IMG/VR virus record: IMGVR_UViG_3300021067_000009
Span: 1 to 47,578 of that record
Origin: a virus
DNA length: 47,578 bases
Reading direction: 5' to 3' (one strand)
Under the pieces are notes generated by a model that was not told the origin of the DNA, did not search any database, and saw only the letters and a list, made by a program, of their open reading frames with translations. The position numbers were made by a program, and so were the translations under genes. How positions within the stretch are numbered: position 1 is the first letter of the stretch; every line of letters begins with the position of its first letter. This document shows positions 1-47,578 of the stretch, piece by piece.

Positions 1-1427
1 CAGCGCGAGCCCTCAACGTTTTCGATATCGAACTCCCAGTAGTTCGATTTCACGCCCTTGTGGAACTTCGCCCGCTCCACCTGCGCGCGGCGCGGGTTCA
101 CGCGCAGCTGATACGGCCCATAGGTGTGCCCGGCATCGACCCGCGTGGTGAGCTTCACCTGGCCGGATCCGGTGAGCCCGAGGTATGCCCCGAGCACGCG
201 CTTTAGGGTCTGGGTGCCAAAATCGAGCCGCGCGGTGGAGGCGAGCGCGGCGATCGCGGTGCCGTTGTCGCTGGCGCCCTCGAGCTTGTAGATGCCGTCG
301 GACTTGGCTCCCAGGGCATAGCCCCCGAGGGTGCCAAAGGAGTGATAGTCGAAGCCCTCATAGCGACTTGGCGCGCCGGTGTTCTGGTTGACCACCCAGG
401 TATACGTGACCTCAGTGGCGTCCAGCAGGTACTGGGTGTCCAAAAAGCCGTTCGCGGCGCCGATCGCGCTGAGTGCAAAGGCCGAATCGACAAATCCGCT
501 GTACAGCGAATAGGTCTGCAGGGCGCTGGTGTGATCGAGGTGCCCGGTAAGGGCCACCTGCACCAGAAGCGCGCTCGAGTGGTCGAGGCGACCCTCGATC
601 GAGGCGTATACGGGTAAAGTATATGTCCCGTCGATCGCGCCGTTGCGCGGGCTTAAGATCCCGATCGCGTACTGCTGATCGAGAAAGCCGCCAGCGGCCC
701 CGTATATCTCGATCGAGTGCTGCTGGTCGGCGAATCCGGTCAGGATTGCAAAAGCATCCAGTTCGGATTGATGATCCGCATAGCCGGTGGCTGCCTGATA
801 GGCGGCAGGAAGAACGAAGCTGTGGTGCAGCGAACCATCGATCGGTTGGTAAATGAGCAGCGACTGCGCCGCATCGAGATATCCATTGGCCGCGACCCAG
901 GCATCCAGCTCATACGTGCTGTCGAGGAAGCTGCCCAACGCCTCGACATTGGGCAGTACATACCGCGTATCGAGGTATCCGCCAGCCGCGGCGTAGGAGA
1001 AGAGCTGGGCCTGGCTATCGAGCACACCATCGACGGCGGTGAGCGAGGCGGCCAACGTGTACTGCACGTCGGCGTAACCGTTGGCGGGGTTAAACACCGC
1101 CAGGACGCCTACATGGTCAAGGTAGCCCTGCGCCGCGGTATAGGCGCTGAGTGCCTGTTGGGCATCGACGTACCCTTGGGCGGCGACCGAATTGGTGAGC
1201 GTGTATTGCGAGTCCACGCGCCCATCGGCGGCGAGAGCTTCAACGATCGCGTGCTGCGCATCGAGAAAGCCATTGAGGGGCGTGCCCGGGTCAAGAGCGT
1301 AGGTCCCCTGGTGATTGCCGTCGATGACATCGAAATCGAAAGCATAGGTGCTATCAAATACGCCCTCGAACGAAGTGCCGAGAGACGTGAGGATTTCAAG
1401 GTACGTTTGGGTTACGAGGGATGCCAT
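1..1427 (-). CDS. Tail protein with about twenty 16-residue tandem repeats (3' end missing)
   Basis: The gene starts at an ATG whose A is shared with the TAA of the upstream gene (TAATG), and it is still open at the window edge after about 475 codons. Residues about 22-340 are tandem units of 16 residues (twice 17), consensus G-[YF]-[LVA]-D-x-x-[YQS]-x-L-x-x-[YF]-x-A-x, for example GYVDAQQALSAYTAAQ and GFLDQQYAIGILSPRN. A non-repeated region follows (YEGFDYHSFGTLGGYALGAK) and then KSNYWEFDIENVEG, which resembles the conserved C-terminal region of many phage tail proteins. It is the last visible gene of the leftward virion operon, so a tail fibre or tail-tip role is inferred. No catalytic motif was seen. 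Confidence 0.75.
   Translation of the reverse strand, partial: MASLVTQTYLEILTSLGTSFEGVFDSTYAFDFDVIDGNHQGTYALDPGTPLNGFLDAQHAIVEALAADGRVDSQYTLTNSVAAQGYVDAQQALSAYTAAQGYLDHVGVLAVFNPANGYADVQYTLAASLTAVDGVLDSQAQLFSYAAAGGYLDTRYVLPNVEALGSFLDSTYELDAWVAANGYLDAAQSLLIYQPIDGSLHHSFVLPAAYQAATGYADHQSELDAFAILTGFADQQHSIEIYGAAGGFLDQQYAIGILSPRNGAIDGTYTLPVYASIEGRLDHSSALLVQVALTGHLDHTSALQTYSLYSGFVDSAFALSAIGAANGFLDTQYLLDATEVTYTWVVNQNTGAPSRYEGFDYHSFGTLGGYALGAKSDGIYKLEGASDNGTAIAALASTARLDFGTQTLKRVLGAYLGLTGSGQVKLTTRVDAGHTYGPYQLRVNPRRAQVERAKFHKGVKSNYWEFDIENVEGSR
408..1364 (-). repeat. 48-nt-period coding repeats (16-aa units)
   Basis: About 20 imperfect units lie head to tail inside the partial tail gene. The invariant positions are the leading Gly, the aromatic residue at position 2, Asp at position 4 and Leu/Ile at position 9. 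Two units carry one extra residue. The units have diverged at DNA level, so this is old protein-level repetition and not a recent array. Confidence 0.8.
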
Positions 1428-2482
1428 TACGCAACCTGCTCATAGCCGAATTCCACGGCTTCAGCCTCTGCCTTGGTGAACTGCGCGGTGGTCGAGGGGT
1501 TTGTCGTCACCAGCATATGCAGCGGGCGGTGCGCCTCGGTGAGCGCAGTCGTCGTGCCATTGGTGTCGCTGGCCGAATGCCTGAGCTTGTTGCGGAAGTT
1601 CTGCGCAGCGCCCCCGTGTCGCGGCACCGTCACCACATTGATCCCGTGCACCTTGTCCTGCGGCAAGGTGGCCGAGTGCGTAAAGCGATCGATGTGCCCG
1701 TTGGTCGAGGTGGAGTTTGTGGTGTTGTCCCAATCGTGCGCGCCCTCTTCATCGACCATGGCGAAATTGTCTGTGCCCGAGGTCGGGGTGAAGTCGCTCG
1801 CCACGTCCGCATCGGGCCTTGCGATCGTGAATTTCCAACCCACCAGGCGCGAGTTGTTAAAGCTTCCGGTGTTATCGAGCGCATACCACCAGCTGATCGC
1901 GTACTGCGCCCCGCTGCCATTGGTTTTCCAGTAGATACGATTGGCCGTGGTGCCGCTGTTGGAGGTATCGATGTTGCTGCGGCTGCACCAAAGCGTGTCA
2001 TCGATCCACAGCTGCAGGATTCCTACCGTATCCGAGAGCACCACACGTAGCTCGAGGCGCACCTCTTGGCCCGGGCTAAGAAGGTGCGCTTGGCCGTCGG
2101 CCGTCTGCGCCAGGTTTGTCGAATCAAACAGCAGCGTAACGCTTGCGCCCCGATATAGACGCAAGCTGCCATCCGAGCGCAGCACGAGCGAAATTTGCGT
2201 CGTCGTCGTGGTGTTAATGAGCAGGATCTCATCCCCGCTGCCCAGGTCCGTATCGAATCCCTGATAGGTGAAGGCCACGCCCATCGTGATATCGGTGGCG
2301 GCCGATATCGTGCGAAAGAAGCTGAACGCGGCTGCCCCGCCGATCGCGAGCGCGCCGGTGCCACCAGGTCCCCCGGTGCGATCGAAAGTCAGTTGGGCAG
2401 AGTCGCCTGCGCGCGTATAGAGGCGGTCGAGATCCTCGGCCTCTCCATACGCGCTCAAGGCATCCGCGTGCAGCAGCGCCAT
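1427..2482 (-). CDS. Putative tail/virion protein with lectin-like (LamG-type) fold features
   Basis: A 351-residue protein. The central part (GVAFTYQGFDTD, EILLINTTTTTQISLVLRSD, GSLRLYRGASVTLLFDST, QEVRLELRVVLSDTVGILQL, WIDDTLW) has the alternating hydrophobic strands and the xLRxDGSLxLYRG pattern of concanavalin-like jelly-roll domains in phage tail proteins. The C-terminal third (TDNFAMVDEEGAHDWDNTTN, FRNKLRHSASD, HMLVTTNPSTTAQFTKAEAE) resembles other phage structural proteins of unknown role. It is coupled by TAATG to the repeat tail gene and lies 13 nt after the next gene upstream. The lectin-like fold is inferred from strand pattern only. Confidence 0.55.
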   Translation of the reverse strand: MALLHADALSAYGEAEDLDRLYTRAGDSAQLTFDRTGGPGGTGALAIGGAAAFSFFRTISAATDITMGVAFTYQGFDTDLGSGDEILLINTTTTTQISLVLRSDGSLRLYRGASVTLLFDSTNLAQTADGQAHLLSPGQEVRLELRVVLSDTVGILQLWIDDTLWCSRSNIDTSNSGTTANRIYWKTNGSGAQYAISWWYALDNTGSFNNSRLVGWKFTIARPDADVASDFTPTSGTDNFAMVDEEGAHDWDNTTNSTSTNGHIDRFTHSATLPQDKVHGINVVTVPRHGGAAQNFRNKLRHSASDTNGTTTALTEAHRPLHMLVTTNPSTTAQFTKAEAEAVEFGYEQVA

Positions 2483-2495
2483 GACTTACACGTGC

Positions 2496-3278
2496 TTACA
2501 CGTAAACGCGGTAGCCCAACCGGAAGGCGTTGGCACTCACCGCAGTCGTCACTCCCGCCGGCACCACACGGCGTACCCAGAAGCCCTTGTAATCCCCGGC
2601 CGACAGATCGGGAATGGCAAGGCCGCTTGAGTAGTCGATCGGATTCGCCGCGGTGAAATCCGGCCCAGAGGGCGCGGTGTTCTCATTGGCGATCGTTTCG
2701 ATCGTGGTGTTCTTCGCCTCATCCGCGAGCGCCAGTTGCACGGTGTCCTCGCCCTGGGTGTTCGTCTGCATCCAGAGCTTGATGTTCACCATCGCATCTG
2801 AGGCATGCGCGTTTTTGAAGTACAGCCCCCGGTACTCGGTGTCCCCGGCCAGCGCTTCGGCCTTGCTCACATCGTCAAATATTTTGTTGAGCTGGTTGGC
2901 GATGGTGATGGCGCTGGTCACATCGGCGCTTGGGAGCGAGGCTGCAACCACCGTGACACACAGGATGCCGCCGGAGTTGCCGCCTTGAATGGCGTACTCG
3001 CCATTTGAAGACACAACCACGGGTGTACCGGCGCTGCCGCCTGGTGGGGTCCAGCGCAGCGTGCCCGCGGACTGATCGAAAAACAATGAGCCCACACCTG
3101 CGTTATTGCCCATCGCATCATCGATCGTCACGCCGGTAAGCGTGCCGATGCCGCTCGCGCTCTGTGAGAGCACGCGCCCGCCGGCGGCGGTGGAGATCGC
3201 CCCGCCGAGGGCCGCGGCCGGATCGGTGTTCGCCGCGCCGCCCGAGAGGCGGATTTCAACGTCGGCTTGGTTAGCCAT
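2496..3278 (-). CDS. Putative virion structural protein
   Basis: A 260-residue protein starting MANQADVEIRLSGG, with a good Shine-Dalgarno (GAGG about 9 nt before ATG). The N-terminal half is rich in Gly, Ala, Ser and Thr (EIRLSGGAANTDPAAALGGA). The C-terminal half has the pattern YRGLYFKNAHASDAMVNIKL, then TVQLALADEAKN, then DLSAGDYKGFWVRRVVPAG. That second half looks like the C-terminal half of the protein at 4881-5627 (KIFFKNNHGTLSL, KLAFAVEAALNGS, NLTAGAAQAVWLELTLAAGD), suggesting paralogous virion proteins. The function within the particle is unknown. Confidence 0.6.
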   Translation of the reverse strand: MANQADVEIRLSGGAANTDPAAALGGAISTAAGGRVLSQSASGIGTLTGVTIDDAMGNNAGVGSLFFDQSAGTLRWTPPGGSAGTPVVVSSNGEYAIQGGNSGGILCVTVVAASLPSADVTSAITIANQLNKIFDDVSKAEALAGDTEYRGLYFKNAHASDAMVNIKLWMQTNTQGEDTVQLALADEAKNTTIETIANENTAPSGPDFTAANPIDYSSGLAIPDLSAGDYKGFWVRRVVPAGVTTAVSANAFRLGYRVYV

Positions 3279-3304
3279 AGCAAAGTCCTCTTATAAGAAA
3301 AAAG

Positions 3305-4564
3305 TTATAAATAATCCGCCCCCGTGCGGGAGGCCTCGAGCTCAACATAGTCGGGCGCGAAAAAGCGTGTGCGATCGCCCGCATCCCAAAGATTTGCCAC
3401 CAGCTGCCTTAAGCCATCGTGCTCACGAAAAGCCATGCTTCCTGAGCGGTAGCTCGAGACGGCCACGCGATCCTCCATGATGTTCAACACCTCGCCGGCG
3501 CGCGCGCCGAACACAATCCCATTCGTGGAGAACCACGCCACCGCATCGTATTGTGGCAGCTGGATCCCGGTATCGAACACCGCGCCATAAGGCAGCACAG
3601 AGCGCTGCTGCAGCGCCGGGGTGTCCATGCCGGTAAGAAAGTAGGTTTCATCGGAAGCCACAAAGAGCCCATCGCTCACGGCCTTCAGTACCGTGATGTC
3701 CTCGGGGAACATGATGTAGCCGCGCCGCCGCTTCACTAATCCGTAGCGAAGCGGCTCAGTCATCCACAGCACCCTTCCTTGCGCGATGTAAATCCGCCCG
3801 TTGAGCTCTTCAAGTAGCTGCCCGGGCGGCGGGGTAGAACCAAACTGGGTCTCGAGGCGAATCGTCGCAAGATTCGAGACGCGGGTAATTTTATGCACCG
3901 CGATCGAGGCGGGCGCGTCGATGAGCTTGTAAAGGCCCTCGCCATTGCAGTGCGAGACATAGATGCGCACGTGCGTGACGCCACTTGGCACGCCAGGGAA
4001 GTTAGAGAGCGCGATCGCGCCGCCTTCTGCAACCTCGACCACGCGCGCCAGGCCCGTTCCGGATTCCTGGCCCGCCGCGTCCAAAAAGGTGATCGCGACC
4101 TGGTACGTGCCGGCCGCGAGCTCACCGCCGCCGACCGCCGCGGCCGCGGGCTGCATCTGCGGGGAGGGGATCCCCCAGGGCTTGTCGATGCCATCTTCGG
4201 TGATGATCCCGTTGATGAGCCCATTGGTGTAGTAGGTCTGGCCGTTGAGATTGAGGTAGGCCATCTTGTAGGCGCCTACATTCAGCCGCACGAGCAGCGC
4301 GGCAAACGTGCCATCGGCGCGAATCACGAGTTCCTTCAGGTGTCCGGACTCGACAAAGAAGGTGCGCTTAGGTCCGCTCCAGAGCGAGCTGTGCTGGATC
4401 GAGCCTGAGTACACGCGCGCAGCCCCCTGGCGCACGCCGATTTTGCCGATGTCATCGATATCGATGTTCACCGCGCGCCGTAGCGCATCCGGCGGCAATG
4501 CATCGGACTGCAAGAGCGTGTTGAGCCCCTGACCAAAGCCCTCGAGTGTGACGGGCTTGGGCAT
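3305..4564 (-). CDS. Putative tail/propeller-like virion protein
   Basis: A 419-residue protein. The ATG at 4564 was chosen because it overlaps the TAA of the upstream gene; six more codons upstream would be open. The start (TLEGFGQGLNTLLQSDALPP, then NIDIDDIGKIGVRQGA) matches the opening of a phage virion family I recall as typically reading 'F-x-x-G-L-N ... LP ... N-x-D-hydrophobic-D-x-x-G-x-x-x-R-x-G'. Later parts contain repeated sheet-like segments, including AAGTYQVAITFLDAAGQES. It sits between a fibre-adaptor-like gene and virion genes, so a tail or neck assembly role is inferred. No enzymatic motif is evident. Confidence 0.6.
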   Translation of the reverse strand: MPKPVTLEGFGQGLNTLLQSDALPPDALRRAVNIDIDDIGKIGVRQGAARVYSGSIQHSSLWSGPKRTFFVESGHLKELVIRADGTFAALLVRLNVGAYKMAYLNLNGQTYYTNGLINGIITEDGIDKPWGIPSPQMQPAAAAVGGGELAAGTYQVAITFLDAAGQESGTGLARVVEVAEGGAIALSNFPGVPSGVTHVRIYVSHCNGEGLYKLIDAPASIAVHKITRVSNLATIRLETQFGSTPPPGQLLEELNGRIYIAQGRVLWMTEPLRYGLVKRRRGYIMFPEDITVLKAVSDGLFVASDETYFLTGMDTPALQQRSVLPYGAVFDTGIQLPQYDAVAWFSTNGIVFGARAGEVLNIMEDRVAVSSYRSGSMAFREHDGLRQLVANLWDAGDRTRFFAPDYVELEASRTGADYL

Positions 4565-4875
4565 TACGTGTCCTCGACCCAAAGATAACCCTCGGCTTCC
4601 ACGGTGTTGCCGAGAGAGGTAGCGACAATAAATGTCACCACGTACATCGTCCCGTTGAGGCCGGCGGCGATGCGCACCTGCGCAAGCTGACTCGAGGCGC
4701 TCGCGGATCCGAGGGTGAGCTCGCTCGTGGCGCTGCGCGCGCCCGAACTGGTATCAACCTTCTGCTGCGTAACGGAGCTGACCGACGAAATCGTCTCGCC
4801 CTCGGCAAGCCGGGGCGAGAAGTCCATATCGAACAGCCGCGACTCTGCAGGCTGCTTGCTACGTGTTTGCGGCAT
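4564..4875 (-). CDS. Small fibre-tail adaptor-like protein
   Basis: A 103-residue protein from MPQTRSKQPAESRLFDMDFS. The pattern 'FDMDFSPRLAEGETISSVS ... LGSASASSQLAQVRIAAGLN ... GTMYVVTFIVATSLGN ... EGYLWVED' fits the small phage fibre-tail adaptor family, a compact Ig-like sheet protein of about 100 residues. The start at 4875 lies 5 nt downstream of the previous stop; a longer frame would run into the upstream gene. It is coupled to the next gene by TAATG. The family assignment rests on remembered sequence pattern. Confidence 0.55.
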   Translation of the reverse strand: MPQTRSKQPAESRLFDMDFSPRLAEGETISSVSSVTQQKVDTSSGARSATSELTLGSASASSQLAQVRIAAGLNGTMYVVTFIVATSLGNTVEAEGYLWVEDT

Positions 4876-4880
4876 GGCAC

Positions 4881-5627
4881 TTACACAGTGTTGCCTGCCA
4901 CGCGCATCGTCACCGAGGTGTCGGCCGCGGCGTCCCCGGCTGCCAGGGTCAACTCGAGCCACACCGCTTGCGCCGCCCCCGCGGTGAGGTTCTGGGAGTT
5001 GGCGACGTTCTTCGCGTTCGAGTTGAAGGTGAGCGCGGGAGCGGTGAGGCGGTTGGCGACCGTGGTGGATCCATTGAGCGCCGCTTCCACGGCAAAGGCG
5101 AGCTTGCCGGAGGGGTCGGCGTTCTCCGATATCACCGCACTCGTGAGGGAGAGCGTGCCGTGGTTGTTCTTGAAAAAGATCTTTTCGTAGAACTTGCGCT
5201 CCGAGCCCCCAGCCGCGTCGGCTGAGGCGTTGTAGAAGGGGCGGCGGATCTCGAGCAGCCCCGGCTCAAAGGCCATGATGGTTACGTTGTCACTCGCCTT
5301 GCGCAGCGTCACGGTGCCTTCGGCCGCGCCATCGAGGATCGCTTTCAAGATGCGCTCGAAGCTGGTGGCAAAGTTCACCTGCGTGGTGCCGTTCAGGGTC
5401 TGGGTCTCGCTCACGAGCTCGCCGGCCGCATTACGCCCATAAACAGTCAGGTCTTGCGTGGTGTCGTCGGCGTCGGAAGAGACCACTTCAAGGGTGTCGG
5501 TGGCCGAGATATCGGTGAACACGTAGCGGCAGGTCGTGTCGATCGCGCCGCCCGGGTCGGCCGTGGTGTTGTCATTGACACGGGTGGCCGCGCCGTACGC
5601 CACGATATCGGATGCTGCAACAGGCAT
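4881..5627 (-). CDS. Putative virion structural protein, paralog of 2496-3278
   Basis: A 248-residue protein starting MPVAASDIVAYGAATRVNDN. A sheet-rich middle (TDTLEVVSSDADDTTQDLTV, YGRNAAGELVSETQTLNGTT) is followed by a C-terminal domain similar to that of the 260-residue protein two genes downstream. The start codon lies inside a perfect 8-bp inverted repeat shared with the upstream 18-bp element at 5649-5666, so translation initiation may be controlled by RNA structure. Its position after the capsid, connector and lysis genes suggests a tail or particle-surface protein. Confidence 0.6.
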   Translation of the reverse strand: MPVAASDIVAYGAATRVNDNTTADPGGAIDTTCRYVFTDISATDTLEVVSSDADDTTQDLTVYGRNAAGELVSETQTLNGTTQVNFATSFERILKAILDGAAEGTVTLRKASDNVTIMAFEPGLLEIRRPFYNASADAAGGSERKFYEKIFFKNNHGTLSLTSAVISENADPSGKLAFAVEAALNGSTTVANRLTAPALTFNSNAKNVANSQNLTAGAAQAVWLELTLAAGDAAADTSVTMRVAGNTV

Positions 5628-5666
5628 GAGTAGATCCCCTTAAGAGTTCGGTCACTCATGCGACCC
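5624..5666 (-). promoter_or_regulatory. Start-codon hairpin containing the 18-bp leader element (copy 2)
   Basis: On the plus strand GCATGAGT (5624-5631) is the exact inverse of ACTCATGC (5654-5661). In the mRNA the AUG of the 4881-5627 gene is inside the stem, and the purine-rich AAGGGGA ribosome-binding segment is in the loop. The upstream arm is part of CGGTCACTCATGCGACCC (5649-5666), which recurs exactly at 15391-15408 before the capsid gene. Confidence 0.55.
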
Positions 5667-5752
5667 GACAATGTGGGCCGGTTATACCCCAGCAGGCGAG
5701 CCGGCTGCCAAGCCAGCCCCGGCGAGCGCGAAATGGCGCACACTCCGCGGGC

Positions 5753-8602
5753 CTAACACGAGCCCGCGCACTCGGTCTCCCAGGCCTCCCCACCATGCTC
5801 CGCGGCCCAGGCGCCGGCCCAAGGCTCAGCCCGCCACTGGCTGTCTGACTCGCCCAGCTCGGGGTCCGCCTCCCACACACCGTTCCATGGTTCTGCGCGC
5901 CAGGTCAAACAATCTCCCTCATGCTCGGCGACCACTCCGAGCGACCCCCACCAATCTACCGGAATGCCGTGCTCGGCGCGTACTCCCAACCGCCACTCGA
6001 CAGGCAGCGGAGAATCTGCTTGCACGGTAGCAAGCTGCGTCCACTCGAGCGGGATTGCGATCGACGCGGATAGGGCGCTCACCCACTCGAGCGCGATCGC
6101 CGAGCTCACCGTGATCTGGGATGACCACTCAAGGGGGGCCGCGGCGGCGCCGGCAATGCCCTGCAGATGCTCGAGGGGAACGGCGATATCTCCCCGCAGG
6201 CCTCCTAAGCTGTCGATCAAAACAGCGCTATTGCTCGCAAGCTGCGCGAGCCACTCTGCAGGCACCGCAGCGTCACGTAGGATTTGCGAGGTCCATTCGA
6301 TCGGTAGCGGCGCGTCCGAAACAATGGCGATCGCGCCGCCCCACTCTGCAGGGATCTCGCTGCCCGCGTGGATCCCCTGCAGGTGCTCAAAGGGAACCGC
6401 ATGCGTGCCCGCGATCCCCGTAGTCCACTCTGCAGGGATGGTGGATCCAGACTCGATAGGTGCGAACCACTCGGCCAGAAGCGGCGCATCGGAATTAATG
6501 CCCTGCAAAAACTCGAGCGGTACCGCGGAGGCGTGCGCAATGCCGGCGCCGGCCTCGAGCAGCATGGCAGCGCCTGAGACGATCGCCTGCAGGTGCTCGA
6601 GCGGTATTGGCTGGTCGGCGGCAAACTGGGAGCTCCACTCCCCGAGCACTGCATTGTTGGCGTGGATGCCCGCGAGCCACTCCACGGGCGCGGCACTGCT
6701 GTGCGCGATGCCACTCAAGTACTCCACGGGCAGCGCCGCGGGGGCGGCAAGCTGCAGGCTCCACTCACCGAGGATCTCATTGGCGCCCTGGATCCCTTGC
6801 AAATACTCTACGGGGAACACATCCGCATGGAGGATCTCTAGCAACCACTCAAGGATGATCTGTGAGTTCGCGTTCAGGCCCTGCAGGTGCTCGACGGGCA
6901 CAGCCGCATCCGCGTTCAGCGCGCCGAGCCATTCCGCCGGCGCGGCAGCACTTGAATTAATGCCTTGCAAAAATTCGGCGTTGAGCGCGGCATCGATGTT
7001 CAGGCTTGCGAGCCACTCAATGAGCAGCGCGTGATCCGAATCAACGGTGTCAACTTCTTCCTCGGTGGCAAGCCACTCGACGGGGATCTCGCTCCCGGCT
7101 GCAATTGCCTGCAGATACTCAAGCGGCACGATCGCGTCGGCATTGATGCCCGCGCGCCACTCGGCCGGCAGAGTCGCATCAGCATCGATCGCGGTAGCCG
7201 CCAGCCAGTTATCGAGAACCACGGCGGTTGCTGTTTGATTGACCGCGATCCCGGGCTGACCTCCGGTGTAGGTAGTGTCCGTAACGCTTCCAAGTAGCGA
7301 GCCGTTCAAAGACACGGACAAGGAGCTGCCCGCGGCGCGAAACTGCAACACATCGCCGCTGGTCAGCGCACTCGGGAAACTGCCGGTCAGAAGGTCGGTA
7401 TCTACGCCGAGCGTGGAGATCCGTATTGCCCACGTCGTAGTAGAGGTGATTGCAAGAATATATCCGGTGCGCTCTTCGGACTCTGCGCCCTCGCCCTGGA
7501 AACGCACATACATATTCCAGAGGGAGGTGCCGCTGATGTACTCGACCTGCGTCGCCTGATCCGAGGGCATTGCGCCGCCGACCCAAATCGAGCCGTTCAC
7601 GCCGGAGGAACCAGCTGCCATGCGGTTGCTTGCGACCACGCCGCCGGCGGTCGTGGTGCGCAGCCAATTGGAGCCTAGCGCGCCATCGGCGCGGTTAAAG
7701 TCATCCGAGGCCGATTCGATCGGCGCCTCTTCGCGCCAATTGATCTGAAAGCTCAACCCAGAATCCGGGCCGTTCGTGCCCTGAGTGATCGAGAGCGTAT
7801 CGATCGCGCCGCTTGCGGACAGCACCTTATAGGCTTGCGCGATCGAGGAATCAGAGCCAGCGAGATTGCGCAGAAACTGCGGGCCCGCCTGGATCCACCC
7901 TGTGCCGGAAGGCGCGCTAAGCTGCACATCGTCCTGCACATACACCGCGACAAACGATATCCCCGATGAGCCGCGAAAATCCGGTGGCGTTATAGAGAAG
8001 TCGCCGGCTGCCTGCCCGACGAGCCGCACCTGCTCGAGGATCCAGCGCTTGCCCGTGGAGTTAGAGAACACAAAGAGGCCACCGGAGGTAGCCGCCCCTG
8101 AGTCCATATCGATCGCAGGATCTGCAGTCCATGTGCCGTTGAAGATGCACGCCCAGGCCTTCAACCCGCCGCTGGTGTGTGCAAGCTCTCCCACGGGGCG
8201 CCATTTTTGTCCACCCGCCTGAGTGACGGCAGCGCCCGAGAGTGCGGTCGCTGCGCGCTTGGTGCCGTACATGATGCACAGCTGCCCCTCGATCATGTTA
8301 TCGGGCGCATCGAAGGTGAGCGTCCCTGAGTAGGTATCGTTGTCGGCCGGGAACATCGCGTAGCCAAAGAGCCGGATACCTTGACCGAAGTCGATCGGAA
8401 AGACGCTACCGTGCGTGACATCGCGCACGTGTTCGAGAGGGATGGTGAGGTCAACCTCGATCGGGGTCGGTACGGCGATCGGCAGCGGGACCGCCGGGAG
8501 GTTCTCGGTAAAAGCGCTGTATCCATGGACGCCGGACAACGGCACCAGGGCGCCTGGCGGCGAGAGCTGATAGGGAAGCGCGTTTCTGCCGAGAAAGCGC
8601 AT
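5753..8602 (-). CDS. Giant repeat tail protein with 14-residue PxEW(L) repeats
   Basis: A 949-residue protein whose start is TAATG-coupled to the upstream gene. The N-terminus (residues 1-75) ends in two diverged copies of the repeat (PIEVDLTI, PLEHVRDVTHGSVF). Residues about 90-300 are unassigned (an adhesin-like part is possible). Residues about 300-475 resemble a LamG-like domain (SASDDFNRADGALGSNWL ... ILAITSTTTWAIRISTLGVD ... GQPGIAVNQTATAVVLDNWL). Residues 479-889 hold 28 full units plus a partial one, consensus P-[LVA]-E-[WHYF]-L-x-x-[IL]-x(3)-[AS]-x-[IV]. The C-terminus is Trp- and Cys-rich, with the motif WRAEPW twice and a final GSC. A surface fibre or adhesin role is inferred from composition and location. 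Confidence 0.75.
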   Translation of the reverse strand: MRFLGRNALPYQLSPPGALVPLSGVHGYSAFTENLPAVPLPIAVPTPIEVDLTIPLEHVRDVTHGSVFPIDFGQGIRLFGYAMFPADNDTYSGTLTFDAPDNMIEGQLCIMYGTKRAATALSGAAVTQAGGQKWRPVGELAHTSGGLKAWACIFNGTWTADPAIDMDSGAATSGGLFVFSNSTGKRWILEQVRLVGQAAGDFSITPPDFRGSSGISFVAVYVQDDVQLSAPSGTGWIQAGPQFLRNLAGSDSSIAQAYKVLSASGAIDTLSITQGTNGPDSGLSFQINWREEAPIESASDDFNRADGALGSNWLRTTTAGGVVASNRMAAGSSGVNGSIWVGGAMPSDQATQVEYISGTSLWNMYVRFQGEGAESEERTGYILAITSTTTWAIRISTLGVDTDLLTGSFPSALTSGDVLQFRAAGSSLSVSLNGSLLGSVTDTTYTGGQPGIAVNQTATAVVLDNWLAATAIDADATLPAEWRAGINADAIVPLEYLQAIAAGSEIPVEWLATEEEVDTVDSDHALLIEWLASLNIDAALNAEFLQGINSSAAAPAEWLGALNADAAVPVEHLQGLNANSQIILEWLLEILHADVFPVEYLQGIQGANEILGEWSLQLAAPAALPVEYLSGIAHSSAAPVEWLAGIHANNAVLGEWSSQFAADQPIPLEHLQAIVSGAAMLLEAGAGIAHASAVPLEFLQGINSDAPLLAEWFAPIESGSTIPAEWTTGIAGTHAVPFEHLQGIHAGSEIPAEWGGAIAIVSDAPLPIEWTSQILRDAAVPAEWLAQLASNSAVLIDSLGGLRGDIAVPLEHLQGIAGAAAAPLEWSSQITVSSAIALEWVSALSASIAIPLEWTQLATVQADSPLPVEWRLGVRAEHGIPVDWWGSLGVVAEHEGDCLTWRAEPWNGVWEADPELGESDSQWRAEPWAGAWAAEHGGEAWETECAGSC
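5935..7170 (-). repeat. 42-nt-period coding repeats (14-aa PxEW/PxEHLQGI units)
   Basis: 28 complete units and one partial unit run without interruption. All are 14 residues except one of 20 and two of 16. Units of type P-x-E-W alternate loosely with units of type P-x-E-H-L-Q-G-I, giving a weak 28-residue super-period. Short DNA blocks such as CTGCAGGTGCTCGAG-like stretches recur at HLQG-type units, so intragenic recombination could change the copy number. Confidence 0.85.
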
Positions 8603-9456
8603 TAGCCGTCCTTCACCACGTGCAGCTCACCGCGCATGGTCTCGGTGGTCGAGGTCGTGTTGGCTCTTCTAAGCAATACCCCGAGCGATGCCCCGTCATA
8701 CAAGCGCGGAAGCATTAGGGAATCAAGCAGCCCGTGCGTCTGCGTCGCTCCAAAGTTGCGAAAGCGCATGAACGTAATCGGGCGCGCGAGCACGAGATTG
8801 ACCGAGCCGGCGGCGGGGGGCGAGCCGCCAGCCGTGCAGGTGAATTCCTCGATCGATCGAATCCCCTTATCCCCGTCTTGCAGCGGAAACCAGACGGTGT
8901 TGCCTTCATTGAACTGGGATCCATACGTAGTCGTTCCACCGACGCGCCCGGCGGTGCCCGCAGAATTGGTGTAGGAGCTCAGCGAGAGAGTGAGGTCTGG
9001 TGCGCCAATACTTTTGTCTACGGACACCTCCCACCAGGCCTGCACCCCTTCCCCGCTCGTGTAGCGCGGCAGTGCAACACTGTTGACGGTTTGGGCGCTC
9101 TCCGTCGTGAGCGGCATGTTCACGCTCACCAGTCGATCGTAGATGAGAAAGACACCTTCCGTATCGAAAGAGAAGGTCCCGTATTGCACCCCAAGAGCTA
9201 TATCGACAAGGTGCTTGTGCACCGGATCGCAATCCTCGAATGCGATGCCCTCATTGACGTGTGCGGTGCCAGGTGAGGCGGCGCCATCTGCGCCGGGGCC
9301 CGGATACGGGCCAGTCAGACGCCACAGACTCCCCCACGAATTAAGATTGGGATCGTCGTCGTTGGTCCCGCGTCTTTTGTGGATCAGGGTCTCGAGTATC
9401 CCCTCTTGCGCGCGAGCAGAGGCAACGAGATCCGCGTAGGTTGCCCAGCCGCTCAC
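8602..9456 (-). CDS. Virion structural protein A of a tandem paralog pair
   Basis: A 284-residue protein with a GTG start (VSGWATYADLV). It shares an ordered set of motifs with the next gene upstream: FLIYDRLV, TVNSVALPRYTSGEGVQAWW, LSSYTNSAGTAGRVGGTT, PLQDGDKGIRS, LVLARPITFMRFRN and LPRLYDGASLGVL. This 'RYTxGEGVQAWxEV ... SYTNxAGTxGR' arrangement is familiar from tailed-phage structural genes of unknown role. No signal peptide or membrane segment was seen. It is TAATG-coupled to the giant repeat gene downstream, so it may form part of the attachment of that fibre. Confidence 0.65.
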   Translation of the reverse strand: MSGWATYADLVASARAQEGILETLIHKRRGTNDDDPNLNSWGSLWRLTGPYPGPGADGAASPGTAHVNEGIAFEDCDPVHKHLVDIALGVQYGTFSFDTEGVFLIYDRLVSVNMPLTTESAQTVNSVALPRYTSGEGVQAWWEVSVDKSIGAPDLTLSLSSYTNSAGTAGRVGGTTTYGSQFNEGNTVWFPLQDGDKGIRSIEEFTCTAGGSPPAAGSVNLVLARPITFMRFRNFGATQTHGLLDSLMLPRLYDGASLGVLLRRANTTSTTETMRGELHVVKDG

Positions 9457-9462
9457 GATTGC

Positions 9463-10266
9463 TTACCCCCAGGCGGTTTGGATCTGGCCGTAGAACGTTG
9501 GTGCGGTTGTGCTAGCGGCAAGGTACGCAAGCGCCAGGGAGGCGCCGTCAAACAAGCGCGGCAGCGATGCGACCTGCAGGATAAAGTCCCGTTCGTTGTA
9601 GATGTTTGCCTGGATCGGAAGGAAGGCAAGCGGGCGAATCAAAATCAGACTCACCGCGGCCGAGCCACCGCCCGATACGCTCACATTGATCGTGGAGACC
9701 GCGCGCACGCCCTTGTCCCCGGCCTGCAGGGGCAGCTGCACCAGCGTATCGACGTTGGTCGTGGCGGCTGGAAACGCCACCGAAGTGCCCGCGCGGCCGG
9801 TCGTGCCGGCTTGATTGGTGTAGCTGTTCATCGACACCGTGGCGGTCGAGCTGGTGACGGTCGTGACCTCGAGCCATGCTTGCACGCCCTCACCGCCGGT
9901 ATAGCGCGTGAGCGCGGCAGAATTGATGGTCTTATCGCCGGTTGAGTTGATCGACACGGCGCCGACGCCAACCAGGCGGTCATAGAGCATCAGGAGCGTG
10001 TTTTGCGTGGCGGTTGCGCCCAGGGAAAGCAGGTGCTTGAAGTCGCTCGCTTCATCCTGCAGGGACATGCCGGCGCTCGAGTAGGCCGCGCCTGGCGTGC
10101 CCGCGGGATCGCTTTCCGCGCCCGGATTGCCGGCCGCTTTCCAGAGCGAGTGCCAGGTGCCAGCGGCCTCGGGGCTCGATGAGGTTTTGTAGAACGGAAT
10201 AGCTTTGTATTTTCCGTTCTGCGTTATCTCAGCGATGATGTCGTCGTAGCTTGCGAAGCCGGCCAT
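9463..10266 (-). CDS. Virion structural protein B of a tandem paralog pair
   Basis: A 267-residue protein starting MAGFASYDDIIAEITQNGK; an open extension upstream would overlap the secreted-protein gene and looks non-homologous. Shared with its neighbour: LMLYDRLVGV, TINSAALTRYTGGEGVQAWL, MNSYTNQAGTTGRAGT, LPLQAGDKGVRA, LILIRPLAFLPIQANIYNER and LPRLFDGASLALA. The two genes lie 6 nt apart in the same direction, consistent with tandem duplication and divergence. Confidence 0.65.
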   Translation of the reverse strand: MAGFASYDDIIAEITQNGKYKAIPFYKTSSSPEAAGTWHSLWKAAGNPGAESDPAGTPGAAYSSAGMSLQDEASDFKHLLSLGATATQNTLLMLYDRLVGVGAVSINSTGDKTINSAALTRYTGGEGVQAWLEVTTVTSSTATVSMNSYTNQAGTTGRAGTSVAFPAATTNVDTLVQLPLQAGDKGVRAVSTINVSVSGGGSAAVSLILIRPLAFLPIQANIYNERDFILQVASLPRLFDGASLALAYLAASTTAPTFYGQIQTAWG

Positions 10267-10280
10267 GTGAATCCCCCGAA

Positions 10281-11219
10281 CTACTGCGCGGACAAGTTCT
10301 GCGGTGCGCTCGGCCGTGGGCTGACCGAGACCGACACAGCCGTTGTAGCCGATCCGCCCGCGCCCGTGCAGGTGATCGAGTAGCTTTGTGATGCGCTTAT
10401 CGGCGCAAGGATCAGCTCGCCATTCAGTGGACGCTCGCCTGCAAACGTTCCGCCGGCGCCGGTGCACGCGCTTGCGTTGCTCGATGCCCAGGTGAGTTTC
10501 ACCGTTACCGCTTCAATGCCCTCGGTGGGCGTGGCCGCCAGTGTCACGGTAGGCTGCGGGGGCGCAGCAATCGTTTTCGTTGCGATCGCCGAAAGCTCAC
10601 TCTCGATCTTCTCGAGGCTCACCGCGGTCACGGCGAAATACCATTTGCCAGGCGCGAGGTCCTCGACCGTGTAGGCCGTGAGCGTTGGGGCGATCGTGAA
10701 TCCAAACTTCTTTGGAGGCGTCACGGTGTCCCAGTACAGGTTGTACCCCAGCAAAGATACGGGGGTGCCGTCTGTATTGGTCGTGACTGGGTTCCAGCTG
10801 AGTTTGGTTTCGTTGTCGATGCCGATCGGCGCCGGCGTGCTCGAGCTCGGCGCCGGCAGGGTGCTCTTTTGCACGAAGGTGCCGTTCCACTTGGTGTCAT
10901 CCGCGGTCTTGCAGTCCAGGCCGTTGTTTTTCAGCAGCGAGCCGACCGGGCAGATGCGCACCGTCGCGGTGCCAGGCAGCGGGCCGTATTTCTTCCAGCT
11001 GCCGGCGGTGTTTGATCCTGTTGCCACCATCACGTCATTGTTGATATCGAGCCAGGGCTTTGTCCCGTTCGGACAGCTGGCAAAGGGCTGGGTGGTCTGC
11101 CCCTCGGTGGCATTGCTGCAGGTGAAGAGTAGTGGCTTTGTCGTCAGTTGCGCATCCACACAGGCGGCGAAGCTAAGCGCAGCGACGGCCAAAGCGGAGA
11201 TTAGAGTTTTCTTAAGCAC
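10281..11219 (-). CDS. Secreted protein with fibronectin III and Ig-like domains
   Basis: A 312-residue protein. The GTG at 11219 is preferred because AAAGGA lies 8-9 nt upstream and it directly begins a signal peptide (KKTLISALAVAALSFAACVDA); an ATG at 11255 would lie inside the holin-like gene and add a hydrophilic leader. The middle segment (TKLSWNPVTTNTDGTPVSLL, GYNLYWDTVTPPKK, APGKWYFAVTAVSLEKIESE) is a typical FnIII domain. The C-terminal part (VTLAATPTEGIEAVTVKLTW, CTGAGGTFAG, SYSITCTGAGGSATTAVSVS) is Ig-like with paired Cys. It sits directly downstream of endolysin and holin-like genes. Export to periplasm or envelope is inferred. It could be an adhesin or a lysis accessory. Confidence 0.65.
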   Translation of the reverse strand: MLKKTLISALAVAALSFAACVDAQLTTKPLLFTCSNATEGQTTQPFASCPNGTKPWLDINNDVMVATGSNTAGSWKKYGPLPGTATVRICPVGSLLKNNGLDCKTADDTKWNGTFVQKSTLPAPSSSTPAPIGIDNETKLSWNPVTTNTDGTPVSLLGYNLYWDTVTPPKKFGFTIAPTLTAYTVEDLAPGKWYFAVTAVSLEKIESELSAIATKTIAAPPQPTVTLAATPTEGIEAVTVKLTWASSNASACTGAGGTFAGERPLNGELILAPISASQSYSITCTGAGGSATTAVSVSVSPRPSAPQNLSAQ

Positions 11220-11235
11220 GGGATTTTTCCTTTGA

Positions 11236-11634
11236 TTACTGCCCGGGGCGGGCAAGGTTGATGATGCGGGGGATTACAGCGTCGCCGGCGACGCCGATCA
11301 CCGCGGAGGCAAGCATGCCGCTCGAGAACCCGAGCAGCGGCACCATATCGGGCAGCAGCAGGTAAGCGAGCAGCGTGCCAAGCAGGCTCGAGAGAAACGC
11401 CGGCGGCGATCGCCAAGCGTAGTCGAGCACCGAGACGCGGCCCTTTTTCCACTCCTCACCCCAGGCGAGCGTCCAGTGCAAGAGCCACCCGAGCAAGCAC
11501 ACGAGCGCGGTATCCCAGCGCCAGTGCAGCGCCGAGATTGGCGCGGTGGTCTGCTCGGCTGCGTTGACCAGCATCGCGGCCGTGAGCGCCAGGATGACAA
11601 AGAGCATGACGAGATTGAGCTTGTTTATGCGCAT
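11236..11634 (-). CDS. Holin-like membrane protein
   Basis: A 132-residue protein with three predicted membrane spans: residues about 7-24 (LVMLFVILALTAAMLV), 43-58 (ALVCLLGWLLHWTLAW) and 82-115 (LSSLLGTLLAYLLLPDMVPL continuing to VIGVAG). A charged loop (EEWKKGRVSVLDYAWR) lies between spans 2 and 3. It overlaps the 3' end of the endolysin gene by 10 nt. Small size, three spans and adjacency to an endolysin suggest a holin. The family is not recognised, and a second membrane protein at 22619-23017 competes for that role. Confidence 0.55.
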   Translation of the reverse strand: MRINKLNLVMLFVILALTAAMLVNAAEQTTAPISALHWRWDTALVCLLGWLLHWTLAWGEEWKKGRVSVLDYAWRSPPAFLSSLLGTLLAYLLLPDMVPLLGFSSGMLASAVIGVAGDAVIPRIINLARPGQ

Positions 11635-12197
11635 GTGAGTTCCCCCAAAGAATGAATGAAAGGCGCCATCCGGTTTGCCCAGCCTTCAGCCCACTGCGCC
11701 TGCAGGCGCGGGAAGGTCTCGAGCGCGCGCTTAAGCTGCGGATCATCCTGCACGAGCCGACCGTAGTAGCTGATGCGATCGGCAAGCATTCTCGAGAGCG
11801 TGATGGGTACGGGCTTGGAGTTGGCGAGCGCCAAGGTCTTAGGCCCACAGTCGCCATCGACATCCGCGCCCGTAAGGCCCAGCGCCCTTTGCAGCATGCG
11901 CGTGGCATCCCGCACATCGTGCTGCACGCCCGCATCGATCACGAATACGCGCAGCTCTTTGCTCTGGATCTTGTCGAATCCAGGCTCGCGGATGTACAGG
12001 AAGCGGTAAATCTCTTCGATCTCGATGATCGTGAGCGCCTCCACCTCTGCGGCAGTGCATGGGCGCCCGCGCCAATGCGCAAGCGTGGATAGGGTGATGC
12101 CGGCCTTTGTGGGCCCGCCGCGATCGCCCGGTTTATTGGTGTACTTCATTCCGCCCTCAATGCGGATGAGGTCTCTGATGATTTGATGTTCGTTCAC
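11625..12197 (-). CDS. Endolysin, GH108-type muramidase with C-terminal peptidoglycan-binding part
   Basis: A 190-residue protein with a GTG start preceded by GGGGGG. The N-terminal IEGGMKYTNKPGDRGGPTKA followed by GIT fits the glycoside hydrolase 108 signature 'EGGxxxxxxDxGGxTxxGI'; Glu14 is the expected catalytic acid. The family cleaves the MurNAc-GlcNAc bonds of peptidoglycan. The C-terminal half (ATRMLQRALGLTGADVDGDC, GPKTLALANS) matches the peptidoglycan-binding domain usually fused to it. No signal peptide is seen, so it would need a holin. Length is normal for the family. Confidence 0.9.
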   Translation of the reverse strand: MNEHQIIRDLIRIEGGMKYTNKPGDRGGPTKAGITLSTLAHWRGRPCTAAEVEALTIIEIEEIYRFLYIREPGFDKIQSKELRVFVIDAGVQHDVRDATRMLQRALGLTGADVDGDCGPKTLALANSKPVPITLSRMLADRISYYGRLVQDDPQLKRALETFPRLQAQWAEGWANRMAPFIHSLGELTCA

Positions 12198-12213
12198 AGT
12201 ACCCCCCGATACT

Positions 12214-12235
12214 TTTTGGAGTCTTCCAAAAGACT
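12214..12235 (-). promoter_or_regulatory. Overlapping alternative hairpins before the endolysin start
   Basis: In the 56-nt gap before the endolysin, two mutually exclusive inverted repeats overlap: TTTTGGA-GTCT-TCCAAAA (12214-12231) and AGTCTT-CCAA-AAGACT (12220-12235). Neither is followed by a long U-run on the minus strand, so an attenuator or translation switch is only a possibility. Confidence 0.4.
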
Positions 12236-12253
12236 TTCAAAATACTGGCAGCC

Positions 12254-13009
12254 TTACAGAAACTGCCCCCTGACACGGCGGTACGTGCGTCGTTCGTCGC
12301 GCCGTGTCTTCTCCAGCCGCGCGCTCGGCCGCGGGCCGGCGATCGCTTCAAAGCGCGCGAAGGCCTTCTCCGCGCGCTGCATGTCCTCGGTCTCGGCATC
12401 GGGCTTCGAGTAAGCCATGCCCATAATGAAGTGAATTAGATCCCGGTGATGCTCGGCGGGGATCTCGAGCTGCTGCGCCGTCGATCGCTCCCAGGTCAGG
12501 CGCGCGATCGGCAAGCGCTGTACGGCGAGGTAGAGCGTGCCGTTGGCGGCAGGCTTTTTGTACAGGCTTAGGGAGCGCTCATCGGCATCCTCGATGTAGT
12601 AATCAGGCACGCCGGCGGCATGGGTTTGCCAGTTATGCGTGCCGTGATCGAGCATTGCGGTCGGGGATTTCCTCAGCACGTACTCATCGCCTGTCGCGGT
12701 GACAACGTACTTCACTCGATCGATCTTCATGATCGATGCGTGGTAGGCGTAAGTAGCGGCGCCGGCCGTTACCGCGATCTGACAGACCGCGGCAGTCGTC
12801 GAATCCTTGATAAGCCGGCGCCTGGCCCATTCCATCTGGGCCTCATCGGCGTAGTCACACAGTTCCTTGTTCGACCACCGAAGACCATCGTCATCGTCCG
12901 CCCACGCCTCATCTTCCTCATCGACGACATTGCCCGGCAGATCATCCAGGCGCTGCCGCACCAAGCAGATCAACTGCCTGACTTTGAACGGTGGGGCGTC
13001 GATGGGCAT
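12254..13009 (-). CDS. Head-tail connector adaptor-like protein
   Basis: A 251-residue protein. The N-terminus contains a run of acidic residues (DEEDEAWADDDDGLRW) followed by SNKELCDYADEAQMEWARRR, resembling the N-terminal helix region of phage adaptor proteins that recognise 'W ... eLi.yLNeA'. The middle has SIMKIDRVKYVV, YYIEDADERSLSLYKKPAAN and GTLYLAVQRLP, then EHHRDLIHFIMGMAYSKPDA, also typical of adaptor or gp4/gp11-type connectors. It lies after portal, scaffold, capsid and decoration genes, where the adaptor is usually found. The homology is from memory of pattern. Confidence 0.65.
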   Translation of the reverse strand: MPIDAPPFKVRQLICLVRQRLDDLPGNVVDEEDEAWADDDDGLRWSNKELCDYADEAQMEWARRRLIKDSTTAAVCQIAVTAGAATYAYHASIMKIDRVKYVVTATGDEYVLRKSPTAMLDHGTHNWQTHAAGVPDYYIEDADERSLSLYKKPAANGTLYLAVQRLPIARLTWERSTAQQLEIPAEHHRDLIHFIMGMAYSKPDAETEDMQRAEKAFARFEAIAGPRPSARLEKTRRDERRTYRRVRGQFL

Positions 13010-13012
13010 GGC

Positions 13013-13615
13013 TTACTTCCCGCCCTTGCCCTTGCTTTTATCGGCCTTATCCGACTTCTCCGACTTCTCGGACTTGCCGGGGTTGGTCCCTGCAGCCTTG
13101 TTGCCACCCAGGCCTTCCTTGCCCGCATCCCCTGAAGCCGGATCCGTGCTCGGGAGCGCGGGGGCCGTGGTGGGCGGGGTGACGGTGTTGACCGCGACGG
13201 TACCGAGCTGGCTGCCGGCCTCTTGGCCGGTGCCGGTCAGTTGCGGTGCGTTCGCATCCCCCGTCCCTGCAGGCGCGCCCGTGGTTGCCGGTGGCGGCAC
13301 TTCGGGCGGTTTCGGCGGCGCCGGCGGATCCAGCGGCTTCGGAGGCACCGAGGCCTCGACGACATCGGGCTTGTACAGCCGGTAATCCCCGTTCGGGTGC
13401 TTCAGGAAGAACTCCACGTCCGCGGGAATCGTGATCTTGCAGGTCTCGGCCTCGTGATCGCCCGGGGTGAGATCCTGACGATTGTAGAAGCGGTACGTGC
13501 GCTCATCGGGCTTTCCCTTGCGCAGTGTCACTCCTGAGCCTGCCCGGCCGTCTCGGTGGGCCAGGCGGCGATCGCGGGCTACGGGCCGCTGGCGCGTGCA
13601 TTCAACTATTGCCAT
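13013..13615 (-). CDS. Low-complexity virion-associated protein
   Basis: A 200-residue protein. The ATG at 13615 was chosen for the GGAG 6 nt upstream. Residues 1-85 look folded (KPDERTYRFYNRQDLTPGDH, KITIPADVEFFLKHPNGDYR, LYKPDVVEASVPPKP). The rest is a Pro/Thr/Gly-rich linker (KPLDPPAPPKPPEVPPPATT) ending in a Lys/Ser tail (KSEKSEKSDKADKSKGKGGK). The start matches a class of small phage proteins found between decoration and adaptor genes. No function is known to me. Confidence 0.5.
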   Translation of the reverse strand: MAIVECTRQRPVARDRRLAHRDGRAGSGVTLRKGKPDERTYRFYNRQDLTPGDHEAETCKITIPADVEFFLKHPNGDYRLYKPDVVEASVPPKPLDPPAPPKPPEVPPPATTGAPAGTGDANAPQLTGTGQEAGSQLGTVAVNTVTPPTTAPALPSTDPASGDAGKEGLGGNKAAGTNPGKSEKSEKSDKADKSKGKGGK

Positions 13616-13656
13616 TGGGGTCTCCAAAGTTATGTTTCAGATTGCTCAAATGAACA

Positions 13657-13685
13657 CGCCCGCGATACCTGGGGCACCGCGGGCG
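13657..13685. other. GC-rich intergenic hairpin
   Basis: CGCCCGCG (13657-13664) is the exact inverse of CGCGGGCG (13678-13685), with a 13-nt loop. It lies between the terminator-like hairpin after the decoration gene and the next start codon. There is no U-run, so it could be an mRNA end-protection or processing hairpin. Confidence 0.45.
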
Positions 13686-13702
13686 CGTCATTATGAGCAC
13701 GT

Positions 13703-13729
13703 GAACAAAATCACGCCTTACAGCGTGAT
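13703..13729 (-). terminator. Intrinsic terminator after the decoration gene
   Basis: On the minus strand ATCACGC-TGTAAG-GCGTGAT is followed by TTTGTT. The decoration gene's TAA stop lies in the loop. The short stem and U-rich tail suggest at least partial termination within the head operon. Confidence 0.55.
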
Positions 13730-14200
13730 CTTTTCATCCATGCCGTTCGGTGCCGCTGGCAGGAACACACAGACGATACCGATCTCGCCTGCAGCGAGGG
13801 TGGCCGCGTCGGTGACGACCGTGGCCGCAATGTGCCGGTCATAGTCCACCGCAGCGATGCGCATCGCCGCCTTGGAGTTCATGCGCACGATGCCGCCGGC
13901 GACCCCGCCCACGAGAGTGTTCTCGATGATGCAGTCCGGATCGTCGGTAGTGCCCTGGTCATCGACCATCCCGATATCCAGGTCGAGCTCCGGAGAGCCG
14001 TTGGAATCAAGATCATCGATCTCAAGGTAGGCATCGACCAGCACGTGCCCCGCGGGCCACTTGCACAGGCGAATGACATCGCCGGCGGCGTGGTTTGCGG
14101 CGTACTGCAATCGCGCCTTGGCGATAACAGGTTGGCCAGCTTGCGAGCTGTTGAGCGCGTGCCCGGAGTTGCTCGCCAGAGGATGGGTGACAGTTGCCAT
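13718..14200 (-). CDS. Capsid decoration/stabilisation protein candidate
   Basis: A 160-residue protein directly downstream of the major capsid gene. The sequence is sheet-rich and Ala/Asp-rich (AKARLQYAANHAAGDVIRLC, HVLVDAYLEIDDLDSNGSPE, DIGMVDDQGTTDD, TVVTDAATLAAGEIGIVCVF). 'GHVLVDAYLEIDDLD ... LDIGMVDD' resembles small proteins found after N4-gp56-type capsids. Position and size support a head decoration role; the sequence alone does not prove it. Confidence 0.55.
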   Translation of the reverse strand: MATVTHPLASNSGHALNSSQAGQPVIAKARLQYAANHAAGDVIRLCKWPAGHVLVDAYLEIDDLDSNGSPELDLDIGMVDDQGTTDDPDCIIENTLVGGVAGGIVRMNSKAAMRIAAVDYDRHIAATVVTDAATLAAGEIGIVCVFLPAAPNGMDEKITL

Positions 14201-14230
14201 GTAGGTATGACCTCGCTTTCTGAGCCGTTA

Positions 14231-14254
14231 GAAACCGGCGCCTTAGGGCGCCGG
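14231..14254 (-). terminator. Hairpin with the capsid stop codon in its loop
   Basis: CCGGCGCC (14235-14242) is the exact inverse of GGCGCCGG (14247-14254), with a 4-nt loop. On the minus strand the loop contains the TAA stop of the capsid gene, and the stem is followed by TTTC. It probably acts as a weak terminator or a 3' stability element that gives more capsid than downstream message. Confidence 0.55.
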
Positions 14255-15364
14255 GTTCGCTGCAGCAGTATCGACAGCCATCACGCCAAAGTCTTTGGCA
14301 GTGCCGTCGATGGTGAACCGGGACTTTTTGATCCCGAAGATCGTGGAGCTCGTGATGACAGCCTGGTTGCCGTTGTCGCGAGATTCCTCGTGCCAGTCAA
14401 AGCGCAGGCCCGTGCCGGGGGAGCCGAACGCACACACCGCGGCCTGTTGACCGAGGTAGAGCGCGCGGGCCGCGGCGACGTTGGCTCCCGCACCGTAGTC
14501 GGTGAAGCGCAGCACGCTCTTGTGCGAGTGCAGCACAACGTTATTGTGCATGCCCAGGCCGCCCTTGAAGATCGGGCTGTTGCGCCCCTCGGCGGTGGCG
14601 GCTGCCTTCTGGATCTCGAGCCAGTTGGAAGCGCCAGAGCCGGTGCGCAGGTCGTACTCCTGCCAGGGGCTCATGAGCAGCACATAGTGCTCCTCACCAT
14701 CGATCATGACGGGTTGGATCTGCGGGGTGCCCTGCGTGCCACCGCCCATCATCACCGCGCGGGTCTTTGCCTTGTCGATGACCGTCGTATCCATGATGTC
14801 GGCCGAATCGACGTTGGCTTTGGCCGTCGCGTTGCCGCCGTAGAGCAAGTGCTCGGCATCGGGCGCGGCAAAGGCATTGTTGGCAAAGCCCGTGTAGCTG
14901 GTCGGGAAGATGTACTCGGAGTTGGTTCCGCGTGCACCCGAGAGGTACATGAAGAACAGCTCATCGAACACCCGGCCCCACCACTCGCTCTGGCGCTTGC
15001 GCGCGAGCTTGCGCAGGTCATGGATGGTGCGCTTGCGGGTCATGCGACCGCCGGTGTTCACGCCACCGCGCATCTGATCGATGTACACCTGGTCGGTGTA
15101 GAACTTGAGATCTTCCTCGGTGCCTTCCTGCACAGCATCGCCTTCGATGGGCTGCTGGCGAAGCTGCATGTTCAGATCGTACGTGATCTGCTCACCGGCA
15201 TCGTTCTCCAGCTGCGGCAGCATCTGGATCGGCATGCCAGATTCAGGGCCCTTGCCCATGAACTTTTTCGAGAAGTAGGAAACTCGGGCCGAATCGACCG
15301 CGAGGAACGCGCTGTAGCGCTTTACCGCCTTCGCGTCATTAAGACCAATTATGGTCCGTGCCAT
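14243..15364 (-). CDS. Major capsid protein, N4-gp56 family
   Basis: A 373-residue protein; the ATG at 15364 follows GGGGGAG by about 9 nt. The sequence closely matches the N4-gp56 major capsid family: MARTIIGLNDAKAVKRYS, YFSKKFMGKGPESGMPIQML, EEDLKFYTDQVYIDQMRGGV, MTRKRTIHDLRKLARKRQSE, VFDELFFMYLSGARGTN, SYTGFANNAFAAPDAEHL, MGGGTQGTPQIQPVMIDGEE and GMHNNVVLHSHKSVLRFTDY. Members form the HK97-fold icosahedral shell. Both flanking regions are structured: a hairpin around the ribosome-binding site upstream and a stop-codon hairpin downstream, consistent with tuned high expression. Confidence 0.95.
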   Translation of the reverse strand: MARTIIGLNDAKAVKRYSAFLAVDSARVSYFSKKFMGKGPESGMPIQMLPQLENDAGEQITYDLNMQLRQQPIEGDAVQEGTEEDLKFYTDQVYIDQMRGGVNTGGRMTRKRTIHDLRKLARKRQSEWWGRVFDELFFMYLSGARGTNSEYIFPTSYTGFANNAFAAPDAEHLLYGGNATAKANVDSADIMDTTVIDKAKTRAVMMGGGTQGTPQIQPVMIDGEEHYVLLMSPWQEYDLRTGSGASNWLEIQKAAATAEGRNSPIFKGGLGMHNNVVLHSHKSVLRFTDYGAGANVAAARALYLGQQAAVCAFGSPGTGLRFDWHEESRDNGNQAVITSSTIFGIKKSRFTIDGTAKDFGVMAVDTAAANPAP

Positions 15365-15365
15365 G

Positions 15366-15408
15366 TGAGTGACTCCCCCTTGTGGGATGACGGTCACTCA
15401 TGCGACCC
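15366..15408 (-). promoter_or_regulatory. Leader hairpin with the 18-bp element (copy 1) upstream of the capsid gene
   Basis: TGAGTGAC (15366-15373) is the exact inverse of GTCACTCA (15393-15400). In the mRNA the stem ends just before the AUG, and the GGGGGAG ribosome-binding site is in the loop next to the stem. The distal arm is inside CGGTCACTCATGCGACCC (15391-15408), identical to 5649-5666. Confidence 0.6.
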
Positions 15409-15436
15409 AACCATTCATGTGTGAGCGCCGAAGCGA

Positions 15437-15631
15437 TCACGCCTTTACAGGGTGTGCTTTTACGCTAACGCTGGATTCCACGTCTACGCCCACAGAGGGG
15501 TCCGCGACTACCTCTATGCGGGCCATACGCCCCTTTTTCTCTCGAAGTGTGAAGCGGATCGCAGGCAGCCCGTGCGCGGAGAGGTCCACGCGCACGGTTT
15601 GCCCCGTCCTCACATTGAGGTGCAGCGCCAT
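15437..15631 (-). CDS. Small protein between scaffold and capsid, possibly CsrA-like
   Basis: A 64-residue protein whose start is TAATG-coupled to the scaffold stop. The pattern L-x-L-x-x-R-x-G-x-x-V-x-V ... I-x-F-T-L ... G-x-x-A-R-I-x-V-x-A, with VGV at the end, loosely follows the strand layout of CsrA (compare the true CsrA at 39795). It lacks the HREEI helix start and key Arg positions, so RNA binding is doubtful. It could equally be a minor head protein. Confidence 0.45.
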   Translation of the reverse strand: MALHLNVRTGQTVRVDLSAHGLPAIRFTLREKKGRMARIEVVADPSVGVDVESSVSVKAHPVKA

Positions 15632-16767
15632 TAACTACCCCGGCGCGAGAGGGAGGCCTCGTATCGCGCGTACTGCTTGGGGTTTAAGGACGCCACTGCC
15701 TCTTCGTAGTCGTCTCCCGTGAGCTTATCGATGTGCGCGAACTCATCCGTTCCCGCATCGGTGCTACCGGCAGCCGGAACATCCCCGAGGTTCTTCGGCA
15801 GTGCATCGCGCGCGGCCGCGGCGTTATCCGCTGCCCTGCGCACGCGCTCTGCGGTGGTCGATGTTTTGGTCTTGCCGCCTTTGCCGGCAGCCGCCGCACC
15901 TGCTGCAGCCGCGGCAGGCTGAGCGGTGGGGAGCCCAAGCTCGGTGAGCACATTGTGACGCGCGGTGGCGAGCAAATATGAGTAGCTTGCGCCCTGATAT
16001 TTGGGATTCGCGTAGAGCTGGTGCAGGGCTGCGTTGAGCGCTGCGCTGCCCGCTTTCGATCGAAAACGCGCGTTTTCCTCATCCTTCAAAAAGTCACTCA
16101 CCGCACCTTGCCAGCGCTGCGCCTTGGCCTGTTTGTTCAGGCTCTCAACCTGCGCGTGCTCCTCAGCGATGCTCTCGAGCTCACTGCGCTGATTGACAAT
16201 GGCGCGCTCACGCTCACGGAAGGCCTTGAAGTTGATGTTGCCCGCGTCGTACTCGGCCTCGAGCGCGGTCAGATCCGCATCAAGTTTGGTCAGCTGCTCT
16301 TTGTGGTCCGCCGGCAGCTCACGCCTGGGCGTGAATCCTGCTACCTCATCCTCAAGCGGGATCTCTTCGGATTCCGTTGCGGTCGTGGCTGCTGCGGCAT
16401 CGGCGGTTGTGGCCGTGGCGACGCTGGCGGCGGCAGCTGCATCTGCCCCGGCGGCAGAGTTCGAGGCGGCGGCTGCTCCAGCGGCCTCGTCAGTGCCTGA
16501 TGCGGCCTCGTCGCCGCCAGCGTCGTCATCGTCCCCCTCATCCTCATCGTCGTCTACGTCCCCCGTCTCATCTTCGGCATTTGCCGGTGGATCCACCGTA
16601 GGATCTTTCCCGGCGGTGCCCTCCGTAGCGGCTGCCGTTGCTTCCCCCCCTCCTGTTTTGCCGGTACCCCCGTCGGCAGCGTCCGCGCCGTCCTCGACAT
16701 CCGCGAGGGCTGCGAGCTCTTCGGCCGATAGGGATACGTCATCAAAAGTTTCGACTTTCTTACCCAT
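15631..16767 (-). CDS. Putative capsid scaffold protein
   Basis: A 378-residue protein between portal and capsid. Residues 1-150 are an Ala/Asp/Glu-rich disordered region (TGDVDDDEDEGDDDD, then Ala-rich ADAAAAASVATATTADAAAA). Residues about 155-260 are a charged helical coiled region (ELPADHKEQLTKLDADLTAL, RERERAIVNQRSELESIAEE, HAQVESLNKQAKAQRWQGAV). The C-terminus ends YEEAVASLNPKQYARYEASL followed by SRRGS, a basic helix that could contact the capsid. The acidic N-terminus, helical middle, basic C-terminus and location all fit a scaffold. Confidence 0.75.
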   Translation of the reverse strand: MGKKVETFDDVSLSAEELAALADVEDGADAADGGTGKTGGGEATAAATEGTAGKDPTVDPPANAEDETGDVDDDEDEGDDDDAGGDEAASGTDEAAGAAAASNSAAGADAAAAASVATATTADAAAATTATESEEIPLEDEVAGFTPRRELPADHKEQLTKLDADLTALEAEYDAGNINFKAFRERERAIVNQRSELESIAEEHAQVESLNKQAKAQRWQGAVSDFLKDEENARFRSKAGSAALNAALHQLYANPKYQGASYSYLLATARHNVLTELGLPTAQPAAAAAGAAAAGKGGKTKTSTTAERVRRAADNAAAARDALPKNLGDVPAAGSTDAGTDEFAHIDKLTGDDYEEAVASLNPKQYARYEASLSRRGS

Positions 16768-16802
16768 GAAACCTTCACTCCTGCGAAGCGAATTGAAAAA
16801 AC

Positions 16803-17048
16803 TTAGAAGCTGCCGGTGCGGATGCCGGACAACAAATCATCCTCGACGGAGCCTTGCTGCCCGGGCCAGTGAATGAGCCGGCCGCGCACCAGCGAGCAGC
16901 CGACGCGGCGCAGCTCCTCAACAAACCGGCGCGTAAGGCAATCAGGACAGCCCGGGGAGCCGCAGCTCTCAATGCGTGCACCGTCGCCCTTCTCGCGCTG
17001 GCAGCCATGACCGCCAACGGCCTCGACATCGATCACGAAATTACCCAT
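16803..17048 (-). CDS. Conserved small phage protein with Cys motif after portal
   Basis: An 81-residue protein (MGNFVIDVEAVGGHGCQREK ... CGSPGCPDCLTRRFVEELRR ... LIHWPGQQGSVEDDLLSGIR). It overlaps the portal stop by 8 nt. The 'VEAVGGHGCQR ... GCPDC ... FV..L...G ... HWPG....V.DDL..G.R.GSF' layout is one I recall as common directly downstream of portal genes. The four Cys plus His could bind zinc. Function is unknown. Confidence 0.65.
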   Translation of the reverse strand: MGNFVIDVEAVGGHGCQREKGDGARIESCGSPGCPDCLTRRFVEELRRVGCSLVRGRLIHWPGQQGSVEDDLLSGIRTGSF

Positions 17049-19380
17049 TTTGCTCGGCTCCTACCGCTTGTGGGGCGGCGTTAGTTTTCAAAGTGTCCGG
17101 CGGCGCCGCGGCGCCACCTTCCTCACCTGGCTCGCCCTCTTCTCCGGGCGGCGCGATCGCGGTGGGTGGCGGTGCGGTGGCGGCTAGATCCGTCGCGCGC
17201 TGCGCGTTCGGATCGGATGTGTGGAACGAATCGGTCAGGATATCGACCGCTTTGGCGAGAATCGGATTGCCCTGCAGGGCGGTGACGATCTCGACCGCCT
17301 TCGCCATCGTTTCCCCGAGCGCCACGGCCGAATCGGCATCGCCCTTGCGCGCCGCGGCCTCGTTTTTCTTGATCTCCGCGTTGCGCGCGCGCATGGCAAG
17401 CTGGCGCTCTTCCTCGGCTTTGCTTGCGGCCTCGAGCTCTTTGGCCTCGCGCTCCGGATCGTTCGGGTCGATCTCCCCGTTGATCTTGCGGATACGCTGC
17501 GCGATGACGGACTTGTTCTCGAGGTCCGAGAGCTCAAAGGCAAGATCGAGCACCTTGATCGCGATATCGGGCGGCTGCTTGGATAGGGTCTCCATCATCC
17601 GGTCGTACATCGCAAGGCGCATCGACTCGTGGAAGTCCTGTGTATCGACCACGAATTGGCTTTGGCACAGCGTGATAGGGTTCTCGATCTCGAGCACCCC
17701 GTTGTTCAAGGTTGGGTAGTTCACGCGAATCGCGTCGGCGCGGCCGCTCGCGCGCGTGAGGAAGAACTGCTTGGGCTCGGCGTAGAACTGCTCGACCAAG
17801 GATAGTTGCGACTCGCCCTGGTGCTGGATCGCCTGGCGCAGGTTATCGAAGAGCACCGCGGTGACGACGCCGCCTTGCTGCTGGCGGGCGTGAATGGCAG
17901 TGCCCGAATTGGTATTGGTCACTTCGCCGCGGTTTTCCTCGGTGACACCGGAGGCCGACTGCAGGAACGCCATGTCCTGCTCCATCAAGCGCACGTGCTC
18001 TTCGGCAAGCTCGAGGTTTCGCAGGATCTCCACTTCCGAGCCGCGCAGCTTCTTCAGCACACCATCCGGGCGCGCTGCCTCATCGATCGCCTCTTCCCAA
18101 TCGTCAAACGCATCCTCGTCGGCTATGAGCTGATTGACCGACAGCAGGAACAGCGCTTTCGATCGACGCTTGTTCAGATCCTCTTGCGGGTCGCGCATGT
18201 TGCGCACGGGCCCGTAGGGCATATTGTCGCGCGATCGCCGGTAGCCCCAGATCGGGGTGAAGGGGAATCGATCGTGCCGATAGGGTGAGGGCATGTCCTG
18301 AAGCATGTGCATCTCACAGATCACGGCGACGCGCACGCGCATCACTACCGCGTCATAGAGCGAGGCCAGGCCCGACTCGAGCACCGACTGCATATCCGGA
18401 TCCTTAGCGTCGTAGCGCGCGCCGTTGAGCGCCAGCACATCGCTCATCATCGAAGGATCCGTGACCATGTGAGGGCGCGCGCGCATGAATTTCACGCGCT
18501 CTGGTACCCGGTACCAGCACTCAATGAGCTTGTTGCGTGAGCGGCGGTTGCCGATGTTGAACGACTCGTCCATGAACGCACGCCCCGAGGCGTAGCGCGG
18601 CCGCGAGGTGCCCGTGCGCGAATCCCAGTACAGCGCGATCTGGCCGAATTCCTCGGCATCGTCCTCAAAGTGAAGAAGGTCATCGTGGCGCGCGGTCTGC
18701 TGGATCACGCTCGCCCGATCGGGAAACATGGCTTCGGCGACATCGGTATCGACCCATTTGACGCGAAACAGATATCGCGCATCGGATAGATCCGGCTCAA
18801 CGGATAGATGGTCGTACCACATCTGCCGCCAGTCCTGCCGGCGGGAGAAAAGCGGCTCATCGCGCGGGTCGCCTCGGATGCCATCCTCGAGCCAGCCCAC
18901 GCCCACTTTGACGGCATCGGCGAAGGCTGCCGAGCGGTGATAGTGGGCTTTGTTCACGTCCGATATGTACTTGAGCAGCTCCTCTTTGGACTTCGCCGGC
19001 TGCTGATCCCCGTCGGCTCGAGGATGCACCTTGAAGTCAACGCGGGTGCGCCGCTCGGTCCCTAAGATCCAGTTCACGTGCTGCGCGATCACGTTGAACA
19101 CCAAGGGCGCCTGGCCGCGCTCTTCGAGCACGGCGATATCGTCATCGTTCCATTGGATGCCGTCGTAGAAGTCCGCATCGAGCAGCATCTGCACGCGGTT
19201 ATCGGCGTGCGCCTGGCGCGTCTCGTACCACCAGTCCTCGATCTGGCGCAGACGCTTTTGGGCCTGCGGCGAATCGAGCGGGTGTTCGCCCGGGCGCTTC
19301 TGCAGCACACTCGGATCGATGGGCTTATTGCCCATGTCGATGCGCATGTTGCGCTGTTCGGGTCGAACCATCAGCTCCAT
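17041..19380 (-). CDS. Portal protein, P22-like
   Basis: A 779-residue protein, within the large size range of P22-type portals. Key segments: MLLDADFYDGIQWNDDDIAV, LEERGQAPLVFNVIAQHVNW, ILGTERRTRVDFKVHPRADG, GWLEDGIRGDPRDEPLFSRR, MWYDHLSVEPDLSDARYLF, RHDRFPFTPIWGYRRSRDNM, PYGPVRNMRDPQEDLNKRRS and NTNSGTAIHARQQQGGVVTA. The portal forms the dodecameric DNA entry ring on the head. The C-terminal 130 residues are a charged helical region (EREAKELEAASKAEEERQLA) ending in a Pro/Ala-rich tail, as expected for the barrel or internal tail. It is TAATG-coupled to the gene upstream. Confidence 0.93.
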   Translation of the reverse strand: MELMVRPEQRNMRIDMGNKPIDPSVLQKRPGEHPLDSPQAQKRLRQIEDWWYETRQAHADNRVQMLLDADFYDGIQWNDDDIAVLEERGQAPLVFNVIAQHVNWILGTERRTRVDFKVHPRADGDQQPAKSKEELLKYISDVNKAHYHRSAAFADAVKVGVGWLEDGIRGDPRDEPLFSRRQDWRQMWYDHLSVEPDLSDARYLFRVKWVDTDVAEAMFPDRASVIQQTARHDDLLHFEDDAEEFGQIALYWDSRTGTSRPRYASGRAFMDESFNIGNRRSRNKLIECWYRVPERVKFMRARPHMVTDPSMMSDVLALNGARYDAKDPDMQSVLESGLASLYDAVVMRVRVAVICEMHMLQDMPSPYRHDRFPFTPIWGYRRSRDNMPYGPVRNMRDPQEDLNKRRSKALFLLSVNQLIADEDAFDDWEEAIDEAARPDGVLKKLRGSEVEILRNLELAEEHVRLMEQDMAFLQSASGVTEENRGEVTNTNSGTAIHARQQQGGVVTAVLFDNLRQAIQHQGESQLSLVEQFYAEPKQFFLTRASGRADAIRVNYPTLNNGVLEIENPITLCQSQFVVDTQDFHESMRLAMYDRMMETLSKQPPDIAIKVLDLAFELSDLENKSVIAQRIRKINGEIDPNDPEREAKELEAASKAEEERQLAMRARNAEIKKNEAAARKGDADSAVALGETMAKAVEIVTALQGNPILAKAVDILTDSFHTSDPNAQRATDLAATAPPPTAIAPPGEEGEPGEEGGAAAPPDTLKTNAAPQAVGAEQNG

Positions 19381-19817
19381 TAGCCGCGGACCTCCTGTTC
19401 AATCTGCACGCTGCCCGCCTGGCCTGGCTCGCCGATCTTCAGGATCACATCGCCCCTGAGTGTGCTTTCGCGCGCAAAGGGCGGCATGTTGAGCAGATCC
19501 TCAAGGTTGTCGAGGATCGCCTCGGCGATCTTGAAGCGCGTTTGTACCGAGTCGCCCAACTGCAGCATGCGCTCGATCTGGCGCGTGGCGTGCACCATGT
19601 ACTCCGAGTGAGTACCCTTTTTCGGATCATCGACGTACTTCCACGCCGCGGTGAGCATGATGATCCAGGCCGCTTTCACGTCCGATCGGGAGGGGCGGCA
19701 CACGATCATCGCCGGCTCGTGCTCGGAAAAGAGCTCGTGCGGGGTAGGGTTCACGTACTGGAAGCGCAACACGAAATCCCCGTAGCGCTTCTCCCGAACG
19801 ATCGTCTCAGGGTGCAT
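19380..19817 (-). CDS. Hypothetical protein upstream of portal
   Basis: A 145-residue protein from the ATG at 19817, which overlaps the upstream TGA; a GTG one codon earlier is an alternative. Readable features are FVLRFQYVNPTPHELFSEHE, AAWIIMLTAAWKYVDDPKKG, THSEYMVHATRQIERMLQLG and a terminal VILKIGEPGQAGSVQIEQEV. It is mainly helical with a sheet-like C-terminus, with no known domain. It is tightly coupled to the portal and may help head assembly. Confidence 0.55.
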   Translation of the reverse strand: MHPETIVREKRYGDFVLRFQYVNPTPHELFSEHEPAMIVCRPSRSDVKAAWIIMLTAAWKYVDDPKKGTHSEYMVHATRQIERMLQLGDSVQTRFKIAEAILDNLEDLLNMPPFARESTLRGDVILKIGEPGQAGSVQIEQEVRG

Positions 19818-19987
19818 CACTTGCGAGAGCCCTGCACGTGCACGACGCGATCGAAATCGCGAATGGGCGCGCCGCCGGCGACGGGCGCCTGGGGCTTCTC
19901 CCCGATGAAAATCTGACGCAGCTTGTCACGGCCGGCGCGAATCGCCGCGGCGATCTTTTCGTGTCGCTCTTTGCAACCACAGCCCAT
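19817..19987 (-). CDS. Small Cys-containing protein (56 aa)
   Basis: The frame runs MGCGCKERHEKIAAAIRAGR followed by DKLRQIFIGEKP and ends VVHVQGSRK. GAGG lies 7 nt before the ATG, and the TGA overlaps the next ATG (TGATG), so it is well embedded in the operon. The N-terminal GCGC followed by a basic helix is noticeable. No family is recognised. Confidence 0.6.
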   Translation of the reverse strand: MGCGCKERHEKIAAAIRAGRDKLRQIFIGEKPQAPVAGGAPIRDFDRVVHVQGSRK

Positions 19988-19991
19988 GGGA

Positions 19992-20300
19992 TTACCTCAG
20001 TTTTGGGGTGAAGGAAGTCTTGGTGAGGCCCCCGCCTTTGATGCCGCCGCCACCGCCACCGATGTTCGCGGTCTGACCCTGCGGCCCGGTGATGCCGCCA
20101 CCGCCGGTAATGGGTCCGCCTGGGGGGCCGAAATTGCCGAAATCGCGGCTTAAGCCGCCGCCACCGAGGTTGGAGGTACCTTGCATGGCGAGCCCGACGC
20201 CGGCGCCGGCCATGCTGAGCATGCCCTCGTGCGTTTTCTTGAAGTCCCCGTACAGCGGCTTCGGGTTCCAGTCACTGTTGTAAAAACGATTGAGGGGCAT
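19992..20300 (-). CDS. Glycine-rich small protein
   Basis: A 102-residue protein starting MPLNRFYNSDWNPKPLYGDF. The first 45 residues may fold with a helix (HEGMLSMAGAGVGLAMQG). The rest is Gly-rich with GGGGG runs (GGPITGGGGITGPQGQTANI) and a basic end (KTSFTPKLR). It may be a minor virion component or flexible tail. A gap of 61 nt without a recognisable gene precedes it. Confidence 0.5.
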   Translation of the reverse strand: MPLNRFYNSDWNPKPLYGDFKKTHEGMLSMAGAGVGLAMQGTSNLGGGGLSRDFGNFGPPGGPITGGGGITGPQGQTANIGGGGGGIKGGGLTKTSFTPKLR

Positions 20301-20361
20301 GGCTCGCGCTCCACTCGGCGGTGAATGGCCGCGAGACTAGCCCTGAGGTGTGATGCGCTGC

Positions 20362-20616
20362 TCAGCCTTGAGTTGGGAGTGTGACGCCCGTCAAAGGTAT
20401 CTCCCCTTCGATGTCCAGCTGCCAGCCGGTCATGACGTGGGGATTCACGATGTCTTTGCGGTGGTAGCGCAGGAAGCGCTTGATGACGGTGAGCTCGATC
20501 GGATCGGGAGGTCCGCCTTGCTTGGGGCGGATAAAGCACACACGTTGGAAGGAATCGGCGATCAGGTTGAACCGCCCGACGGTGTATTGGACTCGACCGC
20601 GCTCGAGAATGAGCAT
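20362..20616 (-). CDS. Hypothetical protein (84 aa)
   Basis: MLILERGRVQYTVGRFNLIA, then KQGGPPDPIELTVIKRFLRY and HRKDIVNPHVMTGWQLDIEG. It looks like a compact alpha/beta protein. It follows the two small paralogs without a gap and precedes the Gly-rich gene in the TerL-portal interval. No family is recognised. Confidence 0.5.
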   Translation of the reverse strand: MLILERGRVQYTVGRFNLIADSFQRVCFIRPKQGGPPDPIELTVIKRFLRYHRKDIVNPHVMTGWQLDIEGEIPLTGVTLPTQG

Positions 20617-20808
20617 TTAGAGACCTCCGAAGCGCACCTTGCGCCACCCGTCCCGTGTGGATACGACTTCATAGGCCACACCATCCTGCATGAAGCACGC
20701 GATGTCCTGCCCGTCCATGCCCTCTGCGCCGAGAGGTTGGGTGAGCAGCTCTGCCCGGTCGATCTCCGGTAGCGCGTGCGCCTCTTCGATCGTGCGAACC
20801 CCCATCAT
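20617..20808 (-). CDS. Small paralog 2 (63 aa)
   Basis: MGVRTIEEAHALPEIDRAEL, ending VAYEVVSTRDGWRKVRFGGL. It shares 'TI/L-EEA-ALPEI' at the start and 'YEVV-T-GWRK-RFG' at the end with the 68-residue neighbour. The start is in ATGATG overlapping the upstream TGA, so either ATG may be used. Tandem paralog pair of unknown function just downstream of TerL. Confidence 0.55.
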   Translation of the reverse strand: MMGVRTIEEAHALPEIDRAELLTQPLGAEGMDGQDIACFMQDGVAYEVVSTRDGWRKVRFGGL

Positions 20809-21011
20809 GCAACTCCGAACCGCATCTTGCGGTAGCCCTCCGAAGTGAGCACCACTTCGTAAGGGGTGTTTTTGTCGAAGAAAAACGCGACATTGTGTGC
20901 ATCCAGCAAGCTCGGGTCGCCCTGGTAGCGGGGCTGGTTGCGCACGTCGGTAAAAATGATCTCTGGCAATGCGATTGCCTCTTTCAAGGTTTTTATTGGC
21001 ATAGGACTCAT
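20805..21011 (-). CDS. Small paralog 1 (68 aa)
   Basis: MSPMPIKTLKEAIALPEIIF, ending NTPYEVVLTSEGYRKMRFGV. The ATG overlaps the TerL stop (ATGA), indicating translational coupling. The same motif ends as the next gene show a tandem duplication. The middle (NQPRYQGDPSLLDAHNVAFF) has no known match. Confidence 0.55.
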   Translation of the reverse strand: MSPMPIKTLKEAIALPEIIFTDVRNQPRYQGDPSLLDAHNVAFFFDKNTPYEVVLTSEGYRKMRFGVA

Positions 21012-22597
21012 ACGGTGCGGTAGGAACGCGAGCGATACTGGTGCCTGCCTTTCTTGTTGCTGGCTTGCACCTTACGTCCGCCCTTGTAGGTTAGCGCAAA
21101 TTGCTCAAAGGCCTTCGCTCCATGGCTTGCCCAGTCATCCAGGGCCTCATCCTTCCAGGTCCCAAGCTTGTCATCCCACACTTTGCGGTAGTGATCGAGC
21201 GCCTTGATGCCCGGTTTGGTCGAGGCCTCATCGAACCAACAAAAGCCGAGGATCGCGCGCACCGCTTCGATGCCGTCGCGATCGGCGGCGATGCGATCGA
21301 CGGTGCGTATGGGCTTTAAGCCGAGCTCGCGCAGCACATCCCTTGGGGACTCACCGCGCGCGACGGTTTTATTCTCGACATCGTGGGGGAAGAAGTGCGT
21401 GCCGTAGACGTGGCCCTGCTCGCGCAGCCAGCGCACGTAATGCGCGAGCTTCTCGCCCGAATTTTCGTAGTACCCGATGAAGCGATGCTCCATGCCTACC
21501 TGCTGGTGCAGCCAAATCGCGTTGTCATCGTTGAACCCGAGGTCCCAAAAAGTGTTGACCGGAACCTGAGGAAGCACGGGCACGCGGCGGATGCGCTTCT
21601 CGAGGCGCACGCGGCGCATTTCCTTGGAGTAGTACGCGCCCTGAATTGATGCCTCGAAGGCCTCCGCGGGAGTCGAGGGGAACTCGCGCTTCATGAACTC
21701 GCCCTGGGTCTCGAGCTTCTTTGAGTACCAGGCCTTTTGCCCAAGCGTGAGGCGCACGGCGTGCTCGGTCTCAAGGTCGAGGAAGTACTCGGCAAGCTCG
21801 GTGTCGATCACAAAGTCATCATCGACCTCGAGCGTGTAGTCGGGGTGACGCCACCAGGGGAAGAAGTGGAATTTGTAATCAAGCTTCGTGAGCGGAGTGC
21901 CCAGCTGCAGAAGCTTCTGGCCCTCATCGCACAGCTCGAAGAAATGCCCGTGCTGGCCTTCGGCCGTGGACTCAACAATCACCATCGACTTGCCCGCCTG
22001 CACGGTGTTCATAGCCCCCGTGCGGATCTCCACGGCCTTGTCCGGATAACGCGCGCAGAGCTTTCCGTACTCGGATATGTGCAGGTACTGCAGGGTGCCC
22101 GATCGCATCGAGGTGCCGACGCGGATCGATGAGTTGTTCGCGAAGTGCAGCTCATTGGCCGTGTCGGTGTTGGGGGCGCGTGCGTTGCGAATCGCCTCGG
22201 GCAGCTGATCGAAGGGGAACTTCACCTTGTCGCGGAAGATAACCGCGGCGTCCTCGCGGTTGTGACAGATGATGCCGGCGCGCTTGTCAGACTGGAAAAC
22301 GCAGTTATCGAGGAAGATCAGGTCGATGAAGGTGGTAAAGCCGAGCTGGCGGGCCTTCAGTACGACGTTCAGATCATGCAGCGCCTGGTACAGCTCGATC
22401 TGTGCCCAGTTGGGCTGGAATTTGACGCGGCTGCCGCGCTTATCGAGGATCCAGTAGAGATTGTGCAGCCGCCATAGCTGGTCGGCCCAGCTCTCAGGGT
22501 CAGGCTGATACAGATGCGCCAGGGGCGCCGAGGCTTCGGGGGAAAGCGCTAGATCAGTGCTCGGAAGTATGAGGCCGGAGTCATCGTCAAAACTCAT
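21008..22597 (-). CDS. terL: Terminase large subunit
   Basis: A 529-residue protein. The ATPase half has a Walker A-like KARQLGFTT (residues 81-89) and a Walker B region LQYLHISEYG (169-178) with the expected acidic Glu. The nuclease half has FWDLGFNDDNAIW (around 365) and a late acidic site ALDDWASHGAKAFEQFA (around 490), as in TerL RNase H-like nucleases. It packages concatemer DNA into the prohead through the portal. It lies upstream of portal but 3.4 kb from its putative small subunit, with spanins and a rightward cassette between. Confidence 0.92.
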   Translation of the reverse strand: MSFDDDSGLILPSTDLALSPEASAPLAHLYQPDPESWADQLWRLHNLYWILDKRGSRVKFQPNWAQIELYQALHDLNVVLKARQLGFTTFIDLIFLDNCVFQSDKRAGIICHNREDAAVIFRDKVKFPFDQLPEAIRNARAPNTDTANELHFANNSSIRVGTSMRSGTLQYLHISEYGKLCARYPDKAVEIRTGAMNTVQAGKSMVIVESTAEGQHGHFFELCDEGQKLLQLGTPLTKLDYKFHFFPWWRHPDYTLEVDDDFVIDTELAEYFLDLETEHAVRLTLGQKAWYSKKLETQGEFMKREFPSTPAEAFEASIQGAYYSKEMRRVRLEKRIRRVPVLPQVPVNTFWDLGFNDDNAIWLHQQVGMEHRFIGYYENSGEKLAHYVRWLREQGHVYGTHFFPHDVENKTVARGESPRDVLRELGLKPIRTVDRIAADRDGIEAVRAILGFCWFDEASTKPGIKALDHYRKVWDDKLGTWKDEALDDWASHGAKAFEQFALTYKGGRKVQASNKKGRHQYRSRSYRTV

Positions 22598-22618
22598 AGA
22601 GACCTGAGCGCATGAGGA

Positions 22619-23017
22619 TCATGCGTCCTGAGGTAGGTTCAGCGGGGCGGGGCAGTCTATCGCATGCTTTGTGATCGCAACGCGAAGTGCAGCAACTGAA
22701 CGTTCTGCCCGAGCGTGATCTTGTTCACATCGCGCAAGTTTTTCATCGCGCTTCACGAGCTCATCGGTGAGGTACTTGCGCAGTGAGCTTTCCGCCTTGT
22801 GCAGCTCGCCGGCGAAGTCCGCCGCGGACTGAACGCGCGCCGATCGCAACTTGAAGTGCGAAGTCACGCCAGCGGTGATCGCCGAGGACACCAGGCTCAC
22901 TAGCGCCAGCATGACGCCTTGGGGAATGCCGAGAAGCGGCGCAACCTGCGTTGTCGCCCACACAGCTCCGCTCGAACCGAGCAGCAGCGCGCCGCCAATG
23001 ATCGTGTACCTCGCCAT
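22619..23017 (-). CDS. Membrane protein with coiled tail (holin candidate)
   Basis: A 132-residue protein; the ATG at 23017 follows a GGGGGG tract. Two hydrophobic spans lie at about 4-24 (YTIIGGALLLGSSGAVWATT) and 33-50 (GVMLALVSLVSSAITAGV), followed by a charged helical region (ADFAGELHKAESSLRKYLTD, ELVKRDEKLARCEQDHARAE). Together with the adjacent spanin genes this suggests a lysis role, for example holin or antiholin. A longer open frame continues upstream into the GC-rich gap but has no coding look. Confidence 0.55.
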   Translation of the reverse strand: MARYTIIGGALLLGSSGAVWATTQVAPLLGIPQGVMLALVSLVSSAITAGVTSHFKLRSARVQSAADFAGELHKAESSLRKYLTDELVKRDEKLARCEQDHARAERSVAALRVAITKHAIDCPAPLNLPQDA

Positions 23018-23435
23018 GTCTACCCCCCAGCGGCTCTCCCGGCCACCGGGGGCTGACTTTATCGGCCCGGAACGCGCCCTGGCAACGGCGCCGCTCAAGG
23101 CGAGAAGCCGCGCACACTTTTCCGAACGCGCCCGGGGCCAGCGCATGGGACCCAAGGAAGAGCCCGCCGGCTGCGATTTATTCCAAAAATTATTCCTTGA
23201 GCGCTCAAGCACGGGCCCGAAAAAGGCGGAACTTGCTAAAAAGCGCAAACCGTCAATTTGTCCTATCGGACAAGGTACCCAAAACCTGGAATCCCCACGG
23301 GGAGGGCCAGTGTTAACTACTGCTCGATGGGACCCGGGGGGACTTGCGGCATACCCCCGGGGGGTGGGGGTGTCGCGCGCCGCCCGGGGTGGGGGGTGGG
23401 GGGCGGCGGGGGGTAGGGTGAGGGTGCGCGCGGGG
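23018..23435. other. 418-nt gene-free region rich in palindromes and G-runs
   Basis: No convincing gene was seen. From left to right it holds a perfect 14-bp palindrome CTTGAGCGCTCAAG (23196-23209) next to AT-rich sequence, the inverted repeat TTGTCC-TATC-GGACAA (23258-23273), TCCCC-AC-GGGGA (about 23292-23303), a CCGGGGG/CCCCCGG hairpin near 23335-23360, and a dense plus-strand G-run tract at 23386-23423 (runs of 4, 6, 6, 6, 3 and 3 G). It separates the o-spanin from the TerL-side genes and may be regulatory, a packaging site or an origin. Confidence 0.6.
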
Positions 23436-23735
23436 TCAGTGGAGGTGGGCGTGTGCCGGGTGATAGCGCTCCAGGTAGTCAACCAGCCGCTTATGGCGCG
23501 CAGCGCAGTCATGGTGGGCTGTGGAATCCATCGCGCGACAGAGCTCCAGGGCTCGCGCCTTGCGCTCGAAGGTGCCTGGGGTGAGTGCTGGCTCATCAAA
23601 ATCCTCAGGCAATGTGCAAAGCGTAGAGACACATGGGCTCATCGCTTCAGTTGGGGGAGGGGGGAGCTGCGTAGGCGTTGTACCGCACGCGGAAGTCAGG
23701 AGTGAAGTCAGGACAGACAGCAGCAGGACACGCAT
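23436..23735 (-). CDS. o-spanin (Rz1-like outer-membrane lipoprotein)
   Basis: A 99-residue protein beginning MRVLLLSVLTSLLTSACGTT. The hydrophobic signal ends in a lipobox LTSA|C with Cys17, followed by a Pro-rich segment (TQLPPPPTEA), both typical of Rz1-type o-spanins. The gene begins inside the i-spanin frame and overlaps it by 89 nt, the hallmark of Rz/Rz1 pairs. It would fuse the outer and inner membranes at lysis. The length beyond the Pro-rich part (a CxxC-like LCTLPEDF and a helical tail) is unusually long for Rz1. Confidence 0.75.
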   Translation of the reverse strand: MRVLLLSVLTSLLTSACGTTPTQLPPPPTEAMSPCVSTLCTLPEDFDEPALTPGTFERKARALELCRAMDSTAHHDCAARHKRLVDYLERYHPAHAHLH

Positions 23736-24015
23736 CGGTAGCCTCTCGTACGGTCACAGTGTGGGTCGAGGGCTGTACGTTGATAGGGCGTGCGAGGTGT
23801 TGCAAGGTGACATCGAGCCGGGTGCGCAATGCGTCACGCTCTTGGGAGAGCTTGAGGTTTTCGCGCTGCTCGGTGGCGATATCAGCCTGTAGCTGTTTGA
23901 GCTCGCGCGCGTGCTGCGCGTTGGCTTTGTTGCGCGCGTAGTTCACATGGCTGAACCATCCAGCGAAGAAGAGCGCGACGCTGGCGCCGATCAGGACATA
24001 AATCTTTGTAGGCAT
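23647..24015 (-). CDS. i-spanin (Rz-like)
   Basis: A 122-residue protein from MPTKIYVLIGASVALFFAGW. One N-terminal membrane span (4-21) is followed by a charged coiled coil (NKANAQHARELKQLQADIAT, EQRENLKLSQERDALRTRLD), the standard Rz topology. The C-terminus ends Cys-Pro rich (DACPAAVCPDFTPDF). The o-spanin gene overlaps its 3' end. Further codons are open upstream, but MPTK directly precedes the membrane anchor. The weak Shine-Dalgarno is its only odd point. Confidence 0.75.
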   Translation of the reverse strand: MPTKIYVLIGASVALFFAGWFSHVNYARNKANAQHARELKQLQADIATEQRENLKLSQERDALRTRLDVTLQHLARPINVQPSTHTVTVREATDACPAAVCPDFTPDFRVRYNAYAAPPSPN

Positions 24016-24040
24016 ATACCAAGAGATTAGCACATGCACC

Positions 24041-24070
24041 TTGACGGGTACGCTAGTAGCGTAGTCTAAT
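24041..24070 (+). promoter_or_regulatory. Sigma70-like rightward promoter
   Basis: TTGACG (24041-24046), an 18-nt spacer and TCTAAT (24065-24070). The spacer holds CGCTA-G-TAGCG (24051-24061), a short inverted repeat that could be an operator. The first start codon of the rightward cassette lies 35 nt downstream. Confidence 0.6.
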
Positions 24071-24104
24071 ACTCGTACAGTCAATCGAGAGGAGCAACCG
24101 CAAG

Positions 24105-24284
24105 GTGAATAAAGCCAAGAAGATGATGATGAACGAGACGCGCCGCATCCGTGCTGCTCATGCCTTGAGCTTCATGATCGGGAGTGCGCTCGCCGCCCGC
24201 TGTTTTGGAGTGCGGGCCCATTGGGTCAGATCCGCGCGGATATGTGGCTACACATACCGCATCTTTCAAACTTTCGTTCGTTAG
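24105..24284 (+). CDS. Small basic protein (59 aa) opening the rightward cassette
   Basis: GTG start preceded by GAGAGGAGCAACCGCAAG. The translation runs MNKAKKMMMNETRRIRAAHA, then LSFMIGSALAARCFGVRAHW and a basic end RIFQTFVR. It is rich in Arg and Lys. It is the first frame after the promoter at 24041, and its stop overlaps the leader of the next gene. No family is recognised; the start context is the main support. Confidence 0.45.
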   Translation: MNKAKKMMMNETRRIRAAHALSFMIGSALAARCFGVRAHWVRSARICGYTYRIFQTFVR

Positions 24285-24303
24285 GAGTAACCGCAATGTC
24301 TAA
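24281..24303 (+). promoter_or_regulatory. Repeated leader AGGAGTAACCGCAATG (copy 1)
   Basis: A 23-nt stretch covering the Shine-Dalgarno and the first three codons is identical at 30561-30583. A shorter form (GAGTAACCGCAATG) precedes the gene at 24811, and a diverged form (GGAGCAACCGCAAG) precedes the GTG at 24105. It sets an 8-nt SD-to-ATG spacing. Confidence 0.6.
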
Positions 24304-24736
24304 GAATCAAGTCTTTCAAAGAACTCCGCAGCCCACACACAGCGCTTGGGGTCATGTGGTGCATGCGACGGAGCTCGCGCCTGGTGTGTGGCAGGTAGAC
24401 ACCGAAGGGCACGGGGGCATCATCCTCTCGCCCGAGCGGATCGCCGCGCTGCCTGAGTGGGCCAAGAGGCAAACGCCATGGTCGCGGGTTGCGGGCCAGT
24501 ATGAGGAGGATTGTGATTGGGTCATTCCCACGCTCGCCTTCCCTGAGGTGTTAGAAGCCAAGCAAGAGCGCCATAACAGATTTGCGCGCGAGAATGGCAT
24601 CACTTCCATCTTGAGCATCAAGAACTACGCGGTGAAGGTGCTCAACGAACACCATCACAGCGCATATGCAGCGCTCATGCGCGACGATGAGCATCTGCGC
24701 GCCCTTGGCCTTGGTACGGTGAGCATCGCTGTCTAA
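24296..24736 (+). CDS. DUF7007-like protein
   Basis: A 146-residue protein. The sequence (SAWGHVVHATELAPGVWQVD, TEGHGGIILSPERIAALPEW, GQYEEDCDWVIPTLAFPEVL) matches the pattern I recall for DUF7007 proteins of phages and plasmids: 'W-G-x-x ... G-I ... S-x-x-H-G-G-x-x-L-S ... +P ... x-E-E-D-C ... P x L x F P'. The C-terminus is helical (EHHHSAYAALMRDDEHLRAL). Molecular function is unknown. It has an excellent ribosome-binding site. Confidence 0.6.
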   Translation: MSKNQVFQRTPQPTHSAWGHVVHATELAPGVWQVDTEGHGGIILSPERIAALPEWAKRQTPWSRVAGQYEEDCDWVIPTLAFPEVLEAKQERHNRFARENGITSILSIKNYAVKVLNEHHHSAYAALMRDDEHLRALGLGTVSIAV

Positions 24737-24739
24737 GTT

Positions 24740-24781
24740 CAGCGCAGGGCGCCTTGCACACCAGCAGGGCGCCCGACGCTG
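24740..24781 (+). other. Intergenic hairpin
   Basis: CAGCG-CA-GGGCGCC (24740-24753) pairs with GGCGCCC-GA-CGCTG (24768-24781): 12 base pairs with a 2x2 internal loop and a 14-nt apical loop. It lies between two cassette genes and has no U-run, so attenuation is unlikely; mRNA processing or stability is possible. Confidence 0.5.
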
Positions 24782-24810
24782 CACTTCGCAGCCATCACAG
24801 AGTAACCGCA

Positions 24811-25569
24811 ATGAAACAGTACAAAGTTAGATGGGAGATCGATCTGGAAGAGGATACAGACGATCTTGTGACAGTCGCGGCCAAGGCGCGCGAAATGAAC
24901 TTAGATCCAGAATCAACCGCCGTTGTGTACACGGTAATCACCGATGAAGGTGCGGTCGATGTCGATTTTGAGAGCGGCACGGAAACGCCTGGCGCGCCGC
25001 TGGATATGCCTCATAACCTCGCCAAAGGCCTCTACAAAGAGCTCTCGGACCTCATTAGGCGCATTGAGCGGGACAATCTGCATACCACGCGAGGCGTAGC
25101 GCTCGAGAATGCGCGCAAGGCGATCGCCGCCTGTGATGCGTTCGCCGAGGCGTTCTTTAGCACGCCCGCTGAGGCGCCTTTGGTGCAGGGCATCAAGCTC
25201 AATGACCGCGAGCTTGCCACGGTGCTCGCGGCACTGCGCTACTTCCAGGAAACTTGTGATGAGCAGGTGAGCGACGACTTCTACAACGATCAATTCGACG
25301 GCGATCCTGAGGCGAAGCTCTCAGACGATGAGATCGATGAGCTGTGTGAGCGTTTGGTTTGCGGGGATAAGCCGATCCTGAATAACTACCGCATCACAGT
25401 CACACAGATCGCCGACGAACTAAGCGATGTCGATGACCGTGAAGGCAATCCGGCCGGGACCTATGACGAGGTAGCGCGCACTGAGGACGAAGCGCTTGAC
25501 CAGTTCCACACGCGCATCCCTATCGGCTGCCTCGATGACTTTGAAATCACTTGTGAGGAGGTGAAATAG
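24811..25569 (+). CDS. Acidic hypothetical protein (252 aa)
   Basis: The ATG at 24811 follows the GAGTAACCGCA leader. The protein is acidic throughout: MKQYKVRWEIDLEEDTDDLV at the start, helical KGLYKELSDLIRRIERDNLH in the middle, then LNDRELATVLAALRYFQETC and DDEIDELCERLVCGD. The N-terminal 60 residues look like a small alpha/beta fold found in phage proteins of unknown role (WEIDLEEDT ... AAKAREMNLDPES ... VYTVITDEG). The last 90 residues (NNYRITVTQIADELSDVDDR, AGTYDEVARTEDEALDQFHT) have no clear match. Confidence 0.6.
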   Translation: MKQYKVRWEIDLEEDTDDLVTVAAKAREMNLDPESTAVVYTVITDEGAVDVDFESGTETPGAPLDMPHNLAKGLYKELSDLIRRIERDNLHTTRGVALENARKAIAACDAFAEAFFSTPAEAPLVQGIKLNDRELATVLAALRYFQETCDEQVSDDFYNDQFDGDPEAKLSDDEIDELCERLVCGDKPILNNYRITVTQIADELSDVDDREGNPAGTYDEVARTEDEALDQFHTRIPIGCLDDFEITCEEVK

Positions 25570-25571
25570 CC

Positions 25572-25796
25572 ATGGAATACATCTTCAACACACACCCCAA
25601 GATGAAGCGCAAGAAGGTCACGATCAACAATAGCGATCGCGAGAGCTTCGTTGACAATGAGGAGGGCTTTTATCGTCAATGGATGCGCGAGCGCGGCCGC
25701 AAGAGCAAGCGCCAGTTCATCACTGAGCACCGCGAGGCGATCGACGCGGCCATGATGAAGGCCTTCACACCAAGAGGCGAGACCAGTGGCTTCTAA
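25572..25796 (+). CDS. Small basic hypothetical protein (74 aa)
   Basis: MEYIFNTHPKMKRKKVTINN, then EEGFYRQWMRERGRKSKRQF and ITEHREAIDAAMMKAFTPRG. It is basic and helical, without a known domain. It starts 2 nt after the upstream stop and overlaps the start of the HTH gene, consistent with one transcript. A nucleic-acid or protein-binding role is only a guess. Confidence 0.5.
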   Translation: MEYIFNTHPKMKRKKVTINNSDRESFVDNEEGFYRQWMRERGRKSKRQFITEHREAIDAAMMKAFTPRGETSGF

Positions 25797-25962
25797 TCCC
25801 ACGCCCGAGCAGATCCTCGCCCTGCGCGGCAAGCGCTCACGCGCTGCCGTTGCAGCCCTCGCTCACTGCTCGGCGCGCACATGGGAGAAATGGGAGCAGG
25901 GACGCGCTAAGATGCACCCAGGCCTCTTTGAGCTCGTGTCGCTCAAGAGTCCTAAGCGCTAA
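25786..25962 (+). CDS. Small HTH protein (58 aa)
   Basis: GTG start overlapping the previous gene by 11 nt. The peptide QILALRGKRSRAAVAALAHC SARTWEKWEQGRAKMHPGLF fits the YiaG/XRE-type helix-turn-helix pattern 'R ... S-x-x-x-x-A ... x-x-x-T-x-x-x-W-E-x-G'. Length and position at the end of a small operon suggest a transcriptional regulator, possibly autoregulating the promoter at 24041. Few residues lie outside the HTH. Confidence 0.65.
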   Translation: MASNPTPEQILALRGKRSRAAVAALAHCSARTWEKWEQGRAKMHPGLFELVSLKSPKR

Positions 25963-25974
25963 GCAACCCCCTTC

Positions 25975-26739
25975 TTACGCGCTTCCCTTAGGGCCCGGCA
26001 GTTGCTTGGGCCCTTTCTTTTGGTCGATGGTCACACCCTGCTGCCGCGCGTTGATGCGGGCCAGCGTCTCACTCGTTTGTGGGTTCTCCGCAATGAACTT
26101 GAACATCGCTTCAATGCGGTGCGTGTGCTCATGCTCTACCTTGTCCCGGTTCATCCCAAACACGCGGGCCATGGAATCAAGCGCGGCCTTCTGATCGTGC
26201 AGCGTGTACTCGAATGTCTGCACCGTGCGATCGGGCTCCGCTGGCTTGCCTTTCTTCGCGGGCTTGCCCTTTTCCTTCCAGGTGCGGATCTGGATGCTCT
26301 TGATCGCGGCCTTCTCGCCCACTGTGAGCTCATCAGGGCGCTTATACCGCCAGTCTCCGGTCTCCCCGTCCCGCACCAGCAGGGAGCTCGAATCGGTGAA
26401 GCCCATGAGCCTGTAGCGCTCCAGCACGTTCGCCGGTGAGGCCTTGTCCTCGTCGGCCAGTTCGGCCCGCAGTGCCTGAATGTACGCGATAGAGGCCGGA
26501 TTCCGGGCCACTCTTGGTCCGGTTGTAGCGGCTGAGGCCTCAGAGTAACCCGCGAGGATTGCAGCTTCCCGCCCGGACTTTCCTACGGCAATCCACTGAC
26601 ACAGGGCCATCTGCTCCACGCTCATGTTCTCCGGTGGCGTTACCCTGAATCGACGTGGTGTGGTGAGGCCTTTTGACTCGGTTGGTGTTGCGTCCATGTT
26701 CAGCAGCTTATGCGGTGATGTTTGGGGTGTGCTGTGCAT
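25975..26739 (-). CDS. terS: Terminase small subunit candidate
   Basis: About 254 residues from the ATG at 26739 (MHSTPQTSPHKLL); an ATG at 26697 (MDATPTESKG), after the RusA stop, is the other plausible start. The N-terminal domain (EQMALCQWIAVGKSGREAAI, LAGYSEASAATTGPRVARNP, ASIAYIQALRAELADED) matches the HTH of terminase_2-type small subunits 'f-x-x-x-x ... AA-x-x-A-G-Y-S ... A-x-x-x-x-x-x-L-L-x-x-p-x-I'. The middle segment about phosphate-like KGKPAKKGKPAEPDR is a basic linker; the C-terminus is helical. It would select packaging DNA for TerL. The genome distance from terL is unusual. Confidence 0.75.
   Translation of the reverse strand: MHSTPQTSPHKLLNMDATPTESKGLTTPRRFRVTPPENMSVEQMALCQWIAVGKSGREAAILAGYSEASAATTGPRVARNPASIAYIQALRAELADEDKASPANVLERYRLMGFTDSSSLLVRDGETGDWRYKRPDELTVGEKAAIKSIQIRTWKEKGKPAKKGKPAEPDRTVQTFEYTLHDQKAALDSMARVFGMNRDKVEHEHTHRIEAMFKFIAENPQTSETLARINARQQGVTIDQKKGPKQLPGPKGSA
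25990..26021 (+). terminator. Intrinsic terminator of the rightward cassette
   Basis: AGGGCCC (25990-25996), an 11-nt loop, GGGCCCT (26008-26014) and then TTTCTTTT. It lies 27 nt after the HTH gene stop and within the 3' end of the converging minus-strand gene. Confidence 0.7.
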
Positions 26740-27178
26740 GGCTCTCAATCGTGATATGCGTGCAGCACATGAGTAGGGCTCGCTTTCCGGTCGCGTCCTT
26801 GATCCTTTCCTGGGTGACTTTGGGCTCTCCGATGTGCTCCGGGGTATCCCCCTGAAGCACCTTCATGCTGACCAATGCATCCAAGATTGGCTTGCATGCG
26901 AAACGGAGGTTGTCTGTGTCCATCGTCATCGTCCTGCGCATGTGGAAGCTCACGGTTGCACGTGCGAGGGGCTTGGGGGGCTTTGCGTATGCGGGGATCG
27001 CAGCTTCCAGGTAGCGCTGGAAGCGTGCGCGCTGCTCCAGGTAGACCCACGAGCGTCTTGATCCCCAAGTGTTCGGGCTCACTGGGGCCCATGGCATGGT
27101 GATGGAGGCGCTCCAGCCTCCGGTCCCGTCCGACTCGATTCTGGCCTCGTGGGACGCGAGCGTGCGAATAACGGGCAT
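26708..27178 (-). CDS. rusA: RusA-like Holliday junction resolvase
   Basis: About 156 residues; the ATG at 27178 has GGAGGGGAAG just upstream, while an ATG at 27214 is in the loop of a hairpin (27205-27223) and is less favoured. The family signature is in TMDTDNLRFACKPILDALVS followed by MKVLQGDTPEHI, where Asp residues bind metal in RusA. The N-terminal PWAPVSPNTWGSRRSW also fits. It would resolve branched recombination intermediates. Its 3' end overlaps the TerS start. Confidence 0.85.
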   Translation of the reverse strand: MPVIRTLASHEARIESDGTGGWSASITMPWAPVSPNTWGSRRSWVYLEQRARFQRYLEAAIPAYAKPPKPLARATVSFHMRRTMTMDTDNLRFACKPILDALVSMKVLQGDTPEHIGEPKVTQERIKDATGKRALLMCCTHITIESHAQHTPNITA

Positions 27179-27312
27179 CTTCCCCTCCCCCTCTTGCTCT
27201 TCGGAGGCGGTCATATACCGCCTTTGTTGCTTCGGGTCCAAAAAAGGGGCGGCGTGCCCAACTATAACCACAAGAGTCTATTAGTAAGATAAGCCTCTAC
27301 CGCGCGACAAAA

Positions 27313-28161
27313 TCATAGTGGCAATTTTGAGGAGGCTATGGCGCGTTGGGCCCGCTTGCGTAACCTGCTGGAAATGCGGGCTTTTTGTTCACGCTGAAGG
27401 CGCCGGGAGACGACGCGCAGAATTACGGGCGCAGGGTGGGACAAAATGGGACAAAATACCCCACTAGCGTAGTTTGCGGCGTCCGTCCCCATGTTACTCA
27501 CAGGGTTATCCACAGGATATCCACCGATTGGGGCCAAGTTATCCACATGAGCCTGAAGCTTAGGGCTTATATCCTCGGGTATAGCGTTTGCGAGTGCCCT
27601 GCGTTCGTTTTTGGTAGTGTGGACAAATTCACCTTTGCGGGGCGTGACATGAGTGAAATCGTCGGAATTTCCAGGGCTTACACCACTGACGGGCGTGAGC
27701 TGGTGATGGTGGGACAAATTCACGTTCCCAGCTTCATCAACGCCGCGTCTGTCATGCACGCGAAAGACATCCGCCACGCCGTGCTCCTTCAGCTCCACAA
27801 GGCAGCCCAGGAAGGCCTTCGGGCTCGGGGATCGGGTGAGTTGCGCGAGCTGCGCCACGGTGCCGGTGATACTCGAACCATCGCCCGACACGATCATGCG
27901 CGCCAGCAGATCGATCCACAGGCCGCGTGCAGCGAGCGAGCAAGCCGACAGTTCCCGGTCGTTTATCCAGTCCTGCCAGTAGAACTTCGACCATTGCAGC
28001 CGTCGCTGCTTCGTCGTGGCACGTCCGCCTTCGTAGTCCTCTAAGCGAGGCCTGCCACGCTTGCGGGGCGCACCTGGCTCCGGATGCCCCCGCAGGTACT
28101 CTTGTGCCTGCTCTAAGGCCTGTACGCGCCTATAACCGGGTTCTTTGCCGTTCCCCTTCAC
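27313..28161 (-). CDS. Replication initiation/organiser-like protein
   Basis: About 282 residues; the GTG at 28161 has AGGGGTAGC immediately upstream and follows the small HTH gene. The domain LQWSKFYWQDWINDRELSAC, SLAARGLWIDLLARMIVSGD, then GTVAQLAQLTRSPSPKAFL and LVELKEHGVADVFRV fits the DUF1376/phage replisome-organiser N-terminus ('KFYWQDWLSD ... LS.AARGLWMDML ... L..L...NGV'). The C-terminal half is disordered and basic. DnaA boxes and repeated GGGACAAA-type sites lie within its coding sequence, as in lambdoid O genes. Helicase loading is inferred. Confidence 0.7.
   Translation of the reverse strand: MKGNGKEPGYRRVQALEQAQEYLRGHPEPGAPRKRGRPRLEDYEGGRATTKQRRLQWSKFYWQDWINDRELSACSLAARGLWIDLLARMIVSGDGSSITGTVAQLAQLTRSPSPKAFLGCLVELKEHGVADVFRVHDRRGVDEAGNVNLSHHHQLTPVSGVSPGNSDDFTHVTPRKGEFVHTTKNERRALANAIPEDISPKLQAHVDNLAPIGGYPVDNPVSNMGTDAANYASGVFCPILSHPAPVILRVVSRRLQREQKARISSRLRKRAQRAIASSKLPL
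27438..27723. other. Candidate replication origin (DnaA boxes and iterons) inside the initiator gene
   Basis: Two perfect DnaA boxes TTATCCACA (27506-27514 and 27539-27547) flank weaker copies (TTACTCACA 27494-27502; ATATCCACC near 27517). A tandem 10-bp repeat GGGACAAAAT (27438-27447, 27448-27457) lies nearby, and GGACAAATTCAC occurs at 27621-27632 and 27712-27723. Iterons inside the initiator gene are the arrangement known in lambda gene O. Confidence 0.6.
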
Positions 28162-28168
28162 GCTACCC

Positions 28169-28429
28169 CTACGGCAACCAATCCGGGTCGAGCTTGCCCT
28201 CGGCGCGCGCCAGGCGCAGCAGCTTCTCGATCGGTTGCACCGCGACCGTCGAGTAGGCGCCGCGTATGAGCTTGTACAGGTACCCGAGCGAGATCCCGGT
28301 GATGGCCGAGACACTCACCAGGCCGCCCGGCTCGGCCTTCTTCATGCGCAAAAATTCCCGCGCGCCTTCGAGCATCCCATCGTCCCGTATGTGGGGGACA
28401 TCCAGGCCTTGGGGCCGCTTGCGTGCCAC
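28169..28429 (-). CDS. Small HTH DNA-binding protein
   Basis: An 86-residue protein. Residues 37-75 (GLVSVSAITGISLGYLYKLI, then RGAYSTVAVQPIEKLLRLAR) form an HTH of the XRE/Cro type: 'V-x-x-I-x-x-x-x-G-I-S-x-x-Y-x-x-K-L'. It ends PDWLP and lies 7 nt before the initiator gene. A transcriptional or replication regulator such as a CII-like protein is plausible; the target is unknown. Confidence 0.65.
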   Translation of the reverse strand: MARKRPQGLDVPHIRDDGMLEGAREFLRMKKAEPGGLVSVSAITGISLGYLYKLIRGAYSTVAVQPIEKLLRLARAEGKLDPDWLP

Positions 28430-28442
28430 GTGCCAGATCCTC

Positions 28443-28808
28443 TTATGCGGTTGGCGCGTGTGGCTTGAGATCCGGGCTTATCTCCCCCTCATCCGTGTCC
28501 ACGAAAATTATCACGGGCCCGTCCGGGCGCACCTGCGCGCGCTCATTCGGCTCAAGCAGATACCCAAGGGCTGCGCCCAGTGAGTTGATAGCCGCCGCCC
28601 GATCGAAAGAGCGGGGGAATTCCTTGCGGATCTGGCGCGCTACGACATCGCACAGCCCGGCCATGTTACCCATGAGCTCCAGCGGGCATTGATTCGAGAA
28701 GCCACTACCGTGCTCACCTTGCAGCACCATCAGCGCAACCGCTTGCGCCTTGGTCTGCTCACGCACCTGGGTGCAAACAGCATCGTACTTACCGGGCCCT
28801 ATAGGCAT
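28443..28808 (-). CDS. Conserved phage protein of unknown function
   Basis: A 121-residue protein; the ATG at 28808 follows GAGGGGG by 7 nt. The start MPIGPGKYDAVCTQVREQTK, then ALMVLQGEHGSGFSNQCPL and VVARQIRKEF, has the pattern 'GPGKYDxxCTxVRExTxAxAVxLhVhxGxxGSGFS', which I recall as common among phages of Gram-negative hosts. The C-terminal part (NERAQVRPDGPVIIFVDTDE) is not familiar. Function is unknown. Confidence 0.6.
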   Translation of the reverse strand: MPIGPGKYDAVCTQVREQTKAQAVALMVLQGEHGSGFSNQCPLELMGNMAGLCDVVARQIRKEFPRSFDRAAAINSLGAALGYLLEPNERAQVRPDGPVIIFVDTDEGEISPDLKPHAPTA

Positions 28809-28937
28809 GTTCAAACCCCCTCATTGAAGTCGCGGCACAGCGGGCACCAACGCGGCCAGACAACCGCAAAGAAGCCACGCCACGCTGGGACAGTCTCCCG
28901 CTGCGCCGCAACAGACCGTTAATATGCCAGAGCCTGC

Positions 28938-29243
28938 TCATGCGCGAGCACGCCCTGGCGCCAGTTCTCGCTCCTTAAGCAGCAAATCCCGTAAATCCAG
29001 GGCGCACACCATCTGCGCGTCCTTCAAAACCTTCTTGATTGCCAGCCGGTCCCCGGGCCGCTTGCCCCGCATCATGAGCTCCGGGCGCCTCCAGGCCACA
29101 TACTTGTGCTCTTTGCTGCCCTCCATCTTCACGCGCACGATCGTGTGCCTGTCCGCCCCGTGCACCATGACATCGCCGGGCGGGATGCGGGTCCAGATGA
29201 GCCTGCAAGGCCCATCGCTTTCGATGCGGTTCGAGTAGGCCAC
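28938..29243 (-). CDS. Hypothetical protein in the early left operon (101 aa)
   Basis: The sequence MAYSNRIESDGPCRLIWTRI, then GDVMVHGADRHTIVRVKMEG and KEHKYVAWRRPELMMRGKRP looks like a small basic beta protein ending in a helix (LKDAQMVCALDLRDLLLKER). It lies 3 nt after the repressor-like gene. No family is recognised. The 129-nt gap after it (28809-28937) holds no supported gene. Confidence 0.5.
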   Translation of the reverse strand: MAYSNRIESDGPCRLIWTRIPPGDVMVHGADRHTIVRVKMEGSKEHKYVAWRRPELMMRGKRPGDRLAIKKVLKDAQMVCALDLRDLLLKERELAPGRARA

Positions 29244-29246
29244 GGC

Positions 29247-29501
29247 CTACGCGCGCGCCGAGCTCGCCTTATGCTTCTGGGACCACTGCCAGAGCTTTTC
29301 CAGCGTGGAGACCCGCAAATCCCCGAGCTTGCCGCTGCTCAAGACCTGCGCCGTCCAGCCGATCGACATCTCGATCTGGTTGGCGAGCTCCTGATTGGTC
29401 AACCGCGGAGCCTCGGGGTCCTTTGGGGACCTGGCCGCTGCCAATTCCGCCTCGATATCGCGCACCATGGCACGGATTGGGGAGGTCACATTTGCGATCA
29501 C
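29247..29501 (-). CDS. HTH regulator next to the divergent control region
   Basis: An 84-residue protein with a GTG start and AGGAG 10 nt upstream. The segment RLTNQELANQIEMSIGWTAQ, then VLSSGKLGDLRVSTLEKLWQ forms an HTH (Q-E-L-A-N-Q-I ... S-x-x-W-x-A-Q-V) followed by a stabilising helix. It is divergent from the rightward early genes with three GCACTA repeats between, so it is the best candidate for a Cro/CI-like repressor of this region. No C-terminal protease-sensitive domain is present. Confidence 0.6.
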   Translation of the reverse strand: MIANVTSPIRAMVRDIEAELAAARSPKDPEAPRLTNQELANQIEMSIGWTAQVLSSGKLGDLRVSTLEKLWQWSQKHKASSARA

Positions 29502-29522
29502 TTTGGTCGATCTCCTGTAGTA

Positions 29523-29542
29523 GCACTAGTGCACTAGCACTA
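29523..29542. promoter_or_regulatory. Palindromic operator between divergent early genes
   Basis: Overlapping perfect palindromes GCACTAGTGC (29523-29532) and TAGTGCACTA (29527-29536), with GCACTA three times (29523, 29531 and 29537). It lies 22 nt upstream of the repressor-like GTG and 42 nt upstream of the first rightward start, so one site could control both directions. Confidence 0.6.
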
Positions 29543-29583
29543 TTTAACTGATTGGATTATGCTCCAACGCGAGGTGAAATGTC

Positions 29584-30036
29584 ATGCCTAGCCAGTACCA
29601 CATCCATATCAGCCTGCCGGTGCCTGCCGACGAGCTCGCCCGGGTGTTCGCAACCGCTGTGAATGAAGGCTCGGCCTACTGGTACCAGGACTACGCGCCC
29701 GTGACTGACAGCTACGAATCAGCCGCAGGCTTGCCTTGCGTGCGCCAGGTCAAGCTCACGCAACCCGTGCGCGAGCACTGCGAGCACTGCGAACCGGCCA
29801 CGCACCCCAACGTGAGCGTCAAGCACCTGGCCCAAGCGATCTCTCTCACCTTCACCAATCCGAGCATCTGCCCGCACACGGTGCGCGAGCAGATCGCAAG
29901 CTGCTGGCCGCAAGTCGGCGAGCTGGATGCCTATACGGCCGACATCCTTTTGCAGCTGTGTGTGTTCGAGCGCATCGTCTACGGCGGCGACGATGAGGCG
30001 GATGAGCCGCCGGCGCCGATGCCCTCGGACAGCTAA
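29584..30036 (+). CDS. First gene of the rightward early block, unknown function
   Basis: A 150-residue protein with GAGGTGAA upstream. Readable parts: YHIHISLPVPADELARVFAT, AVNEGSAYWYQDYAPVTDSY, VREHCEHCEPATHPNVSVKH and ELDAYTADILLQLCVFERIV. The HCEHCE motif could bind metal. The tail is acidic and Pro-rich. The pattern 'A-x-N-E-G-x-x-Y-W ... Y' is reminiscent of phage and actinobacterial small proteins of unknown role. As first gene after the operator it is probably very early. Confidence 0.55.
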   Translation: MPSQYHIHISLPVPADELARVFATAVNEGSAYWYQDYAPVTDSYESAAGLPCVRQVKLTQPVREHCEHCEPATHPNVSVKHLAQAISLTFTNPSICPHTVREQIASCWPQVGELDAYTADILLQLCVFERIVYGGDDEADEPPAPMPSDS

Positions 30037-30094
30037 GAATCAATAAGCCGGATCGCGCCGCCGGCACCATCGGCGCACTGTGGAGGTGTTTTGT

Positions 30095-30493
30095 ATGTCA
30101 GAGGTTTCAATTCAGGAGCTGGATAAGCTCTTGCGCGCCCGTGCCCTCAGGAAATTAGAGCAAGAAGTCAAAAACAAGCTCACCCGCGCCCTTGAGGAGT
30201 TTTTTTGTTCTGGCGGCAACGATGAAGCCGTCACCATTCCCATCACCGAAACCAGCAGCACGCTCTTGGACTTCAACAAGAACAAGATCCTCAACAATGG
30301 CGAGCTGAAACTCGCTTACGTGCAGATCGGGCCCTATGAGCTGAAGAGAATGCTCACCGATATCGCCATCGAGCGCTGGCGCCGCAGGCGCGAGAACGCC
30401 GAAGTCAAAGAACACTTGGAGATCGTGGCTTCCTTCAAGCAACGGCTTAATGATCTTGAGGAAGGTTTGACCACCGACGAAGAGATCATCTAG
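30095..30493 (+). CDS. Hypothetical helical protein (132 aa)
   Basis: The ATG at 30095 follows GGAGGTG by 6 nt. MSEVSIQELDKLLRARALRK, then LEQEVKNKLTRALEEFFCSG is helical. A short sheet region (VTIPITETSSTLLDFNKNKI) and a charged helix (RMLTDIAIERWRRRRENAEV) follow. No family is recognised. An inverted repeat TCTAGAC/GTCTAGA overlaps its stop codon. Confidence 0.55.
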   Translation: MSEVSIQELDKLLRARALRKLEQEVKNKLTRALEEFFCSGGNDEAVTIPITETSSTLLDFNKNKILNNGELKLAYVQIGPYELKRMLTDIAIERWRRRRENAEVKEHLEIVASFKQRLNDLEEGLTTDEEII

Positions 30494-30504
30494 ACAGGTC
30501 TAGA
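30489..30504. promoter_or_regulatory. Inverted repeat at a gene boundary
   Basis: TCTAGAC-AG-GTCTAGA is a perfect 7-bp inverted repeat overlapping the stop codon of the preceding gene. It lies in an 82-nt gap before the next start and may be an operator for an internal promoter. Confidence 0.4.
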
Positions 30505-30560
30505 ACTATCTGGAGCTTTGAAGATTCGAGGCCTCCCGGCCAATCAGTTTGTGTTTTTTA

Positions 30561-30583
30561 TTAGGAGTAACCGCAATGTCTAA
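30561..30583 (+). promoter_or_regulatory. Repeated leader AGGAGTAACCGCAATG (copy 2)
   Basis: Identical over 23 nt to 24281-24303, covering the Shine-Dalgarno, start codon and codons 2-3. It carries no homologous protein behind it, so the leader itself was duplicated or conserved. Confidence 0.6.
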
Positions 30584-31379
30584 TCCCGAAGGGCGTCTTG
30601 CCCGTGTGTCTTATCTCATCCTGCCCACCGGCGTCGTGCATGAGCTTTACTTCGCCAACTGCCCGAGCATCGAGGCGATCCAGCAAATGCTCGGCGTGCG
30701 CGAGGTCGAGCATGTGAGCGTGCTGTGGCAGGGCGAGCGCCGCCACGCCTTTGTCGATGAAATGGGCCACGTGCGCGAAGAGCCAAAGCCCGTGAACGCG
30801 ATCGGCACCGCGATCTATCACGCGGCGATGATAGCGGCGCGCGGCGGCACGCCCTTCAGCGATATCGCTCATTACGCAGATCCTGATAAGCACATTCTGC
30901 ACGGTGAGCCGACGATCGCAGGCGCCATGTACTTGTGGCCGCACGAGGCCGCAGGCTGGGGATCGGGCGGCGGCAGCCACCCAGAGAATGATCCCAAGCA
31001 AGAGGCCAAGCAGCTGCATAACCTTCAGCTGCTGATGGCGATCAGTAACTACGACATCCCGGGCTATATGCAGGAATCGCTCTTGCGCTACATGACCCAG
31101 GGCTGCCCGGTCGGCAACTTCCTCGCGTGCGTGCTCATGAACGATTTGCGCGGCGCGGTGGCGCATGCGGATGTCGCCAACAAGCGCAATCTGGCCGCTT
31201 ACGTGCAGTTTCTCTACAACAATGCGCCTACGGGATGCTGGGGCAGTGTCGAGAATTATCACAACTGGATCGAGAAGCACCGCAGGGAGCTTGAGGCGCG
31301 CGCGAGCGCAGCCGCTGGCTATGAGCAGCGCATTGACTCTGAGACCGGCCAGGTGGAGTCCAACAATGAGCAAGCCTAA
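30576..31379 (+). CDS. Hypothetical protein (267 aa)
   Basis: The start at 30576 is set by the repeated leader. MSNPEGRLARVSYLILPTGV, then GEPTIAGAMYLWPHEAAGWG, QLLMAISNYDIPGYMQESLL and FLACVLMNDLRGAVAHADVA. The middle (IPGYMQESLLRYMTQGCPVG, NFLACVLMNDLRGAVAHAD) resembles phage proteins where a 'GxFLxAVLxNDLxEAVxRAD' segment is conserved, function unknown. The C-terminus is helical and charged. It overlaps the next start by 14 nt. Confidence 0.6.
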   Translation: MSNPEGRLARVSYLILPTGVVHELYFANCPSIEAIQQMLGVREVEHVSVLWQGERRHAFVDEMGHVREEPKPVNAIGTAIYHAAMIAARGGTPFSDIAHYADPDKHILHGEPTIAGAMYLWPHEAAGWGSGGGSHPENDPKQEAKQLHNLQLLMAISNYDIPGYMQESLLRYMTQGCPVGNFLACVLMNDLRGAVAHADVANKRNLAAYVQFLYNNAPTGCWGSVENYHNWIEKHRRELEARASAAAGYEQRIDSETGQVESNNEQA

Positions 31380-31809
31380 GAAAGTTTGGCCCGTGGGCAG
31401 CGTGCGCGAGGTGCACGCGCAACGCGCCCGCAAGCTGCGTAAGCGCGGCGTGGCGGTGAAGCTCCTGAAGGTCTCGCTGCACGGCCGAAGCGTGTACGTG
31501 TGGTTCCCGTCCGAGCACTACGGGCCCGCGCGCCCGCCGCGCCCGCGCAAGTTCAAGGCGAAGCGCCAGGTGCAACGGCTTGAAGGCGAGCAGCTGCTCG
31601 CGAAGCTCGGCAAAACCCCGATTGAGGAATTCAAGAAGGGGGATCAGGTGGTCTACGTGTCGGGCTATGCCCGCGCGCACGGCGCCCTGCCTCAGGACCT
31701 GGAATACGGCGTCGTCTCCGGACGCAACGCTGTGGCCGTGTTCGTGCGCTTCAAGCCAACCGCACTACACGGGCAGTCCTGTGATCCGGATGACCTGGTG
31801 AGACTGTGA
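31366..31809 (+). CDS. Basic hypothetical protein (147 aa)
   Basis: MSKPKKVWPVGSVREVHAQR, then ARKLRKRGVAVKLLKVSLHG, RARPPRPR-like proline-arginine stretch (ARPPRPRKFKAKRQVQRLEG) and KKGDQVVYVSGYARAHGALP with YGVVSGRNAVAVFVRFKPTA. The last 60 residues resemble a small SH3/KOW-like fold seen in phage proteins: 'GD-x-V-x-Y ... x-G-x-V-x-x ... V-F-V-R'. The basic N-terminus suggests nucleic-acid binding. Confidence 0.55.
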   Translation: MSKPKKVWPVGSVREVHAQRARKLRKRGVAVKLLKVSLHGRSVYVWFPSEHYGPARPPRPRKFKAKRQVQRLEGEQLLAKLGKTPIEEFKKGDQVVYVSGYARAHGALPQDLEYGVVSGRNAVAVFVRFKPTALHGQSCDPDDLVRL

Positions 31810-32174
31810 CCGCCGAGGATGCGGTGCACCTTGAGCGCCTGACTCAGGCGCTTAGGGTTATGCAGGGACTGACGCTGTTCGAGCGTCAGTACCTGTTTGA
31901 TATCGGCGTCGTCACGCTCGAGCGCGAGTGTGGCACGGTGCACTGCATTGCGGGCTGGTGCGGGACCGATCCGTGGTTTCAGGCGCAGGGCTTTGTGCAC
32001 CATGGGTCGCTCATGACCCAGACAATCGAGTATTACTTTGGGACCGCCAAACCCTTCTATTGGCACTACTACCCGGGCGTGCAGGAAGCTCGCGATGTCA
32101 CTTACGACATGGCTGTAGCCGCTCTCAAGAGCGAGATCGCGCGCCTCGAACCTCAACAGGGGCAATTGCTGTGA
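31806..32174 (+). CDS. Hypothetical protein with conserved GTVHCIAGWCG segment (122 aa)
   Basis: GTG start overlapping the previous TGA (GTGA). TAEDAVHLERLTQALRVMQG, then ERECGTVHCIAGWCGTDPWF and YYFGTAKPFYWHYYPGVQEA. The 'C-G-T-x-x-C-x-A-G-W-x-G' segment is a recurrent feature of small phage and bacterial proteins of unknown role. It could form a metal or disulfide site. It is coupled to the following gene by GTGA. Confidence 0.55.
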   Translation: MTAEDAVHLERLTQALRVMQGLTLFERQYLFDIGVVTLERECGTVHCIAGWCGTDPWFQAQGFVHHGSLMTQTIEYYFGTAKPFYWHYYPGVQEARDVTYDMAVAALKSEIARLEPQQGQLL

Positions 32175-32593
32175 ACACTGAGAAAACTATCGGCGCCGAT
32201 GGCATCGGCGTGCTCATGCCGAAAAACACCGCCATGCTGCGCCGTGCGGTCGGCTACTGCACTCTCGATGGCGCGCATCGATACGAGCTATCCGTCAACG
32301 CGATCAATCAAGCCCCCGTGGTGCTCTCGGAGCGCACGGGGCGCATGTTTTATCTGCCCTGGGCTGAACTGGTCGATCTGGCGCGCGGCGCCGGCATCGA
32401 TCCTGAGGACATGCCCGAGAAGCGCAAGCCCGATGAGAAGCTTCTGCAGCTGTGCAAGGACCTGCTGGATCTTGTACGCCCGGAAGCGACCGAGCTGCAT
32501 GACAGCTTCACCTGGCTACTCAGTAAGGCGCACGCCCCCGACTGTCGCATCTGCTACGCGCGCAAGGTGCTGATGGACGCGGGAATGCTCTAA
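32171..32593 (+). CDS. Hypothetical protein (140 aa)
   Basis: GTG start (VNTEKTIGADGIGVLMPKNT) overlapping the previous stop. Further segments: RRAVGYCTLDGAHRYELSVN, GRMFYLPWAELVDLARGAGI and HDSFTWLLSKAHAPDCRICY. It ends ARKVLMDAGML. A CRICY motif and a Cys earlier might bind zinc. No family recognised. Confidence 0.5.
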   Translation: MNTEKTIGADGIGVLMPKNTAMLRRAVGYCTLDGAHRYELSVNAINQAPVVLSERTGRMFYLPWAELVDLARGAGIDPEDMPEKRKPDEKLLQLCKDLLDLVRPEATELHDSFTWLLSKAHAPDCRICYARKVLMDAGML

Positions 32594-32619
32594 CGTTTTT
32601 TCAACAATAGGAGGCATCA

Positions 32620-32829
32620 ATGCCGATGCAGAAGCGCGTTTACGTGGTGGAGGGGGCCGGGCAGAAACGCCTGGTAGAAACCTCTCACCCATCGCATGCG
32701 ATTACCCACGTGGCTAAGAGCATGTTCACCGCCAAGATTCCAACGCAGCGCGAGCTCCACGAGCTCTCGAAGTCGCTGGATATCGAGGAACCCAATCAAC
32801 TTTCAGATTTCCAAGGAGATTCAGAGTGA
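32620..32829 (+). CDS. Small protein upstream of the recombination genes (69 aa)
   Basis: AGGAGG lies 6 nt before the ATG. MPMQKRVYVVEGAGQKRLVE, then HAITHVAKSMFTAKIPTQRE and a helical end. The pattern 'R-x-Y-V-V ... R-L-V-x-A-x-x-x-x-x-A-x-x-H-V-A' is common in small phage and plasmid proteins next to recombinases. It overlaps the exonuclease GTG by 4 nt. Confidence 0.55.
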   Translation: MPMQKRVYVVEGAGQKRLVETSHPSHAITHVAKSMFTAKIPTQRELHELSKSLDIEEPNQLSDFQGDSE

Positions 32830-33842
32830 GTCCTAGAAAAACCGCAGCCTCAGCGGCTACTGAGGCGCCTGCCGTTGTGCAAGCAGCCGTCCAGGCCGCT
32901 ATAGAGCAAGAAGTCGATCGCACAAAGTTCCTGGGAGGCTCCGATATCGGCGCCGTCTTAGGGTTCCAGCCCTTCGGGCGCACGCTGGTCGATGTGTGGG
33001 CCGACAAAACCACCCCGCGCACAGAGGACACCGCAAACCGCAAGTCCAAACGCCGTGGACACCGCTGGGAAAGCGTGGTGGCTGAAATGTTGGTTGAGAG
33101 CCTGCACGAGGAAGGCCATTCCGTGGAGATCGTTGCCGCCAATCAGCGCTACCAAGATCCCGAGATTCCTTACTTTGCTTGCGAGATTGATTTTGAGATC
33201 AAGCTCAATGGCGAGGAAGACATCACCAATGTGGAGCTCAAGACCGTTCACCCCTTCAAGGCCAAGGAATGGGGCGAGTCGGGCGATGCGTCCAGGGTGC
33301 CGCCCTATTACGAGGCTCAAGGCATGTGGGGATTAGGTATCACGCGGCGCCGGCGCACGATCATCGCCGCGCTCTTTGGCGCCGATGAGCTGCGCCCCTT
33401 CCTGCAGGTTGCCGAGCAGGATGTGATTTCGGCCATGCGCCAGGTCGGCCAAGAGTTCTGGGAGCAGCATGTGCTGCTGAACGTGCCGCCCGAGCCCATC
33501 AACTATGAGGATCTAAAGAAAATCTACAAAGGGATCGAGGGCACCGTGCTCGATGCCGATGATGAGCTTACCGAAATGCTGCTGAAGCTTCGGGAAGTGT
33601 CCTCGCAGATCGATGTGGCTAACCGTGCCTGGGACCTCTTGCAGTATCAGATTGCAAAGCGCATGGGCGTGAATGAGGTCGTCATGGTGCGCGGCAAAAA
33701 GGCGCTCACGTGGAAGAGTCAGCCCTGGCAGACCATCGACCAAGAGCTGCTCAAGAAAGAGCACAAGGAAGCCTACAAGGCCTGCTTGCGCAAGGGCGAG
33801 GCGCGCCAGTTCCGTTTATCTAACTTTGCTTGGGAGCTTTAA
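32826..33842 (+). CDS. YqaJ-family viral recombinase (lambda-type exonuclease)
   Basis: A 338-residue protein with a GTG start. Motifs: FLGGSDIGAVLGFQPFGRTL, RGHRWESVVAEMLVESL (Glu82), ACEIDFEI (Asp122) and VELKTVHPFKAKEWG (Glu137, Lys139), then PPYYEAQGMWGLGITRRRRT. These are the D...ExK core and the RWE and YEAQ-type motifs of the YqaJ/lambda exonuclease fold. It would resect double-strand ends to give 3' overhangs for the RecT protein encoded next. The long C-terminal helical part (YKGIEGTVLDADDELTEMLL) is usual for the family. Confidence 0.9.
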   Translation: MSPRKTAASAATEAPAVVQAAVQAAIEQEVDRTKFLGGSDIGAVLGFQPFGRTLVDVWADKTTPRTEDTANRKSKRRGHRWESVVAEMLVESLHEEGHSVEIVAANQRYQDPEIPYFACEIDFEIKLNGEEDITNVELKTVHPFKAKEWGESGDASRVPPYYEAQGMWGLGITRRRRTIIAALFGADELRPFLQVAEQDVISAMRQVGQEFWEQHVLLNVPPEPINYEDLKKIYKGIEGTVLDADDELTEMLLKLREVSSQIDVANRAWDLLQYQIAKRMGVNEVVMVRGKKALTWKSQPWQTIDQELLKKEHKEAYKACLRKGEARQFRLSNFAWEL

Positions 33843-33847
33843 TACAC

Positions 33848-35032
33848 ATGGCATCGCAACAATTGAGAACTGCTGCCGGCGCTGATGCCGGCAGCAAAGT
33901 ACCGCGCGCACTGGCCCTGCTTGAGCAGAGCGTGCGCGCATCCGCCCAGGCGCTTCCGTCGATCATCAAGCCGGAGCACTTGATTCGTGTCGTCACCACG
34001 GGATTTCGCTTAACGCCAAAGCTTGCCGAGTGCTCGCCGGAGTCATTCGTGGGCGCCACCCTCACCCTTGCGCAAATGGGCCTGGTGCCGTGGCTGCTCG
34101 GCCAGGCCTACATCGTGCCCTACGCACGCGAGGCGCAGGCGATCCCAGGCTGGAAGGGCATGCAACAGCTGATCCTCAGATCCGGCCAGGGCAACATCAC
34201 CACGGGAGCCGTGTACGAGGGCGATGAGTTCGACTTTGCGCTCGGCACCCGCCCGCGTCTTGAGCACAAGACCCTGGCGAATGAGGATGACCCGAGGAAG
34301 ATCAAATACTTCTACGCGATCGGGCATATCAACGGCGTGGAAGAGAAGATCATCGAGGTCTGGTCTGCCGAGCGCGTTGCTAATCATCGCGATCGCTACA
34401 ACAAGGTCGGCAAAGCGCACTACAGCTTCCAGAACTGGGAAATGTACGGGCGCAAGATCCCGTTCCTGCAGGTCGTGAAGTACATGCCGATCTCGATCGA
34501 GAACGCCTATGCGCTCAATGTGGCGCAAGAGCTGTCTTATCGCGCCGATCGGGGATACCAGGGCCTCAATACCCGCAACGCGATCGACGGCAGCTGGCTC
34601 GAAGCGCCAGTACTGCCGGCCCCTGCAGAGCCCGCTGCGGCCGCGCCGGCGCCGGCGGCACCCGCCCAGGCAGCACCGGCACAGACGAAACCCGCGCCGG
34701 CGAAGCCCCGTGTCGAGGCGAGCTCGCCGCCCGCGCCGGCTACGGAACCCGAACCGGCCGCAGAGCCCGATCCGGATGCGGAGCCCGAGCAAACCACGGC
34801 ACCCGCGCAGCCTGCGCCTACCGAGGCCAAGAAGCCCGATGATGCGGCGGACCTGAAGGCCGTGATGCAGGGCTTCATTGCGACGATGCGATCGACCAAA
34901 TCGGACAAGGAAATGAATGCGTGCTGGCGCGATATCGCCACGCACTACAAAGGGAACGTTCCGATCGAAATCGAGGCCGCGCGCAACGATCACGCGGAGG
35001 AGCTCCGCGCTCGCACGAGGGGCACACGGTGA
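33848..35032 (+). CDS. recT: RecT-family single-strand annealing protein with long linker and extra C-terminal domain
   Basis: A 394-residue protein. Residues 1-250 match RecT: VTTGFRLTPKLAECSPESFV, GATLTLAQMGLVPWLLGQAY, IVPYAREAQAIPGWKGMQQL, ILRSGQGNITTGAVYEGDEF and YGRKIPFLQVVKYMPISIEN. It then has about 85 residues of Ala/Pro/Glu-rich linker (PAPAEPAAAAPAPAAPAQAA) and an extra C-terminal helical segment of about 55 residues (DLKAVMQGFIATMRSTKSDK, EMNACWRDIATHYKGNVPIE). It anneals complementary strands with the upstream exonuclease. The tail may bind host SSB or other partners. It is longer than usual (about 270-300). Confidence 0.9.
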   Translation: MASQQLRTAAGADAGSKVPRALALLEQSVRASAQALPSIIKPEHLIRVVTTGFRLTPKLAECSPESFVGATLTLAQMGLVPWLLGQAYIVPYAREAQAIPGWKGMQQLILRSGQGNITTGAVYEGDEFDFALGTRPRLEHKTLANEDDPRKIKYFYAIGHINGVEEKIIEVWSAERVANHRDRYNKVGKAHYSFQNWEMYGRKIPFLQVVKYMPISIENAYALNVAQELSYRADRGYQGLNTRNAIDGSWLEAPVLPAPAEPAAAAPAPAAPAQAAPAQTKPAPAKPRVEASSPPAPATEPEPAAEPDPDAEPEQTTAPAQPAPTEAKKPDDAADLKAVMQGFIATMRSTKSDKEMNACWRDIATHYKGNVPIEIEAARNDHAEELRARTRGTR

Positions 35033-35295
35033 TTCGGGGCCACGCCTTGAGACTCGATGGTGTGACCACGATCGAACAGGACGTGGATTCGCTCTTCCTG
35101 GGCGTGGGATTCGAGGAAGGCGCCTTGCGCGCCTTCTTCGATGAGCCCAACGCGCTCGCCAGTTCCCACGGCACGCGCCTGCATACCTTCCACACCGCTT
35201 TGACTCGCGATGCGGTGCCAGCGAAGGGCGCGTACGTCGGTAGTTTCAACCTGCCAGCGAGCACGCTTGCATACCACGTGTTTGAACTTCCTTAG
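35029..35295 (+). CDS. Hypothetical protein after RecT (88 aa)
   Basis: GTG start overlapping the RecT stop by GTGA. VIRGHALRLDGVTTIEQDVD, then LFLGVGFEEGALRAFFDEPN and STLAYHVFELP. It appears to be a compact alpha/beta protein. No family recognised; tight coupling makes it a likely real gene. Confidence 0.5.
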   Translation: MIRGHALRLDGVTTIEQDVDSLFLGVGFEEGALRAFFDEPNALASSHGTRLHTFHTALTRDAVPAKGAYVGSFNLPASTLAYHVFELP

Positions 35296-35305
35296 GAGCC
35301 ACATC

Positions 35306-36133
35306 ATGCCTGCAACACTTCGCGAAGGCCTTCCGCCCGTTCCACGGCGCATGCAGAAGCTTCCCCTGGATGATCGGGGATATCCGGTACCGTGGTTTGT
35401 GGAGTGGGTAGACGGTAAACCTGACTTTCGCATCATGGATGCCAGGAAGCTTGTGAAGGCTGTTAGGTTCGGCAGCTGCTGGCTCTGCGGTGAGCCTCTT
35501 GGGCGGCTTAGAACCTATGTCATCGGGCCCATGTGCGCGATCAATCGCACCACGGGGGAACCTGGCTCGCACCTGGAATGCGCGCGCTTTGCCGCAACGG
35601 CCTGCCCGTTTTTGACTTTGCCCAAGGCACAGCGACGCGAGGCGAACCTGCCCGAGCACGAAAAAGCGCCGGGCTTTCACCTTAACCGCAACCCCGGGGT
35701 CTCGCTTTTGTGGACCACGGACGAGTTCGGTACTTTCATGCCACACAAGGGCAATCAATCAGGACTTCCGCTGATACACCTGGGGAAACCTAAGCAGGTG
35801 GAGTGGTACGCGCAGGGCCGCGCCGCCTCCTACGATGAAATCATGGAGTCGATCACCTCCGGCCTGCCGAACCTGCAGGCGGTTGCCGAGCAAGAAGGCC
35901 TGCAGGCTGTCATGGATCTTGGCAAGGCGACGGGCGAGGCAATGAAGCTGCTGCCCAAGCCGTTTGGGTGCGAGCCTGGCTTAGTGTGCGGTCGCAACGG
36001 TTGCACCGGGAGCATCCGCGAGCGTCCCCCCGAGAACTGTACGTGCCACATTGCCCCGCCCTGTGGCGACTGCACCGAGAACCGCACCTATTGCCCCGTG
36101 TGCGGCTGGGAAGGCAAGGGGGATGCGCCGTGA
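35306..36133 (+). CDS. Cys-rich protein, conserved in phages (275 aa)
   Basis: The ATG follows AGGAGCC. RRMQKLPLDDRGYPVPWFVE, DARKLVKAVRFGSCWLCGEP, YVIGPMCAINRTTGEPGSHL, ECARFAATACPFLTLPKAQR, NRNPGVSLLWTTDEFG. This 'P-x-D-x-R-G-x-P-V-P-W-F-V ... C-W-x-C-G-x-x-L-G ... F-V-I-G-P-M-C-x-x-N-R ... H-x-x-C-A ... C-P-F-L' pattern is one I recall from actinobacterial and phage proteins. The C-terminus has more Cys pairs (CGRNGCTGS, CTCHIAPPCGDC, CPVCGW). Several zinc sites are likely; its molecular role is unknown. Confidence 0.65.
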   Translation: MPATLREGLPPVPRRMQKLPLDDRGYPVPWFVEWVDGKPDFRIMDARKLVKAVRFGSCWLCGEPLGRLRTYVIGPMCAINRTTGEPGSHLECARFAATACPFLTLPKAQRREANLPEHEKAPGFHLNRNPGVSLLWTTDEFGTFMPHKGNQSGLPLIHLGKPKQVEWYAQGRAASYDEIMESITSGLPNLQAVAEQEGLQAVMDLGKATGEAMKLLPKPFGCEPGLVCGRNGCTGSIRERPPENCTCHIAPPCGDCTENRTYCPVCGWEGKGDAP

Positions 36134-36678
36134 GTCTTGCAAGCCGAGGCCTGCGCAGCGCGGCCGAGCTCGCCGCCCAAAAGCCACACGGCACGCGCAT
36201 CCGCTATATGGGCGGCTGCAAGTGCCTGCACTGCCGCATGGCGAACAGCAACTATGAGACGGCGCGCGCGGCAGCGCGGCGCGCAGGGTTCACTAACAAA
36301 GTGGTGGATGCCGCGCCAGCGCGCAAGCACATCTTTGCGCTCTCGCGCGCCGGTGTCGGCCGCAACATGGTGGCGCTGTGCGCGGGGGTTGCCAAAACGG
36401 TCGTGTGCGAGATCCGCAGCGGCAAGAAGCTACGCGCGCGCGAAGAAACGATCCGCAAGATTCTGGCGGTCACGAAAGACTGCAAAGGCGAGAAGGCCTT
36501 GATTCCCGCCGCCCGCGCCTGGCACATGCTGAATCAGTTGCTGGGCGAGGGATTCTCGCGCGCGGAGCTCGCGCGGCGCATGGGCTACAAGAGCCCCGCA
36601 CTGCAGATCAATAAAAAGCGCATCACCGCGCGCAGTGAGCAGCGCATCAAACGGCTCTACAGTCAGGTCATGGTATGA
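36130..36678 (+). CDS. Putative DNA-binding protein with Cys motif and two HTH-like regions
   Basis: A 182-residue protein with a GTG start. KPHGTRIRYMGGCKCLHCRM ANSNYE is a 'HGT-R-x-x-Y-x-x-G-C-x-C-x-x-C-R' motif I recall from phage and actinobacterial proteins. Two later regions (HIFALSRAGVGRNMVALCAG, then VAKTVVCEIRSGKK; and GFSRAELARRMGYKSPALQI, then NKKRITARSEQRIKRLY) look like HTH units. It ends overlapping the ATPase start. A regulator or DNA-targeting partner of the ATPase is possible. Confidence 0.6.
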   Translation: MSLASRGLRSAAELAAQKPHGTRIRYMGGCKCLHCRMANSNYETARAAARRAGFTNKVVDAAPARKHIFALSRAGVGRNMVALCAGVAKTVVCEIRSGKKLRAREETIRKILAVTKDCKGEKALIPAARAWHMLNQLLGEGFSRAELARRMGYKSPALQINKKRITARSEQRIKRLYSQVMV

Positions 36679-38459
36679 AGAAGTACATCAATATCGGCTC
36701 GATGAAGGTCCCGCTCGATTCCTACGTCACCACGGGCACGGCGCTCTTGGGCACCAAAGGATCGGGCAAGACCTATACCGCCAAGGGCATCGCCGAGCAG
36801 CTGCTCGATTTGAAGGTGCCCATCATCGTCTTTGATCCGATCGGCAAGTGGCGCTGGCTGAAAGTGCCTGCAGGGCGCGGCGGTCGGGGCTACAAAGTCG
36901 TCGTCGCCGGCGGGCAGGCGCCGGATCTGCCGCTGAACCCGCAGAGCGCTACCGCGATCGTGCGCGCGGCGATCAAAGAGAACATACCGCTGGTGCTCGA
37001 TTTCTACGACAAGCGGTTGAGCAAGGCGGACTGGCGCAAGATCGTGCAAACCTGCTTTAGAACGCTCCTGTACGAGAACGAAGGCCTGCGGCACATCTTT
37101 TTGGAGGAAACGGCCGAGTTTGCACCGCAAAAGGTGCTCGATGGCGAGACTTACGCGGAAGTAGAGAAGCTCGTGCGCATGGGCGGCAATGCCTCTTTGG
37201 GCATCACGCTCATCAATCAGCGCTCCCAGGAAGTGAATAAGGCGGTGCTCGATCTGTGTGACAACCTGGTGCTTCTGAAGCAACGCGGGGCCCACGCGAT
37301 CGACAACTTGGAGAAGTGGCTCGATCGAATCGCGCCGGACTCCGCACAGGAGATCGCCAAGGAACTGCCTAACCTCAAGCCCGGGGAGTGCTGGGTGTTT
37401 ACGGCCGATGCAGAGCGCCCGGTGCGCACGCGCGGGGATGCGATTAACTCTTTCCACCCCGATCGCACCAAGCCCGAGGCGGACGCATCCGCGCGCGCGG
37501 CCGCGGACCCGAGTGATTTCGTCAAGCGTCTCTCCGGTGAGCTCGACAAGGTGATCGAGGAAGCCGAGGCGAACGATCCCAAGCGCTTGCGGACCCAGAT
37601 CGCCGAGCTGCAAAGGCAGCTGCGCGAGAAGAACTCTGTTCATGCGCAGCCCCCGGCCGAAGTCGCTACAAAGATCATGGCAGCCGAGCAGCGTGGCTAT
37701 GAGAAGGGCATGCGCGATGCTGCTAGAGCTGCGGCTGAAGGCGCCATAAAGCTCAAAAAGCGCCTCAAGCAAGCGGTCGATGAAGCCTTCGATGGCAGTG
37801 AGCAGAGGCACCTGGAAGGGCCCGGGAAAATAGTGTTTGCGCCAATCCCGAACGAATGGGACCGGCCAAAGGAGGTGGTCGATAGCACGAGCATCCTGCG
37901 CACGCGCAAGATGACGCGCGAGCAGGTTGAAAAGGAATTTCCTGGCGTGCAAATCTCCGGCGATCGCCCGCCGGTGCAGCAGCGCATCCTCAATACGCTT
38001 GCGGAGCTCGAGCGGCTCGACGTGATGCGCCCGCAGAAAGAGCTGGTGGCGTTTTTTGCCAACTATGCCAATGTGCGCTCCAAGGGCTTCGCCAACGCCA
38101 TTGGGGCGCTGAACTCTCAAGGCCTGGTCGAATACCCTGAGCCCGGGCGCGTGTGCCTGACGGAAAAAGGCGCCGAGCTGGCCGTATACCCTGAAGCTCC
38201 ACGCTCGCCGGCGGACGTGCAGCAGCGGGTGATGCAGCTGCTCGGGGGCGCTTGCTCGCGGATTCTCAAGCCGCTGATCGAGTCGTATCCCATAACGATT
38301 CCGCGCGTCGAGCTCGCGGCGGAAGCCGGATACGAGAACGTGCGCTCCAAGGGCTTCGCCAACATGCTCGGGCGGCTACGTTCCTTGGGATTCGTGGATT
38401 ACGACAAGGGGAGCGTCTCGGCGAATCCGGTGCTGTTCCTACAGGAGCGGCGCCAGTGA
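36675..38459 (+). CDS. HerA/FtsK-like ATPase with duplicated winged-helix C-terminus
   Basis: A 594-residue protein. Walker A GTKGSGKT (26-33), Walker B HIFLEETAEFAP (IFLEE 141-145) and a sensor segment SLGITLINQRSQEVNKAVLD. These fit the HerA/DUF87 AAA-type DNA-pumping ATPases. Residues about 275-345 are a charged coiled region. The C-terminus has two similar winged-helix-like blocks: PPVQQRILNTLAELERLDVM ... VRSKGFANAIGALNSQGLVE and SPADVQQRVMQLLGGA ... VRSKGFANMLGRLRSLGFVD. The context of exonuclease and RecT suggests DNA translocation or end-processing. It lacks a nuclease domain of its own. Confidence 0.8.
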   Translation: MKKYINIGSMKVPLDSYVTTGTALLGTKGSGKTYTAKGIAEQLLDLKVPIIVFDPIGKWRWLKVPAGRGGRGYKVVVAGGQAPDLPLNPQSATAIVRAAIKENIPLVLDFYDKRLSKADWRKIVQTCFRTLLYENEGLRHIFLEETAEFAPQKVLDGETYAEVEKLVRMGGNASLGITLINQRSQEVNKAVLDLCDNLVLLKQRGAHAIDNLEKWLDRIAPDSAQEIAKELPNLKPGECWVFTADAERPVRTRGDAINSFHPDRTKPEADASARAAADPSDFVKRLSGELDKVIEEAEANDPKRLRTQIAELQRQLREKNSVHAQPPAEVATKIMAAEQRGYEKGMRDAARAAAEGAIKLKKRLKQAVDEAFDGSEQRHLEGPGKIVFAPIPNEWDRPKEVVDSTSILRTRKMTREQVEKEFPGVQISGDRPPVQQRILNTLAELERLDVMRPQKELVAFFANYANVRSKGFANAIGALNSQGLVEYPEPGRVCLTEKGAELAVYPEAPRSPADVQQRVMQLLGGACSRILKPLIESYPITIPRVELAAEAGYENVRSKGFANMLGRLRSLGFVDYDKGSVSANPVLFLQERRQ

Positions 38460-38590
38460 CCCATTCACGCCGCAAGAGCCGCCGCGCGCGCAGGCAGATC
38501 GCTTTCCAAACATGCAAAAAGAAGGCGGCGCAGCTGCGCCGCTGCAAACGCCACCGACGTACCCAAGGGGATTCTTCATGCCCAAGCTGA
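38456..38590 (+). CDS. Possible tiny basic protein (44 aa)
   Basis: GTG overlapping the ATPase stop (GTGA). The peptide THSRRKSRRARRQIAFQTCK is followed by KKAAQLRRCKRHRRTQG. It is extremely Arg/Lys-rich with two to three Cys. Its coding sequence includes a perfect 18-bp palindrome. It may be a real DNA- or RNA-binding peptide or a chance frame over a structured spacer. Confidence 0.4.
   Translation: MTHSRRKSRRARRQIAFQTCKKKAAQLRRCKRHRRTQGDSSCPS
38525..38542. repeat. Perfect 18-bp GC-rich palindrome
   Basis: GCGGCGCAGCTGCGCCGC reads identically on both strands. It lies 36 nt upstream of the next gene's start. There is no U-run, so it could be a dimer-binding site or an mRNA cruciform-type element. 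Confidence 0.6.
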
Positions 38591-38859
38591 TGAAAATAAA
38601 AGAATCGAAAGATTTGACCGAATCCGAATGGATGATCGTGACCGAGGCGATCTTCTCAATGGGAGTACTCGCGAGCCTGCAAGCTCGCTGGGATGAGCTG
38701 CCCGAGGGGTGCCCGGCGCGAGAACGCCTGGAGCCGTGGCTTGAGCAGTCGCGAGAACACTGCGCGCGGCTGTGCACGGAAGCGCTCTCGATCATCAATC
38801 TGTCTTCCATCACCACTGAAGCGAAGGCCTTAATAGATGCCTTAGGAGGCGAGCTGTGA
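38578..38859 (+). CDS. Helical hypothetical protein (93 aa)
   Basis: AAGGGG lies 8 nt before ATG. MPKLMKIKESKDLTESEWMI, then VTEAIFSMGVLASLQARWDE and EQSREHCARLCTEALSIINL. It is almost wholly helical, with two Cys near the middle of a helix. No family recognised; it overlaps the next GTG by 4 nt. Confidence 0.5.
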   Translation: MPKLMKIKESKDLTESEWMIVTEAIFSMGVLASLQARWDELPEGCPARERLEPWLEQSREHCARLCTEALSIINLSSITTEAKALIDALGGEL

Positions 38860-39248
38860 TCCACCTTGAAAATATCATTGCGCTTTGGTTCGTCACCCTT
38901 CCCAAAACGGGTGATTACCTCGCGGCGCTTCTGCGCAACAAAGACGGCGGGTGCGAGCTGAAACTGCGCCTTCGCGAGTATTGCCAGGGCCCGGACGGTA
39001 AGGGCCCGGGCCGCTGCAGCTGCGAAGATACAAAGCACTGGTATCACGTCAAGCAGGGTAACTTTACGGAAGAGCAGATGATCGAGTCCGCGCGCTCTGT
39101 GGCGCTGTCGATCCAAAAGCAATACGGCGGGGAGTACTGCGAGCGTCACCGCAAGGGCCTAAGCGTTGAAGATTTCGTGGAGGTGCTCAATGAGCTTCCC
39201 TATTTCACCGTCAAAAAGGTTCAGATCCGTGGCGCAACAATCCACTAG
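38856..39248 (+). CDS. Hypothetical protein with Cys/His motif (130 aa)
   Basis: GTG start. MIHLENIIALWFVTLPKTGD, ELKLRLREYCQGPDGKGPGR, CSCEDTKHWYHVKQGNFTEE, SIQKQYGGEYCERHRKGLSV. The C-x-C ... H ... H and C..H segments might bind zinc. The final part (EDFVEVLNELPYFTVKKVQI) resembles a small alpha/beta end. No family recognised. Confidence 0.5.
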   Translation: MIHLENIIALWFVTLPKTGDYLAALLRNKDGGCELKLRLREYCQGPDGKGPGRCSCEDTKHWYHVKQGNFTEEQMIESARSVALSIQKQYGGEYCERHRKGLSVEDFVEVLNELPYFTVKKVQIRGATIH

Positions 39249-39381
39249 CGAGCGCGGGTGGTATTGGCTTTTTTTGCGCAGCAAGGGGCAGCGCTCCGAG
39301 ATCCAAGGCGGCGCGCCGCCGCCGCTGTGGGTGCGCTGTGTCGCCAGGGTCGTTTTCGGTTGGAGGTGTGTGAAGTTATGA
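39229..39381 (+). CDS. Small basic protein (50 aa)
   Basis: GTG preceded by AAAGG at a 9-nt spacing. VAQQSTSERGWYWLFLRSKG, then QRSEIQGGAPPPLWVRCVAR and a hydrophobic end. Its stop overlaps the next ATG (ATGA). The overlapping chain supports reality; sequence features do not identify it. An ATG at 39190 in frame is another start. Confidence 0.4.
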   Translation: MAQQSTSERGWYWLFLRSKGQRSEIQGGAPPPLWVRCVARVVFGWRCVKL

Positions 39382-39743
39382 GCGAGGAAGTGCGTGAGGA
39401 CTTAGGGAACTGCTGTGCGTGCCTTGGTACGCAGAACGTGAACAACATCATGTGCATGCCGTTTGAGGGCCCGCCAGGCTTTCAGGGCTGGGGATGCATG
39501 ATATGCGGTATCCCGACTCGGGGAGCGATCGCCGTGCTGTGCGACACATGCGTCGAGCTGGGCGCGGTGCCAAGATACATCGTCGGCGGGAGATTCGTAT
39601 CGAGCACGATGCGGGTAACGCTCGATGGCTTTGAGCGCAAGGCCTTCGATCACATCGAGGCGCGGCACGCCGAGTACGACAGGATCGAGCTTATCGAGGA
39701 TGCGCTTTCGGACCTCGATGCGGAAGATTTCCCTTTTCATTAA
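39378..39743 (+). CDS. Putative zinc-binding protein (121 aa)
   Basis: Cys positions in GNCCACLGTQNVNNIMCMPF, GCMICGIPTRGAIAVLCDTC form a CxxC ... CxxC ... CxxC layout like a treble-clef or zinc ribbon. The second half (STMRVTLDGFERKAFDHIEA, HAEYDRIELIEDALSDLDAE) is helical and acidic. The gene precedes the CsrA gene, with a promoter-like sequence between. Function is unknown; RNA or protein recognition is a possibility. Confidence 0.55.
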   Translation: MSEEVREDLGNCCACLGTQNVNNIMCMPFEGPPGFQGWGCMICGIPTRGAIAVLCDTCVELGAVPRYIVGGRFVSSTMRVTLDGFERKAFDHIEARHAEYDRIELIEDALSDLDAEDFPFH

Positions 39744-39748
39744 GGGAT

Positions 39749-39778
39749 TTGTCGATAGTTGATTGATCTAACTATTAT
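39749..39778 (+). promoter_or_regulatory. Promoter-like sequence upstream of csrA
   Basis: TTGTCG (39749-39754), an 18-nt spacer and TATTAT (39773-39778). The region is distinctly AT-richer than the surroundings and lies directly before the csrA ribosome-binding site, so the transcript leader would be very short. Confidence 0.45.
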
Positions 39779-39794
39779 TAACTGGAGTATGGAA

Positions 39795-39992
39795 ATGCTT
39801 ATTCTAACGAGACGATTAGGTGAAACCGTGACCATTGGTGATGATGTCACCGTGACCATTCTCGGGATCAAAGGGAACCAAGTGCGCGTCGGCATCAACG
39901 CGCCAAAGCAGACGGCCGTGCACCGTGAAGAGATTTACGAGCGCATCAAGGCCGAGCAGGCGCAGCAGCATGCGGGCGGTGTTCATGGTTAG
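39795..39992 (+). CDS. csrA: Carbon storage regulator CsrA
   Basis: A 65-residue protein from [15 protein letters not shown], then [20 protein letters not shown] and [16 protein letters not shown]. The canonical elements are all present: N-terminal [17 protein letters not shown], and HREEI whose Arg (position 44) contacts RNA. The ATG at 39795 with GGAG upstream is chosen over an ATG two codons earlier. CsrA dimers bind A(N)GGA sites in mRNA leaders. A phage copy could rewire host translation or bind phage leaders. It is close to gammaproteobacterial CsrA, suggesting host acquisition. Confidence 0.92.
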
Positions 39993-41538
39993 CCCCGAGG
40001 GGGAGACACTACGACTCGTGGGCGTCAGCCGTATGGCTGGCGCCCCCGGGCTGGAGCTCACATTCGATCGCAAGCCCACCGAGCAGGAAATGGGCTTTGT
40101 GTACGAGCTCTACCGGCGCATCCCCCCGCGCCCGATACCCACGAAATTCAATGAACGCGATGTCGAGTGGATCGCTGCAATCAGCATCGCGCTGGGCGCG
40201 GATAGCGGGCACAACGTGCCATTAGCCCCCGATATCGATCTGTTCAAATCTCTTTTCCACCAGCTTGCGCTGCACTCGTACCGCGCCATCGATATCAGGG
40301 CGGCAGAGCAGCTGCCTCCGGAGTTTGACGAGGCGGGCAAAGACAACATGCGCGAGAAGGCGCGCGCGCGAAATAGCGAGTCGTTCGGGCATATGTCGGA
40401 TGAATGGGTGGCCGATCGGGTTCGCATGCTCATGCGCAACGATATGTACCACGAGGCCATTTGCACCGCCGGCCGCGATCGCATCATGCGCTTGTCGCTG
40501 CAGGTGGCGCAGCTCAAGGAAGAGTTGAAAACCTTGAGAGCCGGGGTCGATCTATGGCAGCACTTGAACAAGAAGCCTGAAGAGGCCTTGCCGCCCCCCT
40601 TGCCTGAGAAGGATCTGATGCTCATGGGCGTGGATATGGGCTCGGCCGCGGGCGACATGACAGGGATCTCGGCGCGCTGTCCGTGCGGGAAAATGCACGC
40701 CATCACGTATGACTCGGGCGGCTTTACGCTCGTACCAAGCGAGCTGCGGTGTGAGTGCGGGAAGGTTTCTCGGCTTGCGGATCTGCGCGACCCCTTCACT
40801 CGCTACCCCGAGGGCAGCCTATTCCAGCGCCACGACTCTACGGTGTACGTGATGACTCCTACAGCGCTCAGCTGGAAGAAGGTCGCAAAGATCGAGGACA
40901 GGCAGCCCTTCTGCGAGCTCGAGCCTGATAACGAGCACCACGATCTTAGAGGCGGTGTGGTGTGCCTCATGTGCTACAACCGCGTGGCGAAGAAGGCCTC
41001 CCAGTTGCGCGAGGTGCCGAGTGCTTGGATGCGCCCGGTTCGCGTCGCCGGCCATCCGGCCGAGCCCGTAGAGCACGATGTCGAGCTTTGCTACGGGGAT
41101 GACAGTCCGGAGGGCACAGGCTGGATCCCGCTGTATGTACGCAGGTCCGAAGAGGAGCAAGCCGTGCTTCGCTTGCAGGAAATCAACCCTGACCACGTGA
41201 TCTGTCCGGCCTGCGCGCACCAGTTCCGCGCGATCCCCTTGAACGTGCAACAGAAGATCTCCCAGCTCTCGGGTGCCCAGGCGATCGACTGCCCGAACTG
41301 CAAGGGCACCGGGGAGTACGAGCCAGGCGCGACCTGCCTGCTCTGTCGCGGGTGCAAGCGCGTGCTGGTGAAGGAGCTTCCGGATCCAGGCCGGCCGGTG
41401 CGTCCGCATCGAAGCGGCGGCGGGACGCCGGCGCCCGGGCACGATCCGATCGGCGATATGCTGCGGGCCATTCCGATCGCCGGCACGATCAACGTGGATA
41501 ACCCGCGCGACCCGATCCATAAGGAGTGGAAGCTGTGA
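39985..41538 (+). CDS. Large hypothetical protein with zinc motifs (517 aa)
   Basis: The start at 39985 ([16 protein letters not shown]) overlaps csrA by 8 nt; an ATG at 39970 is also possible. The N-terminal half is helical ([40 protein letters not shown]). The middle has [19 protein letters not shown] and [16 protein letters not shown]; the C-terminal part has [26 protein letters not shown] and [10 protein letters not shown] (DnaJ-like CxxCxGxG). It contains multiple Cys4-type zinc sites. No enzyme motif is clear, and its function is unknown. Confidence 0.55.
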
Positions 41539-41894
41539 GCGTCGTCATCGGGGTCAATGATCCTGAGTCCGTCAAGGCCTCGCTGGTGGCCGTGCGCGAG
41601 CTGCTCGCCGATAAGTCCCGCCACACGACCCGCGTCTATGCCCGTAATGAACGTGGGGCGCACGTAGATGCGGAGTCATCGCGTGCGGTGTGCTGGTGTT
41701 TGGTGGGCGCGGTGAGAAAGGTGACGGACTACAAAAAGCGCCAGTATCACTATAACTGGGTGCTCAACGCGCTATTCAAAGCGTCCGGGTACGAGGGGAT
41801 TTATGAGCTGAACGACCAGCCAAAAAGCCACAAGAAAGTGCTGAAGCTGCTGGACAAGGCGATCGCGGAGGTCTCATGCGCATCGAGCCAATAA
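41535..41894 (+). CDS. DUF6197-like protein
   Basis: A 119-residue protein with a GTG start overlapping the preceding TGA. ESVKASLVAVRELLADKSRH, then RAVCWCLVGAVRKVTDYKKR and IYELNDQPKSHKKVLKLLDK, AIAEV. The pattern 'h-x-x-R-x-L-L-x-D ... x-A-V-C-W-C-x-x-G-A-h-x ... h-N-D-x-x-x-x-x-K-V-L-x-x-h-D-x-A-I' matches what I recall of DUF6197 proteins in phages and bacteria. Function is unknown. Confidence 0.6.
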   Translation: MSVVIGVNDPESVKASLVAVRELLADKSRHTTRVYARNERGAHVDAESSRAVCWCLVGAVRKVTDYKKRQYHYNWVLNALFKASGYEGIYELNDQPKSHKKVLKLLDKAIAEVSCASSQ

Positions 41895-42394
41895 GCGTCA
41901 AAGCGCTGCGCATTGTCGATGCGCCTACCCTCGACCCGATCACGGTCATTCTGCGCGACTTGGGCAAGGGGCAGGGCCAGGTGATGATCGAGTGCTACGG
42001 GTCCTGCTGGACCGCGTATTGGGGGGCCATGGGTGAGGATGTGACGCTGCGGCAGTTTCTGGTGCGGGTGGATCTGTCGTACCTGGTGGATCGGCTGCAG
42101 GATCCAATACGCCGAAACACGCGCCGATCGACCGAGTACCTCGCCAAGATTCTCGTCGTGGTGCGCGCGGTGCTGCGGGCAGAAGAGGAAGAGGAAAAGG
42201 CCAGGCCAGGCAGCAAGTGCGAGAGCTGCCTGGGATCGGGTACCGAGCCCTGCAGGGACTGCGGAGGCTCCGGTTGGGATCCTTCGCTTCCGAGCGCTGA
42301 AGCACAGTGGAGCGAACAGGAGCTTGAGACACTCCGCGCCCGCGGCTCGGCGCCGGCCGAGCTCAATTCAATTCAACCCAAGGGGGAATCATGA
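41876..42394 (+). CDS. Phage protein with DnaJ-like zinc motif (172 aa)
   Basis: MRIEPISVKALRIVDAPTLD, then GQVMIECYGSCWTAYWGAMG, TLRQFLVRVDLSYLVDRLQD. The second segment matches a conserved phage motif 'GSCWTAYWGAMG ... F', seen in proteins of unknown function. Near the C-terminus KCESCLGSGTEPCRDCGGSG has two CxxCxGxG repeats. It overlaps the previous gene by 19 nt and the deformylase by 4 nt. Confidence 0.6.
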   Translation: MRIEPISVKALRIVDAPTLDPITVILRDLGKGQGQVMIECYGSCWTAYWGAMGEDVTLRQFLVRVDLSYLVDRLQDPIRRNTRRSTEYLAKILVVVRAVLRAEEEEEKARPGSKCESCLGSGTEPCRDCGGSGWDPSLPSAEAQWSEQELETLRARGSAPAELNSIQPKGES

Positions 42395-42900
42395 AGCTGA
42401 AGATACTCCAATACCCTAACGAGCAGCTGCGCCAGGTCGCGCGCGCGGTGGATGTGGGCCCAGAGGGCCTCGAGCCTTATCTGCAGGACATCAAGAACCT
42501 GCGCGATACCTTCAGGGCCGCTCACAACTGCATTGGGCTGGCAGCGCCTCAGATCGGGATTCCGCTGCGCATCATCATCGTGGACATCACGCTGAAGTTC
42601 ACCGAGACGTATCTGATGATAAATCCGGTGATCGTGAAGGAAGGCGCCGAGCAGCAATCCGTGCGCGATGGCTGCATGAGCGTGCGCAACGGGCAGTGGT
42701 TCGAGCGCACCAAGCGCCCCAAGCGCCTCACCGTTGAGTGGCGTGAAGAAAGTGGCGCCATTCGCCGGCAGAAGTTCTCCGGGCTTCTTGCGGCGGTGAT
42801 TCATCATGAAGTGGATCACTTGAACGGGGTGCTGTTTATCGATCGACTGGAGGCGGGCCGTCTGCCGCCACCGATCGAGCCGGTTGCTGAAGTCGCTTAA
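42391..42900 (+). CDS. def: Peptide deformylase
   Basis: A 169-residue protein with the three metal/catalytic motifs: CIGLAAPQIG (G49-Q54), RDGCMSV (Cys95) and HHEVDHLNG (His139, Glu140, His143). It removes the N-formyl group from nascent proteins in the cytoplasm. The usual EGCLS motif is here DGCMS: the Cys metal ligand is kept while the neighbouring Glu is Asp. Motif I reads IGLAAPQ with the usual first Gly replaced by Cys-Ile context (N-C-I-G). Complete length suggests activity. Phage deformylases are known in some marine and enteric phages. Confidence 0.88.
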   Translation: MKLKILQYPNEQLRQVARAVDVGPEGLEPYLQDIKNLRDTFRAAHNCIGLAAPQIGIPLRIIIVDITLKFTETYLMINPVIVKEGAEQQSVRDGCMSVRNGQWFERTKRPKRLTVEWREESGAIRRQKFSGLLAAVIHHEVDHLNGVLFIDRLEAGRLPPPIEPVAEVA

Positions 42901-42911
42901 GGGGGGCGTGT

Positions 42912-43199
42912 ATGGGCGATGCTGCTGAACTGTTGCTGGAAGGGGTGTTGTGCGTCGGGTGCTCGACCCCCCTCTTGGGGCCTTCCCCTGCAGGCTTTCC
43001 GGAGTACTGCTCGGAAGCGTGCGCGCTCGAGCATGGCGTGGTGCCCGATGAGGATGACGACGACGATTGGGATGAGATCGAGGACGATGAGCCGCTCGAG
43101 GATGATGAGTTCGATGATTGGGACGAAGAAGACGAGGAAGAAGAGGACGATATCGAAGAGGAAGATGACGGGCGGGACGATGATTTTTACTCGTGGTAA
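42912..43199 (+). CDS. Zinc-knuckle-like protein with extremely acidic tail
   Basis: A 95-residue protein. N-terminal LCVGCSTPLLGPSPAGFPEY CSEAC gives CxxC ... CxxxC spacing like an MYM or treble-clef site (Cys14, 17, 33 and 37 approx.). The final 50 residues are almost all Asp/Glu with Trp/Phe (DDDDDWDEIEDDEPLEDDEF). Such tails mimic DNA or bind basic proteins in other phage inhibitors, which makes it an interesting candidate host-takeover or anti-defence factor. The function is unknown. Confidence 0.55.
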   Translation: MGDAAELLLEGVLCVGCSTPLLGPSPAGFPEYCSEACALEHGVVPDEDDDDDWDEIEDDEPLEDDEFDDWDEEDEEEEDDIEEEDDGRDDDFYSW

Positions 43200-43443
43200 G
43201 CGCCCTGTGCAGCGTATCGGCGAGCACGAGCTGCTGCCTTTCGATCGAGTTTGCGGTCGCGTGATGCATCAGGTCTGGAATGAGTGCAACAAGCAGTGTC
43301 AATGGTATGAAGTGTGGTGGCTGAAGCTTCCAAGCTACGGCTACCAAAAGGTTGATTTTGGTCGCACGGATGCCTGGTGTCGGTTGATACTGATATTCCA
43401 TGGATTTTGGGGCTTTAGTTTGCGTTGGATCCCTGAACCTTAA
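43180..43443 (+). CDS. Aromatic-rich hypothetical protein (87 aa)
   Basis: MIFTRGKRPVQRIGEHELLP, then VCGRVMHQVWNECNKQCQWY and EVWWLKLPSYGYQKVDFGRT. It is Trp- and Cys-rich. The start at 43180 overlaps the acidic-tail gene by 20 nt; an ATG at 43165 is another option. The base usage (A/T-rich third positions toward the end) differs from neighbours, possibly recent acquisition. No family recognised. Confidence 0.45.
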   Translation: MIFTRGKRPVQRIGEHELLPFDRVCGRVMHQVWNECNKQCQWYEVWWLKLPSYGYQKVDFGRTDAWCRLILIFHGFWGFSLRWIPEP

Positions 43444-43461
43444 CTTTGTAGGAGATTTCAA

Positions 43462-43689
43462 GTGTCAGAACAAAAACCTTCTGTGGGTCGCATCGTGCTG
43501 GTGGGCGAGTCCACCACTCCCGATACCACCGTGGAGCACGCGGCGATGATTACCCGCGTGCACTCGGAGAACTGCGTCAACGTCACCGTGTTCCCCGATG
43601 GGGGGCTTCCCTACCCAAAGACCAGCGTGGTGCTGTCTGAGGATGGCTCGCCACGGGACTATCACTGGCGCTGGCCTGATCGGGTCTAA
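43462..43689 (+). CDS. Conserved small phage protein (75 aa)
   Basis: GTG start with GGAG upstream. KPSVGRIVLVGESTTPDTTV, then AAMITRVHSENCVNVTVFPD and a C-terminal DYHWRWPDRV. The pattern 'P-x-V-G-R-I-V ... A-A-x-I-T-x-V ... V-N-V-T-V-F ... W-x-W-P' is very common in phage genomes and usually annotated as hypothetical. It is probably an SH3-like barrel. Confidence 0.65.
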   Translation: MSEQKPSVGRIVLVGESTTPDTTVEHAAMITRVHSENCVNVTVFPDGGLPYPKTSVVLSEDGSPRDYHWRWPDRV

Positions 43690-43695
43690 GTAACG

Positions 43696-43730
43696 GCGCG
43701 CCCGGGGCTGCCCTTGAGCTCCGGGTGTGC
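43696..43730 (+). promoter_or_regulatory. Strong leader hairpin (14 bp) before the next gene
   Basis: In RNA GCGCGCCCGGGGCU (43696-43709) pairs with AGCUCCGGGUGUGC (43717-43730) through 14 pairs including three G-U, with a 7-nt loop. AAGGGG and an ATG follow within 15 nt. A leader or processing element; there is no U-run. Confidence 0.55.
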
Positions 43731-43741
43731 AAGGGGTGCAA

Positions 43742-43990
43742 ATGAAAACACCAAGCGGATTCGTCGCCACGTGCGTATGTGGCAATGCGATCGGCGCGCT
43801 CGATGCGGACAGGACCGACAGAGCCGATATGGGCAAGATCCTCGGCGGATGGCTCATGCGTGGCTGCACGGTGAGCCCGCAGTTCGGCTACAACTGGGCT
43901 GTCACGCTAAATCCGTGCGCCTGCCCCAAGGCGCCGCCGGCCGTACAACCGTCTGCAGACTGCGCAGGGCAGTATGAGCGCGGACCATGA
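43742..43990 (+). CDS. Cys-rich small protein (82 aa)
   Basis: AAGGGGTGCAA precedes ATG. MKTPSGFVATCVCGNAIGAL, then DRTDRADMGKILGGWLMRGC and WAVTLNPCACP. CVCG and CACP could bind a metal. 'F-V-A-x-C-x-C-G ... A-D-M-G-x-x-L-x-x-W-L-x-x-G-x-x-V' is a pattern I recall from small phage proteins. Function is unknown. Confidence 0.6.
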   Translation: MKTPSGFVATCVCGNAIGALDADRTDRADMGKILGGWLMRGCTVSPQFGYNWAVTLNPCACPKAPPAVQPSADCAGQYERGP

Positions 43991-44250
43991 TTGACCAGAT
44001 CGGCATCGCGCTCACGGGCGTGACCGCTATTTTCCTCACGCAGTCAAAGCATGAGCGGATGCGCCGGTATGCGTGTCTTTTTGGCATCGCCGGCCAACCC
44101 TTCTGGGTGTATATGGCCTGGCACGCGCAGCTCTGGGGCGCGCTGCTGCTGACGATGCTCTACACTTTTGCCTGGGGGAAGGGCGTGTGGATGCACTGGA
44201 TCCAGCCCGCCCGGCAACGAAATACTCTGAGGGGGAACCACCAGTTATGA
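43987..44250 (+). CDS. Small phage membrane protein
   Basis: An 87-residue protein with ATGA overlaps on both sides. About three hydrophobic spans: IGIALTGVTAIFLTQ, ACLFGIAGQPFWVYMAWHAQ and LWGALLLTMLYTFAW. The motif 'F-x-L-x ... R-x-A-C-x-x-G-x-x-G-Q-P-x-W-x-x-x-x ... W-G-x-x-x-L ... Y-x-x-x-W-x-x-G' is common in phages and annotated only as membrane protein. It may alter the envelope or exclude other phages. Confidence 0.65.
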   Translation: MIDQIGIALTGVTAIFLTQSKHERMRRYACLFGIAGQPFWVYMAWHAQLWGALLLTMLYTFAWGKGVWMHWIQPARQRNTLRGNHQL

Positions 44251-44351
44251 ATCCGAAGACGGACAAGCCGTTAGTGGAACTGAGTGGCTTAACTCCCCCA
44301 TTAAGCGGTACTCCCGGGGTCGGTGCTCCGGCCCCGGGGGCTAGCGTATGA
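44247..44351 (+). CDS. Tiny Pro/Gly-rich protein (34 aa)
   Basis: MNPKTDKPLVELSGLTPPLS, then GTPGVGAPAPGASV. ATG overlaps the preceding stop and the TGA overlaps the next ATG (ATGA both ends). It looks disordered. Support is only positional. Confidence 0.4.
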   Translation: MNPKTDKPLVELSGLTPPLSGTPGVGAPAPGASV

Positions 44352-44590
44352 ATTTCCAGGTCGGCGATATCGCCATCATGACTTACGGCCAATGGGCAGG
44401 GAAAGAAGTCGAGATCGTAGAGCCGCTGGAGCTGCGCATCGTAATGATCCTCAATGGCTATCGTGTCGAGCGCGAGACTTACCGCGTCCTGATGCCGAAC
44501 GGCGAGATATGGTCGTGTGTGCCGGAATTTTTGCGCGAGCGACAGGCGCCGAACGAATTACCCAAGCCCAAGCGAAGGGGCTGTCCGTGA
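44348..44590 (+). CDS. Small SH3/KOW-like protein (80 aa)
   Basis: MNFQVGDIAIMTYGQWAGKE, then VEIVEPLELRIVMILNGYRV and ERETYRVLMPNGEIWSCVPE. Strand-rich with 'G-D-I-A-I ... G-x-x-V-x-I ... Y-x-V-x-x-P-N-G-E-x-W-x-C-x-P-E-x-L-R'. The later part is a pattern I know from small phage proteins. Function is unknown. A gap of 143 nt with strong RNA-structure potential follows. Confidence 0.55.
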   Translation: MNFQVGDIAIMTYGQWAGKEVEIVEPLELRIVMILNGYRVERETYRVLMPNGEIWSCVPEFLRERQAPNELPKPKRRGCP

Positions 44591-44730
44591 GGTATTCACG
44601 GGACGATGCTGTGCGTCGCGACAGTCCGGGGGACGCCCCGGCCATATTAGTGGTCCGACCCGCGCGAGGATGCGCGGACACCGGCCGGCGCCAGCATCGT
44701 CGCCCCGCATTACCCGTAGTAGAGAGGTAA
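44587..44730 (+). CDS. Doubtful 47-aa frame over a structured region
   Basis: GTG overlaps the previous TGA. RYSRDDAVRRDSPGDAPAIL, then VVRPARGCADTGRRQHRRPA. Composition is Arg- and Pro-rich, as expected for translation of a GC-rich structured RNA. The inverted repeats under it (44602-44701) are a better explanation of this interval than the peptide. Confidence 0.25.
   Translation: MRYSRDDAVRRDSPGDAPAILVVRPARGCADTGRRQHRRPALPVVER
44602..44701 (+). ncRNA. Candidate structured RNA 1
   Basis: A closing helix GACGATGCTG/CAGCATCGTC (44602-44611 with 44692-44701; 10 perfect pairs) encloses two perfect GC-only hairpins: CCGGGG-GACG-CCCCGG (44626-44641) and CCGCGC-GAGGAT-GCGCGG (44660-44677). Together they make a three-way junction of 100 nt in an interval lacking a convincing protein gene. 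Strand is assumed from neighbours. Confidence 0.45.
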
Positions 44731-44733
44731 GAC

Positions 44734-44955
44734 ATGGCTATCTGGGAAATAGACGATCCGGATGAACCCGAGACCTGGTACACCCTGTTCATGCCGGCCA
44801 GCCGGCTCGAGCGCGATCCTAATTCCTTCCTGCGCGATTTTGTGCAACGCGAGCTCGAGGAAGGCCTCCCCTGGATGTGTAACGAATTGCGCCTGGAAGA
44901 GAGGCTGAAAGCGCTTGCCGATGATGACGGTATGCCCGCGGCACCATCGATATGA
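44734..44955 (+). CDS. Small acidic hypothetical protein (73 aa)
   Basis: MAIWEIDDPDEPETWYTLFM, then PASRLERDPNSFLRDFVQRE and LEEGLPWMCNELRLEERLKA. AGAGAGG precedes ATG at about 6 nt. It is acidic and helical. No family recognised. It overlaps the next start by 4 nt. Confidence 0.5.
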   Translation: MAIWEIDDPDEPETWYTLFMPASRLERDPNSFLRDFVQRELEEGLPWMCNELRLEERLKALADDDGMPAAPSI

Positions 44956-45284
44956 TGTACCACTGCGCAAACTGCAATCAGGATTACGACTTCGCCACCC
45001 AGGGCGCGATATGCCCGCACCTTCCGCGATCAGAAGGCGGCAAAGACCGCCTTGAGCCCTGGCCGAAACGCGCCCCCGAGACCGCGCCCGCGCATGAACG
45101 CGCGATGCACCTCCTACGACATGCGGCGCTCGAGCTCAATCATGCCAGCGTGTTCATCCGCACGCGCCAGAAGATGCACCCCGACGGGGTGAAACTCTAC
45201 GATGAGCTGCTCGGCGAAATTGCGGCTTTCCTTAAAGATCAACAGTCAACCGAGGGTCCATTGAAAGGAGCGACCGGCCAATGA
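44952..45284 (+). CDS. Hypothetical protein with N-terminal CxxC (110 aa)
   Basis: MMYHCANCNQDYDFATQGAI, then CPHLPRSEGGKD, and a helical C-terminal half (AHERAMHLLRHAALELNHAS, KLYDELLGEIAAFLKDQQST). The CxxC ... C-x-H start resembles a small zinc ribbon. Its last codons overlap the left arm of the second structured RNA candidate and the next ATG. Confidence 0.5.
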   Translation: MMYHCANCNQDYDFATQGAICPHLPRSEGGKDRLEPWPKRAPETAPAHERAMHLLRHAALELNHASVFIRTRQKMHPDGVKLYDELLGEIAAFLKDQQSTEGPLKGATGQ

Positions 45285-45377
45285 AAAAAACTGAGGGCAG
45301 CGTACCTGCGGTTTCCGCCGCAGCGAATGTCGGGTCGTGGTACGCAAACGCGCGAAGCTTGCTCCTTTCAATGGGCC
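45255..45377 (+). ncRNA. Candidate structured RNA 2 / SD-sequestering element
   Basis: The 17-nt arm at 45255-45271 (GGTCCATTGAAAGGAGC) pairs with 45361-45377 over its whole length in RNA, one pair being G-U. It encloses GCGUACC/GGUACGC (45300-45306 with 45339-45345) and inside that UGCGG/CCGCA (45307-45311 with 45318-45322). The AAAGGAG Shine-Dalgarno of a 35-codon frame is locked in the outer helix. AACAGTCAA occurs on both sides (45241-45249 and 45387-45395). Confidence 0.5.
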
Positions 45378-45388
45378 TTCTTCCTTAA
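45281..45388 (+). CDS. Possible tiny protein inside structured RNA 2 (35 aa)
   Basis: MKKTEGSVPAVSAAANVGSW, then YANARSLLLSMGLLP. ATG lies 10 nt after AAAGGAG and 4 nt inside the preceding gene's end. Since its Shine-Dalgarno is base-paired in the predicted element, it may be a regulated leader peptide, or the frame may be accidental. Confidence 0.35.
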   Translation: MKKTEGSVPAVSAAANVGSWYANARSLLLSMGLLP

Positions 45389-45404
45389 CAGTCAAAGGTG
45401 ACGC

Positions 45405-45845
45405 ATGAAAGCTCTATCCCTATGGCAGCCGTGGGCAAGTCTGTGGCTCTCGCCACGCAAGAAACACGAGACCCGGCATTGGCCGATCAAACATCGAGGC
45501 TGGCTGCTGGTGCACGCCGCCAGGCGCATCGAGCCCGACGTGGATCCAGACCTGGCAGCCCTTCTGCGGGCGGATTACGGCGCCGGCTGGGCCGGTACGC
45601 TGCCTACGGGCGCGCTCTTGGGCATGGTGAACATCATCAACTGCAGGCGCACCGAGGTTATCCGGCAGGAAAGTAACAACTGGGAAGACTGGTTGTGCGG
45701 GAACTTCGCGCCGGAGCGCTATGGCTTTGAGCGCGGTGAGTATCGGGTTTTCGAGAAGCCCATCCCGTATCGGGGCCAGCAAGGCCTGTTTCCGGTCCCC
45801 GATGAAGTGATCGTTAGGGAAGCGACGTGGACGGAAAAATCATGA
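45405..45845 (+). CDS. ASCH-domain protein
   Basis: A 146-residue protein with AAAGGTGACGC upstream. MKALSLWQPWASLWLSPRKK, then HETRHWPIKHRGWLLVHAAR, LPTGALLGMVNIINCRRTEV. The start 'K-A-L-S-L-W-Q-P-W-A-S-L' with 'x-E-T-R-x-W ... R-G-x-L-h-V-H-A' and 'G-x-x-x-G-x-V-x-I' is the ASCH (PUA-like beta-barrel) signature. Members bind RNA or modified nucleosides, and some are amidohydrolases. The exact activity here is unknown. Confidence 0.85.
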   Translation: MKALSLWQPWASLWLSPRKKHETRHWPIKHRGWLLVHAARRIEPDVDPDLAALLRADYGAGWAGTLPTGALLGMVNIINCRRTEVIRQESNNWEDWLCGNFAPERYGFERGEYRVFEKPIPYRGQQGLFPVPDEVIVREATWTEKS

Positions 45846-46087
45846 GGGGCGTGGATACCATCGAGTTCTATAAGGGCGGATCCACCGACAAGTACTTCGC
45901 TCGCGTTGAATCCAGCATGCCGCCGCAAATCGGCGATTTTCTGAGTATTCGAGGCGAAACATACGAGGTGACGAACCGCTCTTTCTGCGTCGATCACTCT
46001 GATGACTACACACGCACCGCCATGCGCTGCAACGTCGATGTGAAGCTGTACAGGCGGAAGTCGAAGAGGTCGAAAAATGGAAACTGA
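45842..46087 (+). CDS. Hypothetical beta-rich protein (81 aa)
   Basis: MRGVDTIEFYKGGSTDKYFA, then RVESSMPPQIGDFLSIRGET and YEVTNRSFCVDHSDDYTRTA. Strands and a 'P-x-I-G-D-x-L-x-I-x-G-x-x-Y-x-V' segment suggest a small barrel often found in phages. The C-terminus is basic. It overlaps its neighbours at both ends. Confidence 0.55.
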   Translation: MRGVDTIEFYKGGSTDKYFARVESSMPPQIGDFLSIRGETYEVTNRSFCVDHSDDYTRTAMRCNVDVKLYRRKSKRSKNGN

Positions 46088-46382
46088 TCTGTTCGGCGAT
46101 GTGCCGCAGCCGCTCACGCATTCAAAGTGCGGCCCCAAAGGCGGCAAGCACTACACCAGGCCGAATGGCTACGCGGGCGCACCAGGCCGCGGGCCCGCCG
46201 GCGAGACCTGTGGATCCTGTGCGCACATCTGCCGGCAGGGGAACTACAGCGGCAGCAAGCGCTGGCTCAAATGCGCGCTCGCCAAAGGCAAATGGACCAA
46301 CGGGCGTGGCTCCGACATCCTGGCGCGCTCGCCGGCGTGCGAGAAATGGCAATCATCAAACAAAGGTGACGCACATGGTTGA
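46077..46382 (+). CDS. Conserved phage protein with zinc-type Cys/His site (101 aa)
   Basis: METDLFGDVPQPLTHSKCGP, then KGGKHYTRPNGYAGAPGRGP, GETCGSCAHICRQGNYSGSK, RWLKCALAKGKWTNGRGSDI, LARSPACEKW. 'C-G-x-C-x-H-x-x-x ... x-x-K-C-x-x-x-x-x-x-W-T-x-G-x-x-S-D-I-x-x-x-x-P-A-C' is a recurrent phage motif, probably Cys3His or Cys4 zinc. Role unknown. Confidence 0.65.
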   Translation: METDLFGDVPQPLTHSKCGPKGGKHYTRPNGYAGAPGRGPAGETCGSCAHICRQGNYSGSKRWLKCALAKGKWTNGRGSDILARSPACEKWQSSNKGDAHG

Positions 46383-46638
46383 ACTGAACGACGACACGCG
46401 ATGGATTTTGGGGCGCCCTAATTTCCAGTGCGGGCTGGTAGCGCATTCGCTGCGCTTTTTGGGGCACGAGATCAACGGGCGCGCCGAGGATGAGCAGGCG
46501 CACGTGATTCATTGGATGCTCTGCCTTTACGAGAAGCATGGCAGCGCCTGGCGCGCCGAGGCAAACCGCCAGCTGAATGAAGCCTCACTCAAGATCGATG
46601 CCGCCATCAAAGAGACAGAGCGCGCGGGTAAAACATGA
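46375..46638 (+). CDS. Hypothetical helical protein (87 aa)
   Basis: CAAAGGTGACGCAC precedes ATG (the same leader words as at 45394). LNDDTRWILGRPNFQCGLVA, then HSLRFLGHEINGRAEDEQAH, VIHWMLCLYEKHGSAWRAEA. The 'W-x-L-G-R-P-N-F-x-C' start and 'A-x-x-I-H-W-M-L ... Y-E-K-H-G-x-x-W' are familiar from phage proteins of unknown function. Confidence 0.6.
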   Translation: MVELNDDTRWILGRPNFQCGLVAHSLRFLGHEINGRAEDEQAHVIHWMLCLYEKHGSAWRAEANRQLNEASLKIDAAIKETERAGKT

Positions 46639-46994
46639 GAACGGTTCTGTACGCGCACGACATGGAGCCGATCACCATCCTTGAGCTCGAGGAATGGCAG
46701 CTCAAGTGCTTGAGGGACTGGCGCCAGGTGCGGCTTATGGTCGAAAAGCCGATTGACTTGGAAAGCGAACCCAGCGCCGAGATTCCCGAGGATCTGTCCT
46801 GTTGGATCGTAAATATCACCGCCGAAAATTTGCATCGAAACGGTGAGCGGCACCTGATGTTATTCACGCACGATGAGGAAGCCTCCATGCTGTTGAAAGG
46901 GGCGTTCTTGCCCGGGCAGCGCTGGATGCTCGATGGCATCAAGCGGGAGGCCTTCGCGGAAGGCTTTTTGGCCGCACTCGCGCGGCTGAGGTAA
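46635..46994 (+). CDS. Hypothetical protein (119 aa)
   Basis: MRTVLYAHDMEPITILELEE, then WQLKCLRDWRQVRLMVEKPI and RNGERHLMLFTHDEEASMLL, KGAFLPGQ. 'M-R-T-x-L-x-A-x-D-M-E-P-I-T-V-L-x-L' and 'L-x-x-G-x-x-x-x-L' are features of a small phage protein family I have seen with the same start, function unknown. It overlaps the preceding stop by ATGA. Confidence 0.55.
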   Translation: MRTVLYAHDMEPITILELEEWQLKCLRDWRQVRLMVEKPIDLESEPSAEIPEDLSCWIVNITAENLHRNGERHLMLFTHDEEASMLLKGAFLPGQRWMLDGIKREAFAEGFLAALARLR

Positions 46995-46999
46995 GACGC

Positions 47000-47470
47000 A
47001 TGACACGTAGAACGATTTTCGGGCCTGAAGCAATCCTGCGCACGGCCCTCATTGCCCACTTAGGAGTATCTATGCCAATTCAAGAGAAAGATAAAACCGC
47101 TTTTGAGATTCCCCGGCGCCGGAACATCGATCGGCAAACCCCGGCCGAGCGCGCGATTCGCGATGCTATGAGCGCGGTTGAAGCGATGGCCCCGCATCCG
47201 CACCTCACGGCGGCGGTCTGCCTGCTCGAGCAGGCCCTCGAAAGGGTGGCGGATTTCGTGGACTGCGAGCCTGTGCGCGAGCCTGACCAGGAAGTTCAGC
47301 GCCCGGGCGCGGCCAAGCCGCTTGCGTTGGGCCCGGGCGGCACTTTGCTCAAGTGCTTGAACGAATGGAAGGACGCCGGCGGCAGCGACGTGGACGTATT
47401 GCTCGCGCTGGATGAGTACATCCAAAAGCGCATCAGGGCCGCGTTCGATGCGGTGAAGTTCTGCGTATGA
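47000..47470 (+). CDS. Acb2/Tad1-like anti-CBASS fold candidate? Unassigned helical protein (156 or 132 aa)
   Basis: Two in-frame starts are well supported: 47000 (GAGGTAAGACGC before ATG) and 47072 (GGAGTATCT before ATG, giving MPIQEKDKTAFEIPRRRNID). The body (RAIRDAMSAVEAMAPHPHLT, AAVCLLEQALERVADFVDCE, KCLNEWKDAGGSDVDVLLAL) contains the 'A-I-x-x-A-x-x-x-V-E-x-h-x-x-H-x-x-L-T-x-A-V-x-L-L-x-x-A' pattern of a small helical phage family. I mention the anti-CBASS sponge Acb2 only because such proteins share helical repeats beginning this way; I cannot confirm it. Confidence 0.5.
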   Translation: MTRRTIFGPEAILRTALIAHLGVSMPIQEKDKTAFEIPRRRNIDRQTPAERAIRDAMSAVEAMAPHPHLTAAVCLLEQALERVADFVDCEPVREPDQEVQRPGAAKPLALGPGGTLLKCLNEWKDAGGSDVDVLLALDEYIQKRIRAAFDAVKFCV

Positions 47471-47578
47471 AGCCCCTCGATCGAAACTCACGCGATACGC
47501 TGCTGCTGCGGGCGGCGGGGCGCCTGGATGAGTACGCGCAGACGCTCGAGGCCGCGGGCGATGCGGCAAAGACTATGT
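47467..47578 (+). CDS. Hypothetical protein, truncated by the window edge
   Basis: The ATG overlaps the preceding TGA (ATGA). MKPLDRNSRDTLLLRAAGRL, then DEYAQTLEAAGDAAKTM, open at the window end. Only 37 codons are visible; helical, no family recognised. Confidence 0.5.
   Translation, partial: MKPLDRNSRDTLLLRAAGRLDEYAQTLEAAGDAAKTM

Follow-up and report, generated by a model that had tools for sequence, protein, structure and literature searches.

An 18-nt element that occurs twice in the window (the whole 47,578-nucleotide stretch of viral DNA analyzed here) is probably the cognate RNA site of a CsrA homologue encoded by the phage. Binding of this protein would activate translation of the major capsid gene and, at a third copy of the element, repress the protein's own operon. 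The conserved, covarying leader RNA structure that underlies this reading is well supported, and the evidence for CsrA as its putative binder is strong but circumstantial; we infer both activation as the direction of control at the capsid gene, which is the weakest step, and repression at the third copy.

The element, CGGTCACTCATGCGACCC, is found exactly at positions 5649-5666 and 15391-15408, as the original prediction had it, with no further exact copy in the 47.6-kb virus record. This repetition lies far beyond chance, as shuffled sequences contained on average 0.07 matches at ≤3 mismatches and none of 100 shuffles reached two. Both copies and the genes downstream of them lie on the minus strand, and the RNA form of the element reads GGGTCGCATGAGTGACCG. 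Its end is separated by 21 nt from the ATG (5627) of a 248-aa gene (4881-5627) and by 26 nt from the ATG at 15364, the true start of the major capsid protein gene (14243-15364; phrog_334, E = 2e-111; PF13252, E = 4e-63), which is near a P22-like portal gene. Both copies had been placed before structural genes; this stands for the capsid gene, whereas for the product of 4881-5627, which weakly matches phrog_13135/phrog_8198 (PHROGs without assigned function), "structural" was deduced from position. At each copy, the element pairs with a different downstream arm through eight perfect pairs: GCATGAGT (5654-5661) with ACTCATGC (5624-5631, minus strand), where the AUG does lie inside the paired arm, and TGAGTGAC (15393-15400) with GTCACTCA (15366-15373, minus strand), which adjoins the Shine-Dalgarno (SD) sequence GGGGGAG (15373-15379). 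The pairing of both arms despite their different sequences was correctly taken to fit a conserved structure, but this account was incomplete, because the arm pairing competes with a hairpin formed by the element on itself (GGTC-GCATGAGT-GACC). At the capsid copy this hairpin, P1, consists of a GGTC/GACC stem extended by G-U and C-G pairs and an AUGA tetraloop; it scores 26.7 bits (E = 6e-5) with our covariance model, and the second copy scores 24.3 bits. Besides the hairpin itself, the earlier reading had overlooked a third, divergent copy at 16773-16788 and a CsrA-like open reading frame (ORF) beside the capsid copy. The search for further copies that it had called for returned this third copy. 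The exact 18-mer also occurs in three IMG/VR contigs. A fourth hairpin-like match (24665-24688, minus strand, 18.7 bits) in an upstream gene region was left out as a further site, there being no clear start codon nearby.

A Megablast search with the structural region gave no match among known phages, and relatives were therefore sought by protein. The capsid protein search yielded 80 loci; the cultured relatives are Bcep22-like podoviruses and others, and the leader comparison took in 93 relatives. Of these 93, 81 have a hairpin 28 to 60 nt before the major capsid gene, with GCANGAGY or GCANGANGY set in a variable stem. Its strict form (8-nt core and at least three stem pairs) occurs in 59 leaders, against 0.15 expected from shuffles; 12 CsrA-positive records lack this form, several of them showing variants by eye. 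In the three IMG/VR contigs, the exact 18-mer precedes the same capsid gene and also a second gene past the tail-spike gene. The P1 core is near-invariant on the mRNA strand (GC-A-N-G-A-(N)-G-Y) and is set in a covarying stem. Across 39 distinct hairpins, there is almost no change in the inner C-G, G-U/C, and C-G pairs or in the A-N-G-A loop, while compensated changes occur in the outer stem (covariation score of 0.349, versus 0.141 ± 0.027 in shuffled controls), with 46 double-change cells compared to 24 in the shuffled stems and 83% of stem cells paired in the native register versus 20 to 52% when slid. All 63 covariance model hits in 39 loci fall on the coding strand. An Rfam search gave no match to the window at the gathering score, and four loci gave chance-level matches alone. 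Six capsid leaders (L035, L037, L058, L061, L064, and L076) carry a second hairpin of the same kind further upstream, between about −50 and −72, an arrangement that would suit a CsrA dimer with its two RNA-binding faces. In several of the cultured relatives (L098 to L107), there are promoter-like TTGnnn-17-GATAAT boxes whose −10 precedes the loop by about 21 nt; a capsid transcript from these would begin close to the hairpin's 5′ edge. A sigma-70-type promoter core was rejected, as −35/−10 pairs scored upstream of 57 hairpins were little above shuffles, with none inside the element.

In the hairpin, the loop together with the 3′ strand is complementary to the SD/start region. In 57 nonredundant capsid leaders, the duplex between loop and arm averaged −10.8 kcal/mol in native combinations versus −8.0 kcal/mol in permuted ones (0 of 10,000 permutations), and native pairing differed from swapped pairing with a z score of −9.6. 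The differing loops GAGT, GGAAGT, GACGT, and GGATGT are matched by arms such as GCACTC, GCACTTC, CACGTC, and GCACATCC. The effect was repeated at 22 noncapsid hairpins, some of which are mutually related sites (2 of 10,000 permutations). Capsid leaders are thus predicted to have two folds, P1 and the start-site pairing P2, which exclude each other because they share bases and whose arms covary with the loop. According to the energy model, forcing P1 costs on average 6.4 kcal/mol in native leaders and 2.7 kcal/mol in swapped chimeras; with P1 locked, the predicted accessibility of the start region rises from 0.25 to 0.49, with an increase in 48 of the 57 leaders and a decrease in 2.

Immediately before the capsid gene lies a 64-aa ORF (15437-15631, minus strand) whose start codon overlaps the stop codon of the gene ahead of it (TAATG); it most likely encodes a divergent CsrA homologue, as judged from sequence profiles and a structural model. 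The gene at this position is annotated as CsrA-like in cultured relatives, and in nearly all of the 93 loci an iterative profile detected an ORF of this kind ahead of the capsid gene. The family profile (A1) matched solved CsrA structures with an E value of 8.8e-8; within the aligned family, 30 of 51 members matched PF02599 and 49 of 51 matched phrog_8397, which by sequence assigns the family to CsrA (PF02599). Queried alone, the window protein had no match in Pfam and a weak one to phrog_8397 (CsrA-like; E = 0.0095); the iterated HMM gave an E value of 3e-19. Its AF2 model (pLDDT of 86.5) had CsrA, RsmA, or RsmE as all of its best 15 Foldseek matches in the PDB, the best at an rmsd of 1.0 Å over 51 columns; the E values are weak, the chain being so short, and the model is consistent with a CsrA fold. 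In the sequence alignment, an Arg at the position of Escherichia coli R44, a residue of the β1/β5 surface through which the CsrA dimer binds RNA, is not evident in the window protein and is not conserved across the family. Bcep22-like phages (DC1, BcepIL02, JC1, Parlo, and Pavtok) encode members of the same phrog_8397 family at the same precapsid position, and the CsrA-like protein of F116 belongs to this gene family too. A single CsrA peptide has been detected in purified JC1 virions (PMC9144972); if this is genuine, CsrA might be delivered along with the DNA. F116-type phages (F116, L130; LKA5, L131) have two CsrA-family genes, located in F116 at 16466-16600 and 33369-33521; the second (gene 47, annotated as unknown) lies among virion genes, with hairpins after it.

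The hairpin and csrA occur together. None of eight records without detectable CsrA has the capsid-leader hairpin (four bacterial MAG contigs, whose capsids are about 60% identical to that of the window, and the phages KLEP18-1, K249, phiR18, and RHph_Y1_10), and the hairpin or a variant is present in ten MAG contigs with CsrA; a Fisher test on the csrA/hairpin counts gave a P value of 3e-7, without correction for phylogeny. Atu_ph08, PBC5, and POI1126 carry csrA elsewhere in the genome instead of directly before the capsid gene and keep the hairpin. In F116, the csrA-like gene 47 follows the capsid gene, strong hairpin hits lie directly before genes 48 and 49, and the capsid leader has no hairpin; the hairpin therefore goes with csrA. 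Microcystis phage Mwe-JY25 has the hairpin and a doubtful CsrA candidate. Burkholderia cenocepacia and S. meliloti have no chromosomal csrA (PMC7366521), and phages of both carry csrA as well as the hairpin; host CsrA therefore cannot be the binder there.

The loop itself resembles known CsrA sites, for which the SELEX consensus RUACARGGAUGU and an ANGGAN hairpin loop have been described (PMC7652899). It matches the CsrA consensus CANGGANG with one G missing, and 9-nt phage forms such as GCAGGATGT are one base off CARGGAUGU. Like CsrA/RsmE sites, it is closed by C-G, starts with A-N-G, and ends with A before (N)G(U); unlike their ANGGAN hexaloop, it is an ANGA(N) tetra- or pentaloop that often lacks the second G. 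The canonical arrangement, GGA within an ANGGAN hairpin loop, was thus not found, GGA being present in only part of the phage copies. Taken with the covarying stem, the invariant loop, the covarying start-site arm, and the occurrence restricted to the sense strand, the co-occurrence with phage CsrA favors a protein-binding RNA operator, one of the two functions initially proposed.

With a CsrA-like loop in a leader where P1 excludes a start-blocking P2, activation by phage CsrA is the simplest model. In the free capsid leader, the loop and 3′ strand would pair with the SD/start region, keeping translation low; phage CsrA (15437-15631) would bind the P1 form through the A-N-G-A loop and prevent P2, which would free the ribosome site and allow the capsid to be translated. 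The same switch may turn on the late gene 4881-5627 from the second copy. The scheme would be analogous to that of ymdA, which E. coli CsrA activates by undoing an SD-blocking fold (PMC7492729), in that a CsrA-family protein on a 5′ leader would undo an SD-sequestering structure; it would differ from it in the viral origin of protein and targets, the short ANGA(N) hairpin one G short, and the capsid/late genes controlled. Against CsrA as the binder, many copies have no canonical GGA in the loop and the window's own CsrA-like protein is divergent; against activation, CsrA more often represses than activates (PMC7492729).

The third hairpin, CTTC-GCAGGAGT-GAAG (16773-16788, minus strand, 21.4 bits), lies on the SD of the next gene (ATG 16767). 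This 378-aa gene (15631-16767, minus strand; phrog_8246) is the first of the csrA-containing pair, its stop overlapping the csrA start, and by synteny it occupies the scaffold position between the portal region and the csrA-like gene; its counterpart in phage JC1, gp46, has been called virion associated (PMC9144972). Relatives keep the hairpin as CTTC-GCANGAGT-GAAGGAG, with the SD forming part of the stem. It resembles a site at which the csrA operon would be repressed: overlapping the SD of the csrA-coupled gene, it would let CsrA shut off its own synthesis. Other hairpins precede the gene after the capsid gene and tail genes, and in Atu_ph08 and PBC5 one is found before the endolysin gene, on the opposite strand. 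A link between the second copy and the 248-aa gene family was rejected, homologues of that gene (L007 to L017) having no hairpin; the second copy goes with the syntenic site. In two close relatives (L001, 4944-4988; L004, reverse strand), the second copy is followed, ∼49 nt past the hairpin start, by an ORF of 13 to 14 codons that ends in SMS. Its stop codon overlaps the ATG of a 104-aa gene, and it resembles a leader peptide coupled in translation to that gene; a similar ORF of 15 codons is present in L045.

The same site and the same protein could also act with the opposite sign, a CsrA dimer bridging the hairpin and the GGA of the SD so as to repress the capsid gene until late, as known from classic targets of CsrA. 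Most SDs in the capsid leaders do contain GGAG, and the third hairpin overlaps an SD. Nonetheless, repressing Csr/Rsm sites usually overlap the ribosome site, unlike the capsid hairpins, which sit 28 to 60 nt upstream, and bridging does not account for a loop/arm covariation that makes P2 compete with P1, since P2 alone already blocks the start. We therefore regard bridging as unlikely, even though repression is the commonest CsrA mode (PMC7492729).

Another phage protein might instead bind the hairpin, for instance in an MS2-like autoregulation by the capsid protein, the neighboring csrA being incidental. RNA-phage coat proteins bind hairpins beside start codons, and the element precedes capsid and other structural genes; T4 gp43 and the MS2 coat protein are autogenous repressors that act on such a hairpin at a phage gene. 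The present element is like these operators in being a hairpin near a phage gene's start codon with a phage protein as its putative partner, and unlike them in that those autogenous repressors are unrelated to CsrA; their operators are not known to have a competing start-site arm of the present design. This explanation seems improbable given the F116 hairpin, which follows the csrA gene and is missing from the capsid leader, the ∼60% identical capsids in csrA-less records without the hairpin, and the resemblance of the loop to the CsrA consensus. Still harder to accept is a structure working without protein, with P1 followed by P2 timing or dampening translation in the manner of a thermosensor or through a cotranscriptional delay: most leaders do have two exclusive folds, but the loop bases GCA-GA-G are invariant in 39 otherwise diverse hairpins without being needed for P1 pairing, and the link with csrA would go unexplained. 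Finally, a DNA element, either the late promoter core initially suggested or a regulator binding site, is scarcely credible despite the promoter-like −35/−10 boxes that several cultured phages have immediately before the hairpin, because stem sequences change freely while pairing is conserved, the strand bias is strict, the relation to start codons is fixed, and promoter matches over all relatives barely exceed shuffles (mean of 7.8 versus 7.1).

Phage csrA genes are already known, and the explanations in the papers covered by our literature search invoke alteration of the host (biofilm, CRISPR control, and fitness): they have been read as moron genes (PMC9144972), as putative biofilm repressors (PMC8310193), and as suppressors of host CRISPR (PMC8450108). 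This search, with partial coverage of subscription journals and with Gill 2011 on Bcep22 outside it, found no phage CsrA acting on a capsid leader or on an RNA target of its own. The present finding offers phage csrA a concrete job in the phage's own program, the translational control of the most abundant virion protein, and suggests that CsrA-type translational control switches on shell production in this phage group. More tentatively, a viral CsrA branch with its own loop code (ANGA, not ANGGA) might be a late-gene translational master switch governing a phage-wide regulon, in which bistable leaders turn on capsid, tail, and lysis genes and the csrA operon is shut off, in many proteobacterial hosts, including some without csrA. 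If true, the proposed control would show a CsrA-type switch timing the late genes of a DNA phage, would provide tool building with a new protein-RNA pair whose recognition code is altered, and would make targets predictable in cultured phages such as BcepIL02, PBC5, Atu_ph08, and F116.

What the first reader, a model, noticed from the sequence alone, without database searches (positions are those of the whole stretch)
5753..8602. Fibre-like protein built from 28 tandem 14-residue PxEW repeats
Units of almost invariant 14-residue length run without a break over residues 479-889, with two stray copies at residues 47-75 before a LamG-like domain. P-x-E-W and P-x-E-H-L-Q-G-I units alternate. A repeat this short, with conserved Pro, acidic and aromatic positions, would suit a beta-solenoid or an extended spike. 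The Trp/Cys-rich tail with WRAEPW twice may be the tip or an attachment point. I do not recognise it as a named repeat family.
Basis: partly seen in the sequence, partly recalled or inferred. Interest (0 to 1): 0.75.

Follow-up and report, generated by a model that had tools for sequence, protein, structure and literature searches.

The report
Phage fibre protein with 14-residue repeats
An uncultured short-tailed phage encodes a protein made mostly of 29 tandem copies of a 14-amino-acid unit, one of a large undescribed family whose gene almost always lies just upstream of the phage part that anchors tail fibres, so it is most likely the backbone of a host-binding fibre whose length is set by the number of repeats.

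Summary
The repeat is real: 29 units of 14 residues at residues 473-888 (lag-14 identity 0.28 against 0.089 +/- 0.014 in shuffles), two more near the N-terminus, and a Trp-rich C-tail with its own 9-residue period. It matches nothing in Pfam, NCBIfam or the PDB; only phrog_6079 ("tail protein", no known structure) recognises the array. It is not isolated. DNA-pattern scans and an independent search with a neighbouring protein found over 25 uncultured-virus contigs with the same design, 5-39 units each. Of 23 loci carrying a homologue of gp77 (Pfam: phage GP4 fibre-tail adaptor), 21 have a strongly 14-periodic gene upstream of gp77 and the other two have weak ones. The repeats evolve fast; the period, the 9-residue tail and the position persist. 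AlphaFold2 found no fold for ten units as a monomer (pLDDT 33), so a self-contained beta-solenoid is not supported. Best reading: a fibre backbone anchored on gp77, comparable to GP4's "rope protein", with each unit a docking site or shaft segment. In GP4 relatives the gene between gp80 and gp77 encodes a different (20-residue) repeat protein that also ends in a 9-residue-period tail. Mechanism is inferred; no virion evidence exists for this lineage.

The parts
5753..8602 (-). Array (fibre-backbone candidate) gene, 949 aa
   Evidence: open frame, TAATG overlap with the upstream gene, codon-position GC like its neighbours
5939..7186 (-). 29 tandem 14-residue units, residues 473-888; consensus in this protein x-A-D-A-A-[IVL]-P-x-E-W-L-x-G-I
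   Evidence: lag-14 autocorrelation, unit alignment, profile over 359 units of 13 proteins
5756..5938 (-). Trp-rich C-terminal tail, residues 889-949, 9-residue period, WRAEPW twice; proposed anchor
   Evidence: lag-9 periodicity, z 21 over 23 family members
8375..8458 (-). Two N-terminal stray units, residues 49-76
   Evidence: profile scan
7265..7714 (-). Domain matching phrog_2804 (virion structural protein), residues 297-446; possible distal tip or lectin-like domain
4881..5627 (-). 248-aa beta-sandwich protein ('DIVAYGSA' protein), constant neighbour between array and gp77 in the podophage loci; candidate partner
   Evidence: synteny and 46-60% identity to six relatives; AlphaFold2 pLDDT 91
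4564..4875 (-). gp77 homologue (PF23148, GP4 fibre-tail adaptor); start probably at the internal ATG
   Evidence: (E 1.3e-13)
3305..4582 (-). Tail nozzle / head-closure Hc3 homologue (phrog_8040; GP4 8jov_A; 26fb_K)
17041..19380 (-). P22/GP4-type portal protein
   Evidence: (PF16510, E 5.5e-151)

Best explanation
It is the backbone of a phage tail fibre that is anchored, directly or through a neighbour, on the gp77 fibre-tail adaptor ring. Shown: 29 regular 14-residue units, a 9-residue-period C-tail, membership in a large uncultured-phage family, and near-invariant linkage of the gene to gp77. Inferred: the C-tail docks on the adaptor ring, the N-terminal domain points outward and binds the host, and the array is an extended rope-like chain in which each unit (hydrophobic-Pro-hydrophobic-Glu-Trp) docks one globular subunit or packs one step of a shaft, so copy number (5-39 among relatives) sets fibre length. 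It would work like the rope protein of phage GP4, which strings gp80 dimers into chain-like fibres on gp77.
For: Unit regularity. An independent search with the neighbouring 248-aa protein gave 44 loci; 23 carry a gp77 homologue, and 21 of these have a 14-periodic ORF (z>5) 5' of gp77. In four loci it touches gp77 (-160 to +7 nt), in most there is one or two genes between, in four about 7 kb. The two others (L276, L290) have weak arrays. Of 721 ORFs tested, only 37 exceed z 6. Adaptor identity: PF23148. C-tails have period 9 in 23 array proteins (z 21) and in six proteins encoded between gp80 and gp77 in GP4 relatives (z 6.2). GP4 gene identities: 8jou holds 10 chains of the gp80 type and 3 of gp77. 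No monomer fold, as expected of a rope. Pro at the centre of an alternating hydrophobic stretch suits an edge strand that pairs on one side only. The description of GP4 fibres as gp80 dimers on a rope protein comes from my memory of the 2023 GP4 tail paper, which is not held.
Against: No gp80 homologue is found in the window or relatives, so a bead protein is not identified. The internal repeat of the GP4-type candidates is 20 residues, not 14, and a profile of the array tails does not pick out the GP4-type tails by letters; only the period and the gene position are shared. The GP4-type gene has no match among PDB chain sequences, so its identity as the rope is itself inferred. JC1 proteomics lists gp53 and gp55 but not gp54 (PMC9144972). 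The strict 14-residue spacing would equally suit a self-assembling shaft.
Confidence: 0.55

Rival explanations
1. Self-assembling fibrous shaft: three copies wrap into a triple beta-spiral or similar trimeric spike, each 14-residue unit being one step, as in adenovirus fibre or PRD1 P5. No separate bead protein is needed.
For: Invariant 14-residue step across very different sequences, with inserts of only +1 to +3 between most units; alternating hydrophobics with a central Pro; a monomer prediction would fail for an obligate trimer.
Against: The conserved Glu-Trp and Asp positions and the absence of a regular turn Gly do not match the triple-beta-spiral consensus as I know it (memory, not tested); trimer prediction could not be run.
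Confidence: 0.25
2. Monomeric beta-solenoid or other closed solenoid.
For: Short regular repeat, many units.
Against: AlphaFold2 with 101 aligned rows gives pLDDT 33 and mostly spurious helices; from general experience solenoids are usually predicted with confidence.
Confidence: 0.07
3. Receptor-binding array: the units themselves bind host glycans or surface polymers multivalently, and gp77 linkage only reflects attachment.
For: Trp in nearly every unit (0.90 over 359 units); fast sequence turnover among relatives.
Against: The N-terminal domains are better receptor candidates; conservation of spacing rather than of sequence argues for a structural role.
Confidence: 0.08
4. Not a fibre part: an internal or chaperone-like protein of the tail module.
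For: No virion evidence for this lineage; JC1 gp54 was not reported in virions (PMC9144972).
Against: Tight and specific linkage to the fibre-tail adaptor in several gene orders; phrog_6079 is annotated tail protein.
Confidence: 0.05

Closest known systems
GP4/Bcep22-type gene between gp80 and gp77 (JC1_54, POI1126 gp16, PBC5 gp13 and others), my candidate for the GP4 'rope protein'
   Same: Gene directly upstream of the gp77 fibre-tail adaptor in the virion module; short tandem repeats over most of the chain; C-terminal tail of 9-residue period
   Different: Internal repeat about 20 residues, no PxEW motif, 143-291 aa against 210-1216 aa; a gp80 homologue is present there and absent here
phrog_6079 (tail protein)
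   Same: Its profile matches the array in 14 of 15 searched records
   Different: The match is local (positions about 11-240 of 605) and I know of no described structure or mechanism for the family
Adenovirus / PRD1 triple beta-spiral shafts
   Same: Repeats of about 15 residues, one per step of a fibrous shaft, with conserved Pro/Gly (from memory)
   Different: Motif and source differ; homology not tested, trimer not predicted
Aeromonas phage BUCT552 tail protein and phage 1.081.O tail sheath stabilizer, 14-residue C-terminal repeats
   Same: Exactly 14-residue period, tail-associated proteins
   Different: Different motifs (APYNLRSSVQAELL, SxEWDYQSVVDASY); the unit profile finds no unit in either

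Membership tests
PxEW 14-residue array family (defined here) | Tandem 14-residue units matching the profile over at least four consecutive units | tested here: met
   29 consecutive units
PxEW 14-residue array family (defined here) | C-terminal tail with 9-residue period | tested here: met
   lag 9 is the best lag of the window's tail; it is the only clear, non-low-complexity window ORF high in the tail scan
PxEW 14-residue array family (defined here) | Gene upstream of a gp77 homologue | tested here: met
   gp77 homologue two genes downstream, PF23148 E 1.3e-13
phrog_6079 tail protein | Profile match | tested here: met
   E 1.1e-5 in the genome-scaled search of the window; not listed for the window protein in the whole-library scan at E 0.1
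GP4 rope protein | Sequence similarity to the GP4-type repeat protein | tested here: not met
   phmmer of JC1_54 finds no ORF of the window or relatives; tail profile not significant
GP4 rope protein | Position next to the gp77 adaptor gene | tested here: met
GP4 rope protein | Binds a chain of gp80 dimers | not testable with these tools
   no gp80 homologue found; binding needs experiment
Beta-solenoid repeat proteins | Confident regular solenoid in prediction | tested here: inconclusive
   AlphaFold2 pLDDT 33, no regular geometry; low confidence does not exclude it
Triple beta-spiral fibre shaft | Trimeric spiral with turn per repeat | not testable with these tools
   no multimer prediction offered
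LamG / concanavalin-like domain (residues 297-446) | Match to a named lectin-like family | tested here: inconclusive
   phrog_2804 only, E 2.4e-5; no Pfam model at E 1

The most novel reading that the evidence does not exclude
The array is a molecular ruler: each 14-residue unit is one docking site for a separately encoded globular subunit, so that repeat number fixes fibre length, and phages re-engineer fibres by adding or losing units. This rope principle would be shared by GP4-type phages (20-residue units) and by this family (14-residue units), joined by a common anchor on gp77.
Probability: 0.35. Interest if true: 0.75.

Novelty: new variant of a known kind. Interest (0 to 1): 0.55.

Why it matters
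It names and delimits a widespread, undescribed protein repeat in uncultured phages and ties it to one structural part, the gp77 fibre-tail adaptor. If the rope reading is right, fibre length and valency would be encoded simply as repeat number, a testable rule for how phages build and vary host-binding fibres. It also gives an annotation handle (14-residue array, 9-residue tail, gp77 close downstream) for genes now called hypothetical.

Tried and rejected
tblastn of the window protein against annotated phages found only Aeromonas phage BUCT552, on the strand opposite its gene: rejected as period-locking. BUCT552's sense repeats and those of phage 1.081.O also have period 14, but the unit profile finds no unit there. 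PF07022 (CI repressor) hits to about 20 residues of two relatives: rejected as spurious. GP4-type repeat protein against PDB sequences, single and profile: nothing credible. gp80 homologue in the window or relatives: none. Fold search of the 248-aa neighbour: no clear PDB match (Foldseek best E 0.002 at TM 0.18; best Z 6.0, which may be only a common beta-sandwich), and viral matches without named function. Profile of array tails against GP4-type tails: not significant. The GP4 tail-structure paper is not in the library.

Full report
Observation. The minus-strand ORF 5753-8602 encodes 949 residues. Residues 473-888 are 29 units of 14 residues, with inserts of 6, 2 and 2 residues between three pairs. 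Lag-14 identity is 0.28 against 0.089 +/- 0.014 in shuffles. Mean DNA identity between units is 45% and Tandem Repeats Finder sees nothing there, so the array is old and kept at the protein level, not a fresh DNA expansion. Third-position GC (0.74) and gene order support the minus strand; the 356-aa plus-strand ORF (5964-7034) is its antisense shadow.

Known families. Pfam and NCBIfam give nothing for the window protein; the PDB gives nothing by single sequence or by profile of 101 array segments. PHROGs gives phrog_2804 for residues 297-446, and phrog_6079, tail protein, matches the arrays of 14 of 15 searched records including the window.

Relatives. A DNA pattern for two PxEW motifs 42 nt apart, and a stricter triple pattern, found a set of IMG/VR contigs with long in-frame arrays. 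A profile over 359 units of 13 proteins reads x-x-D-[HSA]-[QVA]-I-P-[VI]-E-W-x-x-x-[LIV]; P, E and W occur in 89, 75 and 90% of units; unit starts lie mostly 14 residues apart, otherwise usually 15-18. No member was found among the 50,697 annotated phage records by tblastn of six family proteins, and the neighbouring 248-aa protein has none either, so the lineage appears uncultured.

Context. Eleven of 15 searched records carry a P22/GP4-type portal and seven the gp77 fibre-tail adaptor PF23148; several others are short fragments. In the window the order is portal, major head protein, structural genes, array, 248-aa protein, gp77, nozzle. To test linkage without using the repeat, I searched with the 248-aa protein: 44 loci, some redundant. 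Of the 23 with a gp77 homologue, 21 have an ORF with lag-14 z above 5, always 5' of the best gp77 hit: touching it in L287, L288, L293 and L302, mostly one or two genes away elsewhere, about 7 kb away in four. The remaining two, L276 and L290, hold weak arrays. Only 37 of 721 tested ORFs exceed z 6. Unit sequence varies from IPVEW to LPLSW, IPxSH and VPFxxL, but the period stays 14.

C-terminal tail. The last 60 residues of 23 array proteins share a 9-residue period (z 21.1 against shuffles), in forms such as RGTVWVIDE-RGTLWALPA, DRTFLTSTK-DRTVVFVPR or, here, WRAEPWNGV-WEADPELGE. Scanning all ORFs for this period alone brought up array proteins that the unit profile had missed.

Comparison with GP4. 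Burkholderia phage JC1 and related phages have gp80 (JC1_53), one gene, then gp77 (JC1_55). The identities rest on 8jou, which holds ten chains of the gp80 type and three of gp77, and on PF23148; that the ten-chain protein is the one called gp80 is my reading of the copy number. The gene between encodes a protein of 143-291 aa with 20-residue periodicity and a C-tail of period 9 (z 6.2 over six proteins). From memory of the GP4 tail paper, not held, GP4 has five chain-like fibres of gp80 dimers linked by an elongated rope protein and anchored on gp77. I infer that the gene between is the rope. The window protein fills the same place with a different repeat. Letter-level similarity between the two kinds is absent, so this is shared position and design, not demonstrated homology.

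Structure. AlphaFold2 on ten units gave pLDDT 33 and pTM 0.20. This does not support a stand-alone solenoid and fits a chain that folds on partners or as an oligomer. The 248-aa neighbour is predicted with confidence (pLDDT 91) as an all-beta protein, without a clear relative of known structure; it is the most constant neighbour and the first candidate partner.

Verdict. Observation confirmed with small corrections. Fibre interpretation supported by linkage, solenoid not supported. Shown: repeat, family, linkage to gp77, tail period. Inferred: anchoring, rope-like or shaft-like function, copy number as length. Not shown: presence in virions, any binding partner.

Noticed in passing
window 8602-9456 and 9463-10467: Two adjacent genes upstream of the array are paralogues (36% identity, E 2e-38); not conserved in the relatives inspected.
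   Followed up: partly
L313:2992-3501 (Agrobacterium phage Atu_ph08): An open frame with 20-residue repeats and a 9-period tail just upstream of gp77 is not annotated; a gene on the opposite strand (PP899_gp30) is annotated over part of it.
   Followed up: partly
L248:2311-3546 (phage 1.081.O): 42-nt coding repeats of a tail sheath stabilizer (14-residue SxEWDYQSVVDASY) are annotated as CRISPR spacers in the record.
   Followed up: no
L002:11852-16282 (Aeromonas phage BUCT552): The tail protein ends in a 14-residue repeat APYNLRSSVQAELL; same period, different motif.
   Followed up: partly
L264:6008-8971 (Pseudomonas phage F116 p51): The gene directly upstream of the head-closure/nozzle gene is a 987-aa protein with loose repeats of about 22 residues (PxGxxSxxxG); possibly another fibre-backbone design.
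   Followed up: no
L052:986-4633 and L252:11194-14256 (array proteins): Pfam PF07022 (CI repressor HTH) hits about 20 residues of the arrays, in L052 above its cut-off; likely a source of misannotation.
   Followed up: no
L279:4794-5423 and 6048-7994: One locus carries two array proteins with different C-tails and two gp77-profile hits.
   Followed up: no
window 5964-7034, plus strand: A 356-aa ORF antisense to the array is a shadow of the coding repeat.
   Followed up: partly
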